From the IMG/VR virus record IMGVR_UViG_3300003690_000073, positions 1 through 42,700 of that record: 42,700 bases of DNA. The stretch is one strand, 5' to 3'. Numbering within the stretch: the first letter of the stretch is position 1; the number at the start of each line of letters is the position of its first letter. Position numbers and translations under genes: made by a program. Below are positions 1-42,700 of the stretch, in pieces. The notes beneath the pieces were generated by a model. The model saw only the letters and a list, made by a program, of their open reading frames with translations. It was not told where the DNA came from and did no database searches. The DNA comes from a virus.

Positions 1-1
1 T

Positions 2-262
2 GCTTCAACAACCTTATTTGAACAAAACATTCAAGAAACATGGAATGGATTTTCCTCTCAAGTTGATAGAATATTAAGCGCTGTTAAACTAAACTTTGGT
101 TTAACTGATTATAGATTAATTTTAGATGAAACTACAACCACTCCAGAATTAGTTGATAGAAACATCATGTATGCTAAAATATTCTTGAAGCCAGCACGAG
201 CTATTGAATTTATTGCACTTGATTTTATTATCACAAGCTCTGGTGCTTCTTTTGAGGATTAA
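2..262 (+). CDS. Tail sheath protein, C-terminal fragment
   Basis: The window opens inside this gene; 86 residues and the TAA stop remain. The fragment contains NFGLTDYRLILDETTTT and then KPARAIEFIALDFIIT, the conserved C-terminal fold of T4 gp18-like sheath proteins, which ends in a beta strand that meshes with neighbouring subunits. The sheath forms the contractile outer tube of the tail. It is followed by a promoter-like motif and the tail tube gene, the usual sheath-tube order of myoviruses. The N-terminal part and start lie outside the window. Confidence 0.85.
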   Translation, partial: ASTTLFEQNIQETWNGFSSQVDRILSAVKLNFGLTDYRLILDETTTTPELVDRNIMYAKIFLKPARAIEFIALDFIITSSGASFED

Positions 263-282
263 ACGAGATAAAAAAGAAAATT

Positions 283-296
283 AATACTACTTATTA
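283..296 (+). promoter_or_regulatory. Candidate late promoter before tail tube gene
   Basis: AATACTACTTATTA differs at two positions from the motif repeated at 1885, and no -35 box is visible upstream. It is followed by a small AAGG-GTAA-CCTT hairpin (299-310) whose CCTT could instead pair with the AAGG of the SD at about 313. The promoter role is inferred from recurrence before several genes. Confidence 0.5.
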
Positions 297-327
297 ATAA
301 GGGTAACCTTTTAAGGAGAAACACAAC

Positions 328-840
328 ATGGCAGATTTTTGGTCGGAATTACCTGAAACTAAACGGGCTTATAGATGGGAAGTCTATATCAATGACATTC
401 ATAGGTGGTTGGCAAAATCTGTTTCTAAACCAGGATTTTCAATTTCTGAGATCTCCCACAGATTCATTAATCATACTTTTTGGTACCCCGGCCGCGTAGA
501 ATGGAATCAAATTAGTGTTTCGTTAGTTGACCCGGCAAGTCCAGATGCTGCAGCCACTGTAATGAGTATGGTTGAAGCGTCAGGCTACGTGCCACCGTAT
601 GAACGATTTGATCGTTGGCCGACCATGAACAAAAGCTCAGCAGTCACTGCCTTAAAAGGCGTGACAATCAAGCAAATCGACAAAGATGGATTTCCAATTG
701 AAACGTGGATTCTTAAGAATCCATGGATTAAAGATGTGAACTTCGGAGATTTAAGTTACGATAATCGACGAAACGATTTCCGAGTAGTTGGAATGGCATT
801 TAATTTTTACATAACAAGAGGTAACAATGAGAAACAATGA
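328..840 (+). CDS. Tail tube protein (T4 gp19-like)
   Basis: This is the major tail tube subunit, which stacks as rings to make the inner DNA channel of the contractile tail. The 170-residue length and the pattern of an N-terminal tube strand (RAYRWEVYI), a central VEWNQISVSLVDP segment and the C-terminal WIKDVNFGDLSYD...FRVVGMAFNFY segment fit the gp19 family of myovirus tubes. It lies directly after the sheath gene and before the tail assembly genes. The ATG at 328 has an AAGGAG SD about 10 bases upstream. Its last 14 bases overlap the next gene, so the two are probably translationally coupled. A late-type promoter motif lies 45 bases upstream. Confidence 0.9.
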   Translation: MADFWSELPETKRAYRWEVYINDIHRWLAKSVSKPGFSISEISHRFINHTFWYPGRVEWNQISVSLVDPASPDAAATVMSMVEASGYVPPYERFDRWPTMNKSSAVTALKGVTIKQIDKDGFPIETWILKNPWIKDVNFGDLSYDNRRNDFRVVGMAFNFYITRGNNEKQ

Positions 841-1663
841 AGAACGTTTCAAAGCAAATAACGTAGATTCAACCCCCCCTCCCTTAGAAGAAACAAAAAC
901 TTTACACTTCGTAACACCAACAGATTTTGTTGAATTACCTTCGAAGGGACAATACTATCAAGAAAGTCACCCCCTATACGGTGAAGAGCATTTAGAAATT
1001 CGACAAATGACTGCTAAAGATGAAGACATTTTAACTTCAGAAACACTTTTGAAAAAAGGCATTGCAATTGAAAGATTGATCCAAAATTTAATAGTTGATA
1101 AAAATATTAGAACAGAAGACCTTTTGGTTGGCGATAAAAATGCAATACTAATTACTGCAAGAATATCTGCCTATGGGCCACTTTATGAAACGAAGATCCA
1201 ATGCCCTTTCTGCAATCATTATTCAAATTATGAATTTGATTTACGAGAAGTAAAAGTCCAACACAGTGAAAAAGATATTGAAAGCGTTTCATCAACAGAA
1301 AATAAAACATTTCTTATTGCGCTACCAAATAGCAAAGCACAAGTCGAAGTGAGGCTTTTAATTGGTGTGGACGAGCAAAAATTTATATTTATGATACAAC
1401 AGCGTAAAAAACACAACCTTGAACAAACAACAGTGACAGACCAAATGAAAATGTTTACCGTAGCAGTAAATGGAATTGCCGACCCGACCCAGGTTTCAAA
1501 TTTTATCGACAGCATGCCAGCAAAAGATTCAAGACATCTTAGAAATACATATGCAAAGATTAATCCTACCGTAGATTTAACACAATATTTTGCATGCACA
1601 TACTGCAATTCAGAAACAAAATTGGAGATCCCGCTTACAGCGGACTTTTTTTGGCCTAAGTAA
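827..1663 (+). CDS. gp26-like protein, probable tail assembly chaperone (G part)
   Basis: This 278-residue protein resembles the T4 gp26 baseplate family: FVELPSKGQYY near the N-terminus, a helical EIRQMTAKDEDIL block and two Cys-X2-Cys pairs, CPFC (about residue 126) and CTYC (about residue 257), which could bind zinc. It sits between the tail tube and tape measure genes, exactly where contractile and siphoviral phages keep their tail assembly chaperone, which wraps the tape measure during tube polymerisation. Its last codons run over seven T bases, and a second open frame without a convincing start continues from there (see 1590-1832). It overlaps the tube gene by 14 bases. The gp26 similarity is recognised by eye; the chaperone role is inferred from position. 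Confidence 0.7.
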   Translation: MRNNEERFKANNVDSTPPPLEETKTLHFVTPTDFVELPSKGQYYQESHPLYGEEHLEIRQMTAKDEDILTSETLLKKGIAIERLIQNLIVDKNIRTEDLLVGDKNAILITARISAYGPLYETKIQCPFCNHYSNYEFDLREVKVQHSEKDIESVSSTENKTFLIALPNSKAQVEVRLLIGVDEQKFIFMIQQRKKHNLEQTTVTDQMKMFTVAVNGIADPTQVSNFIDSMPAKDSRHLRNTYAKINPTVDLTQYFACTYCNSETKLEIPLTADFFWPK

Positions 1664-1832
1664 AGAATACATAAAAGATGTATATGAGCAATTCTTTTTA
1701 TTAAAATATCATGGCGGCTGGAGTCTTTTTGAAGCCTATAATCTACCTGTTGGATTAAGAAACTGGTTTATAAAAAGACTTACAAAGCAATTTGAACAAG
1801 AAAAAGCAGATTATGATAATATAAAAAAATAA
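1590..1832 (+). CDS. Frameshift extension of tail assembly chaperone (gp51-like)
   Basis: This frame is open from before 1590 to TAA 1832 and overlaps the previous gene by 74 bases. The first start-type codon is TTG 1590, with no SD upstream and a different kind of residue composition before about 1647. The conserved-looking part, FGLSKEYIKDVYEQFFLLKY..GGWSLFEAYNLPVGLRNWF, starts exactly where the upstream frame meets the T7 run. The simplest reading is a +1 (or -2) ribosomal frameshift at 1646-1652 that adds about 60 residues to a minority of the 827-1663 product. The alternative is a free-standing small gp51-like baseplate protein. An intrinsic terminator follows. Confidence 0.6.
   Translation: MHAHTAIQKQNWRSRLQRTFFGLSKEYIKDVYEQFFLLKYHGGWSLFEAYNLPVGLRNWFIKRLTKQFEQEKADYDNIKK
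1646..1652 (+). promoter_or_regulatory. Candidate programmed frameshift site (T7 run)
   Basis: Seven T bases read in the zero frame as TTT TTT TGG, four codons before the TAA at 1661. A +1 slip of the P-site TTT onto the next TTT enters the downstream frame (GGC CTA AGT AAA). Perfect re-pairing is possible. The site lies in the gene before the tape measure, where such shifts are common. Confidence 0.55.
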
Positions 1833-1847
1833 AAATTAATATTTTTG

Positions 1848-1878
1848 AAGCCGAGGACCTCCTCGGCTTTTTATTTTC
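1848..1878 (+). terminator. Rho-independent terminator
   Basis: AAGCCGAGG pairs with CCTCGGCTT around an ACCT loop (9-bp stem), followed by TTTATTTT. It ends the sheath-to-chaperone transcript just before the promoter-like motif of the next unit. Confidence 0.88.
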
Positions 1879-1884
1879 ATTTTA

Positions 1885-1898
1885 AATACTATTTACTA
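1885..1898 (+). promoter_or_regulatory. Candidate late promoter (AATACTATTTACTA)
   Basis: This is the reference copy of the repeated motif. It lies right after a terminator and 37 bases before the ATG at 1922, which fits a promoter restarting transcription. No -35 box is seen. The downstream leader can fold AAGAA/TTCTT with the GGAGG SD in the loop. Confidence 0.6.
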
Positions 1899-1921
1899 CA
1901 AGAAGATGGAGGATTCTTTTT

Positions 1922-2335
1922 ATGAGACAAGGAATTATTTCTGAAGACAAAATAAATTTACACCACTTAGATTTAAGATCGGCACAAAAAGGTCAAATTA
2001 ACGAAAGTTTTTTGGCAATGTTCGGAGAAACTCTGAAAGTAATTTTAAAAAGAATGTTTGGTAAAATTCCCACACCAGATGAATATAAATCAATGGTCGC
2101 AGAGGCCGAAGAAAATGAAAAGGGTAGTCAATACGAGGAAGCTGATGTTAAAATTACTGGCACAAAAGCGCAATTAAAAGCACTAGCTTTAGCTTTGGCT
2201 GCCGAGAAAAAATATATGGAAGCATATGTACATTGGGGTTTAAAAGATGAAAGAACAAAAGAGTCTCGATATGAACTATATGATGCAATCGAAGTTTTTG
2301 AAAAAATAACTGGTCTTTTGTGGCCATTTAAATAA
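1922..2335 (+). CDS. Unknown protein between tail chaperone and tape measure
   Basis: I do not recognise the family. The 137 residues are mostly helical, with an acidic middle (MVAEAEENEKGSQYEEADVK), an alanine/leucine helix (AQLKALALALAAEKKYMEAYVHWG) and the ending LLWPFK. There is no signal peptide or membrane segment. Its place between the tail chaperone and the tape measure gene suggests a tail-assembly or minor tail role, but this is inferred from context only. The ATG has a GGAGG SD about 9 bases upstream. It starts a new transcription unit, after a terminator and a late-type motif, and probably shares a message with the tape measure gene 16 bases downstream. Confidence 0.75.
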   Translation: MRQGIISEDKINLHHLDLRSAQKGQINESFLAMFGETLKVILKRMFGKIPTPDEYKSMVAEAEENEKGSQYEEADVKITGTKAQLKALALALAAEKKYMEAYVHWGLKDERTKESRYELYDAIEVFEKITGLLWPFK

Positions 2336-2351
2336 GGAATTATGTTAACTC

Positions 2352-4736
2352 ATGGCAGATGATCCAGCCGGTGGAGGAGGTTCTCCAGTTGATCCAAAAA
2401 TAATGGAAGCTCAAATCGCGGGCACCGAACAATATCGTGATTTGCTCTTTCAAATTAGCTCAATTGAAAGCCAACTCGCTCAAACTGAAGCTGAACGATT
2501 ACAATATGCTCAACAAGCAGTTCAAACATTCGATGCAGGACTCAAACAAACATTACAAATGGCCGAAGCGACCGGTCGCGTCCGCAACGATGAAGAAAGA
2601 AGAAATCTTGTTCTCAAAGAAGAAGTTGGTGAATTAAGAAAACAATTAAATCTCATAACCACCACGGACGCGACAAGAAAACGAAATCTAGAAAGTATCC
2701 GAAGACAACAAAAAGCCCTACAAAATGATATCGACAAAGCAATGGCTAGCGAGGGCAAAAAATCACAAAATGCCATAAACCTTCAGAATCAATTGAATTC
2801 TCTAAAATCACAAGAAGCGGAACTTCTTCGTGGTAATTTAAACTTAACTGAAGCGCAACAGGAAAGCTTGGTTAAAAGAATATCCGCAGAAATACGATAT
2901 AGGCAAGCAGCAGTAGAAACTTCCGCACAGACACAAAGTTCTCTAAGAATGTTGACTGGTCTAGGTAGCGATTGGCAAAATACTCTTTGGGGTGCTTTCT
3001 CTACGATGACAAAAGCATCGATACAATCCCAGGGTGCTATAAAGGGCTTGATTAGATCGGCAGATGTATTGGTTAACTCGTTAAATAATGCTGCTTCTAT
3101 ATCAAATATTGCTGGCTCTACAATAATGAAAATACAAGAAAAAACGGTTTATATGATTAATGAAATTGATCGTTCAGAAGTTTCATTACGCGCAGCAACT
3201 GGCGCATCACAAGAGTTTGCACGTGGTTTGAATGTTGCATTTAATGATGCGGCTATTAAGCGAATGGCCGGTACATATACTGAACTTTATCAACTACAAT
3301 CATCTTTATTTGGCCTATCAAAGGCATATTCAGAACAAACCGGCGCTGAAAGATTGGCATTAGATAGACTCGGCATGGCAGCTAATCGCGCTGGAATTGC
3401 TTATGATGACTTTGCTACAGTAGTTGATAAATCTGTCCGCATATTTGGTCAGAGTGCAACGAGAGCAATAAATCAGTTGTACAATACTGCAGTTTCAGTA
3501 GGTGAAAAACCAGCAGAAATTATTAAAGCATATATTAGCTCTTTGGACGTTTTATCTCAATACTCAGGCCCACAAGCAATTAGTGTTTTCCAACAATTGG
3601 TTTCTTGGCAGAAAGCAACAGGAATTGAAGCGCAGAAACTCCTTCATGTTGTTTCCCAGTTCGATACATTTGAAGGCGCTGCAACGTCAGTTTCTAGATT
3701 AAATACAATTTTAGGTGGTGCTTATTTTAACACACTTCAAATGCTTAAAGCCGATGAAGGCGAAAGAGTGAGATTACTCTATGAAGGATTTAAAGCAACT
3801 AATTTAAATTGGGATGCAATGGGCAGATATCACAAAAGAGCTTTAATGGTGGCGGCGGGCTTTAAAAGTCTATCAGTCGCTGCGGCCTTTTATAGAGGAG
3901 ATATGGAAAAAGTTACGGCATTGCAAGAAAAAGCTCAGCGCACAGCTAATGCACAACAAAGATTAATTGATATTGGGATACAACTAGTACCCATTGTTGC
4001 CCGACTAGCACGCGCCATGCAAGAATTTGGCACTTTTGCTGAAAAATTAATACCATATGTACGAGCATTTGCTGAAATTTTAGGCCAAATGAGCCCACTC
4101 ATGGCAATGGGCGTGCTAGCAGCATATAAGCTTTCTACTGCTTTTGCCGCACTTGCACTCAGAGCCGCCGCCGTAAAAATTGCCACGGCTGGTATCGGAG
4201 GGGGACTAGCAGCTATGGGCGGGGCCATTCTCGGTCTCGTGCCAATGTTAGGCGTTTTAGGTTATGCATTTTACTCCCTCCATCAAAAAGTCAGCGAAAA
4301 AAAATCTCCCCCATTTTGGCAAATTTTTGGAATTATGGCCACCGGGGTTCACAGCTTTACGGATGGCGCTAAAGATGCAATTGCTGCGGCAAGACAGTTG
4401 GGAAATACAATAGCAGCAATGCCAACGGAAAAAATGATTAAAGTTGCAGCAGTGACAAGACAAGTTGGCGCCTCTGCGGCCGCAGTATCAGGCGGCGTTA
4501 GCGCATCTCGCGCAGCCGCCGTTCAAGCTCAAAGTTCAGCCATAGCAGTTAATGTTGCTCGACAAAATGTTTTACCGGCTGGCGGCGGAGCAGGCCGACT
4601 TCCTCCCGGCGTACTAGTTACAGACTCTCTCTCCTTTAATATTGGAAGTGATATATCGATTGTCAAGAGAGTCGAAGATCTTGTAAATACTAAATTAAAA
4701 GCGCGCGAAATGGCTGCACGTTTAAGGAGCGTTTAA
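2352..4736 (+). CDS. Tail tape measure protein
   Basis: At 794 residues this is one of the longest proteins in the window. It is rich in helix and coiled-coil (Q/E/L/A-rich residues 20-190) and has a strongly hydrophobic stretch at about 590-655 (YKLSTAFAALALRAAAVKIA and AILGLVPMLGVLGYAFYSL) typical of the membrane-active segment of tape measure proteins. Such proteins set tail length and help DNA pass the host inner membrane. Its position after the tube and chaperone genes and before baseplate tube-cap genes supports the call. The glycine/alanine-rich C-terminal region (about 690-760) may be removed or flexible. The SD is AAGGA, with a rather long spacing to the ATG. Confidence 0.85.
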   Translation: MADDPAGGGGSPVDPKIMEAQIAGTEQYRDLLFQISSIESQLAQTEAERLQYAQQAVQTFDAGLKQTLQMAEATGRVRNDEERRNLVLKEEVGELRKQLNLITTTDATRKRNLESIRRQQKALQNDIDKAMASEGKKSQNAINLQNQLNSLKSQEAELLRGNLNLTEAQQESLVKRISAEIRYRQAAVETSAQTQSSLRMLTGLGSDWQNTLWGAFSTMTKASIQSQGAIKGLIRSADVLVNSLNNAASISNIAGSTIMKIQEKTVYMINEIDRSEVSLRAATGASQEFARGLNVAFNDAAIKRMAGTYTELYQLQSSLFGLSKAYSEQTGAERLALDRLGMAANRAGIAYDDFATVVDKSVRIFGQSATRAINQLYNTAVSVGEKPAEIIKAYISSLDVLSQYSGPQAISVFQQLVSWQKATGIEAQKLLHVVSQFDTFEGAATSVSRLNTILGGAYFNTLQMLKADEGERVRLLYEGFKATNLNWDAMGRYHKRALMVAAGFKSLSVAAAFYRGDMEKVTALQEKAQRTANAQQRLIDIGIQLVPIVARLARAMQEFGTFAEKLIPYVRAFAEILGQMSPLMAMGVLAAYKLSTAFAALALRAAAVKIATAGIGGGLAAMGGAILGLVPMLGVLGYAFYSLHQKVSEKKSPPFWQIFGIMATGVHSFTDGAKDAIAAARQLGNTIAAMPTEKMIKVAAVTRQVGASAAAVSGGVSASRAAAVQAQSSAIAVNVARQNVLPAGGGAGRLPPGVLVTDSLSFNIGSDISIVKRVEDLVNTKLKAREMAARLRSV

Positions 4737-4739
4737 TAA

Positions 4740-5588
4740 ATGGCAAGAATTAAGAATGTTATAAGCGGTATGCCAAGTGATATAGGCCTCACGCATGGTA
4801 GTGAATGGGGAAAAATTCAATTTGTTCATTTAGGCTCTTCGGATGACTCTTATGGTTCATTGATAGTTGAATTTAAAGCATTCATTAAAAGATTTAACGA
4901 TAGCTTTAGTGGAGACTGGAAGGAAGCGCAATATCCAAATCAATCTGTACCAATTGCTCATCAAGTGCGCCCCAGACGAGATATTCACATTGAATGGACG
5001 TTACCAGCCGCCACTGAGGCCGAAGCAATCAGCAATTTAGGAAAATGTTCCGCATTGGCACAAATGATGCTTCCAACTTTAGAAAAATCTAAGGGTTGGG
5101 CATCTCGCGGCGAAATGTTTTATCCAAAATCTTCTTTTGTAGGTATTAAATTTGCAAATTTGATTCAAGGTCTGGATGGGGGGCCATTACCTGGCTATAT
5201 TAGAGGGTTCAATTACACACCAAATTTTGAAGAAGGCGTTCTTGTCACGAACAAAAGAGGAGCACAGGTTCCAGCAGAAATTAAAAAGATGATGGATTTT
5301 AAATCTCAAACTAGACAAATATTGGCTCCAATGTTTATAGATATAGCTTTAGACTTTACTCCATTCTATATTCGATCAAAAGTGGGCTATATACACGGCA
5401 AAGGCAAAGAAGGAGGCTGGGTAAGCCCTAGTTGGCCATATGGCGTAGCATTTGACAAAGCAATGTCAGCTGAAGGTAAAGCTGGCACATCCGAAGCTGA
5501 TGTATGTGTGACCAATCCTTCTGAAGGTGGCTGGCACGATGTCTGTACTCGCTCTATGTTTGCAGGCGTACGAGGAATAACGAGCTAA
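4740..5588 (+). CDS. Baseplate tail-tube cap/initiator-like protein (gp48/gp54-like)
   Basis: This 282-residue protein starts three bases after the tape measure gene, with AAGGAG upstream. The block FKAFIKRFNDSFSGDWKEAQYPN, followed by an Arg-rich strand and IHIEWTLPAATEAEAISNL, resembles T4 gp48/gp54-type tube-like proteins that cap the baseplate hub and start tube polymerisation. These share the tube fold and describe deviation from a straight strand with 'W..E..yg...pi..y..T.R'. A cysteine-containing tail (DVCVTNPSEGGWHDVCTRS) follows and is not explained by the family. The assignment rests on partial motif resemblance and gene order, so another tube-fold baseplate protein is possible. Confidence 0.55.
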   Translation: MARIKNVISGMPSDIGLTHGSEWGKIQFVHLGSSDDSYGSLIVEFKAFIKRFNDSFSGDWKEAQYPNQSVPIAHQVRPRRDIHIEWTLPAATEAEAISNLGKCSALAQMMLPTLEKSKGWASRGEMFYPKSSFVGIKFANLIQGLDGGPLPGYIRGFNYTPNFEEGVLVTNKRGAQVPAEIKKMMDFKSQTRQILAPMFIDIALDFTPFYIRSKVGYIHGKGKEGGWVSPSWPYGVAFDKAMSAEGKAGTSEADVCVTNPSEGGWHDVCTRSMFAGVRGITS

Positions 5589-5600
5589 GGATGAAAACTG

Positions 5601-5939
5601 ATGCGATATAAAAAAAGATTACTTGGGTTAAATAATAGTAAATTATATGAAGATCATTTTGAGCGACGTGGTGTTAATTTTATTCATCAATATACAACTC
5701 CCACATTAAAACACCCAACAGTAGAACAAGTGGAAGAATTAGATGAAGTTAATCACACTTGGACCCAAGGAGACCGTTATTATAAATTAGCGCATGAATA
5801 TTATAATGATTCAAAATTGTGGTGGGTTATTGCATGGTATAATCAAAAGCCGACAGAAAGCCACCTTCAATTAGGAGATGTCGTATACATTCCATTGCCT
5901 TTAAGTGAAGTGCTTAAATATTATAGACTTTACTATTAA
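5601..5939 (+). CDS. Baseplate wedge protein, gp53/LysM-like
   Basis: The protein has 112 residues. Residues 53-105 read TWTQGDRYYKLAHEYYNDSKLWWVIAWYNQ...LQLGDVVYIPLP, a LysM-like fold with the order 'GD...LA..YY.D..LWW.IA..N......L..G....IP'. T4 gp53 and its relatives carry this domain and hold baseplate wedges together around the hub. The short N-terminal part (MRYKKRLLGLNNSKLYEDHFERRG) is typical of the family. It lies between tube-cap-like and large baseplate genes. The SD is AAGGA, with the start at ATG 5601. In this setting LysM is structural rather than peptidoglycan-binding, which is knowledge from gp53 and not visible here. Confidence 0.8.
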   Translation: MRYKKRLLGLNNSKLYEDHFERRGVNFIHQYTTPTLKHPTVEQVEELDEVNHTWTQGDRYYKLAHEYYNDSKLWWVIAWYNQKPTESHLQLGDVVYIPLPLSEVLKYYRLYY

Positions 5940-5956
5940 TCGAGGATATTTTTTAT

Positions 5957-7648
5957 ATGGTAGAATTTTATGAAGCAAATAAAGTAGCCGAACAATCCCG
6001 ACGTGCACGATTTCAAGAACAATGCTTTCTCTTATTTAATAGATATCAAATAAGAGATACTCTCACTGGAAAGCGACGTGACTTTGTAGTCGATCCTGAG
6101 ATACATGAAAACGTTCGGGCCCCGATCCGCCGCGACGGCACCCGACGCGAGTTGTACGGTGAAGGCATAGAGATAAAGCGCAAGGGAAAAGCATATCAAA
6201 AATTTACCAGATGGGAAGGCGCTCTTGATTATCACCATTTAGTAACTTTAGATTCAACGGATCCAGAGATTTTAACCTCTCAAATAAATTCCATTGACGG
6301 TGCAGACATATTTTTTAATTTAGATGCCGCTGTTTTATCTCAACTTAAACCAATTGTCGAACTTTATAAAATTTATCCAAATAAAAAGTTATCGACAAAA
6401 AAATCATATGAAGTTCCTGTTAGAGTACCGTTTTTACTGGGCGAAGGAATAACAGATGGTACGAAAGGAGCTATGGAACAAGGAGCAGATAAAGGGTTTG
6501 CAGCCATTGACAGTTTATTTAGAAGCCACAACACTCTAGGCAATGTAATGCCACATAATTTTAGAATTAAATTTGCTGGTAAAGACATTGCTTGGGTCAA
6601 CGCAATTGATCATTTTAGTTTTAGTCTTTCGTTTTCTTCATTTAGGCTTTTTAATCATATGTTTAAAGTTCCTGACCCCAGCGACCGCCGCGGCCAAAAA
6701 AAAATATCTTGGCAATATACAGATTTGATATCGACTTCGCCAAAATATAGTCTTAAAAAAGAAGGCGTCGCGCCGGTAATTGGCAGCGCTGATGTATTAT
6801 CCGCAAATGAATGTCCATATGACTATGACAGCGTAGAAGCCAACGTTCAAGCTCCCGTCGGAGGCGGCAGCACCGCACATACACCAAATCCTGAGCACTT
6901 TGAACTTCAAGCCATCATAAGATATGATTCGGAAATAGATTGGGATATGGTTAGTATGGCGGGCTCCAACTATAGTTCAGATGAAAGAGAAAAACTTCGA
7001 AGATTTTTGCGCGGCTCGGCGTTGGTTGTGCGTTTGCAATTTAAACAACATACAATTCGTTACAGCATGGGCGCATCTGGAGGAACTAATGCTGAATTTA
7101 TTCTTGATTTGGATTATGCCGCTTATTTAGAAGGCGTTCTAGATTCACCAGAATTAGATTTATTAAAATTAAACATAGACGATGACAAAGACTTGAGTAT
7201 ATTGGAATCAGATCTTGCGTACGCTAAACGATTATTGGCAGAAGTTAAAAGTAAAGATCATACTTTGAGCCAGGCAATATCTGGTGGAAGTATAAAAGAC
7301 GGTAACAATACCTACGATAATAAGATTGCAAAAACTTATGTTAGATTGAGAAAAAATTTAGTAAGAAGAATGGGGCATTATGGACAGTGGCTAATTAAAA
7401 TGCCAATGAAAAATGGCAGATGGATACCTTTTGATCAGATCACTGTAAGTAAAAAGCAGGTTAGGAGAGAACATACTGCCGCGTCAAGAGGTAGAATTCA
7501 ACGCCATCCGCGATGGCGTACGGGCTTAAGATCGGAACGGCCAAAAGAAGGCGTGCCTGTATCAAAGGGTCAAAATACAAAAGATTACAAAATGCAAGTA
7601 CGAAGAGATAATGCAGGACGAGAAGTCGGAGGCAATTGGAATATATAA
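5957..7648 (+). CDS. Large baseplate-region structural protein, unassigned
   Basis: This 563-residue protein is not recognised. It is rich in beta strand and charged segments, with a basic C-terminal tail (about residues 500-563, many R/K/Q) and no membrane segments. It includes the run FSLSFSSFRLFNHMFKVPDP (about 223-242) and a stretch of DLDYAAYLEG type, seen in phage structural proteins. It lies between the gp53-like gene and other baseplate candidates, so a hub or wedge role is likely by context. The ATG is preceded by GAGG. Its end overlaps the next frame by 38 bases. The GC-rich patch at 6110-6150 differs from the AT-rich surroundings. Confidence 0.7.
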   Translation: MVEFYEANKVAEQSRRARFQEQCFLLFNRYQIRDTLTGKRRDFVVDPEIHENVRAPIRRDGTRRELYGEGIEIKRKGKAYQKFTRWEGALDYHHLVTLDSTDPEILTSQINSIDGADIFFNLDAAVLSQLKPIVELYKIYPNKKLSTKKSYEVPVRVPFLLGEGITDGTKGAMEQGADKGFAAIDSLFRSHNTLGNVMPHNFRIKFAGKDIAWVNAIDHFSFSLSFSSFRLFNHMFKVPDPSDRRGQKKISWQYTDLISTSPKYSLKKEGVAPVIGSADVLSANECPYDYDSVEANVQAPVGGGSTAHTPNPEHFELQAIIRYDSEIDWDMVSMAGSNYSSDEREKLRRFLRGSALVVRLQFKQHTIRYSMGASGGTNAEFILDLDYAAYLEGVLDSPELDLLKLNIDDDKDLSILESDLAYAKRLLAEVKSKDHTLSQAISGGSIKDGNNTYDNKIAKTYVRLRKNLVRRMGHYGQWLIKMPMKNGRWIPFDQITVSKKQVRREHTAASRGRIQRHPRWRTGLRSERPKEGVPVSKGQNTKDYKMQVRRDNAGREVGGNWNI

Positions 7649-7910
7649 TAAATTATTTCAACCCGATCTTCTTGTTTCGGATTCTCGCGCGAAATTAATA
7701 GACGAAGTTGCGGCCGCCGCGGCGATACCGTTGCTTGGGGAAGCTTTAGCAGAAGGGGTTAGACACGCAATTTGGGAACAGCAAATAGTTGACGATGTTA
7801 CAGTAGTGCCGCCCGCCGAAGCTTTTGTACAAAATAAATTAATTAAGGACTACCAAAAGCAAACAACACATTTACAAAAAAAATCCGTTATGAGCTTTAA
7901 AGGTATGTAA
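7611..7910 (+). CDS. Baseplate-region protein, N-terminal part before an in-frame TAA
   Basis: The 99 codons run from ATG 7611 to TAA 7908-7910. The same frame stays open without interruption from 7911 to 9188, so this looks like the first fifth of a 525-residue protein. The part seen is helical, with an Ala-rich segment (LIDEVAAAAAIPLLGEALAEGV) and a polar end. It overlaps the upstream gene by 38 bases and has only a weak purine-rich SD. Whether the stop is read through, is a real nonsense mutation or is a sequence error cannot be decided here. Confidence 0.6.
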   Translation: MQDEKSEAIGIYNKLFQPDLLVSDSRAKLIDEVAAAAAIPLLGEALAEGVRHAIWEQQIVDDVTVVPPAEAFVQNKLIKDYQKQTTHLQKKSVMSFKGM

Positions 7911-9188
7911 CAGCGCGCCCAAAAAGCGACAGATCATAGAAAAACTAAATTTCCAATAAAAGAGGGTAGAACGGTTTACTTTACCACATTCGGTGATATT
8001 CTTGATGTTGCCATCGATATAGCAACTCGTCTAGACGTCAACCCCAAAGAGGTCTATGGAACATATGGCCCGGGCCTTTTTAAAAAACGATTAGGAATAT
8101 TACTTGGACCCTTGATTGATGACTATTTGGACACCGGCGGTATCAAAACAAGAAGAACTTTTAATTTAGCCCACGTGCCTATTTCACTTACATTATTAAT
8201 GGGCTGGTGGATACAAAACGTAGTTTCACATGAAAGAACGACTTATTCATTAAAACAATTTATTAGAGATCTCGTGAAAGATTTAGTCGGTAAAATGCTA
8301 GGAGAATCTTGTATAGAAGGGGCGGGCAATCGCTCTGAAAATATTAAAATTATCAATTTTACCAGTGAAATGCATGAAGGCGTACCGCCTTTTTACCCAA
8401 GAGGGCCATTATTTGGCAAGATCAGTGGATTGACTGGCCTTCCGGAACGCGGCGGCAATTCACGCATGAGAGTCAGCACAACCGAGAACGGAACAATGAT
8501 AATACGCGGTTTGCCCGGCCCGGAGTCAACGAACACGGCTGAGCACGTGACGCCATGGTTTAACAGAAGCCCAGATCCGACTGGCAATATTGCAACCGTC
8601 AGCCCAACAACACCTTTGGAAGATCAATTTAATTACATGTTGATTTATGTTCATAGCTACAATCCCAGAAACCTAGATCCAGCTGATAGAAAAGGCAACA
8701 TCAGAAGAGGGATTTATTATTTAGATTTGGGAAAAATGACGTCTGTCATTCAATCCTGCGCGTTTACAAGAATGGAAGTTCCTTATTGGAGAGAAATGAA
8801 AGTTGCTGGGCAAACGTCGCGCACTGGAGCAACAATGCTTCAAGATGTTTACGATGCCAGGGTTACATTATTTGGCAATAATATATTCAAAGTAGGAAGT
8901 CATGTATTTGTTGACCCGACTAAAGACGGCGCCACGGATTGGTTAGAATGGAAAAGATTAGGAATCGGAGGATTTTTCTTAGTAACTGAAGTGGAACATA
9001 TTCTCTTACATGATGGCGTAACACAAGAAACAAATTTAAAATTACGATACGTTTCTGCCGGTGGTTGTCCCGAGAGGAATCCTAGCAAGATGAAGGGTAT
9101 TGAACTAAGCAACCCAACAAAGAGCCCTAAAGTAAATAAGGCGGCGCATGCACGCCAAGCTGACAAACTTGTGAAGAGGCGCCGATAA
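7911..9188 (+). CDS. Baseplate-region protein, part after the in-frame TAA
   Basis: This frame continues from the previous entry immediately after TAA 7908-7910. Residue-like content is good from the first codons (KFPIKEGRTVYFTTFGDILD, then VNPKEVYGTYGPGLFKKRLG). The first start-type codon is TTG 8112, with no SD, deep inside this well-formed stretch, so independent initiation is unlikely. Downstream are a hydrophobic segment (VPISLTLLMGWWI), a Pro/Gly-rich part and FLVTEVEHILLHDGVTQETNLKLRYV, which resembles the strand-rich ends of baseplate hub proteins. No specific family is recognised. It is followed one base later by the 9190 gene. Confidence 0.65.
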   Translation, partial: QRAQKATDHRKTKFPIKEGRTVYFTTFGDILDVAIDIATRLDVNPKEVYGTYGPGLFKKRLGILLGPLIDDYLDTGGIKTRRTFNLAHVPISLTLLMGWWIQNVVSHERTTYSLKQFIRDLVKDLVGKMLGESCIEGAGNRSENIKIINFTSEMHEGVPPFYPRGPLFGKISGLTGLPERGGNSRMRVSTTENGTMIIRGLPGPESTNTAEHVTPWFNRSPDPTGNIATVSPTTPLEDQFNYMLIYVHSYNPRNLDPADRKGNIRRGIYYLDLGKMTSVIQSCAFTRMEVPYWREMKVAGQTSRTGATMLQDVYDARVTLFGNNIFKVGSHVFVDPTKDGATDWLEWKRLGIGGFFLVTEVEHILLHDGVTQETNLKLRYVSAGGCPERNPSKMKGIELSNPTKSPKVNKAAHARQADKLVKRRR

Positions 9189-9189
9189 C

Positions 9190-10785
9190 ATGGCTTTTGA
9201 AAAAAATATAGAAAAGATCATTGCTTTAGGTAACAACACGCTTCCAGCAAAACAAATATTTCTTCAAAAAAACTTTTATTACGATAAAGTCTATCCAGAT
9301 GGAAAATTACCATGGCTAGAACGCCCAATGGATTTTATTAATGAAAATCCTTTATACGGCAGAGTTGACCTAGAAAAAGACTTTATTTACCCCAAAGTGA
9401 ATCAAATGAGACGAATAAAATCTGGAAAGATTCAAACAGATAATATGTTCGTTTTTGATTTTGTAGCCGCGGCATTTGAAGATCTCCGAGATCATCTTCA
9501 AGCTCAAGCCAACAATGGGCATATTCAGTTAGATGATATTATCGCACCATGTGACCCTAAGAAATCTTTCCTAGGTTTAGAAACACTTCATAAACAATTT
9601 AAAGAACTTCACTGGGCTTATTTTTCATTATTATACTTATCTTTCTCTTCAGATACAGAGTCAATAAGAAAATTTCCCTTAAAAGAACAAATTAGTAATT
9701 TTTCTCAATTCATAAAATATTATATGGAATTTTTAAAAACGACCGCACCAGAGTTTCCAATTACATTGAGCGGCGTGCTAAATACTACTCAGACGTCACC
9801 ACTTTTGACTGGCTTATGTATTGAAATTCACGATGAAGCTTATGATGACGATAGCGCAAAACAAGAACTTATTGACAGTCCCAATTATAATTTCTTTAAA
9901 TGTGCGGTCAGAAATCATGGTTTTATGTTGGACAGAAATGTTCCGTGGAGATTGGTGGCAGATGTCACTTCATATAAAATGAGAGAATATATGCGCATCG
10001 CCCATGAAAAGCCTCAAATTGAAGAAGAGCAAGATAAAGTCTTAAAAGAAAGATTAGCACTGCTCCAGAGCATGACACCAGAAGATGTTACGATGGAAGA
10101 TATTATTAGTCTTGACATAGTTGACACGTTAGCAGAATGGGATCAAGCTAAAATTTTAAATTTTCAAACAATAACTATGGAAAAACTACAAGAAGTAAAA
10201 AAAACAATCGCAGATAACAATGTTGTAAATTGGGAAAAAGTTCAATTAAGAGATGCTGTAGACCCTCAAGTATCTGAAACCGGAGTGCTAAGTTGTGATG
10301 GCAACATCTGTTCAACAAGAATTATGACGTCAGACTTCTTCTTTAAACAATATTACAATAAAGCTTATTTAGAAGATGTTTGGGGGCTGCGACAAATGCT
10401 GTGGCAATTTTGGACCAGTTGGGTTGAAAATCATCCTTATACTAAAAAAGTGCGCACAGTCGGTTGCGTAGAAAGTGGATTTAAAACCAGAGTAGTCGAG
10501 GAAAAAGAAGTACAGCACATTAAATGGGAGATCTATTTGAAAGAATATGGCGAGCTTTTCTGGTTAAAATTTTATTTTGATGTCAAAACGCTCGAAAATA
10601 AAATAAAATGGAGCCACGTTGAGCGCAAAAGAAAAATGAAAAAAATTAATTTTTTACATAAAGCGTTTGACTTTTATCGTGTCATAGGCTATATTAATAA
10701 AGTGACAAAAGATGAAATGCTCGAAGCACAAGATATATACGTCTCCCAGCCAGAATTAGAAGAATCGATTCTAGACTGGCCCTAA
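9190..10785 (+). CDS. Large unassigned protein at the end of the baseplate cluster
   Basis: This 531-residue protein starts at ATG 9190, one base after the previous stop, with AGAGG upstream. It has long helical stretches, a QFSQFIKYYMEFLKT region, a cysteine group late in the protein (VLSCDGNICSTR at about 370, TVGCVES at about 427) and a basic strip KWSHVERKRKMKK. There are no membrane segments or known catalytic motifs. It is the last gene of the tail/baseplate run before the replication genes, so it is probably a virion or tail assembly protein. I infer this only from position. Confidence 0.7.
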   Translation: MAFEKNIEKIIALGNNTLPAKQIFLQKNFYYDKVYPDGKLPWLERPMDFINENPLYGRVDLEKDFIYPKVNQMRRIKSGKIQTDNMFVFDFVAAAFEDLRDHLQAQANNGHIQLDDIIAPCDPKKSFLGLETLHKQFKELHWAYFSLLYLSFSSDTESIRKFPLKEQISNFSQFIKYYMEFLKTTAPEFPITLSGVLNTTQTSPLLTGLCIEIHDEAYDDDSAKQELIDSPNYNFFKCAVRNHGFMLDRNVPWRLVADVTSYKMREYMRIAHEKPQIEEEQDKVLKERLALLQSMTPEDVTMEDIISLDIVDTLAEWDQAKILNFQTITMEKLQEVKKTIADNNVVNWEKVQLRDAVDPQVSETGVLSCDGNICSTRIMTSDFFFKQYYNKAYLEDVWGLRQMLWQFWTSWVENHPYTKKVRTVGCVESGFKTRVVEEKEVQHIKWEIYLKEYGELFWLKFYFDVKTLENKIKWSHVERKRKMKKINFLHKAFDFYRVIGYINKVTKDEMLEAQDIYVSQPELEESILDWP

Positions 10786-10794
10786 AGGTTCATT

Positions 10795-11541
10795 TTGCTT
10801 TTTCAAACATTCGACGATAAAGAAAATTGTGTTGCTTTATATGCAAAAGGAAAGCTTTATTTTAATGAGCCGCCACCAAAATTAACTAAAACTTGGTCAC
10901 ATTCAGAATTTTTGGCAGATAAAAAAATCGATTATGCACAGCTTTATTGCCGGGGCCAATCGCTTGATAAAGTTTGTCCGGATTATTTAAGAGAAGATTG
11001 GGATGAAGTAAATAACAAATTAAAAGCTTTTTATAGGGCAATCTTAGAGGCGAAATTAGATCTTAATGAGCATTGTTTTTATGAGATGACCTCTCAAAAA
11101 TTTCTAATTGATTACGGAGAAATTAAGAATAAAATTTGTAACCATGTTTTTAAGACCCACGAAAGACCACAAGATTATGATTATTTATCAGACTTAGCAA
11201 GAGTTTTGATCGAGACCAAGAATAAAAAATTAAACATAGATACAACACAATTGAGTGAAGATCTTTATAGATTCAAAACTAGACGATTTGTAAAGAAAAT
11301 TAAAAAAACTCAACCATACATAAAATACGATTCGTTTAAAACAAAAACTGGTCGACTAGCTACGTACACAAATTCATTTCCTATTTTAACAATGGATAAA
11401 TCTTATCGTAAAATTCTTAAGCCTAACAACGAATGGTTTTTAGAGTTTGACTATAATGCCGCAGAACTCCGTGTATTACTTGGATTGTTGGGTCGGCACA
11501 CGGGAAAAAGCAAAGAAAAGAATATTTGCTTGGTTGTATAA
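10795..11541 (+). pseudogene. Family A DNA polymerase, N-terminal part (frame broken)
   Basis: The start is TTG 10795, with AAGG 8 bases upstream. Residues 182-200 (KTKTGRLATYTNSFPILTM) match the family A 'RTGRLSS..PNLQ' motif, and residues 218-226 (FDYNAAELR) are motif A, carrying the catalytic Asp. There is no proofreading exonuclease domain. After VLLGLLG the frame runs 15 unrelated codons to TAA 11541, while motif B continues in another frame at about 11491. The segment that normally follows motif A (about 20 residues ending in the D-I-H block) is missing. As written, the enzyme cannot be made as one active chain. Confidence 0.75.
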
Positions 11542-11926
11542 CCCAGAATCGCAAGATCGTCTTTCGAACAAAGCATATGATCGAGAAGAAATTTTAACAA
11601 AATATTGGGATGGAACTCATGTGAAAACATGTTTTGATAGGAAAATTGAAGCAGATAAACACCATGCTTTAAATTATGTTATTCAATCGACTGCAGCAGA
11701 TTTGTTTCTTAGACAAATGATTAAAATTTGGAAACTGCTTAGAGGCAGAAAATCTTATGTTGCATTTTGCTTACACGATTCGCTTATAATTGATTTCTCT
11801 GAAGAGGATCAGTTTTTGTTAAATGAGCTAAAAGAAAATTTTGAAAATACACAATTTGGTAAATTTAAAGTCAATAGCTCCGCTGGAAAAAGTTATGGCG
11901 AGATGCAAAGATTAAATGTATATTAG
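11447..11926 (+). pseudogene. Family A DNA polymerase, C-terminal part (frame broken)
   Basis: This is the continuation of the polymerase in the +1 frame. The family content starts at REKAKKRIFAWLYNP (motif B region, finger helix with conserved R and K) and goes on through KHHALNYVIQSTAADLFLRQM and the motif C equivalent FCLHDSLIIDF (HD with the second catalytic Asp) to GKSYGEM. The nominal ATG 11447 lies inside the other frame over motif A and has no SD, so it is not a likely true start. Joined across the break, the two parts would give about 375 residues, short for a polymerase. The phage also carries an intact DnaE (26777-30208), which may explain tolerance of damage. Confidence 0.75.
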
Positions 11927-11950
11927 CTAATTATAATAAAAGAGGCAAAA

Positions 11951-12802
11951 ATGAAAACAATAATTGGCTTAGGTCAAGCTGGTTGCAATATCGCAGAAAA
12001 ATTTAAAAAATATCCTCAGTATAAAGTTTGTAAAATAGATGTTGGCTTGGAAGAAGAAGCTGACTCATACGCAATGAAGTATCAAATAAGCCCAGAGCTT
12101 TATGAATTTAAATGTCCAAGTTTAAAAACTTTTTTGAAGGAGGTGAGTAATAATATATTATTTATTACAAGCTCTGGAAATATATCAGGTGCTTCATTGC
12201 GTATTCTAAAACAATTAAAAGACAAAGCTGATAATATCAAGGTTTTATATATTAAACCTGATTTGAGCCTATTGGTTGAAACAAAAAAACTACAAGAAAA
12301 TTTAGTTTTTCGTGTACTTCAAGAATATGCCCGATCAGGAGTTTTTGAAAGATTATATATTATTGATAACTTAAAAGTAGCTAGTATTGTCGGAGATATT
12401 CCTGTTAGGGAATATTTTAATCATTTAAATGAAGTCATTGTTTCCACAATGCACATGATTAATGTATTTGATAATTCCAAGTCTGTAATGGATAATTTCT
12501 TCCCTGCGACCGAAACTGCAAGAATATTTACTTTTGGTCTGATAGATCTAAAAGAGGAAGAAGAAAAAATGTTTTTCAATTTTGATATGCCGCGAGAAAA
12601 AAAGTATTATTATGCATATCCAGAGAAAATCATTGAGACAGACGGAACTCTAATGAAAAAAATTAAAAAATATATTAAAAAGAATACAGAACATGATAAG
12701 ATAAAGATTGGCTATGGGATATTCTCAACGGACTATGAACAGCCCTACGCTTATTGCGTATCCAGTAGCACCCTTGTTCAAGAAAATGAAAAAAATACTT
12801 GA
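11951..12802 (+). CDS. Divergent tubulin/FtsZ-like protein
   Basis: The 283-residue protein begins MKTIIGLGQAGCNIAEKF, the N-terminal nucleotide-binding loop of the tubulin/FtsZ superfamily ('GlGqaGcni'). Residues 72-85 (ITSSGNISGASLRIL) occupy the place of the tubulin signature GGGTGSG, but the glycines are mostly replaced. FtsZ, TubZ and phage PhuZ form GTP-dependent filaments; whether this one polymerises is unknown. The C-terminal third (IGYGIFSTDYEQPYAYCVSSST) looks like a terminal sheet, with no long unstructured tail. It sits between polymerase and SSB genes, with AGAGG 8 bases before the ATG. The superfamily call rests on the first 90 residues. Confidence 0.6.
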   Translation: MKTIIGLGQAGCNIAEKFKKYPQYKVCKIDVGLEEEADSYAMKYQISPELYEFKCPSLKTFLKEVSNNILFITSSGNISGASLRILKQLKDKADNIKVLYIKPDLSLLVETKKLQENLVFRVLQEYARSGVFERLYIIDNLKVASIVGDIPVREYFNHLNEVIVSTMHMINVFDNSKSVMDNFFPATETARIFTFGLIDLKEEEEKMFFNFDMPREKKYYYAYPEKIIETDGTLMKKIKKYIKKNTEHDKIKIGYGIFSTDYEQPYAYCVSSSTLVQENEKNT

Positions 12803-12827
12803 CAAAAAAGTAAAATTTAAATATACT
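12799..12827 (+). promoter_or_regulatory. Sigma-70 promoter of the SSB gene
   Basis: TTGACA (12799-12804), a 17-base spacer and TATACT (12822-12827). The -35 box overlaps the last codons of the tubulin-like gene. It would start a leader of about 45 bases containing a hairpin. Confidence 0.85.
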
Positions 12828-12835
12828 AATAACAG

Positions 12836-12859
12836 CAAAATGAGAGAGTTATCATTTTG
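12836..12859 (+). promoter_or_regulatory. Leader hairpin of the SSB mRNA
   Basis: CAAAATGA pairs perfectly with TCATTTTG around an 8-base loop. It lies between the promoter and the AAGGAG SD (12869-12874). T4 gene 32 is autoregulated through a leader structure, so a similar operator role is possible but inferred. Confidence 0.6.
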
Positions 12860-12882
12860 GCTTTAACTAAGGAGAAAATAAA

Positions 12883-13077
12883 ATGTCAATCGACATAAAA
12901 AAAATGAAAGATAGACTTGTCACTCTTAAAAATAACGGCAAAACCGGAGCCCAAACCTATTTTTGGCGACCCCCGGACGGAGAATCAACAATTCGGATCT
13001 GGCGAAGACTGCCCTTTGGATTCTTTTGTCCGCAACCTTTGGAAAGAGGGCACGGAAGAAAGCAAACGAATGGCTAA
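12883..13077 (+). pseudogene. Single-stranded DNA-binding protein, N-terminal fragment
   Basis: The strong start (AAGGAG, ATG 12883) encodes MSIDIKKMKDRLVTLKNNGK and then TYFWRPPDGESTIRI, the N-terminus of the gp32-like SSB of marine phages. After residue 39 (about 12999) the frame leaves the family and ends at TGA 13077 after 25 unrelated residues. The rest of the protein continues in the +1 frame from about 12998. The first OB-fold strands and the zinc-binding part usually found between 'TIRI' and 'G.DCP' are missing, about 30 residues. The gene has its own promoter, leader hairpin and terminator. Confidence 0.7.
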
Positions 13078-13558
13078 AAAGTTGAATGCTCGCCAGCGTT
13101 TTTTCACTCCAGTTGTTGTACGCGGCGAAGAAGATCGCGGCGTGCGTGTCTGGGGTTTTGGAAAACAAGTGTATGAAACGCTTTTGAATTTGGTTCTGAA
13201 TCCAGAATATGGCGACATTACCGACCCTGAAGCTGGCACTGATTTGGTTATCAATTATGGAAAACCCGCTGGAGCTTCATTTCCAGTGACAAATATCACC
13301 CCCCGCCGACAAAATTCTCTACTTTGTCCAGAAAGCCCTGAAAAGTGTCGCGAACTCCTGGAAACTATTCCGGATTTCGATGAACTTTTTGAAGGAAGTC
13401 GGAAGACTTTTTCGGAAATTCAAACGATGCTAGATCAATTTCTTTTGGGAGAATCAGACTCAGAAGGAGCTTCATCTGAAACTACTAAGTATAATGATAA
13501 CAACAATGAAAAATCAAACTCTGTTGACCAAGCATTTGCAGATCTTTTAGGTAGTTAA
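12998..13558 (+). pseudogene. Single-stranded DNA-binding protein, C-terminal fragment
   Basis: In the +1 frame the text reads SGEDCPLDSFVRNLW, then AKKLNARQRFFTPVVVRGEE, VRVWGFGKQVYETLL and NPEYGDITDPEAGTDL. This is the core and second half of the phage gp32-like SSB that coats single-stranded DNA during replication and recombination. The end is acidic with an Asp/Asn/Ser-rich linker and a conserved tip VDQAFADLLGS, which in this family recruits partner proteins. There is no start codon with an SD in this frame, so it depends on the upstream fragment. Because an SSB is normally essential, the break is either a sequence error or unusual biology. Confidence 0.75.
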
Positions 13559-13564
13559 TTTGTA

Positions 13565-13591
13565 GGGGGGCGAAAGCCCCCCTTTTTTTTT
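13565..13591 (+). terminator. Rho-independent terminator after SSB
   Basis: GGGGGGC pairs with GCCCCCC around a GAAA tetraloop, followed by nine T bases. It is a very strong stem and separates the SSB unit from uvsX. Confidence 0.95.
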
Positions 13592-13593
13592 AC

Positions 13594-13622
13594 TTGACAA
13601 ACTAGGAGGAAAAATCTATAAT
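13594..13622 (+). promoter_or_regulatory. Consensus sigma-70 promoter of uvsX
   Basis: TTGACA (13594-13599), 17 bases and TATAAT (13617-13622) form a perfect consensus. It starts three bases after the SSB terminator, so uvsX has strong independent early-type transcription by host polymerase. Confidence 0.93.
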
Positions 13623-13646
13623 GATTTGTAAGATAATTTTTTTAAT

Positions 13647-13674
13647 AAATGTACTCGTCATTCAGTGTACATTT
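13647..13674 (+). promoter_or_regulatory. Hairpin in the uvsX leader
   Basis: AAATGTAC pairs with GTACATTT around a 12-base loop and ends 14 bases before the uvsX ATG, just upstream of AGGA. It may stabilise the mRNA or control translation; the role is unknown. Confidence 0.5.
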
Positions 13675-13688
13675 TAATAGGATAAACA

Positions 13689-14807
13689 ATGGCTAAAATA
13701 AAGACAACAAAGATCGGAAAACTTTCAAGCGCAGACATGCGCAAAATTCTTAACAAAAAAGCTGGTATGAATGTTGCGCATAACTTAAACGAAGACAGCC
13801 CAACAATTGTAAAAGACTGGATTCCAACCGGATCTCGCTGGCTCGATTCTATTACTTGTAGAGGAAAACTAGCAGGAATTCCAGTTGGAAAAATTGTGGA
13901 GATTGCTGGATTAGAATCAACAGGTAAATCATATATGGCTGCACAAATTGCTGCCAACGCTCAAAAGAAAGGCATTGATGTAATTTACTTTGATTCTGAA
14001 TCTGCAATTGATCCCGGCTTTTTAGAGAAGACCGGATGTGATGTAGAGAATATTATTTATGTGCAAGCCAGTTCAGTAGAATATGTACTTGGAGCAATCG
14101 AAGAGTTGCTTGGCAATAATGAAAACCGAATGCTTTTCATTTGGGATTCTTTAGCGCTCACGCCTTCAGTTTCAGATATTGAAGGAGATTTCAACCCTCA
14201 ATCATCGATGGCGGTAAAACCGCGCATTCTTTCAAAAGGAATGTCAAAGTTGACTGTGCCTATTGCAAATAGTCAATCTACGCTATTAGTTTTAAATCAA
14301 CTTAAAACAAACATAACAAGCAATATTGCTGAAGCTTTGACTACGCCATATTTTACTCCTGGCGGAAAAGCAATGATATACGCATATTCATTACGCGTTT
14401 GGCTTACCGGCCGCAAAGCAAAGAATTCTTTTATCTATGATAACAAAGGATTTAGAATTGGTTCAGAAGTAAAAGTTAAGCTTGAGAAATCTAGATTCGG
14501 TACACAAGGACGAAATTGTAATTTTAAGATTTTGTGGGGCGATGAAGTTGGAGTTCAAGACGAGGAAAGTTGGCTAGAGGCAATTAAAGGTTCAGAGAAC
14601 TTAAAACAATCTGGCGCATGGTTTGAATTGTGTTATAATGACGGAACTAGTGAAAAATTTCAGGCAGCAAAATGGGTTGAAAAGCTTCAAGACGAAAAGT
14701 TTAGAAATCGCGCTCTAGAGGTTATGGACGAAGAGATTATTCGTAAATTTGACGATAGAACAGGAAATGCTGCAGATTACTACGAAAAAGAAGAAGAATC
14801 AACCTAA
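13689..14807 (+). CDS. uvsX: UvsX/RecA-like recombinase
   Basis: This 372-residue strand-exchange ATPase forms filaments on single-stranded DNA for recombination-dependent replication and repair. The Walker A motif GLESTGKS is at residues 74-81 and the Walker B-like MLFIWDS at about 148-154. LNQLK and GGKAMIYAYSLRVWL follow, as in the L2/core region of RecA. The C-terminus is acidic (YYEKEEEST), normal for RecA proteins. It has its own consensus promoter and a hairpin leader, and works with the adjacent SSB. The frame is intact, in contrast to the SSB and polymerase genes upstream. Confidence 0.92.
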   Translation: MAKIKTTKIGKLSSADMRKILNKKAGMNVAHNLNEDSPTIVKDWIPTGSRWLDSITCRGKLAGIPVGKIVEIAGLESTGKSYMAAQIAANAQKKGIDVIYFDSESAIDPGFLEKTGCDVENIIYVQASSVEYVLGAIEELLGNNENRMLFIWDSLALTPSVSDIEGDFNPQSSMAVKPRILSKGMSKLTVPIANSQSTLLVLNQLKTNITSNIAEALTTPYFTPGGKAMIYAYSLRVWLTGRKAKNSFIYDNKGFRIGSEVKVKLEKSRFGTQGRNCNFKILWGDEVGVQDEESWLEAIKGSENLKQSGAWFELCYNDGTSEKFQAAKWVEKLQDEKFRNRALEVMDEEIIRKFDDRTGNAADYYEKEEEST

Positions 14808-14830
14808 AAGTACTATTTACTACAGTACTT
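14808..14830 (+). promoter_or_regulatory. Late-type motif within a perfect hairpin
   Basis: The motif AGTACTATTTACTA (14809-14822) is followed by AGTACTT, so AAGTACT/AGTACTT form a 7-bp stem. An AAAGGAG SD follows directly and ATG 14847 lies 38 bases after the motif. Candidate late promoter. Confidence 0.55.
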
Positions 14831-14846
14831 AAAGGAGTGTTTTTTC

Positions 14847-14984
14847 ATGAAACTTACCAGACCAATACTTGAACAATTAATTAAAGAAGAACTAGAAGCT
14901 GTTTTCGTAGAAACGCTTACTAAAGCAGAGAAAAAGAAAAAAGCCAAACTCGAAGATGAACTTGGCGATCTTGAGCACAAGTGA
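14847..14984 (+). CDS. Small basic/acidic protein with amphipathic N-terminus
   Basis: A 45-residue protein with a strong SD (AAAGGAG). It begins MKLTRPILEQLIKEELEAVF, an amphipathic helix of the 'L..LI.EEL' kind that recurs at the ends of other proteins here, then a Lys-rich and an acidic segment. It ends at TGA 14982, followed at once by ATG 14985 in the same frame, so it could be the first part of a longer protein or a coupled pair. In T4, short N-terminal helices of this type target internal proteins to the prohead; that role here is inferred. The gene is too small to assign by homology. Confidence 0.65.
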   Translation: MKLTRPILEQLIKEELEAVFVETLTKAEKKKKAKLEDELGDLEHK

Positions 14985-15203
14985 ATGAAAGAAGGAAAGC
15001 TGAGTTCGGCTTTGGTAAAAAGATTTCAATTAAAAGAATCGATTGGCAAAGTATTGTGGCACTCATTAGATGAAAATGGCTACATTGGTGAATACGATAT
15101 GCAATTTGGAGATGTAGTTCTCGAAGGAATACTTCCCGAAGATGTTAAAGCCACAAAAAAGAAAGTGCACGAACACCAAGTGCAAGAAAGGGAAGAAGAT
15201 TAA
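14985..15203 (+). CDS. Small unknown protein
   Basis: A 72-residue frame starting at ATG 14985, directly after the previous stop and in the same reading frame. The content is MKEGKLSSALVKRFQLKESIGKVLWHSLDENGYIGEYDMQFGD, a strand-rich middle, then a charged tail (HEHQVQEREED). I do not recognise the family. The weak GAAGGAAAG-like purine stretch is downstream, not upstream, of the ATG, so translation probably depends on coupling to the 14847 gene. Its stop overlaps the ATG of the next gene. Confidence 0.55.
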   Translation: MKEGKLSSALVKRFQLKESIGKVLWHSLDENGYIGEYDMQFGDVVLEGILPEDVKATKKKVHEHQVQEREED

Positions 15204-16087
15204 TGCCCTACGTCGTTCGAGGAAAGTGCGTCTATAAAAAAGGCAAAGGTGGCAAACCTGGCAAAAAAGTAGGCTGCACAAAAGGCTCGGTTAAAAAATA
15301 TCTTGCAGCTTTACATATGCATGCAGATGAATCTCTGGATCGCAGTCTGACCAAAGAAGAGCTTGAAGAAATCATTCAAGAAGGTCCTGTCCCAGGATCT
15401 CGTCCACCTCCAGATGAAAAATGGATTGAATTATTAAAAGATCCAATTGTAAGTTATGCAGACCTGACAGACGAAGTACGCGAAAGAAGAGAAGATGAAG
15501 GCTCTTGGCCAGTTCAATCAACTCGCCCATATGACCCAAGTCCGATGCTAACATATTCGGACGGCAGAAAAGAGCCTATGAAAAATTATGGAGGATGTGT
15601 TAAAATGTGGGCGCCGCGGCTGTGTGCGAAACATTTCAAACCACCGAATGAGACAGAACATACGCGACTTCAAGATATTAGTGATGCCTGGCGCCTTAAT
15701 TTGAACAAATTAATTCATAAAGCACCAGATATGTTGTCCAGACCCGGTCTCAATCAAAGAACGCTTGATAAATATAACGCTTTAAAACCCGTGGATCGTA
15801 AAAAGTTTATTAAAAAAATGCGAACGTGGTATGCAACCGAAAAAACTAAAGGTCAGCAGCCAGGTTATGGAAAAATTGGGGTGGGCCTAGGCGGAGTGTT
15901 TTTAAAAGCTTATGACAATGCGGCAAAAGCGCAACATGCTGATTGGGAAAAGCAGCAAGAATATCTCCGCGACTTACGAAACAAGCGCAGAGGCGCTAAG
16001 CCCGTCAGGGAAAATATACAAATAAAACAATCAAAACTTGAAGAGATCATTCAAGAAGCATTTACAGATTTAAATCTTGATATTTAA
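15203..16087 (+). CDS. Phage protein with Cys-containing N-terminal module and C-terminal amphipathic peptide
   Basis: This 294-residue protein starts MPYVVRGKCVYKKGKGG, followed by KKVGCTKGSVKKYLAALHMHAD, a module found at the start of many marine phage proteins of unknown function (basic, two cysteines). Two copies of a similar helix occur: SLTKEELEEIIQEG at about residues 49-62 and SKLEEIIQEAFTDLNLDI at the very end. Between them is a 170-residue region with charged helices (DAWRLNLNKLIHKAPDML). The repeated 'LEEIIQE' links it to the 14847 protein. It may be a packaged or prohead-associated protein; the function is unknown. Confidence 0.65.
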   Translation: MPYVVRGKCVYKKGKGGKPGKKVGCTKGSVKKYLAALHMHADESLDRSLTKEELEEIIQEGPVPGSRPPPDEKWIELLKDPIVSYADLTDEVRERREDEGSWPVQSTRPYDPSPMLTYSDGRKEPMKNYGGCVKMWAPRLCAKHFKPPNETEHTRLQDISDAWRLNLNKLIHKAPDMLSRPGLNQRTLDKYNALKPVDRKKFIKKMRTWYATEKTKGQQPGYGKIGVGLGGVFLKAYDNAAKAQHADWEKQQEYLRDLRNKRRGAKPVRENIQIKQSKLEEIIQEAFTDLNLDI

Positions 16088-16124
16088 TTTTCTCCTTTAC
16101 AAACTAAAATTAATTTGTTATAGT

Positions 16125-16130
16125 TATAAT
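16125..16130 (+). promoter_or_regulatory. Possible -10 box
   Basis: TATAAT lies 42 bases before the ATG of the basic microprotein gene. The only -35-like hexamer (TTTACA, 16096-16101) is 23 bases away, too far, so this is a weak call. Confidence 0.3.
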
Positions 16131-16171
16131 ACACAAAAAGCAATGGTTAATTGCGCCTGAAAGGAGATTTA

Positions 16172-16273
16172 ATGAGCTTTAAACCACCTCATAGAAAATT
16201 TAGACGGAGAAGAAAAGTTGGCTCAACGAAGCGAAGAAAACGACGTCTTAAGAGAAAGAACAAAAATAGATAA
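16172..16273 (+). CDS. 33-residue Arg/Lys-rich microprotein
   Basis: ATG 16172 follows a clear AAAGGAG SD. The product, MSFKPPHRKFRRRRKVGSTK followed by a KRK/RRLKRK tail, has about half basic residues and no acidic ones, which points to nucleic acid or ribosome binding. The TAA overlaps the ATG of the exonuclease gene, so the two are translationally coupled. It is too short for a family call. The composition resembles ribosomal protein L34 or short DNA-condensing peptides, but no specific match is claimed. Confidence 0.65.
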   Translation: MSFKPPHRKFRRRRKVGSTKRRKRRLKRKNKNR

Positions 16274-17250
16274 TGAAAAATAAACGAGTGATGATAATTG
16301 ATGCCTTAAATCAATTTTTAAGAGCATACATAGTCAATCCAACTTTATCTCCAAATGGCGACCCCGTTGGTGGAGCGATTGGATTTCTTAAAATTCTACA
16401 AAAACTTTGCCGAGAGATAAAACCAGATAAGGTTATTATTTGCTGGGACGGCCAAGGTGGAAGCAAAAAGCGCAAACTTATAAATAAAAACTATAAGGGA
16501 GGTCGCAAACCACTTCGACTTAATCGCGATATTAAACACCTAACAGAGGAAGAAGAACTTCAAAATAAGATTTGGCAACAAATGCGCCTAGTTGATTATT
16601 TAAATAATTTTCCAGTTACTCAGTTGATGTTTGAAGGCATAGAAGCAGACGATATTATTTCTTTTGCCTGCCAGTTACCAAAATTTAAAGAATGGCAAAA
16701 AGTAATTATTTCAAGCGACAAGGATTTCTTTCAATTGCTTGATGATAAAACTATTGCCTATCGCCCAACTCAACATGAAGTTTTGAATAAAAATATGATC
16801 ATAGAGAAATTTGGCATTCATCCAACAAATTTTGCTTTAGCACGTGCGATAGTTGGAGATCAAAGCGACAATTTAGAAGGCGTTAAAGGGGTTGGACTAC
16901 CAACGATTGCCAAAAGATTAACATTTTTGAGTGAAGAAAAATCTTATACGATTCCAGAGATTATGGAATTCTGTGAGAATTCGAATAGCAGTCTAAGGGC
17001 ATACAAAAACATTGCCGAGAGCCAAGAACTAATAGAACAAAACTATCAATTGATGCAATTGTATAGTCCAAACATCTCAGTACAGACAAAAAACAAAATT
17101 AAATACATTATTGATAACTCTGAGTCCACATTTAATAAAACCTATACAAACACCATGATGTTGGAAGATGGTGTAGGAAATTTTAGTTGGTCAGATTTAT
17201 TTATAATTTTTAAGAAAATGGCATTAAACGAAAAAAGGAGCAAGGTTTGA
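16273..17250 (+). CDS. 5'-3' exonuclease (FEN/RNase H-like)
   Basis: This 325-residue protein belongs to the flap nuclease family that removes RNA primers and flaps during replication (T4 RNase H, the N-terminal domain of Pol I). Motifs in order: MIIDALNQFLRAY (first metal Asp), VIICWDGQGGSKKR (second acidic site and basic cluster), GIEADDIIS (helical acidic motif), ISSDKDFFQLL, and GDQSDNLEGVKGVGLPTI (helix-hairpin-helix DNA clamp with acidic residues). All the expected carboxylates are present. The start is ATG 16273, overlapping the previous stop. Its end overlaps the ClpP gene start. It works with the window's polymerases and helicase. Confidence 0.92.
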   Translation: MKNKRVMIIDALNQFLRAYIVNPTLSPNGDPVGGAIGFLKILQKLCREIKPDKVIICWDGQGGSKKRKLINKNYKGGRKPLRLNRDIKHLTEEEELQNKIWQQMRLVDYLNNFPVTQLMFEGIEADDIISFACQLPKFKEWQKVIISSDKDFFQLLDDKTIAYRPTQHEVLNKNMIIEKFGIHPTNFALARAIVGDQSDNLEGVKGVGLPTIAKRLTFLSEEKSYTIPEIMEFCENSNSSLRAYKNIAESQELIEQNYQLMQLYSPNISVQTKNKIKYIIDNSESTFNKTYTNTMMLEDGVGNFSWSDLFIIFKKMALNEKRSKV

Positions 17251-17849
17251 AAGATATTCAATGGTTAAACACAGCTTTGCCTGTGAAACCACAAAATGAT
17301 GAAGAAGATTCGGGCAACCAAGTTTCAACGCTAGATAATAGAATCTACTTTTATTCCGGCGTGAACACACCCAATGTACTAACTTTAAATAAAGAGATCA
17401 GAAATTTAAATGTTAAAATTCTCAGCAGCGCCACTGCATTAAGTAGCGACCCAGTTAATTTATATATTCACATCAATAGTCACGGCGGTAGCGTTTTTGA
17501 TGGCTTAGCAGCGATGGATCATATAAGAACTTCAAAAGTTCCAATCTATAGCGTTATAGATGGCTGCGCCGCTAGCGCAGCAACATTAATGAGCGTTGTT
17601 GCTAAGAAAAGATATATGCATGAACATTCTTTTATGCTAATTCATCAGCTATCTTCAGGTATGTGGGGAAAATATGAAGAACTTAAAGATGATATGAAAA
17701 ACTGTGACGTTTTGATGAAGACAATTAAGAAGATTTATGTAGAACATGCAAAAATTCCCAAAAACAAATTAAACCAGATTTTAAAGCATGATTTATGGTT
17801 TGATGCAAAGGCATGCTTGAACTATGGGTTAGTCGATGAAATTATTTAG
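17247..17849 (+). CDS. clpP: ClpP-like serine protease
   Basis: A 200-residue peptidase. IHINSHGGSVFDGLAAMDHI is the oxyanion strand, the nucleophile Ser110 is in DGCAASAATL, the His is 133 in FMLIHQLSSG, and the Asp is probably 182 in HDLWFDAKACLNYGLVDEI, so the catalytic triad is complete. ClpP normally forms a tetradecamer and works with a Clp ATPase, and no ATPase is in this window, so it may use the host ClpX/ClpA. In other phages ClpP-like enzymes also act in prohead maturation; here it lies among replication genes. The start is TTG 17247 with AGGAG upstream, overlapping the preceding TGA. Confidence 0.9.
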   Translation: MKDIQWLNTALPVKPQNDEEDSGNQVSTLDNRIYFYSGVNTPNVLTLNKEIRNLNVKILSSATALSSDPVNLYIHINSHGGSVFDGLAAMDHIRTSKVPIYSVIDGCAASAATLMSVVAKKRYMHEHSFMLIHQLSSGMWGKYEELKDDMKNCDVLMKTIKKIYVEHAKIPKNKLNQILKHDLWFDAKACLNYGLVDEII

Positions 17850-17864
17850 CTATTAATAAATTTT

Positions 17865-17938
17865 GTCCTCGTAGCTCAGCCGGATAGAGCATCGGTCTTC
17901 TAAACCGAGGGTCGCAGGTTCGAATCCTGCCGAGGATA
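17865..17938 (+). tRNA. tRNA-Arg (TCT)
   Basis: A complete cloverleaf of 74 bases: acceptor GTCCTCG/CGAGGAT (one G-T at the first pair), D-arm GCTC/GAGC, anticodon arm TCGGT-CTTCTAA-ACCGA, T-arm GCAGG-TTCGAAT-CCTGC, discriminator A. The anticodon TCT reads AGA, the favoured Arg codon in this AT-rich phage. CCA is not encoded. Confidence 0.96.
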
Positions 17939-17958
17939 TTAAAAATAAATAAAAAACG

Positions 17959-17987
17959 TTGACAAAGAAGTAGAAAAGATTTATACT
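17959..17987 (+). promoter_or_regulatory. Sigma-70 promoter before the tRNA-Leu region
   Basis: TTGACA (17959-17964), 17 bases and TATACT (17982-17987), 13 bases before the tRNA-Leu-like 5' half at 18001. It would transcribe that half, the intact tRNA-Leu and the HNH gene. Confidence 0.85.
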
Positions 17988-18000
17988 GTGGTTATGATTT

Positions 18001-18029
18001 GGGAGGGTGGTGGAATGGTAGACATATAG
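18001..18029 (+). pseudogene. tRNA-Leu-like 5' half (interrupted tRNA)
   Basis: GGGAGGG, TG and a D-arm GTGGAATGGTAGACAT are typical of the 5' half of leucine tRNAs. No anticodon arm, variable arm or T-arm follows within reach; a complete tRNA-Leu starts at 18074. The acceptor strand can pair at all seven positions with TCTTCCT at 18772-18778, using three G-U pairs. Either one tRNA gene has been interrupted or the two are unrelated fragments. Confidence 0.55.
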
Positions 18030-18056
18030 AAAAATATAAGCTTGTTTTCCTATTTT

Positions 18057-18070
18057 ACGACTATTTAGTT
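18057..18070 (+). promoter_or_regulatory. Late-motif-like sequence before tRNA-Leu
   Basis: ACGACTATTTAGTT contains the ACTATTTA core seen before late-type genes, four bases before the intact tRNA-Leu. It may be a promoter copy or chance within the degraded tRNA spacer. Confidence 0.25.
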
Positions 18071-18073
18071 TAT

Positions 18074-18157
18074 GGGGCGATACGCGAATTGGCTTAGCGG
18101 CTTGACTTAAAATCAAGTGATCTTATGATGTTGTGGGTTCGAATCCCACTCGCCCTA
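18074..18157 (+). tRNA. tRNA-Leu (TAA)
   Basis: A complete class II tRNA of 84 bases: acceptor GGGGCGA/TCGCCCT (one G-T), anticodon arm CTTGA-CTTAAAA-TCAAG, long variable arm (TGATCTTATGATGTT), T-arm GTGGG-TTCGAAT-CCCAC, discriminator A. It reads TTA, common in AT-rich genomes. It lies between the two halves of another Leu-like tRNA. Confidence 0.95.
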
Positions 18158-18176
18158 CTGACAAAGGAAAAGAAAA

Positions 18177-18737
18177 ATGGTAAAATGTGTAGGCTGCGAA
18201 AGGGAGTTTGAAAGTAAGGGGGGATTAAATAGTCATAAAAGATTTTGCAAAAAGTGGCAAAATCTTGGATTGCAAGTTCGTAAAAGTACAATTCCCTTAA
18301 AAGAGAGAAAAACGATTCCTGCTAAGTGCCCTCTTTGTGATAAAAAGTTCGTTAACATTTATAGCATGAGCGCACATAAAGGTCACTGCTCTGGCGCCAA
18401 CAGCGCCAAACAGCTTGATGGACTTAGAGGGTGGTCAAAAGATAAAGTACTTAAACCGCTTGAAGAAATATTTACAGTTCACGAAAAAAAAAGAAGTGGC
18501 TATGTAAAAAGGGCACTTATTAAGTTGGATATAAAAGAGGCAAATAAATGTGAAAATTGTGGATTGCGGGAGTGGGCGGGAGAAAAAATAACAATAGAAT
18601 TAGATCATATTAATGGCAACAGCCTGGATAACAGATTAGAAAATCTTAGGTTTTTGTGCCCAAATTGTCATAGTTTAACTCCAACTTGGAGAGGAAGAAA
18701 TATTAATTTTCTTGACAAACCAGAAAGGGCATGCTAA
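18177..18737 (+). CDS. HNH endonuclease with two zinc-finger-like repeats
   Basis: A 186-residue homing-type nuclease. There are two N-terminal Cys2-His/Cys fingers (CVGCEREFESKGGLNSHKRFC and, at about residues 51-70, CPLCDKKFVNIYSMSAHKGHC), then a basic linker. The C-terminal HNH core reads CENCG, LDHINGNSLDNRLENLRFLC and PNCHS, with both zinc-ribbon CXXC pairs and the His-Asn-His catalytic pattern. Such free-standing nucleases cut phage DNA and spread by repair. It sits inside the region bounded by the two tRNA-Leu-like halves, which suggests that it moved with this segment. The SD is AAGGAAA. Confidence 0.92.
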   Translation: MVKCVGCEREFESKGGLNSHKRFCKKWQNLGLQVRKSTIPLKERKTIPAKCPLCDKKFVNIYSMSAHKGHCSGANSAKQLDGLRGWSKDKVLKPLEEIFTVHEKKRSGYVKRALIKLDIKEANKCENCGLREWAGEKITIELDHINGNSLDNRLENLRFLCPNCHSLTPTWRGRNINFLDKPERAC

Positions 18738-18740
18738 AGT
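18712..18740 (+). promoter_or_regulatory. Possible sigma-70 promoter at the end of the HNH gene
   Basis: TTGACA (18712-18717), 17 bases and TAAAGT (18735-18740). The -35 is perfect and the -10 weak. It would drive the tRNA 3' half, two small membrane proteins and tRNA-Met. Confidence 0.45.
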
Positions 18741-18745
18741 ATGAT

Positions 18746-18779
18746 TAGGGGCGTGAGGGTTCGAATCCCTCTCTTCCTA
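18746..18779 (+). pseudogene. tRNA 3' half (class II, Leu-like)
   Basis: A perfect T-arm GAGGG-TTCGAAT-CCCTC is followed by acceptor strand TCTTCCT and discriminator A (18779). No D-arm or anticodon arm precedes it; the HNH gene ends 9 bases upstream. It can complete the 5' half at 18001 by acceptor pairing, and it differs from the 3' end of the intact tRNA-Leu, so it is not a duplicate of that gene. Confidence 0.65.
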
Positions 18780-18802
18780 CCGTAATTAAAAAGGAGATTA
18801 TT

Positions 18803-18967
18803 ATGGACTTTGTTATTTCTATTACACTTATTTCTTTCGTTCTTGGTTTATATGTATACAGGCTTTACCGTCAAGAGGTGCGCTTACAAACTGCCGAGCG
18901 AAGAATTTCAGAAGCAAACAATACTTATTATTCAAAAATAAATAAAAAAGAAAGACGAAATGAATAG
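18803..18967 (+). CDS. Small membrane protein
   Basis: A 54-residue protein with an excellent SD (AAGGAG, 9 bases before ATG 18803). MDFVISITLISFVLGLYVYR is a single N-terminal membrane helix, followed by a basic, polar cytoplasmic-type tail (about residues 21-54). Function unknown; the neighbours are tRNA genes and another membrane protein whose ATG lies inside this gene's last codons. It is below the usual size threshold but supported by the SD and overlap. Confidence 0.6.
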   Translation: MDFVISITLISFVLGLYVYRLYRQEVRLQTAERRISEANNTYYSKINKKERRNE

Positions 18968-19121
18968 TTTATTATATAGAGCCGGTAGAGCGTATTTGAT
19001 TGGCTATAGTCTTGCTTGTGCCTTGTTCGTACTTCCGTTAATAGGAACGGCTGGGCAGATTTTATTTGGACTATCAGTTGGAATTGTAGGAATTACTTGG
19101 CTTAAAAAAAGACTAAAGTAG
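18960..19121 (+). CDS. Small two-helix membrane protein
   Basis: A 53-residue protein starting at ATG 18960, overlapping the previous stop by 8 bases, which suggests coupled translation. It has two hydrophobic segments (YLIGYSLACALFVLPLIG and ILFGLSVGIVGITWL) and a short basic end KKRLK. The arrangement resembles small phage inner-membrane proteins or pinholin-like proteins, but nothing specific supports a lysis role. No SD of its own stands out. Confidence 0.55.
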   Translation: MNSLLYRAGRAYLIGYSLACALFVLPLIGTAGQILFGLSVGIVGITWLKKRLK

Positions 19122-19127
19122 TTTCAT

Positions 19128-19200
19128 ACTCCCGTAGCACAGTTGGTAGTGCAAGCCGCTCATAACGGCTCGGTCGTAGGTTCAAGTCCTACCGGGAGTA
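19128..19200 (+). tRNA. tRNA-Met (CAT)
   Basis: A complete 73-base cloverleaf: acceptor ACTCCCG/CGGGAGT (first pair A-T, so not an initiator type), D-arm GCAC/GTGC, anticodon arm AGCCG-CTCATAA-CGGCT, T-arm GTAGG-TTCAAGT-CCTAC, discriminator A. Anticodon CAT is elongator Met, or Ile if the C is modified to lysidine; sequence alone cannot separate these. Confidence 0.93.
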
Positions 19201-19233
19201 CTATAATGCAAATTATTTCTATTAGAGGATTGA

Positions 19234-20613
19234 ATGAATATAGACGAAAAAGCTAATTTTTCAAAATTTGGCAAACTTTTCCAAGAAAACTTATGTCAGC
19301 TTATTCTTTATGATCGCATCTTTGCAGATCAAATAAAGGAAGTATTGAACATTAATTTCTTGGAGCTTAGATACTTACAAGTATTTATTAAAAAGATCTT
19401 TAACTATAAAGAAAAATACGAAACCCATCCTTCAAGCAAGATTATGTTAACAGTTCTTAGAACTGAGATTGAAAATGAAAATGAGCTAGTTCAAAAACAA
19501 GTGCGCGATTTTTTCGCGAGAATGATGAAAACCGATGTTCAAGATGCAGATTATATTAAAGATGTGGCGCTTGACTTTTGCAAGAAACAAGTTCTTAAAG
19601 AAGCAATATTAAAATCCGTTCCACTTTTGGAACGCTCATCTTTCGAAGACATTCAAGCTTTAATAGACGATGCTATGAAATTGGGAATGGATAACGATTA
19701 TGGATATGATTATATAAAAGACTTTGAAAAACGCTTTGAAATTCAAGCTAGAAATCCAGTTGCAACTGGCTGGAAGCTGGTTGACAGCCTTTGCAAAGGG
19801 GGCCTAGGCCGCGGCGAACTTGGCATAGTTATTGCCCCAACAGGCGTAGGAAAATCTATGGCCCTTGTGCATTTAGGCACTCAAGCAATCAAAGAAGAGA
19901 AAACAGTAATTCATTATACGCTCGAACTTCAAGACACTGTTGTTGCTAGCAGATATGATAGTTGTATCACAGGCTTGGACCTGATGGAGATATTTTCTAA
20001 AAAAGATGAAGTTTATGAAGAGATTAAAGATTTAAAAGGAAAATTAATAATTAAAGAATATCCTACTAAATCTGCCTCGACTGCAACTATTCACAATCAT
20101 CTCGAAAAGTTACGACAACGAGACATATTAGTTGATTTAATCATTGTAGATTACGCTGATTTATTATGTTCAAAATCAAATATTTCTGAGAAAAGGCATC
20201 AGTTGGAATCTATTTATGAAGAGTTGCGTGGAATTGGGCAAGAGTTTGAATGTCCGGTTTGGACAGCTTCTCAAACCAATAGATCTGGTTTAGGCGAAGA
20301 AGTTATAACAATGGAAAAAATATCTGAAGCATTCAATAAATGTTTTGTTGCAGATTTTATTTTTTCCCTGGCTAGAACTGCAGAAGACAAAAATACAAAT
20401 GGCGGCAGAATATATATAGCAAAGAACAGAAATGGCCCAGATGGCATGATATATCCCATCTTTATGGACACCAGTAATGTAAGCATTAAAGTTTTGCCAT
20501 CAACTGGGGAAACAGTTGGAGAGATCAATAAAAGTGCTGTAAAACGGCAGCAAGAGCGAATTAAAGAAATATATAAAGATAATAGAAAAAAAATTAAGGA
20601 ACCAAACAAATAA
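19234..20613 (+). CDS. Replicative DNA helicase (DnaB/gp41-like)
   Basis: A 459-residue RecA-fold helicase that unwinds DNA ahead of the fork. The N-terminal 150 residues are helical, as in DnaB/gp41 N-domains. The Walker A APTGVGKS is at residues 201-208, Walker B LIIVDYADL at 302-310, followed by the sensor region WTASQTNRSG and a C-terminal KNRNGPDG arginine-finger-like segment. The tail is lysine-rich. There is no primase domain, and no separate primase was found in this window. AGAGG precedes the ATG, and the stop overlaps the ATG of the ribonucleotide reductase gene (TAATG). Confidence 0.9.
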   Translation: MNIDEKANFSKFGKLFQENLCQLILYDRIFADQIKEVLNINFLELRYLQVFIKKIFNYKEKYETHPSSKIMLTVLRTEIENENELVQKQVRDFFARMMKTDVQDADYIKDVALDFCKKQVLKEAILKSVPLLERSSFEDIQALIDDAMKLGMDNDYGYDYIKDFEKRFEIQARNPVATGWKLVDSLCKGGLGRGELGIVIAPTGVGKSMALVHLGTQAIKEEKTVIHYTLELQDTVVASRYDSCITGLDLMEIFSKKDEVYEEIKDLKGKLIIKEYPTKSASTATIHNHLEKLRQRDILVDLIIVDYADLLCSKSNISEKRHQLESIYEELRGIGQEFECPVWTASQTNRSGLGEEVITMEKISEAFNKCFVADFIFSLARTAEDKNTNGGRIYIAKNRNGPDGMIYPIFMDTSNVSIKVLPSTGETVGEINKSAVKRQQERIKEIYKDNRKKIKEPNK

Positions 20614-22469
20614 TGGAAGTAGCTACACAAATTTTATCTGACATCACTGTACACATGAAGTACGCGCGCTATCTCCCAAAAAAAGAGAGACGTGAAACAT
20701 GGCAAGAATTGGTTACTCGCAATAAAAATATGCACATCAAAACTTATCCTCAATTGAAAGACGAGATTGAAGAAATTTATGAATTTGTTTATGCAAAAAA
20801 AGTACTTCCGTCGATGCGATCAATGCAATTCGGTGGTAAGCCCATTGAAGTTGCGCCAAATAGAATATTTAATTGCGCCTATTTGCCCATTGACGATTGG
20901 AGGGCATTCAGTGAAACAATGTTTTTATTACTTGGTGGTACAGGAGTTGGCTACAGCGTACAACAGCATCATGTCGAGCTACTTCCAGAAATCCAAAGAC
21001 CCAATGAAAAACGCACTCGAAGGTTCTTAATCGCAGATTCAATAGAAGGTTGGGCAGATGCCATTAAAGCATTGACCAAAAGCTATTTTAAAGGAGGCTC
21101 TAAAATTCGCTTTGATTATAGCGACATTAGACCAAAAGGCGCGCGCCTTCTCACTTCTGGTGGAAAAGCGCCTGGCCCACAACCATTGCGCGAATGTCTT
21201 GTGAAAATAGAGGGTATTTTTCGGCACAGAGAGAATGGCGACAAACTAGAACCAATTGAAGTACATGATATAATCTGTCACATAGCCGATGCCGTTCTCA
21301 CTGGTGGAATTCGCAGGGCCGCTTTAATTGCATTATTTAGCGCCGCAGATGACGAAATGATCGCATCAAAAACAAGAAATTGGTGGGAAAAAAATCCACA
21401 GCGCGGCCGAGCAAACAACTCCGTAGTTTTGATGCGACATCGGATCACAAAAAGATACTTTAAAGAATTATGGGAGCGGGTTAGAGCTAATGGATCTGGA
21501 GAACCGGGATTTTATTTTACAAACGATAAAGATTGGGGCACAAATCCTTGCTGCGAAATTGGACTGAGGCCCTTCCAGTTCTGCAACCTAACAGAAATTA
21601 ATGCTAGTGATATTTCTTCACAGGAAGAATATGAAAATAGAGCAAAAGCTGCAGCCTTTATTGGAACGCTTCAGGCTGGCTACACAGATTTTCATTATCT
21701 TCGCGATATATGGCGTAGGAATACCGAAAGAGATTCTCTGATTGGTGTCAGTATGACAGGCATCGCATCTGGTAAAGTTTTAAAGCTTGATATGGAGAAA
21801 GCTTCAGGAGTAGTTAAAGAAGAAAATAAACGAGTTGCTGACTTAATTAAAATTAGACCAGCCGCAAGAACAACGTGCGTAAAACCAGCTGGCACCACAT
21901 CTTTAACTTTGGGTACTTCCAGTGGAATTCATGCCTGGCATAATAAATATTATTTTCGCAGGCTGCGTGTTGGAAAAAATGAAGCTATTTATACTTATCT
22001 ACAGGCTTATCATCCTGATTTGATAGAGGATGAATTTTTTAGGCCGCACGACACAGCTGTTATTTCTGTGCCGCAAAAGAGCCCTCATGGCGCAATTACA
22101 CGCCATGAAAATGCAATTGATTTGCTGGAGAGAATTAAAAAAGTGAGCGATAAATGGGTGTTACCTGGACATAAAAAAGGTCAAAATACTCATAACGTTT
22201 CTGCTACAATTAGTGTCAAGGAAAAAGAATGGGAAAATGTTGGAGAGTGGATGTGGAAAAACCGCGATTGCTATAACGGCTTAACTGTGTTGCCACATGA
22301 TGGAGGCAGCTATAAACAAGCTCCTTTTGAAGATTGTGCACGAGAAGAATATGAACAATTAATAGAAACTTTGCAAGAAGTTGATCTAACAAAAGTTATC
22401 GAAGTTGATGATAACACAAATTTAACTGGCGAACTGGCATGCGCTGGCGGCGCATGCGATATCACATAG
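20613..22469 (+). CDS. nrdJ: Class II (B12-dependent) ribonucleotide reductase
   Basis: A 618-residue monomeric reductase that makes deoxynucleotides from ribonucleotides with adenosylcobalamin as radical source. Seen are PSMRSMQFGG and NCAYLPIDD in the N-terminal half, GGTGVGYSVQ, TNPCCEIGLRPFQFCNL (active-site cysteines and loop), VKPAGTTSLTLGTSSGIHAWH (C-terminal half of the barrel) and the redox pair at the tip, C610 and C615 in ELACAGGACDIT. It is shorter than the 739-residue Lactobacillus enzyme, as usual for phage forms. Use of class II enzyme implies the host makes or imports B12 and works with or without oxygen. A matching glutaredoxin-type protein is at 41622. Confidence 0.93.
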   Translation: MEVATQILSDITVHMKYARYLPKKERRETWQELVTRNKNMHIKTYPQLKDEIEEIYEFVYAKKVLPSMRSMQFGGKPIEVAPNRIFNCAYLPIDDWRAFSETMFLLLGGTGVGYSVQQHHVELLPEIQRPNEKRTRRFLIADSIEGWADAIKALTKSYFKGGSKIRFDYSDIRPKGARLLTSGGKAPGPQPLRECLVKIEGIFRHRENGDKLEPIEVHDIICHIADAVLTGGIRRAALIALFSAADDEMIASKTRNWWEKNPQRGRANNSVVLMRHRITKRYFKELWERVRANGSGEPGFYFTNDKDWGTNPCCEIGLRPFQFCNLTEINASDISSQEEYENRAKAAAFIGTLQAGYTDFHYLRDIWRRNTERDSLIGVSMTGIASGKVLKLDMEKASGVVKEENKRVADLIKIRPAARTTCVKPAGTTSLTLGTSSGIHAWHNKYYFRRLRVGKNEAIYTYLQAYHPDLIEDEFFRPHDTAVISVPQKSPHGAITRHENAIDLLERIKKVSDKWVLPGHKKGQNTHNVSATISVKEKEWENVGEWMWKNRDCYNGLTVLPHDGGSYKQAPFEDCAREEYEQLIETLQEVDLTKVIEVDDNTNLTGELACAGGACDIT

Positions 22470-22478
22470 GAGGAAATT

Positions 22479-22781
22479 ATGTCTGCCGAATTAAAATTAG
22501 TAAATGAAGAAAATAAAGAAGAAAATGAAGAAGTAACTAAAGAGGAGCGCGCTATTAGTTATTTAAAATCAATGATGGCCATTGAAAATGCAATAGAGCC
22601 CTACAAAGAGCAGAAAAAGGATTTACGAAAAAACTATATGGAAAACGGGTGGTTGACCCGACAAGATATATGGAATGCAGTAAAAGCTCTTCGCCTGTAT
22701 CAGCAAAATGCTGATATGGATGACTTAAATGATATGTTTGAGACTGTAGAGCAGCAATTTGGAGAAAAAGATAATGCTTGA
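22479..22781 (+). CDS. Small unknown acidic protein
   Basis: A 100-residue protein with a perfect AGGAGG SD. It has an acidic N-terminus (VNEENKEENEEVTKEE) and a helical second part (ISYLKSMMAIENAIEPYKEQ...LTRQDIWNAVKALRLYQQ) that resembles the helical small proteins seen next to replication genes in many phages. It has no motif I can name. Its last codons overlap the GroES-like gene, so the two are co-translated. Confidence 0.75.
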   Translation: MSAELKLVNEENKEENEEVTKEERAISYLKSMMAIENAIEPYKEQKKDLRKNYMENGWLTRQDIWNAVKALRLYQQNADMDDLNDMFETVEQQFGEKDNA

Positions 22782-23061
22782 GCCGCTCAACAGGCATATC
22801 TTGCTTGAGCCAATTGAGAATAAAGAAACAGAGGAAGAAAAATCTACGATTTTGGTACCAGATAATTATTCTGTTCCTAAATCTCGACATGGCTTGTGCA
22901 AAATTTTAGCTGTTGCAAGAGATTGCGATAAATTTAATGATACTGACATTAATAAAATAGTATTAATTAATAATTCAATGGTAGAAGAAATTAAAATTGA
23001 GGATACAATTTACTATTTAATGTTAGAAAACCATGCCTATGGTTTATTTAACGAAAGTTGA
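22774..23061 (+). CDS. groES: GroES-like co-chaperonin
   Basis: A 95-residue protein. ATG 22774 is chosen because GGAG lies 9 bases upstream. LEPLNRHILLEPIENKETEE, then TILVPDNYSVPKSRHGLCKIL and MVEEIKIEDTIYYLMLENHAYGL, follow the GroES order: the N-terminal strand, the mobile loop (here about residues 17-35), the central barrel and a C-terminal strand. The IVL-type tripeptide that binds GroEL is present as TILVP. The co-chaperonin caps GroEL. The phage GroEL is 16 kb downstream (38866). The phage version may fold a capsid protein too large for the host cap, as T4 gp31 does; that is inference. Confidence 0.8.
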   Translation: MLEPLNRHILLEPIENKETEEEKSTILVPDNYSVPKSRHGLCKILAVARDCDKFNDTDINKIVLINNSMVEEIKIEDTIYYLMLENHAYGLFNES

Positions 23062-23600
23062 AAAACAATATGAAAGATTTTGTTAAGAATTTTAAAAAAT
23101 TCCTTGTCGAAAACAATCTTATGGATTATAATGATGAAGGAATGGTGGATCTATATCATTATGCTAAAAGCACGGATAAGGCAATAGTACTTGACCCAGA
23201 ATATTTTGTGTCAAGTATCAGCCATTATAGTCGAAAAGAAAAGGAAGTGGCTAATACTCCAAGAGTTTTCTTTTATGCAGATCCAAATAAAACAGAAATG
23301 CTCATCGCCAGAGATCCTTATAGGAACTTGTTTACAACAAAAGTTCCTTTTTCGGAGGTCTATGATTTAAAAAAAGATCCCGATGATCTCATTGCACAAA
23401 TTCGCGAAGAACGATTGGAAAGAGAAGGTCTTCCGAGAGAAATGAATTTAAGGAAAGGGGATGACTGGGAAAATTTATTTGATAAAATGAAGGAAAGTTA
23501 CACTGGCGTATTCTACAGCATTTCTGGCGGAGCGATAGATATCGTTGCATGGTTTAAACCAATTGAAGTTTATAAAATGAAACAACAGGAGGAAAAATGA
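23058..23600 (+). CDS. Unknown phage protein
   Basis: A 180-residue protein with a TTG or, more simply, an ATG (23070) start close to the GroES stop. The sequence ends GVFYSISGGAIDIVAWFKPIEVYKM, a strand-rich domain of the 'vFY......d.v.wF.pi.V' kind shared by small phage proteins. A central segment is rich in Asp/Glu/Arg (DPDDLIAQIREERLEREGLP). There is no membrane segment. Function unknown. It is followed by an AGGAGG SD for the next gene. Confidence 0.6.
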   Translation: MKNNMKDFVKNFKKFLVENNLMDYNDEGMVDLYHYAKSTDKAIVLDPEYFVSSISHYSRKEKEVANTPRVFFYADPNKTEMLIARDPYRNLFTTKVPFSEVYDLKKDPDDLIAQIREERLEREGLPREMNLRKGDDWENLFDKMKESYTGVFYSISGGAIDIVAWFKPIEVYKMKQQEEK

Positions 23601-23872
23601 AGATTGGAGACACGGTTTGGAATGAATACCATAGAATTTTACGATTTGGAACAATTCAAAGTAAAACGATGAAAAATGGATGGGCATATTTTACTGTTGA
23701 TTGGCATTGCGATGAAGCATATGAGAGAGAAATGAAACATAGAGAAGAGCTGTGTCATGAAAATTATTACCTTGAAGAATATCGCGCAGATCAGATTAAA
23801 ACAATTTCTTCTGAAAGATTGCGAAATATAGTGAAACATTTAAATGTTGGAGGAAAAAAATGGCCAAATTAA
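23597..23872 (+). CDS. Small unknown protein (SH3-like)
   Basis: A 91-residue protein with AGGAGG seven bases before ATG 23597. The opening MKIGDTVWNEYHRILRFGTI resembles small SH3/KOW-like barrels in phages ('vGD.Vw.e...ilrfG.v'), followed by an acidic/histidine-rich region (HREELCHENYYLEEY). It overlaps the next gene by 13 bases. The fold call is tentative. Confidence 0.6.
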   Translation: MKIGDTVWNEYHRILRFGTIQSKTMKNGWAYFTVDWHCDEAYEREMKHREELCHENYYLEEYRADQIKTISSERLRNIVKHLNVGGKKWPN

Positions 23873-24549
23873 CAAAAAAAGAATTAAAAAAATTAGTAAA
23901 AAAAGCAAATAAAGACGTTATAATGGAAACATCCTATAACAGAGTCAGAAGCCACATTCAAGGCGGCGAATCATTTGCAATAATTTCATCTGACCGCCAT
24001 GAAAGATCTTCTACTGAAAATAAATTAATGTATAAACAACTCAAACAAGATTATAAAGGGGCTGGTTTTCCATTTACAGAGATAAAAGGTGGATATAAAG
24101 AAACAACAAAATATGTAAAAGATCCGGACACCGGCAAAGAAATACAAGTAAAATTAGATGAACCAATTACAGTTACAGAAAATACAATTTTAATTACAAC
24201 ACATACACGACCAGACGTTGAAAGGGAACAAGACTTTGGCGAGCAATTATTTGATTTTACCAAGCAAATGGCACAGAAATACGGCCAAGAAGCTTTTATA
24301 TTTGGGGAACAAGCAATGACAAAAAGAGGGCAGGCGTTCAAAGACATTAGGGCTTATAACGAAGGAGGTGAAATAATTTTAGAGCCCTGGGCTGGTCCGT
24401 GGAACTCAATTAAAACAGTAGAAAACGATGAAGATTTTTGGTCACGAGTCAAAGGAAAACATTTTCAATTGGCAGAAAAAAAGAAAACTTCGCAACCACG
24501 ATCATGGCTTGAGGCCATGAAAAAAAGCAATTCAGGATATGAATGGTAG
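23860..24549 (+). CDS. Unknown protein, possible DUF3293-like
   Basis: A 229-residue protein with GGAGG before the ATG. The N-terminus is lysine-rich, then ESFAIISSDRHERSSTENK, LKQDYKGAGFPFTEIKGGY and ITVTENTILITTH follow. The pattern 'f.iIs...hers..EN...yk.Lk.d....g..f.ei.GgY.E' is close to small enzymes of the DUF3293 type found in phages, whose role I do not know. The C-terminal third has EPWAGPWNSIKTVENDEDFW. No catalytic triad can be named from the sequence alone. Confidence 0.55.
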   Translation: MAKLTKKELKKLVKKANKDVIMETSYNRVRSHIQGGESFAIISSDRHERSSTENKLMYKQLKQDYKGAGFPFTEIKGGYKETTKYVKDPDTGKEIQVKLDEPITVTENTILITTHTRPDVEREQDFGEQLFDFTKQMAQKYGQEAFIFGEQAMTKRGQAFKDIRAYNEGGEIILEPWAGPWNSIKTVENDEDFWSRVKGKHFQLAEKKKTSQPRSWLEAMKKSNSGYEW

Positions 24550-24558
24550 GAGATAATT

Positions 24559-25077
24559 ATGACATACGTAGAAATTTTATGCTTAGCAGTGCTTGATCTT
24601 AGCATGCCCAGGGCACATATTGCTTGTGACCACATGCAAGAGGTAGCAGAAGCCTCAGAATTATATGGTGTAAAGCCAGAAACACTAATATCTTTAATAC
24701 GTTATGAGAGTCGCTGGTCGGCAAAAGCCGTCAGTCGCGCTGGTGCGTGCGGTCTGACACAAGTACTTCCAAAATACACTAGGAAACCCAGATTGACATG
24801 TCGTCAATTAAAAAATCCACGCACTGCAATATTTGCAGGAGCCAAAGCTTTATCAAAATGGATAAGTAGATACGGAAGAGGAAGTGAAGCCAAGGGTCTT
24901 TGCGGATACAATGCTGGATATACATGCGGAAAAAGATATAATCGTAGACATGGAGGTTGGCGATATTCGCGAAGAGTACTTAAGTACGCAAAAGTTTTGA
25001 AACAGCGAATTAAATATATAAAAGATTGTATTAAAAATAGAACTGGTGATGACCAGGAGATGGGATGTAGTTGTTAA
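24559..25077 (+). CDS. Lytic transglycosylase (SLT fold)
   Basis: A 172-residue lysozyme-like enzyme that cleaves peptidoglycan without hydrolysis. The catalytic Glu is in RYESRWSAKAVS (about residue 50), with GACGLTQVLP next (Gly-Leu-Thr-Gln motif) and GLCGYNAGYTCG (the 'YNaG' motif) later. AGGAG lies before the ATG. A short hydrophobic start (MTYVEILCLAVLDL) could be a signal-like peptide but is weak. There are several Cys residues (CGLT, CG..C, GCSC), which suggests an oxidised, exported form. A separate amidase is at 36490. Confidence 0.85.
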   Translation: MTYVEILCLAVLDLSMPRAHIACDHMQEVAEASELYGVKPETLISLIRYESRWSAKAVSRAGACGLTQVLPKYTRKPRLTCRQLKNPRTAIFAGAKALSKWISRYGRGSEAKGLCGYNAGYTCGKRYNRRHGGWRYSRRVLKYAKVLKQRIKYIKDCIKNRTGDDQEMGCSC

Positions 25078-25900
25078 AATTAATAAATATAAACACAATC
25101 AAATAGTAATCGGTGGAAATTTAAGTGCATTAATTTATTCTTACTTGAACAACGTTCCTTGCATAATAAATAAACTATCTTCCCCTCATCAATTTGAGAA
25201 AATCAATAACCGGACTCAATTAGAATTATGGAATAAATTATATTTTTTACTTTCACTGGCGGGTTTTAATTTATTTGGAGATCAAGTTCATTACACAAGA
25301 ATAGACGAAAATGAAGTTACAATAACGACTTTAAATTCGAAAGTTATTACAATAAATTTTGAAAAAGCAGTTATATTTGATGATGAAAACACGACAGGGC
25401 TTCCCACATCAATTGAAGAATTATATAAAACTACGAGTAAATTTATTGTGCTAGATTGGATGACTGCTCGTTCGTGCATGATTCATGACTTTGAACATTT
25501 CCACACAGACGAGGACTTTGTTAAAGACATATATTTTTATCCCACTGAAAGAGTGGCAGGAAATCACCCAAACCAAAGAGATCTTATAGTAGTATCACAT
25601 TTAACAGCAGAACAATTACAAGATTTTGATTTTTCAGATACATATGCACGATTTAAAGTATTAAAATTACTAAAAAAGGAAGGATTCAAGGGCCGAAAAA
25701 ACGGCTTTTTAAATGAAAAACAAGTTTACTATTCTTTAGATTTGAAGGTTGAAAAAAGAGAAATTAAAAAATTTAGGATGAACTTGTATGACGACACCGA
25801 TAAAATTGAATTTAATTATTCTAGCCCACAGGAATTATTAGTTCAAAAAGGTGTAGACGGTTATCAAAATAAATTAAATCATTTGTTAAATGCGTTATGA
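25046..25900 (+). CDS. Unknown protein with Rossmann-like start
   Basis: A 284-residue protein. QIVIGGNLSALIYSYLNNVPCII (about residues 19-41) has the Gly-rich loop of a Rossmann fold, as seen in oxidoreductases or mutases that bind FAD or NAD. The rest is unlike any family I know: acidic, with DWMTARSCMIHDFEHFHTDEDF in the middle. It overlaps the transglycosylase end by 32 bases and ends by overlapping the next gene (TTATGA). The start is inferred as ATG 25046 or 25049; no strong SD exists, so coupling is likely. Confidence 0.6.
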   Translation: MMTRRWDVVVKINKYKHNQIVIGGNLSALIYSYLNNVPCIINKLSSPHQFEKINNRTQLELWNKLYFLLSLAGFNLFGDQVHYTRIDENEVTITTLNSKVITINFEKAVIFDDENTTGLPTSIEELYKTTSKFIVLDWMTARSCMIHDFEHFHTDEDFVKDIYFYPTERVAGNHPNQRDLIVVSHLTAEQLQDFDFSDTYARFKVLKLLKKEGFKGRKNGFLNEKQVYYSLDLKVEKREIKKFRMNLYDDTDKIEFNYSSPQELLVQKGVDGYQNKLNHLLNAL

Positions 25901-26790
25901 TAGAAAAAGGTTTACAAAACATAAATTCTTTTCATTTGGCAGGGATTGTACCAGTCGCAGGCCAGCCCAGGGATTTCAACTTTCCATGGCACGATTGCAT
26001 GCAACCAATTGGAAAAAATTATTTAGCCGTTGAGCGTGCCGTATGGGAGTGTGCGTGTGTTGGCAGCGAAACAATATGGATTATTTGTCATGACGATATG
26101 CAGCCATTGATTAGATATCGTTTAGGAGACTATATCCAAGATCCTTTTTTTGTTGATAAAAAAAGGAGTTCTATGCCAGAAGAACTTAAAAAACCAATTC
26201 CCATTTATTATGTTCCAATTCACATGAGAGATCGAGACAGAAGAGATTGTTTAGGTTGGAGCGTTTTATACGGAGCCTTGACGGCATACTGGCTTAGTCG
26301 AACAATTAGTCAATGGGTCGTGCCAGATAAATATTATGCAGCATTCCCATACGGTGTGTATGATCCAGAATTTCTAAAAGCGCACAGAAAAAAAATATCC
26401 AATAAGAAACCATTTTTTGTTTCACACCGCGGTAAAACTGTAAAAGATAATGAGTATCTTGGATTCACCTTCGATGCCGATGATTTTAAGGCATGCCGCC
26501 GACTAGTCAGAAAAGAAGGCACAGGACAAAGTTTGGGCTTTGGTTTAGGGCGCATACCTTTTGAAAAAAGATGGTCCGCTAGGTTTTTTCCCCTTGACAA
26601 AGTTTTTAGCCCTGTTACAATGGAAGGTGCAAATACGTTGGAAATACCATGGTATTACAATATTGATAGTTGGGATAATTTTCGAATCTTTTTAAGTTCA
26701 AAAGAATGTGAAAAGCTTGATAAGCCTCCCGAGGAAATATTAAAATATCACGAGTGGAACCCAATAGGAGTAGATAATGAAAAAGAATAA
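25897..26790 (+). CDS. Nucleotidyltransferase-like protein
   Basis: A 297-residue protein. AGIVPVAGQPRDFNFPWHDCMQP and YLAVERAVWECACVGSETIWIICHDDMQPLIRYRLGD resemble the start of sugar-nucleotidyl transferases (GT-A fold: 'GivPvAG....f..P..d...pi....l.avera'). The later part carries FPYGVYDPEFLKAHRK and many basic or aromatic residues (RKEGTGQSLGFGLGR). Such proteins are frequent near phage DnaE genes, but the substrate is unknown. The ATG overlaps the previous stop. Its end overlaps the DnaE start by 14 bases. Confidence 0.55.
   Translation: MIEKGLQNINSFHLAGIVPVAGQPRDFNFPWHDCMQPIGKNYLAVERAVWECACVGSETIWIICHDDMQPLIRYRLGDYIQDPFFVDKKRSSMPEELKKPIPIYYVPIHMRDRDRRDCLGWSVLYGALTAYWLSRTISQWVVPDKYYAAFPYGVYDPEFLKAHRKKISNKKPFFVSHRGKTVKDNEYLGFTFDADDFKACRRLVRKEGTGQSLGFGLGRIPFEKRWSARFFPLDKVFSPVTMEGANTLEIPWYYNIDSWDNFRIFLSSKECEKLDKPPEEILKYHEWNPIGVDNEKE
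26594..26621 (+). promoter_or_regulatory. Possible internal promoter upstream of dnaE
   Basis: TTGACA (26594-26599), 16 bases and TACAAT (26616-26621), inside the 25897 gene and 156 bases before the dnaE start. The spacing and both boxes are acceptable, but there is no other support. Confidence 0.35.
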
Positions 26791-29700
26791 CATTCCATTC
26801 GCAGGCTTGCACGCCCACAGCGTAGCGGGCTCTCCATTTGATGGATTAGGATATCCAAAAGAACATATGGATTTTGCTTTTGAGAATGGCTCAGACGCCC
26901 TGGCTCTCACAGATCATGGCAACATGAATGGAATGGCATATCAAGTTCTTCATGCCAAGAAAATGTTAGAAGAAGGCAAAAACTTTAAACCAATATTTGG
27001 AATAGAAGCCTACTTTTTGCCAAATTTGGCCAAATGGAAAGGAGAGTACGAAAGGGTAAAAGCAGATAAAAAAACAAAATCTTCAATCGATGATTCACGC
27101 TCTGGAACAACGATTGAAGATGAGGCTGCATCCAAACGCATGGTTAAAAATATTTTAAACAGACGCCGCCATCTAATTTTACTAGCACAGAACCAAACAG
27201 GACTGAACAATATATTTGAAATGGTTTCTAAATCCTTTTCTAAAGAAAATTTTTATCGCTTTCCTCGCATTGATTATAAAATGTTAAAAAAATATAATGA
27301 AGGCGTAATTGCAGCCAGTGCATGCTTGGGTGGTATATATGCTGGAAACTACTGGGAAAACAAGGAAAATGGCGAAGATGCAGTTTTAGAAGCGGTGCGC
27401 CATACAACAATGGAAATGATGGATATATTTGGAGACCGCTGGTACGGAGAACTTCAGTGGAACGCCATTCCAGATCAACATAAGCTAAATAAATATATTA
27501 TTCAAATGCATCATGAATTTGGAATTCCCCTAATTTCAACTGCAGATAGTCATTACCCGAACCCAGAAGCTTGGAAAGACCGTGAATTATATAAAAGATT
27601 GGGATGGTTAGGCAAATCAACTTCTAGACCAGATTATTTATCTGGCGAAATGCCCGAAAGTTTAGAACAAATAGGTTATGAGCTATATCCAAAGAATGGT
27701 CAACAGATGTGGGATGCCTACAAATATTATTCAGACTATTGCGGGGTAGAATACAATGATGATTTAATTCGTTATTCTCTTGAAGAAACGCATCAGATTG
27801 CTCACAGTCGTATTGACAGTTTCATTCCGGACGATACGGTAAGACTACCAGATTTTGTCGTACCAGACAATTCAACAGCAGAACAAACTCTGGCTAGTTT
27901 ATGTGTAGATCAATTACGTTCAATGAAGCTGCATCACAATAAGGAATACACCGATCGTATGCGCGAAGAATTAGAAGTTATTGGCGACCGCGGTTTCAGT
28001 AAATATTTTCTAACAATGAATGCCGTGTCGGCCAAAGCAAATGAAATTCAATTAACTGGCCCTGGCCGCGGCTCTGCTGCCGGTTCTTTAGTTGCATATG
28101 CTCTTGGAATTACACAAGTAGATCCAATTAAATACAATTTGCTTTTCTCTCGATTCTTGAGGCGAGACGCAAAAGACTATCCAGATATCGATTATGATGT
28201 TTCGGATCCGATGGAGCTGAAAGAATTATTAATGGAAGAATGGGGTCGCAGCACCGTGGTTCCAATTTCCAACTTTAATACTTTGCAGCTCCGATCTTTG
28301 ATTAAAGACGTTTCAAAGTTTTATGGTGTGCCATTTACAGAGGTTAACTTAGTAACTTCTAGAATGCTAAAGGAAGCAACTCCATTGGCAAAAAAGAAGC
28401 ACGGAATTAAATCAGGGGTATACGCACCAACTTTTGAAGAGGTGATGGAGTTCTCTGATTCTTTAAAAGCATTTTTAAATAAATATCCTCGCATTGCAGA
28501 TCACATTAATGTTTTACATGGTCAAACGAGATCAGTCTCACGACATGCGGGAGGCGTTGTTATTGGAGAAAACTTAAATCGTTGTATGCCTTTAATTAAT
28601 AGTGGAGGAATTACACAAACTCCATGGTCAGAGGGTCAAAATGTTAGACATCTCGAACCTTTAGGGTACATTAAGTTTGACATCCTTGGACTTTCAACTT
28701 TGAAAATGATTGAAGGTGCAATTGCACATATTTTGAAACGACATCGTGGCATTGAAAACCCAACGTTTGAAGAGATTCAAGATTATTATAATGAGAATCT
28801 CCACCCTAACAAGATCGATTTTAATGACCAAAAAGTATACACTAATATTTTCCACAAGGGCAAATGGGCTGGCATTTTCCAATTTACAGAAGAGGGTGCT
28901 CAGAATTTTTGCAAAAAAGCAAAGCCTCGAAATATAATTGATATTGCTGCAATCACTTCTATTTACAGGCCCGGGCCATTAGGGGCCGACGTTGACAAAC
29001 TTTATGTGAGAGCTAAGAAAAACCCTGAAGATATAGTTTATGAACATGAACTAGTAAAAGAAATCACAAAGGAAACTTATGGTTTTCTTATCTTTCAAGA
29101 ACAGATTGCACTGTTGGCACACAAACTTGGTAAAAACTTAAGTTTGGACGAAGGCAACAAACTTCGAAAGCTTTTAACCAAGAAAGGAACTGGAGAAGTA
29201 GCAAAAGAAAAGTTAAAAATTAAACAAAAATTTATCGCTGGGTGTATTGAGAAAGAATTGACAGAAGAATGGGCAAACAAAATGTGGCAAAAGTTTGAGT
29301 TCTTTTCAGGATACGGCTTTAATAAATCTCATGCAGTTTCTTATTCTGCCCTTTCTTATCAATGCGCTTGGTTGTTTAATTATTATCCTGTAGAATGGAT
29401 GGCTGCATTTTTAGATAAAGAACCGGAGACCCGAAAAGAAAAAGCAATTAATCTTGCGAAAAAGTTTAAGTTTAAAATTCAATCAATTGATATAAATAAA
29501 TCCGGCGTTGTTTGGGAAATTGCTGAAGATAATAAAACGTTAATTCAGCCCTTAACTTCTCTTAAGGGCTTAGGAAGCAAAGCAATGGAGCAAATTATCG
29601 ATAACCGACCTTTTAATGTAATTGAAGATTTTCTTTTCAGCGAAGATATTATTTATAGCAAATTAAATAAAAAAGCTCTTGATGTTTTAGCTCGAAGTGA

Positions 29701-30208
29701 AGCTTTGGACTGTTTAATTGATGATAGATTCACAGGTACGAAACATTTTTGGACTGCCACAGTAGTTGAACGACCAAAAAATAAAAAGAAACTTGAAGAG
29801 AACATAGAACTTTATAAACCAGAAGGCGAATTTTCAAACAAAGAAAGAATTGAAAATTTAGTATCACTGACTGGTATCTTTCCAATGGACTTGGTAATGG
29901 ATGAGAAAATTCTTAAAAGATTAGAAGACTATCAAGTCCCGCCACTTGGAAATTGGGATAACGATTTAGGAGTTGCTTGGTTTATTCCGAGAGAAGTTAT
30001 TGAAAAGAAAACTAAAAATGGAAAACCCTATTGGATCATAAAAACAATTGACAATACTTCAATCCAAAATAGTATTAAATGCTGGGGTGTAAAACCAAAA
30101 AGAGATATTATTCATCTCAATCGTCCTTACATGAGCAGATTGGATTATGATGAACAATGGGGTTTTAGTACGAGATCAATTAAATATAATTTTAGACTTT
30201 TAGGATAA
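26777..30208 (+). CDS. dnaE: DNA polymerase III alpha subunit (DnaE)
   Basis: A 1143-residue family C polymerase. The N-terminal PHP domain starts LHAHSVAGSPFDG and LALTDHGNMNGM (metal-binding His/Asp). The palm carries GPGRGSAAGSLVAYALGIT, then YPDIDYDVSDP with the first two catalytic Asp residues, and the third in YIKFDILGLSTLKM. Fingers and duplex-binding parts (YRPGPLGADVD, FQEQIALLAHKLG, FSGYGFNKSHAVSYSALSYQ) and the C-terminal HhH and OB regions (SLKGLGSKAMEQI) all look intact. No exonuclease domain is fused. It probably provides the main polymerase, with the damaged family A enzyme beside it. The SD is AGGAG. Confidence 0.95.
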   Translation: MKKNNIPFAGLHAHSVAGSPFDGLGYPKEHMDFAFENGSDALALTDHGNMNGMAYQVLHAKKMLEEGKNFKPIFGIEAYFLPNLAKWKGEYERVKADKKTKSSIDDSRSGTTIEDEAASKRMVKNILNRRRHLILLAQNQTGLNNIFEMVSKSFSKENFYRFPRIDYKMLKKYNEGVIAASACLGGIYAGNYWENKENGEDAVLEAVRHTTMEMMDIFGDRWYGELQWNAIPDQHKLNKYIIQMHHEFGIPLISTADSHYPNPEAWKDRELYKRLGWLGKSTSRPDYLSGEMPESLEQIGYELYPKNGQQMWDAYKYYSDYCGVEYNDDLIRYSLEETHQIAHSRIDSFIPDDTVRLPDFVVPDNSTAEQTLASLCVDQLRSMKLHHNKEYTDRMREELEVIGDRGFSKYFLTMNAVSAKANEIQLTGPGRGSAAGSLVAYALGITQVDPIKYNLLFSRFLRRDAKDYPDIDYDVSDPMELKELLMEEWGRSTVVPISNFNTLQLRSLIKDVSKFYGVPFTEVNLVTSRMLKEATPLAKKKHGIKSGVYAPTFEEVMEFSDSLKAFLNKYPRIADHINVLHGQTRSVSRHAGGVVIGENLNRCMPLINSGGITQTPWSEGQNVRHLEPLGYIKFDILGLSTLKMIEGAIAHILKRHRGIENPTFEEIQDYYNENLHPNKIDFNDQKVYTNIFHKGKWAGIFQFTEEGAQNFCKKAKPRNIIDIAAITSIYRPGPLGADVDKLYVRAKKNPEDIVYEHELVKEITKETYGFLIFQEQIALLAHKLGKNLSLDEGNKLRKLLTKKGTGEVAKEKLKIKQKFIAGCIEKELTEEWANKMWQKFEFFSGYGFNKSHAVSYSALSYQCAWLFNYYPVEWMAAFLDKEPETRKEKAINLAKKFKFKIQSIDINKSGVVWEIAEDNKTLIQPLTSLKGLGSKAMEQIIDNRPFNVIEDFLFSEDIIYSKLNKKALDVLARSEALDCLIDDRFTGTKHFWTATVVERPKNKKKLEENIELYKPEGEFSNKERIENLVSLTGIFPMDLVMDEKILKRLEDYQVPPLGNWDNDLGVAWFIPREVIEKKTKNGKPYWIIKTIDNTSIQNSIKCWGVKPKRDIIHLNRPYMSRLDYDEQWGFSTRSIKYNFRLLG

Positions 30209-30219
30209 AGGAGAAGAAA

Positions 30220-30924
30220 ATGAATTATATAGAACCTATTAAGAGCAGTAGAAATCAGTTTGGATACAGAGGAGTTAAACACAACAAGGATTGTAGAAAA
30301 CCATTTGTTGCTACGTATTCAAACAAAACGATTGGCCGCTTCGAAACGGCTTTTGAGGCTGGCCAGGCATATGCCCGGGAAGTTTTTTCTGAAGACGAAA
30401 TTGAACGGCAATTTGATTTTCAATTCGAAGGTGATAAAAATACACGTATGGAAGTAACTGAATTTATTAGGAAAGAATTTATTTCTCTGTTAGAGAAAAA
30501 CGAAGAAGTTGCTTTTCAAACTGCTGAAGTGGTTGATGAGATTTTTAATTTGCGACCTTCCGAGAGAAAAGAACTACTGAGGAATACTAGGAGAATTTCC
30601 TTTAGAGGCGCCAGCTATTCCTATGCTGGTTTGGATGCTCTTTTTAAAAAGTGGTCAATGCAAAATTTTGGAGTTAAATTTTACAAAAGCAAAGGCACAG
30701 TTTACTACATTTGGCAGGAGACACGCGAAGAAAAAGCATTACAAGCTATTCAAAATGAATATGGAGAGTTTTCTTCCAAAGCTTCAAAAGTTGAAGATTT
30801 CCAAGACTACATGAAGATTTATTTTTCTAATGAAGATTTTGGTTTTAAAGTTTCTATTGAAAAAGATGCCATAATTGGATTTAAGATTGGTTCAAAATTT
30901 TCAAAGAATTGGGAAGATAAATGA
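30220..30924 (+). CDS. Protein with AP2-like DNA-binding domain
   Basis: A 234-residue protein. Residues 9-55 (SSRNQFGYRGVKHNKDCRKP and TIGRFETAFEAGQAYAREVF) match the AP2/ERF pattern 'S.yRGV......W.A......lG.F.t.eeAa.AY', used by plant factors and by bacterial and phage homing endonucleases to bind DNA. No HNH core follows; the rest is helical and charged, with no known motif. It may be a stand-alone DNA-binding regulator. A strong SD (AAAGGAG) precedes ATG 30220. It overlaps the dUTPase start by four bases. Confidence 0.7.
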   Translation: MNYIEPIKSSRNQFGYRGVKHNKDCRKPFVATYSNKTIGRFETAFEAGQAYAREVFSEDEIERQFDFQFEGDKNTRMEVTEFIRKEFISLLEKNEEVAFQTAEVVDEIFNLRPSERKELLRNTRRISFRGASYSYAGLDALFKKWSMQNFGVKFYKSKGTVYYIWQETREEKALQAIQNEYGEFSSKASKVEDFQDYMKIYFSNEDFGFKVSIEKDAIIGFKIGSKFSKNWEDK

Positions 30925-31388
30925 ACATTAAAGTCTATAAAATTCGATCGGAAGCGAAGTTACCAACCCGAGCATATCAGATAGACGCGGGAATGGATTT
31001 ATATTATTGCCCCAATGGCGAAAGAGAAAAAGCTATTAAAGAAGAAGGGTTTGTAATCGAGCCCCGCGCAAGCGTTTTAGTTCCCACTGGTATCAAGGTG
31101 GAAGTACCTTATGGATACATGCTTGAGATCAAAAATAAATCAAGTGTAGCTTATAAGCTACAATTGATTGTTGGCGCATGCGTAATAGACCCTGGTTATG
31201 ATGGTGAAGTATTTATAAATCTTCACAACATTGGTTTAAGAGCACAGTTTCTTCAGCCTGGAGATAAGGTCGCCCAGGCAGTTTTAGTTTCTATTATTCA
31301 TTGCGGCATCGAAGAGGTGCGCACAGATAATTTAAATCAAAACGCATTGCGTGGCCCGGGCGGATTTGGATCTACTGGAAATAAATGA
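30921..31388 (+). CDS. dut: dUTPase
   Basis: A 155-residue trimeric dUTP pyrophosphatase that keeps uracil out of DNA and supplies dUMP for thymidylate synthesis. The five family motifs are present: DAGMDLYYC, EIKNKSSVAYK, VIDPGYDGEVFINL, PGDKVAQAVL and the C-terminal RGPGGFGSTG (the P-loop-like flap). The start is ATG 30921, overlapping the AP2-protein stop. It fits with RNR and DnaE as part of the DNA precursor set. No unusual features. Confidence 0.95.
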   Translation: MNIKVYKIRSEAKLPTRAYQIDAGMDLYYCPNGEREKAIKEEGFVIEPRASVLVPTGIKVEVPYGYMLEIKNKSSVAYKLQLIVGACVIDPGYDGEVFINLHNIGLRAQFLQPGDKVAQAVLVSIIHCGIEEVRTDNLNQNALRGPGGFGSTGNK

Positions 31389-31474
31389 TAAGTTTTTTTG
31401 AAGGGGCAAAAATAATAATAATTGGGAGTTTAATATTAATTCTTATATACCACATGGGAGGCGACGAAAAATAA
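31385..31474 (+). CDS. 29-residue hydrophobic peptide
   Basis: ATG 31385 overlaps the dUTPase stop and gives MISFFEGAKIIIIGSLILIL, then IYHMGGDEK, a single membrane helix with a short charged end. It ends one base before the next gene's ATG, so the order is compatible with translational coupling. There is no good SD (GGAAAT only). Such small membrane peptides are common in phages; function unknown. Confidence 0.4.
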   Translation: MISFFEGAKIIIIGSLILILIYHMGGDEK

Positions 31475-31475
31475 T

Positions 31476-31769
31476 ATGTCATCACAAGAAAGAAAATTAA
31501 AAAGAAAAAAAGAAAATGAAGCAAAAAAGAATGCGGAAAAAGAAATGGCAACAAAAGTTGCTTTGTTTGACAAAATTCCAGATAAATGTTTGACTTGTGA
31601 AAAGCCATTTGATAAGATGGATAAAGAACAAGTTACGTCATGGAATGTTGTAGTACACCAAAAAGAAGAAACTGTACGTCTTTATTGCCCCGAGTGCTGG
31701 GAAAAAGCAATTAAGATTATTCAAGATTTTAAAGAACATATAGAAAAAAGGAGCGAAGACGAAAAATGA
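31476..31769 (+). CDS. Small zinc-ribbon phage protein
   Basis: A 97-residue protein with a very basic N-terminus (RKLKRKKENEAKKNAEKE) and then MATKVALFDKIPDKCLTCEKPFDK, a strand-rich middle and YCPECWEKAIKII. The two Cys-X2-Cys pairs (CLTC, CPEC) should bind one zinc. The order 'atKV.lFdkiPd.CltC.kpFdk......W.vvv......v.LyCp.CWekA' recurs in marine phages. The function is unknown; a nucleic-acid or ribosome-related role is plausible from the basic start. Its stop overlaps the next gene. Confidence 0.75.
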   Translation: MSSQERKLKRKKENEAKKNAEKEMATKVALFDKIPDKCLTCEKPFDKMDKEQVTSWNVVVHQKEETVRLYCPECWEKAIKIIQDFKEHIEKRSEDEK

Positions 31770-31954
31770 AATTTTTAAAAAGAGGAGAAGTAATAATATT
31801 ATTAACTTTTGTAGTTACCATGCTTGTCCTTGTCTCAATTTTTTATTTTGCATTTAAATTTGCTCCAAAAATAAAAAACGCGGAAGATAATTGTGAAGTC
31901 GGCTGCCCCGTGTATGCACCATGCCATCCGAAGTGCGAAAAAAGGATTAAATGA
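31766..31954 (+). CDS. Small membrane protein with Cys-rich tail
   Basis: A 62-residue protein. After MKFLKRGE comes VIILLTFVVTMLVLVSIFYF, a membrane helix, then a short tail with four cysteines (CEVGCPVYAPCHPKC) that could form disulphides outside the membrane or bind metal. It has no lipobox. It overlaps its neighbours by four bases on both sides, part of a run of small coupled genes. Function unknown. Confidence 0.65.
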   Translation: MKFLKRGEVIILLTFVVTMLVLVSIFYFAFKFAPKIKNAEDNCEVGCPVYAPCHPKCEKRIK

Positions 31955-32178
31955 GCGACAACGTTAATCATCCAAAACATTATAATATAAATTGGAAAGG
32001 CGAACAAACCATCGAGCCATATGATTTTATTAATTCTTGGAGAATGAGCTACGCCGAAGGAAATATTATAAAATATGTTTCTAGGCACAAATATAAGGGC
32101 AAAGCTTTACAAGATTTGAAAAAAGCACGTTGGTATATTGATAAACTTATCGAAGAACTAGAAAATGAAAGTCGGTGA
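31951..32178 (+). CDS. DUF3310 family protein
   Basis: A 75-residue protein. The order NHPKHYN...IEPYDFINSWRMSYAEGNIIKYVSRHKYKG...DLKKARWYIDKLIEEL matches DUF3310 (also called SaV-like), small phage proteins often annotated as putative nucleotide kinases without direct proof. The HPxHY and KYv.R signatures are conserved here. It lies among nucleotide-metabolism genes (dUTPase upstream, IMP dehydrogenase-like downstream), which is consistent with a nucleotide role. The stop overlaps the next ATG region by 14 bases. Confidence 0.85.
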   Translation: MSDNVNHPKHYNINWKGEQTIEPYDFINSWRMSYAEGNIIKYVSRHKYKGKALQDLKKARWYIDKLIEELENESR

Positions 32179-32359
32179 CTTGATAAAACATAAAAAAGTC
32201 CGAACAACAGGTTTAATATTAGATATTTTTATGACTGGGCACGAGCTTGAATACCGCAGTGAAGAGTGGGCAGTAGTTTTATTTTCAGATAATTCGGCCA
32301 CATCGAGAGCACCCCTTGAACTATTAAAAGATAATTGGGAGGTTATTAGTGAAATTTAA
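32165..32359 (+). CDS. Small SH3-like unknown protein
   Basis: A 64-residue protein, MKVGDLIKHKKVRTTGLILD followed by IFMTGHELEYRSEEWAVVLF and an end with DNWEVISEI. The 'vGDlik......GlIld' and 'W.vvlfsd' strands are common in short phage barrels of unknown role. It overlaps both neighbours. No further evidence. Confidence 0.6.
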   Translation: MKVGDLIKHKKVRTTGLILDIFMTGHELEYRSEEWAVVLFSDNSATSRAPLELLKDNWEVISEI

Positions 32360-33392
32360 AGAAGCTTTAACATATGATGATGTATTGTTAGTGCCTCAAT
32401 ATTCGGACATCGAGAGTCGGAAAGAGATAGACATTGGTAACGATTTAGATAAGAATATTCATCTAGGGTTTCCAATAATTTCGGCACCAATGGATAGTGT
32501 TACGGGGTTAGAAATGGCATATGCTCTAGGCAGTAAAGATGGCTTAGGAGTTGTACACAGATATATGACAATTGAAGAACAAGCAACCTTGATAAGAGAG
32601 CTACACTCTTCATTACCAGTCGGAAAGTTATTTTCAATTAATATCGCCGCGGCAGTTGGTGTGAGGGGAGACTATTTTGAGCGTGCAATGGAACTGGTCA
32701 ACAACGGAGCAAATATACTGTGTATCGATGTGGCACACGGTCATCACATCTTAGTCAAGAAAGCAATTGATACAATTAAGTCAAAATTTGATGATGTACA
32801 TATTATGGCTGGCAATGTTGCAACAAAAGAAGGCTACATCGCACTTTCTAGATGGGGTGCTGATTCTGTGCGCTGCAATGTTGGCGGCGGCTCGATATGT
32901 TCTACAAGAGTTCAAACGGGCCATGGCATGCCCGGACTACACACTGTATTTGATTGTGTAGCGGCGAAAGAAGGAAATGCAAAAATAATTGCCGATGGAG
33001 GAATTAGAACTTCCGGAGATATTGTGAAGGCACTAGCCGCTGGTGCTGATTTTGTAATGTTGGGCTCAATGTTGGCTGGTACAAAAGAATCTCCTGGTTT
33101 TATCATTGAAAAAAAAGATGGCACCGCATACAAACTTTACAGAGGAATGGCTAGCAAAGACGCTCAAATAGATTGGCGAGGCCAATATTCATCAAACGAA
33201 GGAATATCAACAACAATCCCATACAAAGGCCCAGTGGACGCAGTTTTAGAAGATTTGTTTGGTGGAATAAGATCAGGTCTTTCTTATTCTGGTGTTAGAA
33301 ATATTAAAGAATTGCAGGAAAATGCAATTTTTACAAGGCAAACAACAGCAGGCCGCGTTGAAAGCGGAACGCATATTTTAAGGAAAATGTAA
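32349..33392 (+). CDS. IMP dehydrogenase/GMP reductase-like enzyme without CBS domains
   Basis: A 347-residue TIM-barrel enzyme. LTYDDVLLVPQYS starts the barrel, FPIISAPMDSVTG and IMAGNVATKEG follow, and the catalytic loop is GGGSICSTRVQTGHGMPGL with the active cysteine. Later ADGGIRTSGDIVKALAAGA, YRGMAS and GPVDAVLEDLFGGIRSGLSYSG complete the family. IMP dehydrogenases carry two CBS domains (about 490 residues); these are absent, and the length fits GMP reductase (about 346 residues). The loop and 'YRGMAS' do not settle which reaction is catalysed. The start is GTG 32349 with GGGAGG upstream. It would shift purine pools toward or away from GMP. Confidence 0.85.
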   Translation: MKFKEALTYDDVLLVPQYSDIESRKEIDIGNDLDKNIHLGFPIISAPMDSVTGLEMAYALGSKDGLGVVHRYMTIEEQATLIRELHSSLPVGKLFSINIAAAVGVRGDYFERAMELVNNGANILCIDVAHGHHILVKKAIDTIKSKFDDVHIMAGNVATKEGYIALSRWGADSVRCNVGGGSICSTRVQTGHGMPGLHTVFDCVAAKEGNAKIIADGGIRTSGDIVKALAAGADFVMLGSMLAGTKESPGFIIEKKDGTAYKLYRGMASKDAQIDWRGQYSSNEGISTTIPYKGPVDAVLEDLFGGIRSGLSYSGVRNIKELQENAIFTRQTTAGRVESGTHILRKM

Positions 33393-33718
33393 TGCCAGAC
33401 TATGGAAACATCATTAAAAAAATATGTTTTGAAAGCACAGACAAGCTTCATGCTGATTTGAAAATTCGCCTACACTACGATGATTTAAAAATTCGTGAGT
33501 TTTTTAACGACGTGGTACTTGGCTATGTAAACAGAAACGAACATGTTTTAGCTTTTGTTGAAGAATTAAAAGAGAAAAAAGCCATGTCAAATCCAAGACG
33601 GAATAAAATTAAACGCGCGAGATTAAAAGAAAAAGAAACAATTAAACAATTTGGCTTGGATAAAAATGAAATTAAAAATATATTTGATATTATAGAAAAG
33701 GAGCATAAAGATTTATGA
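33392..33718 (+). CDS. Unknown phage protein
   Basis: A 108-residue protein starting at the ATG that shares its A with the previous TAA. The text CFESTDKLHADLKIRLHYDDLKIREFFNDVVLGYV, then NEHVLAFVEELKEKKAMS and a basic stretch (RRNKIKRARLKEKE), recurs in marine phages ('dhadfKiRL.yD......FF...i.gY...d...l.FVe.lKe'). The shape suggests a small helical DNA- or RNA-associated protein. The function is unknown. It immediately precedes and overlaps the sigma-region-4-like gene, so the two are co-translated. Confidence 0.7.
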   Translation: MPDYGNIIKKICFESTDKLHADLKIRLHYDDLKIREFFNDVVLGYVNRNEHVLAFVEELKEKKAMSNPRRNKIKRARLKEKETIKQFGLDKNEIKNIFDIIEKEHKDL

Positions 33719-33945
33719 TAAGTTGCGCCAAAGAATGCCTAGAGAGGCAAAAGTGTTGCGTAGAAAAGAAATGCAGACTGTGGATTGATTACAAACAAGA
33801 TTTAAACTGTACGACCATTGCTGTAAAAAAGAATCCAGAAATGACACTGAACGAAGTTTCTAAACGTCTAAATGTAAGTCTTGTACGAATAAAGCAAATA
33901 CAAGACAAAGCTTTACAAAAATTAAAGAAAATTTACCATTACTGA
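33715..33945 (+). CDS. Cys-rich sigma-70 region 4-like protein
   Basis: A 76-residue protein. Residues 41-72 (PEMTLNEVSKRLNVSLVRIK followed by QIQDKALQKLKK) follow the helix-turn-helix of sigma factor region 4 ('tl.EVs.rL.vs..RirQI...AL.KLr'), which binds -35 DNA. The first 32 residues hold six cysteines (4, 8, 14, 15, 20 and 32) that could bind zinc or an iron-sulphur cluster. No region 2 exists, so it cannot act alone as a full sigma factor; a late-transcription co-factor is more plausible, in the way T4 gp55 or gp33 act. The gene lies just before a late-type promoter motif at 33951. Confidence 0.7.
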   Translation: MISCAKECLERQKCCVEKKCRLWIDYKQDLNCTTIAVKKNPEMTLNEVSKRLNVSLVRIKQIQDKALQKLKKIYHY

Positions 33946-33950
33946 AACAA

Positions 33951-33988
33951 AAGACTATTTACTTGTAGAAAACCTTTTTATCTACAGG
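33951..33988 (+). promoter_or_regulatory. Late-type motif with SD-sequestering hairpin
   Basis: AAGACTATTTACTT (33951-33964) holds the ACTATTTA core. The following CTTGTAGA and TCTACAGG can pair (8 bp with one G-T), which would hide part of the AGGAG SD at 33986-33990. It lies 47 bases before ATG 33998. Candidate late promoter with a translation switch. Confidence 0.5.
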
Positions 33989-33997
33989 AGTGGACCA

Positions 33998-34660
33998 ATG
34001 AGCAAGGGTAAAAAACTTTTAAACGAAAGAACTGTCAAACGATTTATGAAGCTAGCAGGCACAGAAAAGCTTTATGAAAATGTGAAACTTGAAGAAACCG
34101 AAGAGCTTGAAGAAGCTGAAGAGCTTGAAGAAACAGAAGAGCTTGAAGAGGCGCTTGGGGACGAAGACGAAATGGATGTGGCCGCAGGACCGCCACCAGA
34201 AGGCCTAGAACTAGGCGGCGAAGAAGGCCTAGACGTAGGGGGTGACGAAGACCTAGGAGGCCTAGGGGGCGAAGAAGGCCCAGAGGGCGAAGCATCTCCG
34301 GAAACTAAGGAAGCGGTAGCAGGCATTCTCGGTGCAGTTGCAGACGAAGCCCGGCGACACGGCGTTGATGTTGATGTCGAAGAAGAAGAGCCTGAATTTG
34401 AGCCTGAACTTGAGCCTGAACTTGAGCCTGAACTTGAAGGCGAACCAGCTTTTGAGCCTGTTGAAGACGAACTGCCGCCCGGTCTCGAAGAGGCAAGATA
34501 TCGCGCCGCTCAAGAACAGCATGCTCAAGAAATGTTTATGGAAGAATTATCTAGGCGCGTCGCCAATCGTGTTAAAAAAGAGCACATTGTTGAGCAAGTT
34601 ACAAAACGCGTTGCGCGTCGCCTACAGGAGCACACAAGACGAACAAAACGTCGTCGTTAG
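33998..34660 (+). CDS. Acidic repeat protein, possible prohead core component
   Basis: A 220-residue, strongly acidic protein. It starts with KKLLNERTVKRFMKLAGTEK, a helix shared with the next gene's product, then a run of Glu-Glu-Leu repeats (residues 30-55), an acidic Gly/Pro-rich middle, PELEPELEPEL repeats at about 130-145 and a basic C-terminal helix (SRRVANRVKKEHIVEQVTKR). Such architecture fits proteins packed in or forming the prohead core of T4-like marine phages, where the N-terminal helix marks them for packing. This is inference. The SD is ACAGGAG and the start ATG 33998. GC content is higher than in the surroundings. Confidence 0.65.
   Translation: MSKGKKLLNERTVKRFMKLAGTEKLYENVKLEETEELEEAEELEETEELEEALGDEDEMDVAAGPPPEGLELGGEEGLDVGGDEDLGGLGGEEGPEGEASPETKEAVAGILGAVADEARRHGVDVDVEEEEPEFEPELEPELEPELEGEPAFEPVEDELPPGLEEARYRAAQEQHAQEMFMEELSRRVANRVKKEHIVEQVTKRVARRLQEHTRRTKRRR
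34100..34153 (+). repeat. 18-bp tandem repeat (EELEEx), 3 units
   Basis: Three units of GAAGAGCTTGAAGAA plus a variable triplet, coding Glu-Glu-Leu-Glu-Glu-X. A related stretch occurs in the paralogous gene at about 34920-35020. Slippage here could change protein length. Confidence 0.85.
34388..34435 (+). repeat. 12-bp tandem repeat (EPEL), 4 units
   Basis: GAGCCTGAACTT four times (first unit GAGCCTGAATTT), coding Glu-Pro-Glu-Leu/Phe in the acidic protein. Confidence 0.88.
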
Positions 34661-34681
34661 AAAATAAAGAGGTTAAGCAAA

Positions 34682-35533
34682 ATGGCTGATAAGAAAAAAT
34701 CCCTTCTAAATGAAAGCACTATTCGTAGATTTATGGCACTAGCCGGTGTGGAATCTTTGGTCAATCCATTCCTGAAAAGTGTAAATGAACAGCCCGTCGC
34801 GCCCGCAAAAACCGAACCTGTGCCCTTCTCAGGTACTACCACCACAGCCACAGCAGCGACAACGCCAGCCGTTGCAACTACAACACCGTCTCCCCCAACT
34901 GAAGAAGTAGTCGAAGAAGCAGAAGAGCTTGAAGAAGCCGAAGACACTTCTGATTTCGATCCGCGGGATATTGAAGAAGGCGTTGAAGAGCTTGAAGAGG
35001 AAGAAGAACTTGAAGAGAAAAAGAAGAAGTCGACTGCAAGGTCCAGAGCAAGGTCCAAAGCAATTGCGAAGGCGCTCCTATCGCCCCCCGGGCCGAAGAG
35101 TATCAAATCCATCTCCAAGAAGCGGAAGAAGGAAATATTTGGCACTGATAAACCACCGAAGCCGCGAAAGGCTGGAGAATTCAAGGGCTATGAAGATCAG
35201 CCAACAATGGCAAAACACACGCCAGATCGCCTCCTCAAGCTAAAGGGGTTGTCGAGGAAAGAACGTGAGGCTGGAATGTTGAAGACCGCCAAGGTAAAAG
35301 TCGCTAAAAAGCGCAGCCCGATGAAAATAACCCCATTGAAACAACTCACGGCCAAAAAGAAGGGGTCCAAAAATGAATCCAAGAACCCTCCAACTTCAAG
35401 AACTTTGGCAGAATCAATTTTACGCCACATCCCCAATCTTGAAATAATCGACGACGAATCTACATTTAAAACTGAAAGACAATCTGATATACTACAAGAA
35501 GTACTCAGAAGAGTCAAAAGAAAACTTTCTTAG
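34682..35533 (+). CDS. Acidic/basic low-complexity protein, paralogue of the previous gene
   Basis: A 283-residue protein. The N-terminus KKSLLNESTIRRFMALAGVE matches the previous gene's start (LLNE-T-(I/V)-RF-M-LAG). Next is a Thr/Ala/Pro-rich segment (residues 40-75), then an acidic Glu/Leu part (75-118) and a basic Lys/Arg-rich part (118-235), ending in helices (LAESILRHIPNLEIID and SDILQEVLRRVKRKLS). There are no folded-domain signatures, so it is probably largely disordered. The shared N-terminus suggests a common sorting signal. AGAGG precedes the ATG, 21 bases after the previous stop. It is likely in the late class. Confidence 0.65.
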   Translation: MADKKKSLLNESTIRRFMALAGVESLVNPFLKSVNEQPVAPAKTEPVPFSGTTTTATAATTPAVATTTPSPPTEEVVEEAEELEEAEDTSDFDPRDIEEGVEELEEEEELEEKKKKSTARSRARSKAIAKALLSPPGPKSIKSISKKRKKEIFGTDKPPKPRKAGEFKGYEDQPTMAKHTPDRLLKLKGLSRKEREAGMLKTAKVKVAKKRSPMKITPLKQLTAKKKGSKNESKNPPTSRTLAESILRHIPNLEIIDDESTFKTERQSDILQEVLRRVKRKLS

Positions 35534-35544
35534 GAGCGGTTAAA

Positions 35545-35922
35545 ATGTATGAGTTCCTGTGGTTCCTTTCCGGAGCAATATTATATAAATTTTCTGCAAA
35601 GTTGTTAAGGCTATATCAGTTGTTTGCTTTTTTTCACGAAATGCAACTTCAAGTGATTGCAATGTTAATTGCCGCCTCGGAAGATTTAGAGGGGGCTAGC
35701 TCAATAAAATATGAAATGTTGGCTGATCTCGACACGCCGTCAGAAGAAGTAAAAAATTTACAGTCAATTGATGCTTCAATAATAAAGTCTTGGAAAAATT
35801 CATCGATTGCAAACTTGCGCAGAGCAGCACCAAGGAGTTTTCAATCATCAATTAATTTTGAAACGTGGGAAGAGGCAGTTGAACATTACAATGAATGCGT
35901 AAAGAAGGATTTTAAACTTTAG
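35545..35922 (+). CDS. Small protein with N-terminal membrane segment
   Basis: A 125-residue protein with AGGAG before the ATG. MYEFLWFLSGAILYKF followed by LLRLYQLFAFFHEMQLQVIA may be one or two hydrophobic helices, then a helical soluble part with acidic residues (SEEVKNLQSIDASIIKSW) and ending NFETWEEAVEHYNECVKK. It is not recognised. It starts 12 bases after the previous gene and may belong to the same message. Confidence 0.65.
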   Translation: MYEFLWFLSGAILYKFSAKLLRLYQLFAFFHEMQLQVIAMLIAASEDLEGASSIKYEMLADLDTPSEEVKNLQSIDASIIKSWKNSSIANLRRAAPRSFQSSINFETWEEAVEHYNECVKKDFKL

Positions 35923-35924
35923 AG

Positions 35925-36224
35925 ATGATAGACAAAAAGACACTCATGCAGTGGTTACGCGAAGAGGGTGCTCTTTATCAAGATGACAATTTATATCATG
36001 CAGAAAAAGCTTTTTTTGCGAATTCTGTAATTCAATGGTGTGCTGCAAGAAAAATGTCAAAAAACATTTCAGATGGTGAATTAGAAAGATATTTTCACTG
36101 CTTGAGCTTATTTTTAAAAAATAAACTTGACCTTTATTGGGATAATGATATAATTAATGTACAGGTTCTTAATAAAAAAAAGCCTTTGGAGAAAAAAAAT
36201 GAAAGCACTAGCTTGGAAACATAG
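35925..36224 (+). CDS. Unknown small protein
   Basis: A 99-residue helical protein, MIDKKTLMQWLREEGALYQD then a Cys/Ala-rich helix (ANSVIQWCAARKMS) and ELERYFHCLSLFLKNKLDLYW. It starts two bases after the previous stop. Its last 26 bases overlap the next gene's start. There are no motifs or membrane segments, and no function can be assigned. Confidence 0.6.
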   Translation: MIDKKTLMQWLREEGALYQDDNLYHAEKAFFANSVIQWCAARKMSKNISDGELERYFHCLSLFLKNKLDLYWDNDIINVQVLNKKKPLEKKNESTSLET

Positions 36225-36480
36225 GAAGAAAAACGAAAATAATTTCACCTACCAACTACAAATTGATGGAATATCGGGGAAGCGACAAGAAAAGCAACTT
36301 TTAAAAACTTTAACTGACTGGCAGAAAATTGGCGAAGGTTTTAATGTGCGAAACAAAGAAGTGATTTTAATATTTATAAAAGAATTTGCCACACCACGGA
36401 CGTGGGTTAAGTGGGCTAAAAAATTTCCATTTGAGTTGGAAGAAGAAAAATCCAACGGTACAATTAAAAAATTTAATTAG
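36199..36480 (+). CDS. Unknown small basic protein
   Basis: ATG 36199 with GGAG 8 bases upstream gives a 93-residue protein; a longer version from 36157 lacks an SD. MKALAWKHRKKNENNFTYQL followed by ITSLFRTL-free but basic/aromatic strands (VILIFIKEFATPRTWVKWAKK) suggests a small alpha/beta protein. It overlaps the previous gene and lies 9 bases before the amidase gene. Unknown function. Confidence 0.55.
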   Translation: MKALAWKHRKKNENNFTYQLQIDGISGKRQEKQLLKTLTDWQKIGEGFNVRNKEVILIFIKEFATPRTWVKWAKKFPFELEEEKSNGTIKKFN

Positions 36481-36489
36481 GATTTTATT

Positions 36490-37314
36490 ATGGCAGTTAA
36501 AGATAAACTATTTTACAACAAAGCATCAGCTTTAAAATTAGGCTGGGATCCTTCTTGGTTTGGTGCGAAAGAATTTGATGAAACTTTTCGCAGAATAAAC
36601 ACAGAACGTGAAGCGCTTCTTGAAGAAGAATATGAAAGTCTTGATGGCAATCATATAATTTGTGAAGGTGAATTAATACCAATCGAATGGGATAAAGTCG
36701 TCAATCTTCGTGATGATAATAATCTAGCTTTGCCAAAAGGCTTTAGAAAGTATAAAAAAAACAAACGCAATGTTAAGATGATTGTAACTCATTTTGATGT
36801 ATGTCTCTCCGCTAAATCTTGTAAAAGAGTTTTAGAGAAAAAGGGTATTTCAAGTCATTTCGTAATCGACAATGATGGTACAATATATCAAATGGTTGAT
36901 ACGCAGCATGAAGGTTGGCACGCTGGAAATCGCAAAGTTAATAAAGCTGCTGTTGGAATTGATATATCAAATGCTGTATATACAAAATATCAAAAATGGT
37001 ATAGAAGGAAAGGATTTGGCTCTAGACCAATTGTAGAAAAAGTTAAAATACACGGACGATATGTAAAAGAGTGTCTGGGATTTTATCCCGTGCAATTAGA
37101 AGCTTATAAGGCACTAGTTAAAACTCTTTGCGCGCATTATGATATTCCTGTACAAATGCCGATGGACAAAGAAGGAAATGTTCTGCGCGCAGTGCACAAA
37201 GAAACAAAAGCTGGAAAATTCAACGGTATTGTAAATCATTTTCATGTCACCCGTGGAAAATGGGACACAGCAAATTTAGATTGGGATGAGATGTTGAACG
37301 ACCTTAGAGACTAA
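36490..37314 (+). CDS. N-acetylmuramoyl-L-alanine amidase (PGRP/Amidase_2 type)
   Basis: A 274-residue zinc amidase that cuts the bond between the sugar and peptide of peptidoglycan. VKMIVTHFDVCLS (first zinc His, residue 101), SSHFVIDNDGTIYQMVDTQ then EGWHAGN (the His pocket wall), VGIDISNAV and VNHFHVTRGKWD (about 248-259: the second His and the last Lys/Asp) are the amidase-2 landmarks in order. The N-terminal 85 residues (GWDPSWFGAKEFDETFRRIN) are not part of the domain and could be a targeting or binding part. There is no signal peptide, so it needs a holin. AGGA is upstream. It probably acts with the transglycosylase at 24559. Confidence 0.85.
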   Translation: MAVKDKLFYNKASALKLGWDPSWFGAKEFDETFRRINTEREALLEEEYESLDGNHIICEGELIPIEWDKVVNLRDDNNLALPKGFRKYKKNKRNVKMIVTHFDVCLSAKSCKRVLEKKGISSHFVIDNDGTIYQMVDTQHEGWHAGNRKVNKAAVGIDISNAVYTKYQKWYRRKGFGSRPIVEKVKIHGRYVKECLGFYPVQLEAYKALVKTLCAHYDIPVQMPMDKEGNVLRAVHKETKAGKFNGIVNHFHVTRGKWDTANLDWDEMLNDLRD

Positions 37315-37321
37315 TTATAAT

Positions 37322-38851
37322 ATGGACATTAATAAATTATATAAAAACTATCAGACATCTAAATCCTTCAGCCTAAATGGCCTTTTAAAACTAATTGAAG
37401 AAGAAATTAATAATTTTGGCCCACTTTTAACTGAAGTAGAGGCGCCAACTGAAGCAGAAGAAACTTCTGAAGAGAGAGTAATCAGGTTTCCAGTAATTAA
37501 AATTACTGAGAACTGGGGCAAAAAGAATACTGAAGATCGAGCAATTTTAGATACGTTAATGAGCGGAGTCGAAGGCGGCACAGTTGAGGAAAAGCTAACT
37601 AGTGTCAATGATTTTATGAATTATCAGCCTGGTTTGGCAGTTCCTAAAATTCTCTCAAATTTGATTTTTTTACAAATATTTTCAAATATTATTGAAGAAT
37701 ATAATGCTTCAACGGCTGGATTCCTTTTTGAAGCTTTTTTGGCTGGTTTGTTTGCAGGAGAACAGATTCAAGACCCAGCGCAAGTTGGCGCCGCGAAGGG
37801 CTCACTTCCAATTGAAGATGTAATATTAATGATCCGAAGGGCAATTCAAGCGGGAGACGAAGCAGACGTAGAAGAAGAGGTTGTGCCTTACAGCTTAAAA
37901 GTGCTCAGCCCTGGAACAGATTTGAAAGGAAGTTTTAAAAATTTAGTTGACTTCTTTGCAGAAGGACGCAGCAATAAGATTGTTTATTTGGTTGTAACAA
38001 AAATGGGTAAAGGCACCTTAGCCTTTAATGAATTTGATATTACTTCTGAGAACTTTTTAGATTATATAGGCCACGAAGAATTTAAAATGCAACATAGAAT
38101 AGCACCAGTAGAATTTAAATTTGGCGTGGATGAAATCCCTGCTGCTAATATAAGAATTACTACCGGCGCAGCAATGAGAGCTAAAATCGTCAATGGCGAA
38201 GTTATCTTCAGGCCGCCCACCAGGCCAAAAGGGCGTTTTATGCAATATGACGAGATTGAAGCAGAAGAAATTATAGTGCAGAAAATTAATCCAGCAGCCA
38301 TTACTGACGAAATTGCACTTTCAAAAACCTCTGGCGGCGAAGAAGTTCGTTTGAACCCAGAAGATTTGTTAATAGCCGGTGAAGCATACAAAGTTAATGC
38401 AAGAGTTGGAGAAAAGGAATACACAACAACGGGCCAAAGAACCGTGTCTTCAAAGGCGCTGTATGGCAAAGAAGAAGAGTTCTACAGCCAATTAAAAACA
38501 ATGGAAAGAGGCCCAGAATTCTGGGAAACAATCATGCAAAGCCCAGGCTACAGAACAAGAAAGCAATTCCACATTGCACCTGGATATTTTAGAAAACAAT
38601 CTAGAGAAGTTGGTGTACTGGACCTATATACACCAAGGCTTATACAAATCGCAAATCAATATGCAAAAGACTTAAGCAACAATTTGATTGCTATTTATAA
38701 TTCTCTGTCGAGTCTCTCTGGTAATATTAATAAGTTTTTCCTTGATGTAGATGAAGGAGAGATGAGCAGGAATCAGCACGGCATGAGTGCTGTTAAAGAC
38801 GCTGGAAGATTAAATTATCACACTAAAAAAGCTGTCGAAGCAACTGAATAA
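37322..38851 (+). CDS. Large internal-type protein with possible nuclease-like core
   Basis: A 509-residue protein found in related marine phages. The N-terminus is SFSLNGLLKLIEEEINNFGP, an amphipathic helix like other packaged-type starts here. The core at about residues 130-215 reads TAGFLFEAFLAGLFAGEQIQ, then PIEDVILMI, PYSLKVLSPGTDLKGSFKNL and later VYLVVTKMGKG, which recalls restriction endonuclease-like folds ('E...f...L.g..i...'; 'D'; 'vSLK'), with possible ligands E137, D166 and K193. The acidic residue before K193 is missing (SLK rather than EXK), so activity is uncertain. Its SD is weak. It directly precedes groEL. Confidence 0.55.
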   Translation: MDINKLYKNYQTSKSFSLNGLLKLIEEEINNFGPLLTEVEAPTEAEETSEERVIRFPVIKITENWGKKNTEDRAILDTLMSGVEGGTVEEKLTSVNDFMNYQPGLAVPKILSNLIFLQIFSNIIEEYNASTAGFLFEAFLAGLFAGEQIQDPAQVGAAKGSLPIEDVILMIRRAIQAGDEADVEEEVVPYSLKVLSPGTDLKGSFKNLVDFFAEGRSNKIVYLVVTKMGKGTLAFNEFDITSENFLDYIGHEEFKMQHRIAPVEFKFGVDEIPAANIRITTGAAMRAKIVNGEVIFRPPTRPKGRFMQYDEIEAEEIIVQKINPAAITDEIALSKTSGGEEVRLNPEDLLIAGEAYKVNARVGEKEYTTTGQRTVSSKALYGKEEEFYSQLKTMERGPEFWETIMQSPGYRTRKQFHIAPGYFRKQSREVGVLDLYTPRLIQIANQYAKDLSNNLIAIYNSLSSLSGNINKFFLDVDEGEMSRNQHGMSAVKDAGRLNYHTKKAVEATE

Positions 38852-38865
38852 GAAAAGAGGTAAAA

Positions 38866-40437
38866 GTGTCACGGAAATATGAATCTGATTTAAAACTTCA
38901 ACAAAAAATTTTAAAGGGTGTTAATATATTGGCCGATAATGTGGCTTCTACGTTGGGGCCGCGAGGCCGCAATGTAATATTACACGATAGAGGAAAGGGC
39001 AACCCAATTATCACAAAAGATGGAGTAACGGTTGCAAAATTCATTGAATTAGAAGATCCATTTGAGAACGTCGGCGCACAGATTATTAAACAAGCAGCCG
39101 CGAAAACAAACTCAGAAGCTGGCGACGGCACGACAACTTCAACAGTTTTGGCGAGAGCAATTTTAAATAAAGCTCAAAAATATTTAATTGCTGGCGCTCC
39201 CCCAATTGAACTTAAAAAAGGGATCGATAAAGCTGTTGCAGCCATTGTTAATAATCTAAAAGAAATTTCTACTCCAATTACATCTGAAGAAGATATAGCA
39301 CATATAGCAACTATTTCTGCGAACGGAGATTCAACAATTGGAAAATTAATTGCAACTGCTGCTGATTTAGTTGGCAAAGATGGCGCGATTACAATAGAAG
39401 AAGCTCACTCACTCGAAACCAGTCTTGACATAGTGGAGGGCTTTCGTTTTGATTCCGGCTATTTAGCCAACGCATTCATAACAGATGAAAAAAGAGGCAC
39501 TGTAAGATATGAAAATCCATTGCTTTTGGTTACAGACGAGAGAGTTGAAACTGTAGAAGAATTGATGCCAACATTGGAATTGGTGGCAAGAGAAACTCGG
39601 CCGTGTATAATTATTGCTGAAAACATTGAGGGTCAGGCACTTGCGGCTCTCATTATGAATGCCGTCAGAGGTACTTTAAAAATTGCCGCTGTGAAAGCAC
39701 CTCGCTATGGACAAGAAAGAAGAAATATTTTAAAGGATTTAGCCATTTCAATTGGAGCAACATTAATTAGTAGAGAAGATAATCTAAGATTAAAAGACAT
39801 TCAGCTAAATCATTTCGGCGCCGCAAAGACTTTTGAATGTTCAAAGAACTTTACCACAATTGTCGGAGGCTCAGGGGATATGAAAGAAGTTGAAAATAAA
39901 ATAGAAACATTAAAAACTGAACTTAGCCAAACAGAAGATCTTTACGAGTGCGAAAAAATTCAAGAACGGATTACAAGACTTGCTAGCGGTATTGCAATTA
40001 TTAAAGTCGGCGCAGCCACAGAAATTGAAATGATAGAAAAAAAGCATCGAATTGAAGATGCTCTAGAAGCTGTAAGGTCGGCGCAACAAGAGGGAATTGT
40101 TCCAGGCGGCGGAATTGCACTGATAAGAGCCAGCAATGATTTACAAATTGAAACTGAAAATGAAAATCAAGAACTAGGCGTTAAAATTATTTTAGAAGCA
40201 GTCAAGGAACCGGCGCGACAAATGGCAATTAATGCTGGTGAATCACCAGACATAACTTTATCAAGAATTGAAAATGAAGCTGATGACCGAGGAATAGATT
40301 TTACAAATGGAAATGTTATCAACATGTTGGATGCTGGAATCGTTGACCCAACTAAGGTAACACGATGTGCCTTACAGAACGCAGCTTCAGTTGCTTCTAC
40401 ATTAATTACAACGAATGCAGCCATTATCGAATCTTAA
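38866..40437 (+). CDS. groEL: GroEL chaperonin
   Basis: A 523-residue chaperonin subunit. All domains appear: VNILADNVASTLGPRGRNVIL at the N-terminus, ATP site GDGTTTSTVL (Asp87) and KDGVTVAKFIELEDPFENVG, apical domain with VDEGFRFDSGYLAN-like 'VEGFRFDSGYLANAFITD', VKAPRYGQERRNIL, and the C-terminal half with GAATEIEMIEKKHRIEDALEA (the catalytic Asp) and VPGGGIALIRA, plus IVDPTKVTRCALQNAASVAS. The Gly-Gly-Met tail of host GroEL is absent. The start is GTG 38866 with AAGAGG upstream. The phage GroES is at 22774. The pair may fold phage proteins the host system cannot. Confidence 0.95.
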   Translation: MSRKYESDLKLQQKILKGVNILADNVASTLGPRGRNVILHDRGKGNPIITKDGVTVAKFIELEDPFENVGAQIIKQAAAKTNSEAGDGTTTSTVLARAILNKAQKYLIAGAPPIELKKGIDKAVAAIVNNLKEISTPITSEEDIAHIATISANGDSTIGKLIATAADLVGKDGAITIEEAHSLETSLDIVEGFRFDSGYLANAFITDEKRGTVRYENPLLLVTDERVETVEELMPTLELVARETRPCIIIAENIEGQALAALIMNAVRGTLKIAAVKAPRYGQERRNILKDLAISIGATLISREDNLRLKDIQLNHFGAAKTFECSKNFTTIVGGSGDMKEVENKIETLKTELSQTEDLYECEKIQERITRLASGIAIIKVGAATEIEMIEKKHRIEDALEAVRSAQQEGIVPGGGIALIRASNDLQIETENENQELGVKIILEAVKEPARQMAINAGESPDITLSRIENEADDRGIDFTNGNVINMLDAGIVDPTKVTRCALQNAASVASTLITTNAAIIES

Positions 40438-40466
40438 ACACTATTTAGTATACGGGGGCTCTATAC
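40437..40466 (+). promoter_or_regulatory. Late-type motif with hairpin before XhlA-like gene
   Basis: AACACTATTTAGTA (40437-40450) lies immediately after groEL. GTATA (40448-40452) pairs with TATAC (40462-40466) around a loop that contains the GGGGG SD; the GTG start follows at 40467. Candidate late promoter. Confidence 0.5.
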
Positions 40467-40754
40467 GTGGCGGTCGAAGAATATGATACGGAAGTAAAAG
40501 TTACTTTTGCCGAAATTGGTGGAAAATTTGATCACATTATGCAAAGTGTTGACACTATTAAAGAAAAGCAAGAAGAAATGGCTGATGATATTTCGCAAAT
40601 CAAAGATGCTGTCTACCATCCCGATGAAGGTCTTTATGCACGTCTTAAAGCCCTGGAAGCTTGGCAGAGGACTTCCGCGCGCCTCATTTGGCTTATAATT
40701 ACCACTGTCGTCGGCTTAAGCGCCGCAACAGTATTTAAAGTTCTAAATTTTTAA
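40467..40754 (+). CDS. XhlA-like coiled-coil membrane protein (holin-like)
   Basis: A 95-residue protein. An acidic, coiled-coil-like N-terminal part (FDHIMQSVDTIKEKQEEMAD and DISQIKDAVY) leads to LYARLKALEAWQRTSARLIW and a single C-terminal membrane helix (LIWLIITTVVGLSAATVFKVL). This is the layout of hemolysin XhlA and related phage holin-accessory proteins ('lE.w..R...li...vi...a'). It may support the release of the amidase. The start is GTG 40467, with GGGGG shown in a hairpin loop. No other holin was recognised in the window. Confidence 0.6.
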   Translation: MAVEEYDTEVKVTFAEIGGKFDHIMQSVDTIKEKQEEMADDISQIKDAVYHPDEGLYARLKALEAWQRTSARLIWLIITTVVGLSAATVFKVLNF

Positions 40755-40773
40755 AATTTTCCTAAAAAATAAC

Positions 40774-40802
40774 TTGACTATCGTGTAAGCTTTTGTTATG
40801 CT
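40774..40802 (+). promoter_or_regulatory. Sigma-70 promoter for the 40.8-kb operon
   Basis: TTGACT (40774-40779), 17 bases and TATGCT (40797-40802), 19 bases before ATG 40821. Both boxes are one or two changes from consensus and the spacing is optimal. Confidence 0.75.
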
Positions 40803-40820
40803 ATGTATAAGGAGTATTAT

Positions 40821-41147
40821 ATGAGAGTAAATGTGAGCTATTCCGTTGAACTAGATGAGGTATTGCAAACTACTGCTGCATTAATTCGTAGCGCGAAAGA
40901 AGGCTCTTTAGAGCCGCTAGTTGAGAAACTTGAAGAAGCTTTAACTTTAATAAATAAAGAAGACGAAAAAAATGCTATTCGTCACTTAGACGACACACGA
41001 CAAGAATTGGCAAAAATAGATTTAAGACTTTTAGATTGTATAAGCATACTTTCAGGTTATCAAAATGTCACAACGGGGAATATTGAAGACTTTAAAGCCC
41101 CCAAAGATAGCGAAGACAAAAGTGAGAAAATAGATGAAAAAGGGTGA
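40821..41147 (+). CDS. Small helical unknown protein
   Basis: ATG 40821 is chosen for the AAGGAG 7 bases upstream; it gives 108 residues. MRVNVSYSVELDEVLQTTAA is a first strand and helix, then a series of charged helices (EPLVEKLEEALTLIN and AIRHLDDTRQELAKIDLRLL) with an acidic end (KDSEDKSEKIDEKG). The opening is shared by small marine phage proteins. Role unknown. It is the first gene after a sigma-70 promoter and probably starts an operon of five or six small genes. Confidence 0.7.
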   Translation: MRVNVSYSVELDEVLQTTAALIRSAKEGSLEPLVEKLEEALTLINKEDEKNAIRHLDDTRQELAKIDLRLLDCISILSGYQNVTTGNIEDFKAPKDSEDKSEKIDEKG

Positions 41148-41346
41148 TCTATTATATGCCCCTTCGCACGTGCGTCTTTATAAATTTAATCAAGAAGGGC
41201 AAATCCAAAATTATTATGTGTTGAAAGAGCCTGTTAATCTTCTCTTGTTAGAAAAAGACATCCGAGATTATGTTAAAGTTTGGTTCGCAGGAGAAGAATG
41301 GTACATAAATCATGACGATACTCAACTGATAATGGAAGGAATATAA
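41134..41346 (+). CDS. Small SH3-like unknown protein
   Basis: A 70-residue protein, MKKGDLLYAPSHVRLYKFNQ then strand-rich LKEPVNLLLLEKDIRDYVKV and WFAGEEWYINHDDTQLI. The pattern 'GDll..ps...Ly........p...llle......V...geeWyv....' is seen in phage barrels. It overlaps the preceding gene by 14 bases, one base before the next. Function unknown. Confidence 0.6.
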   Translation: MKKGDLLYAPSHVRLYKFNQEGQIQNYYVLKEPVNLLLLEKDIRDYVKVWFAGEEWYINHDDTQLIMEGI

Positions 41347-41347
41347 T

Positions 41348-41647
41348 ATGATAAAATTAATAGAAGTGTGCGAATTGTTAAAAGCATCAAAGGGCCCACA
41401 ACAGAAATTCACTTTGAGAGAGATATTCATCAATCCCAAGCACGTTGTTGCTCTGAGGGAAGCGCCCGCTTACACACAAAAACTCAAAGAAGGTTTATTG
41501 CCCGAAGAATTAGATTCCAGGCAACAATTTACTCGATTAACTTTGGACAAAGGACAAGCTGGCTTGGATGTGATAGTTATGGGACCAGCACATTTGATTG
41601 AATCTAAATTAAGAGGAAAAGGTGAAAAACGTGTCCTCAAGGGTTGA
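41348..41647 (+). CDS. Small unknown protein
   Basis: A 99-residue protein with AAGGA before the ATG. MIKLIEVCELLKASKGPQQK and FTLREIFINPKHVVALREAP form a motif of small marine phage proteins ('mIKLIEv........kf.lre.fiNPkHVv..re'), with a strand LTLDKGQAGLDVIVMGPAHLI at the end. Function unknown. It overlaps the glutaredoxin gene by 26 bases. Confidence 0.6.
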   Translation: MIKLIEVCELLKASKGPQQKFTLREIFINPKHVVALREAPAYTQKLKEGLLPEELDSRQQFTRLTLDKGQAGLDVIVMGPAHLIESKLRGKGEKRVLKG

Positions 41648-41894
41648 AAAACATTTTCTTTTGTGGACAAAAAGAAGTTGTCCGTACTGCGAAAAGGCGA
41701 TTAATCTTTTAACTGGAACAGACCATTCCTATACAATTTTTGAAATGGATGGAGCCTTAGAGCAATTAAGCAAAGTTCAAAATCAACATCAATGGTCAAC
41801 GGTGCCGCTAATTATTGAACAATGTTCCGATGGAGAAAGAAATTTCATTGGAGGGTGCACGGATCTGGAAAAGCATTTGGAGCTTGTTAAATGA
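41622..41894 (+). CDS. Glutaredoxin
   Basis: A 90-residue thioredoxin-fold oxidoreductase. LLWTKRSCPYCEKAINLL carries the redox pair CPYC (residues 20-23), then YTIFEMD, a cis-Pro segment STVPLIIEQ and GERNFIGGCTDLEKHL (the 'fIGG..dl' glutathione-binding end). It would reduce the class II RNR or other disulphides. The start is GTG 41622 with AGAGG upstream; ATG or GTG codons further in would shorten it. It overlaps both neighbours. Confidence 0.9.
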   Translation: MKNVSSRVEKHFLLWTKRSCPYCEKAINLLTGTDHSYTIFEMDGALEQLSKVQNQHQWSTVPLIIEQCSDGERNFIGGCTDLEKHLELVK

Positions 41895-42316
41895 TAGAAT
41901 GTAAATTAATGCCAATATCTGATAGTCCGTGGTTCGCGCCGAGTTCAAATAAAGTTAAATATGGCCTGTATTCTAGTTCATGTTACTGGTCCATTCGCGG
42001 CTTTGGAAAGAAATGTTGGGTCATAATCGCTAATATTGACGTGGATCATGAAAAGTATCTTAATGAAGGCAAAACTATTGAAGAAATTGTAGTGGAGTGT
42101 ATAGAGTATTTAAATACACCACCAAAAAGCAAATATGGTAAAAAACGCAAGAGAAAACCAGTGTACGGGTTATTTCATAAAAAGCCACATACAGTAAAGT
42201 TATTAGAAAAAAGTGACAAAAAATACATTCAAGCCCTGTTGATAATCGATGAGAAAAAGAACAAATATTTTTGGGGCGAGGGTGAATCCATAAAAGTTGG
42301 ACGCAAAAATAGATAA
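41891..42316 (+). CDS. Unknown protein
   Basis: A 141-residue protein with no recognisable family. It includes SDSPWFAPSSNKVKYGLYSS, a Cys/Trp-rich part (SCYWSIRGFGKKCWVIIANI) and a basic stretch KYGKKRKRKPVYGLFHKKPH. There is no membrane segment. It starts four bases inside the glutaredoxin gene, so it is translationally coupled. It may bind nucleic acid in view of the basic run; that is a guess. Confidence 0.6.
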   Translation: MIECKLMPISDSPWFAPSSNKVKYGLYSSSCYWSIRGFGKKCWVIIANIDVDHEKYLNEGKTIEEIVVECIEYLNTPPKSKYGKKRKRKPVYGLFHKKPHTVKLLEKSDKKYIQALLIIDEKKNKYFWGEGESIKVGRKNR

Positions 42317-42318
42317 AG

Positions 42319-42648
42319 ATGAATGAAACAATCTTTATCCTATCCGAAGAAAAATACTTTGATTATTTAGAAAAAACTGAAAAACAAGAAAAAGCCTCGA
42401 AACATTATCTTTTTGAAGATACTTTTTTTCACGAGAATGAAGAAATAGTAGTACTTTTATGTGAATATGTTTCTTCATTGAGCCAAATGAAAAGAATGTT
42501 AGAAGACATCGAAGAACAATACCACAAGGAAGACAAATGTTTTTACTTAGCCGAGATCCAAGCCTTCAAATTTTCAATTTTTCTTGAGAGCGCAGTCAGC
42601 ACGAAAGAACTTTTATCAAAAAAGAATATTTCTTTATCTTTTCACTGA
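42319..42648 (+). CDS. Unknown acidic helical protein
   Basis: A 109-residue protein, rich in Glu/Lys/Tyr (EEKYFDYLEKTEKQEKASKH), with a helical middle (LLCEYVSSLSQMKRMLEDIE) and AEIQAFKFSIFLESAVSTKE. It is not recognised. It starts two bases after the previous stop and ends just before a late-type motif, and is probably the last gene of the operon that starts at 40821. A weak SD-like GATAAAG lies upstream. Confidence 0.6.
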   Translation: MNETIFILSEEKYFDYLEKTEKQEKASKHYLFEDTFFHENEEIVVLLCEYVSSLSQMKRMLEDIEEQYHKEDKCFYLAEIQAFKFSIFLESAVSTKELLSKKNISLSFH

Positions 42649-42660
42649 AACTATTTATTA
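42647..42660 (+). promoter_or_regulatory. Late-type motif at the window end
   Basis: GAAACTATTTATTA carries the ACTATTTA core directly before the last, truncated gene. The leader would be very short (about 6 bases to GTG 42663), so the start of that gene is uncertain. Confidence 0.45.
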
Positions 42661-42662
42661 AT

Positions 42663-42700
42663 GTGAAATTATTATTTGAAAATTGGCGAAGATATATAAA
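42663..42700 (+). CDS. Start of a further gene (truncated by window end)
   Basis: GTG 42663 opens MKLLFENWRRYI, cut off by the end of the sequence. This 'LLFENWRRYI' start resembles N-termini of packaged or prohead-associated marine phage proteins, with an Asn-Trp-Arg core. No SD is visible. The start is tentative because of the short leader. Confidence 0.4.
   Translation, partial: MKLLFENWRRYI

Follow-up and report, generated by a model that had tools for sequence, protein, structure and literature searches.

Two tail-assembly helper proteins are very probably made from a single phage gene in the DNA analyzed here. This DNA, a 42.7 kb virus record and itself a fragment, is called the window below, a term that always means the whole stretch of 42,700 nucleotides. 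From comparison of its sequence with those of its relatives, we hold with high confidence that a T4-type phage with a contractile tail encodes its tail assembly chaperone at positions 827 to 1832, and that this locus is expressed through a programmed +1 ribosomal frameshift. Three features carry this reading: a slip site of the form YTT_T is conserved, the +1 frame leads in all homologs but one into the same three-helix domain, and that frame has no usable start of its own. Together, these imply that a programmed shift would deliver a short chaperone of 278 amino acids and a long one of 334. A +1 frameshift at the position of the tail assembly chaperones is strongly supported by this comparative evidence.

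The locus and its neighbors

The gene read in the 0 frame (827-1663, + strand) encodes the putative short form, a gp26-like protein of the PF12322 family (TAC-N, 278 amino acids). Its 3' end reads GAC TTT TTT TGG CCT AAG TAA. The preliminary description had reported this ending, the seven T's at 1646-1652 and a +1 frame reaching to 1832, and the sequence is as it stated. The slip site TTT TTT TGG occupies 1646-1654 (+ strand); here, the P-site codon at 1649-1651 would re-pair one base forward on 1650-1652, skipping one T. The 0-frame stop codon, TAA at 1661-1663 (+ strand), follows four codons past the P-site codon. The +1 frame is open from 1581 to 1832, encoding FGLSKEYIKDVYEQFFLLKYHGGWSLFEAYNLPVGLRNWFIKRLTKQFEQEK, and the extension proper (1650-1832, + strand), a gp51-like TAC-C domain, contributes 59 amino acids beyond the shared Phe. 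The fused translation, join(827..1651,1653..1832) on the + strand, gives the long form of 334 amino acids.

Upstream lies the gene for a tail tube protein (328-840, + strand; phrog_4542 tail tube, E 1.7e-13), which overlaps the start of the chaperone gene. Downstream, an open reading frame of 137 amino acids (1922-2335), for which a family match was not found, separates the chaperone locus from the tape measure candidate (2352-4736, + strand, 794 amino acids). The latter is named from its position and length only, family profile searches having returned no hit for it. The locus therefore sits, as the preliminary description had remarked, at the classical place for a chaperone of the G/GT type, between tail tube and tape measure, where the tape measure is the one named by position. 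In phages immuto and LIS04, the annotated upstream neighbor is a tail completion or a tail tube protein, and the downstream one a tail tape measure. A direct DNA similarity search of the window against named phages gave zero matches.

Just past the stop of the +1 frame is a hairpin with a T run that resembles an intrinsic terminator (1850-1877, + strand; GCCGAGGACCTCCTCGGCTTTTTATTTT). The hairpin is strong, and terminator-like sequences stand at the corresponding place in 31 of 94 homologs.

The slip site and its conservation

Runs of seven T's are, of course, unremarkable per se; the + strand of the window holds nine of them, while TTTTTTTGG occurs on it a single time. The open length of the +1 frame was likewise not used alone as evidence. 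Past the 3' ends of the window's 50 open reading frames of at least 100 amino acids are 19 open stretches of at least 59 codons, mostly, in our reading, because a neighboring gene begins there.

Conservation is a different matter. A scan of viral contigs with the 0-frame protein delivered 80 relatives, all of which have TT[T/C] TTT TGG followed by the 0-frame stop, and in all of which the +1 frame goes on to encode a domain that follows the pattern GLSxEYMExVYEQFFLLKYHGGWSFxEAYNLPVGLRxWF. Two sets were used for comparison: a close family of 44 non-redundant close homologs, and a broader set of 99 non-redundant homologs (<85% nucleotide identity), widened with Microcystis phage Mel-JY01 and a metagenomic phage. 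The pattern by which the second batch was collected itself demanded such a slip site; it matched 96 of 98 loci, missing L164, which lies on a truncated contig, and L190, where the site is lost.

Throughout the broader set the P-site codon is YTT followed by T, and the 0-frame stop comes 4-7 codons past it (99 of 99 for both). The codons at -3, 0, +3 and +6 read TTT TTT TGG CCT in 85 homologs. Variants are CTT TTT TGG CCT and TTC TTT TGG CCT (three each), TTC TTT TGG TTT (two, L055 and L068), TTT TTT TGG TTT and TTT TTT TAC CCT (two each), and TTT TTT TGG GTT and TTC CTT TGG CCA (one each, the last in L195). The +1 relation to the C domain is kept in 98 of the 99, the exception being L195. At least 15 homologs have a stop in the +1 frame as close as 8 or 14 nt upstream of the P codon, so the shift must fall between that stop and the one of the 0 frame. 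Within the close family, synonymous conservation is among the highest in the gene at the two TTT codons, at GGC, the first codon read in the +1 frame, and at several codons immediately before the site, in figures computed without regard to phylogeny.

The preliminary description had proposed aligning relatives at this junction. The alignment bears out its expectation: the slip site and the +1 relation persist and a start codon does not. Such conservation is above chance, and the slip-site arrangement is, by this comparison, neither chance nor a sequencing error.

Direction of the shift

A ribosome that slipped two bases back on the T run would enter the same frame as one that slipped one base forward, and would add one extra Phe (DFFFGL rather than DFFGL). 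The seven T's of the window and of most homologs permit such re-pairing in the P site. However, in the five of 99 homologs that have TTC TTT TGG, the Phe-tRNA would need to re-pair on UCU, which it cannot do, so that the +1 direction is favored; the CTT T found in immuto also fits +1. Of the two directions that the preliminary description had allowed, +1 stands, and -2 is judged quite improbable.

Start codons for the +1 frame

The +1 open reading frame might instead be a separate small gene, expressed as a stand-alone gp51-like protein through translational coupling or a weak start. An ATG is indeed present at some point of the +1 frame close to the site in 56 of 99 homologs, often within the conserved domain, and in L190, L195 and the cyanophages the domain does have an ATG of its own. 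But in 28 of the 99, the +1 frame lacks ATG, GTG and TTG alike as far as 7 codons beyond the slip. The window offers only TTG at 1590 before the conserved domain, and this lacks an SD; the earlier judgment that the frame has no convincing start is thus upheld. Further, the conserved residues FGL precede the position of the ATG, and a separate gene would have no need of a conserved slip tetranucleotide and a fixed frame. A conserved SD and start codon for the second frame in relatives, to which the preliminary description had pointed as the counter-evidence to seek, is not found in the main family. Independent initiation is given only a slim chance as an account of the window.

Two homologs form a natural control. 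In L190 (at about 2214) and L195 (at about 2205), the C domain lies in another frame and has its own ATG just past the 0-frame stop. In place of TTT TGG, the site reads TTC TTG TAT in L190 and TTC CTT TGG in L195. These two are, as their sequences read, a small side lineage that has lost the frameshift relation and has a separate start for the domain. A separate start for the C domain was seen only in them and, together with a -1 heptamer, in cyanophages.

Transcription could also slip on the T run, delivering mRNAs one U short that would be read in frame. Most members have seven T's, as this would want; the members with TTC TTT TGG have just four consecutive T's at the site, which argues against it, and a long homopolymer is not present in all members. 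Transcriptional slippage is accordingly very unlikely.

Elements upstream of the slip site

Just upstream of the slip site, the window has an SD-like element, GGAGAT (1624-1629, + strand), 19 nt before the P codon, and then a stem-loop, CCGC-TTACA-GCGG (1631-1643, + strand), immediately 5' of the T run, in which 1631-1634 pairs with 1640-1643.

In the close family, standard pairs fill 145 of 156 cells of the stem, compared with 43-46 when the stem is slid by 1-2 bases. The pair on the loop side is C-G in 20 sequences, U-A in 11 and U-G in 6, and the next is G-C, G-U, A-U or U-A. The last 24 nt have a minimum free energy of -6.7 kcal/mol, against about -1.7 kcal/mol for synonymous recodings. 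The SD-like element, GGAGAT in the window, is GGAGGT in nearly all close relatives; the close-family anti-SD energy is -9.86, against -4.31 +/- 0.48 for synonymous recodings. These statistics on the stem-loop and the SD-like element were computed without correction for phylogeny. As so measured, the stem is covarying, and both elements are under synonymous selection. Other groups of homologs also have selected SD-like tracts and upstream structure, at different distances. A conserved RNA structure 3' of the slip site was looked for among the homologs and not found.

These upstream elements may stimulate forward slipping. The SD spacings known for frameshifting are 3 nt, in prfB, and about 10 nt, in dnaX. 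Here, the distance is 19 nt from the P codon, and other distances are found elsewhere in the family, so that the arrangement is unlike either of these, a point that weighs against the frameshift reading. The SD-like element was also considered as a start signal for the +1 open reading frame and rejected, a start codon at a usable distance being absent in most members.

Identity of the two protein parts

The 0-frame protein matches PF12322 (T4_baseplate) with E 1.6e-14 and 54.6 bits, against a curated cut-off of 24.5, and phrog_150 (baseplate hub) with E 7e-17. AF2 models were predicted for the 0-frame protein and the +1 domain apart. That of the 0-frame protein has a pLDDT of 89, and its residues 21-116 find as their best PDB match the tail assembly chaperone of HK97 (2ob9), at a moderate Z of 5.8. 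Among 667 PDB chains, the top two were this chaperone and YqbN (Z 5.5), both under 8. By these profile matches, the 0-frame product is gp26-like.

The +1 domain is less easily placed. A family search with the +1 open reading frame alone did not find a credible hit, a sequence search of solved structures found nothing, and comparison of the C domain with PDB structures gave only low, uninformative Z scores. The AF2 model of the domain has three helices (pLDDT 91). In a Foldseek search with it (BFVD), the matches among named viral proteins included Gp51 of Prochlorococcus phage P-HM1 (probability 0.95, E 0.38) and the tail assembly chaperone of the Microbacterium phage BonaeVitae (probability 0.91, E 1). 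In hhalign, the domain aligned with gp51 tails plus cyanophage-type C domains at E 4e-6, and with T4-type tails alone at only E 0.0025. Set directly against T4 gp51 alone in a profile comparison, the fused protein gave a weak match, so that intermediate sequences are needed for the hhalign match. A profile of the +1 domain, searched against whole genomes, found one place each in Mel-JY01, immuto, LIS04, SP-15 and SagM, directly behind the gene of PF12322 type, and the same profile matched the annotated gp51 of cyanophage Sf-FS3 (E 0.024). The cyanophage gp51 fold and the profile matches make a case of moderate strength that the +1 domain is gp51-like.

The domain has a dN/dS of about 0.10 in comparison with L011, and of 0.10 to 0.17 with the nearest relatives that have moderate dS, saturated pairs being excluded from the argument. 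By this measure it is under purifying selection. That the +1 open reading frame is a mere remnant, with the short protein alone being made, is hardly credible given this dN/dS of about 0.1, the same domain and frame in 98 of 99 homologs, and a predicted fold at pLDDT 91.

Proposed mechanism

Under programmed +1 frameshifting, most ribosomes would read to the TAA at 1661, delivering the short gp26-like protein. When tRNA-Phe holds UUU (1649-1651) in the P site while the uncommon codon UGG waits, a fraction of the ribosomes would slip one base forward on UUUU, perhaps stimulated by the stem-loop and the SD-like element upstream. These would read the +1 frame to 1832, thereby adding the gp51-like three-helix domain. 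The ratio of short to long product is inferred. If the two products act as gpG and gpGT do in phage lambda, coating of the tape measure would fall to the short form and recruitment of tube subunits to the long one. Since the record is a 42.7 kb fragment, a separate gp51 gene may of course exist elsewhere in this phage.

A broader proposal can be made only tentatively. The 5' stem-loop with its SD-like purine tract might be a new class of +1 signal, where refolding of the RNA, or pairing with 16S rRNA, behind the ribosome pulls the mRNA and gives a forward slip on YUU_U. As a general rule, the tail chaperones of T4-type phages might also go back to a frameshift pair (shifting +1 here and -1 at T_TTT_TTC in cyanophages), replaced in the T4 group by duplication into gp26 and gp51.

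T4, cyanophages and other relatives

In T4, gp26 (208 amino acids) and gp51 (249 amino acids) are both PF12322 proteins, encoded back to back on opposite strands. The complete genomes of 12 phages were searched with PF12322 or with a profile built for this analysis; T4 alone has two genes of the family and the others one. T4 thus has a separate gene for each of its two forms, short and long, where the lineage of the window would use a single one. The preliminary description had suggested that the gp26/gp51 pair may be a frameshift pair; this holds in the lineage of the window, with its gp26-like 0-frame product and gp51-like +1 domain, but not in T4 itself, where the two are full paralogs on opposite strands.

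Named relatives display several arrangements. Rhodothermus phage RM378 and Mel-JY01 have TTT TTT TGG and Flavobacterium phage immuto has TTT CTT TGG, all with a +1 relation. In LIS04 (L005), SagM-GXN1 (L006) and SP-15 (L008), the C domain is in the +1 frame and the site is less clear; all three have NCC CGA close to the junction, and the shift might occur there rather than at TTT. In XacN1 (L007) and Atu_ph07 (L097), the C domain lies in the -1 frame at the end of the hub gene, after GCT TTT TTT ATT (T_TTT_TTT) and CAT TTT TTC GCA (T_TTT_TTC), respectively, implying that PF12322 has undergone a switch in the direction of its shift. At the gp26/gp51 junction of the cyanophage type (L203, L206-L285), an in-frame nnT TTT TTC ends gp26 in 80 of 80 loci (21 non-redundant), and gp51 lies in the -1 frame and also has a conserved ATG, 2 nt past the stop. 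Because of that ATG, a -1 fusion of gp26 and gp51 is possible and not needed; cyanophages may possibly use a -1 frameshift besides making gp51 separately.

Frameshifted tail chaperones are already known, including a very likely +1 case. As far as the literature was searched, what is new is that the gp26/gp51 family has a +1 shift, how broadly this occurs, and that a conserved stem-loop precedes the slip site. With a large environmental group that has the same protein family and a +1 frameshift, the T4 exception becomes part of a testable evolutionary series: one frameshifted gene, a separate gene, and duplicated genes. Recoding by a +1 signal with an upstream stem-loop is poorly understood, and for this the group also offers a large body of natural sequence data. 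In annotation, the gp51-like part is missed or entered as a separate gene. Thus, the +1 domain of Mel-JY01 (L002, 3761-3997) is publicly annotated as a separate overlapping hypothetical gene, and RM378 (L098, 3201-3377) has a separate hypothetical gene in a frame consistent with a +1 extension.

Comparison with known frameshift systems

Phage lambda gpG/gpGT and the G-T type of tail assembly chaperones comprise a short product and a frameshifted long product (PMC5009743). The window resembles these in its location between tail tube and tape measure, in its conserved shift site near the 3' end of the gene with a C-terminal domain in the shifted frame, and in short and long products that would share an N-terminus. 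Unlike lambda, where the shift is -1, the window would shift +1 at UUU_U with UGG in the A site, has a protein of the PF12322 family, and carries a conserved 5' stem-loop.

T4 has been named as the exception to the rule that tail assembly chaperones are frameshifted (PMC5009743); its gp26 and gp51 are described as "hub assembly chaperones" (PMC3004832). The protein family is the same, the short form of the window corresponding to gp26 and the extra C domain to a gp51-type tail; T4, however, has two paralogous genes on opposite strands, and the window a single gene that would shift +1. In 2022, to go by the title, Vladimirov et al. reportedly proposed a different mechanism for T4-like phages.

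Programmed +1 frameshifting in phage tail genes has precedent in Listeria phage PSA, which shifts at a proline codon (CCC_U) in a structural protein gene, and in the halophilic myovirus HSTV-2, where the chaperone gene's counterpart very likely shifts (PMC5009743). Unlike PSA, the window would slip at UUU_U in a chaperone gene. For the chaperones of the Vandenendeviridae and Andersonviridae, a -1 frameshift at GTTTTT was recently proposed (PMC12846349). These are also myovirus chaperones with a poly-T motif, argued for by the same comparative reasoning; the direction differs, and the proteins belong to another lineage.

The bacterial prfB (RF2) gene shifts +1 at CUU_UGA, with an SD 3 nt upstream. 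As in prfB, a P-site YUU would slip onto UUU, and there is an internal SD-like element. Unlike prfB, with its stop codon UGA, the A site holds a sense codon, UGG (UAC in two homologs), and the SD-like element lies 19 nt off, with a stem-loop between.

Follow-up and report, generated by a model that had tools for sequence, protein, structure and literature searches.

What does a tubulin-like protein do among the DNA replication genes of a phage? The question is raised by an open reading frame in a viral stretch of 42,700 nucleotides (positions 1 to 42,700 of IMG/VR record IMGVR_UViG_3300003690_000073, hereafter the window), for which an earlier note, made from the sequence alone, had proposed a highly divergent tubulin/FtsZ-like protein, encoded between a polymerase and an SSB gene in a T4-like phage, that could be either a new filament or a non-polymerising GTP-binding scaffold linked to replication. 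Here, we used structure prediction, scans of viral contigs and comparisons of gene order to work out what this protein, which we call TUB, is and what it may do.

The gene and its predicted fold

The boundaries of the open reading frame are exactly 11951-12802 (+), with an ATG start and 283 codons for amino acids, and the gene starts 24 nt past the polymerase stop in the window (Table 1). Since more than 330 relatives were found in viral contigs and since dN/dS between TUB and its near relatives is 0.07-0.15, a value that indicates strong purifying selection, TUB is a real gene.

Table 1. Features of the TUB locus in the window, with the evidence for each.
Feature	Position	Strand	Evidence
531-aa conserved neighbour upstream of polymerase, function unknown	9190..10785	+	Synteny
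Short A-family DNA polymerase, frame broken by deletion	10795..11926	+	PF00476 in relative L112, tblastn
Shine-Dalgarno-like AGAGG of TUB	11941..11945	+	Sequence
TUB, 283-aa minimal tubulin/FtsZ-fold protein	11951..12802	+	AF2, structure comparison, >330 relatives
T1 loop, residues 6-13 (GLGQAGCN)	11966..11989	+	hhalign alignment to FtsZ T1
Degenerate T4 loop, residues 74-82 (SSGNISGAS)	12170..12196	+	Motif counts
Invariant end of H5, residues 124-129 (QEYARS)	12320..12337	+	Conservation, pocket-less members included
T6 guanine-contact Asn candidate N140	12368..12370	+	Alignment to the Asn of FtsZ IPND
H7 guanine-contact Asn candidate N160	12428..12430	+	Alignment; loss coupled to N140 loss
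Conserved C-terminal part of H7, residues 165-173 (STMHMINVF)	12443..12469	+	Conservation
Region replacing T7/H8, residues 174-190, without catalytic NxDxx[DE]	12470..12520	+	Coil in DSSP
Promoter-like TTGACA-17-TATACT at TUB end, for SSB unit	12799..12827	+	11/12 consensus positions
gp32-like SSB	12883..13558	+	PF08804 in L112, phrog_1192, comparison with L014
Terminator-like stem-loop past SSB	13564..13583	+	Sequence
Promoter-like TTGACA-17-TATAAT ahead of recombinase	13594..13622	+	12/12 consensus positions
UvsX/RecA-like recombinase, next conserved neighbour	13689..14807	+	phrog_97 E 5.7e-51, synteny

The superfamily placement had been drawn from the T1 loop (IIGLGQAGCNIAEKF, residues 4-18). 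Profile libraries say little about the protein: the Pfam Tubulin profile (PF00091) scores it at 10.4 bits, far under the cut-off of 33 and with the T1 loop alone contributing, a PDB profile search gave nothing meaningful, and PHROGs returned only weak scattered sequence matches, among which phrog_29734 (function unknown) matches the C-terminal stretch of 17/59 members with a best E of 2.7e-4. Structure prediction and comparison, which the earlier note had suggested as a check, gave a clear answer. An AlphaFold2 model of the window protein, built from a 59-sequence alignment (mean pLDDT 93.2, pTM 0.91), matches the tubulin/FtsZ fold end to end, with two domains and the central helix H7. It superimposes on CetZ (3zid_B) with Z 24.3 over 260 residues (rmsd 3.1, 15% identity) and on TubZ (4ei7_B) with Z 24.0 over 279 residues; the best solved structure found by Foldseek is TubZ (E 1.3e-12), and FtsZ structures fill the match list. 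The placement therefore stands along the whole length, and another Rossmann family was rejected, the fold lists being filled with tubulin/FtsZ over the entire protein. A profile alignment of TUB with 31 FtsZ sequences by hhalign is collinear over residues 3-183 (T1, T4, T6 and H7) and weak (P 0.0076), and the T-loop assignments used below come from this weak alignment together with the order of secondary-structure elements. According to DSSP, helices equivalent to FtsZ H8 and H9 are missing from the TUB models. As computed from these models, TUB thus represents a new, minimal branch (267-300 aa) of the tubulin/FtsZ fold that lacks H8 and H9.

For motif counts, 139 distinct TUB sequences were compared. 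The degenerate signature SSGNISGAS (residues 74-82) had been read as a largely lost glycine-rich T4 loop, and this loss proved to be family-wide: the strict form GGTG[TSA]G occurs in 0/74 members (first count) versus 27/31 FtsZ, and even a loose GGG-type core is found in only 1/139. The T7 motif NxDxx[DE] is likewise present in 1/139 members versus 29/31 FtsZ controls.

Because the T4 and T7 GTPase signatures were looked for and not found, we do not file TUB as FtsZ, TubZ, PhuZ or CetZ. The archaeal CetZ (3zid, 4b45), its best structural match, assembles into protofilaments in crystals, and its GTPase site is canonical, whereas TUB is shorter and has neither the T4 nor the T7 motif. TubZ (4ei7, 2xka), which serves plasmid and phage partition, shares the whole-length fold but acts together with TubR and tubC, a repeat array, and TUB lacks its C-terminal tail and T7 motif. 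PhuZ/phiKZ TubZ of nucleus-forming jumbo phages is also phage-encoded and of the same fold class; however, hhalign aligns T1 only, there is no tblastn kinship, the T7 D..[DE] of 8/8 PhuZ is missing from TUB, and PhuZ sits in another phage clade and gene context. FtsZ aligns collinearly with TUB at the profile level, while its T4/T7 signatures and its tail are missing from TUB. The closest published precedent is FtsZl1 (Makarova and Koonin 2010, PMC2875224), another member of the superfamily; its S6-T7 region deviates from the canonical structure, which makes filament formation doubtful. Unlike TUB, FtsZl1 is cellular and membrane-remodelling, carries other C-terminal domains and has no DNA polymerase link (PMC2875224).

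A family of uncultured phages and its gene order

A first viral scan retrieved 19 loci with TUB relatives, and a profile scan raised this number to 331 tblastn-confirmed relatives in viral contigs. Their carriers are uncultured bacterial viruses, mostly marine, that form a large group; no relative was found in 50,697 named phage records by tblastn with four different members as query. Rhodothermus phage RM378, which is named in the Far-T4 literature (PMC4360716), was considered as a carrier and rejected, as HMMs detected neither the polymerase nor a TUB relative in it. In a literature search that left out preprints and most subscription papers, we found no polymerase-linked phage tubulin, and the family appears to be undescribed so far.

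The sole genome match (L112; CP070664.1, a WOR-3 MAG) is a TUB-bearing piece of a phage replication region, bounded by N gaps in an assembly that is called a chromosome. A cellular origin of TUB was therefore rejected and no host is inferred from this match, which is likely mis-scaffolded phage DNA. This fragment carries a PF00476 A-family polymerase and a PF08804 gp32. Considering that a T4 gp21-type prohead protease (PF03420) is also found in 11/12 large contigs of the clade, and that its contigs reach 204 kb, the phages are T4-like, as had been supposed.

One contig that carries TUB (L238; IMGVR 3300032048_000004) also holds a second, canonical-looking tubulin/FtsZ-like gene (L238:2688-3728, minus strand, 346 aa), with T1 GVGGGGGK, T4 GGGGGTGSS and SFDSKDLE near the expected T7. 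Its neighbours are a gp21-like prohead protease gene on one side and an acidic, scaffold-like gene on the other, and it was found in 5 contigs. In a profile search, 11 further large contigs of the clade lacked it; it is therefore not a constant partner of TUB, and it was rejected as its ancestor as well. Elsewhere in the window, a GroEL-like chaperonin gene was recognised by sequence at 38866-40437 (a jumbo-phage survey reported that HSP60 tends to co-occur with tubulin in phages; PMC7824862), and translations judged by eye point to a ClpP protease-like gene (17247-17849) and an IMP dehydrogenase/GMP reductase-like gene (32349-33392).

The gene order around TUB is strongly conserved. In about 75 distinct loci, it runs from the 531-aa gene through the short A-family polymerase, TUB, the gp32-like SSB, RecA/UvsX and an RNase H-like gene to a helicase, and it is kept around TUB down to ~30% identity. 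The position between polymerase and SSB genes, inside the replication cluster of a T4-like phage, is thus confirmed, with the UvsX/RecA gene as a further replication neighbour. The 531-aa neighbour gave nothing convincing in Pfam or PHROGs and no match in named phages. In a scan based on the polymerase, TUB was next door in 75 of 78 newly fetched loci, the other 3 being cut by contig ends.

Both flanking genes are broken in the window. The polymerase, ~394 aa in relatives, is short of ~59 nt at ~11466-11498, where tblastn sets query residues 224 and 255 only 31 nt apart, and the SSB lacks 92 nt at 12999/13000 compared to the near-identical relative L014; these frame breaks are perhaps assembly artefacts. 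A DnaE-type DNA polymerase III alpha gene lies at 26777-30208 of the window, so that the phage has two DNA polymerases of different families.

The polymerase and TUB genes overlap by 1-16 nt in 83/126 loci and are separated by a gap of 0-40 nt in 22/126, and a spacer of ~290 nt or more is seen in ~20 loci. At the other end of TUB, a sigma-70-type promoter with at most one mismatch lies near the stop codon in 83/143 loci, versus 0/143 shuffled sequences and 1/142 loci upstream of TUB. This conserved promoter, as predicted from its sequence, gives the gp32-like SSB a unit of its own. Since TUB overlaps with the polymerase and since the SSB has its own promoter, TUB groups with the polymerase and not with the SSB, and the likely partner of TUB shifts accordingly from the latter to the former, as far as gene arrangement can tell.

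Loss of the nucleotide pocket

Despite the degenerate T4 loop, part of a guanine-nucleotide pocket is kept in most members: T1 GxGxxG is found in 129/139 and, by alignment, N140 of T6 in 124/139 and N160 of H7 in 128/139, the window protein having all three. From its sequence, GTP binding by the window protein is plausible. The loss of the T6 asparagine coincides with that of the H7 asparagine and with a Gly76 to Glu change in T4 (Fisher 2e-13, 4e-17 and 6e-11, in counts that ignore the relatedness of members). In a tree built without the pocket columns, the T6 asparagine was lost in 4 changes, 3 of which are forced by well-supported branches; an independent-pairs test had 3-4 independent events to work with, which puts significance out of reach. 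Three or four lineages have thus given up the T6 and H7 asparagines along with T4 while retaining both gene and fold, as illustrated by L110, a pocket-less member of the most divergent clade (pLDDT 92.6, CetZ Z 24.4). These coupled losses and the 4 changes on the tree argue that the pocket, in members that have it, acts as a single unit, and that TUB can do without it.

Such a pattern bears on one possible role, that of a guanine-nucleotide switch, in which monomeric or dimeric TUB would bind GTP or GDP and regulate the polymerase or replication by its nucleotide state, without filaments. The frequent conservation of T1, N140 and N160, their alignment with the FtsZ pocket and the loss of pocket residues as a unit, as for one working site, all suit a switch. 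However, the pocket-less lineages keep gene, place and fold, so that nucleotide switching cannot be what TUB does in every lineage, and almost every member has a degenerate T4 phosphate loop. We consider this role unlikely.

Other residues are conserved whether or not the pocket is there. Q124 (139/139), R128 (139/139) and S129 (138/139) are also found in members without a nucleotide pocket, and H168 is present in 138/139. By analogy with tubulin topology, these four residues would lie on the former T7 side, and the cluster is likely a contact or functional site.

Possible roles of TUB

Tubulin-superfamily proteins are known for cytomotive or nucleating roles. The explanation that we prefer for TUB, to which we give an even chance, is a different one: a non-dynamic pseudo-tubulin and putative structural partner of the short A-family DNA polymerase that the phage encodes. 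The overlap between the two genes would lead to both proteins being made together by co-translation, so that the two probably act as a complex. Phage genes within one module often overlap, and the overlap by itself is no proof of a complex. TUB would not hydrolyse GTP across the canonical protofilament contact, and guanine nucleotide may still be bound as a static or regulatory ligand in most lineages, including that of the window. The invariant cluster would then offer the surface through which a pseudo-tubulin makes its contact or performs its function. Since TUB lacks the parts that tubulins use on GTP, it probably serves the DNA-copying machinery as a building block and not as a moving filament. 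In a bolder and more tentative form, TUB could be the first tubulin-superfamily protein to have moved out of the cytoskeleton and turned into a DNA polymerase holoenzyme subunit, obligatory and non-polymerising, encoded by a core replication gene of a large uncultured phage clade in which GTP binding is a dispensable relic.

Of the two possibilities that the earlier note had offered, the non-polymerising scaffold is thereby favoured, while the dynamic filament is disfavoured by the missing T7 motif, the missing H8 and H9 and the repeated loss of the pocket. More broadly, a dynamic or static TUB filament might position or segregate phage DNA like PhuZ or TubZ through an unusual protofilament contact: the nearest solved folds include the polymerising CetZ, TubZ and FtsZ, among named phages, the relatives closest in fold are FtsZ-like, and the clade carries TUB in a DNA replication context. 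Some tubulins polymerise without hydrolysis, which leaves room for a static form. Against any such filament, the T7 motif is missing in 138/139 members, the models have no H8, H9 or C-terminal extension, and no tubC-like centromere repeat array was seen beside TUB within 11000-14000; we hold it to be quite improbable. Least probable is a host FtsZ antagonist, an FtsZ look-alike that would halt division by capping host FtsZ or assembling with it, since its fit to a one-sided cap (an FtsZ-like fold with an altered T7 side) and the known block of FtsZ by other phage proteins are set against the fixed linkage to the polymerase instead of early host-takeover genes and a distance from FtsZ (hhalign P 0.0076) too great for an obvious common interface.

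If TUB is indeed a polymerase-tied pseudo-tubulin, the tubulin fold would be used here as a plain building block whose nucleotide pocket is expendable, and a large clade of uncultured phages would gain a core replication protein that had gone unrecognised. The family also calls for caution in annotation, as profile libraries overlook it and only an alignment-based model reveals its fold. Together, the polymerase and TUB genes are short enough for direct expression and testing.
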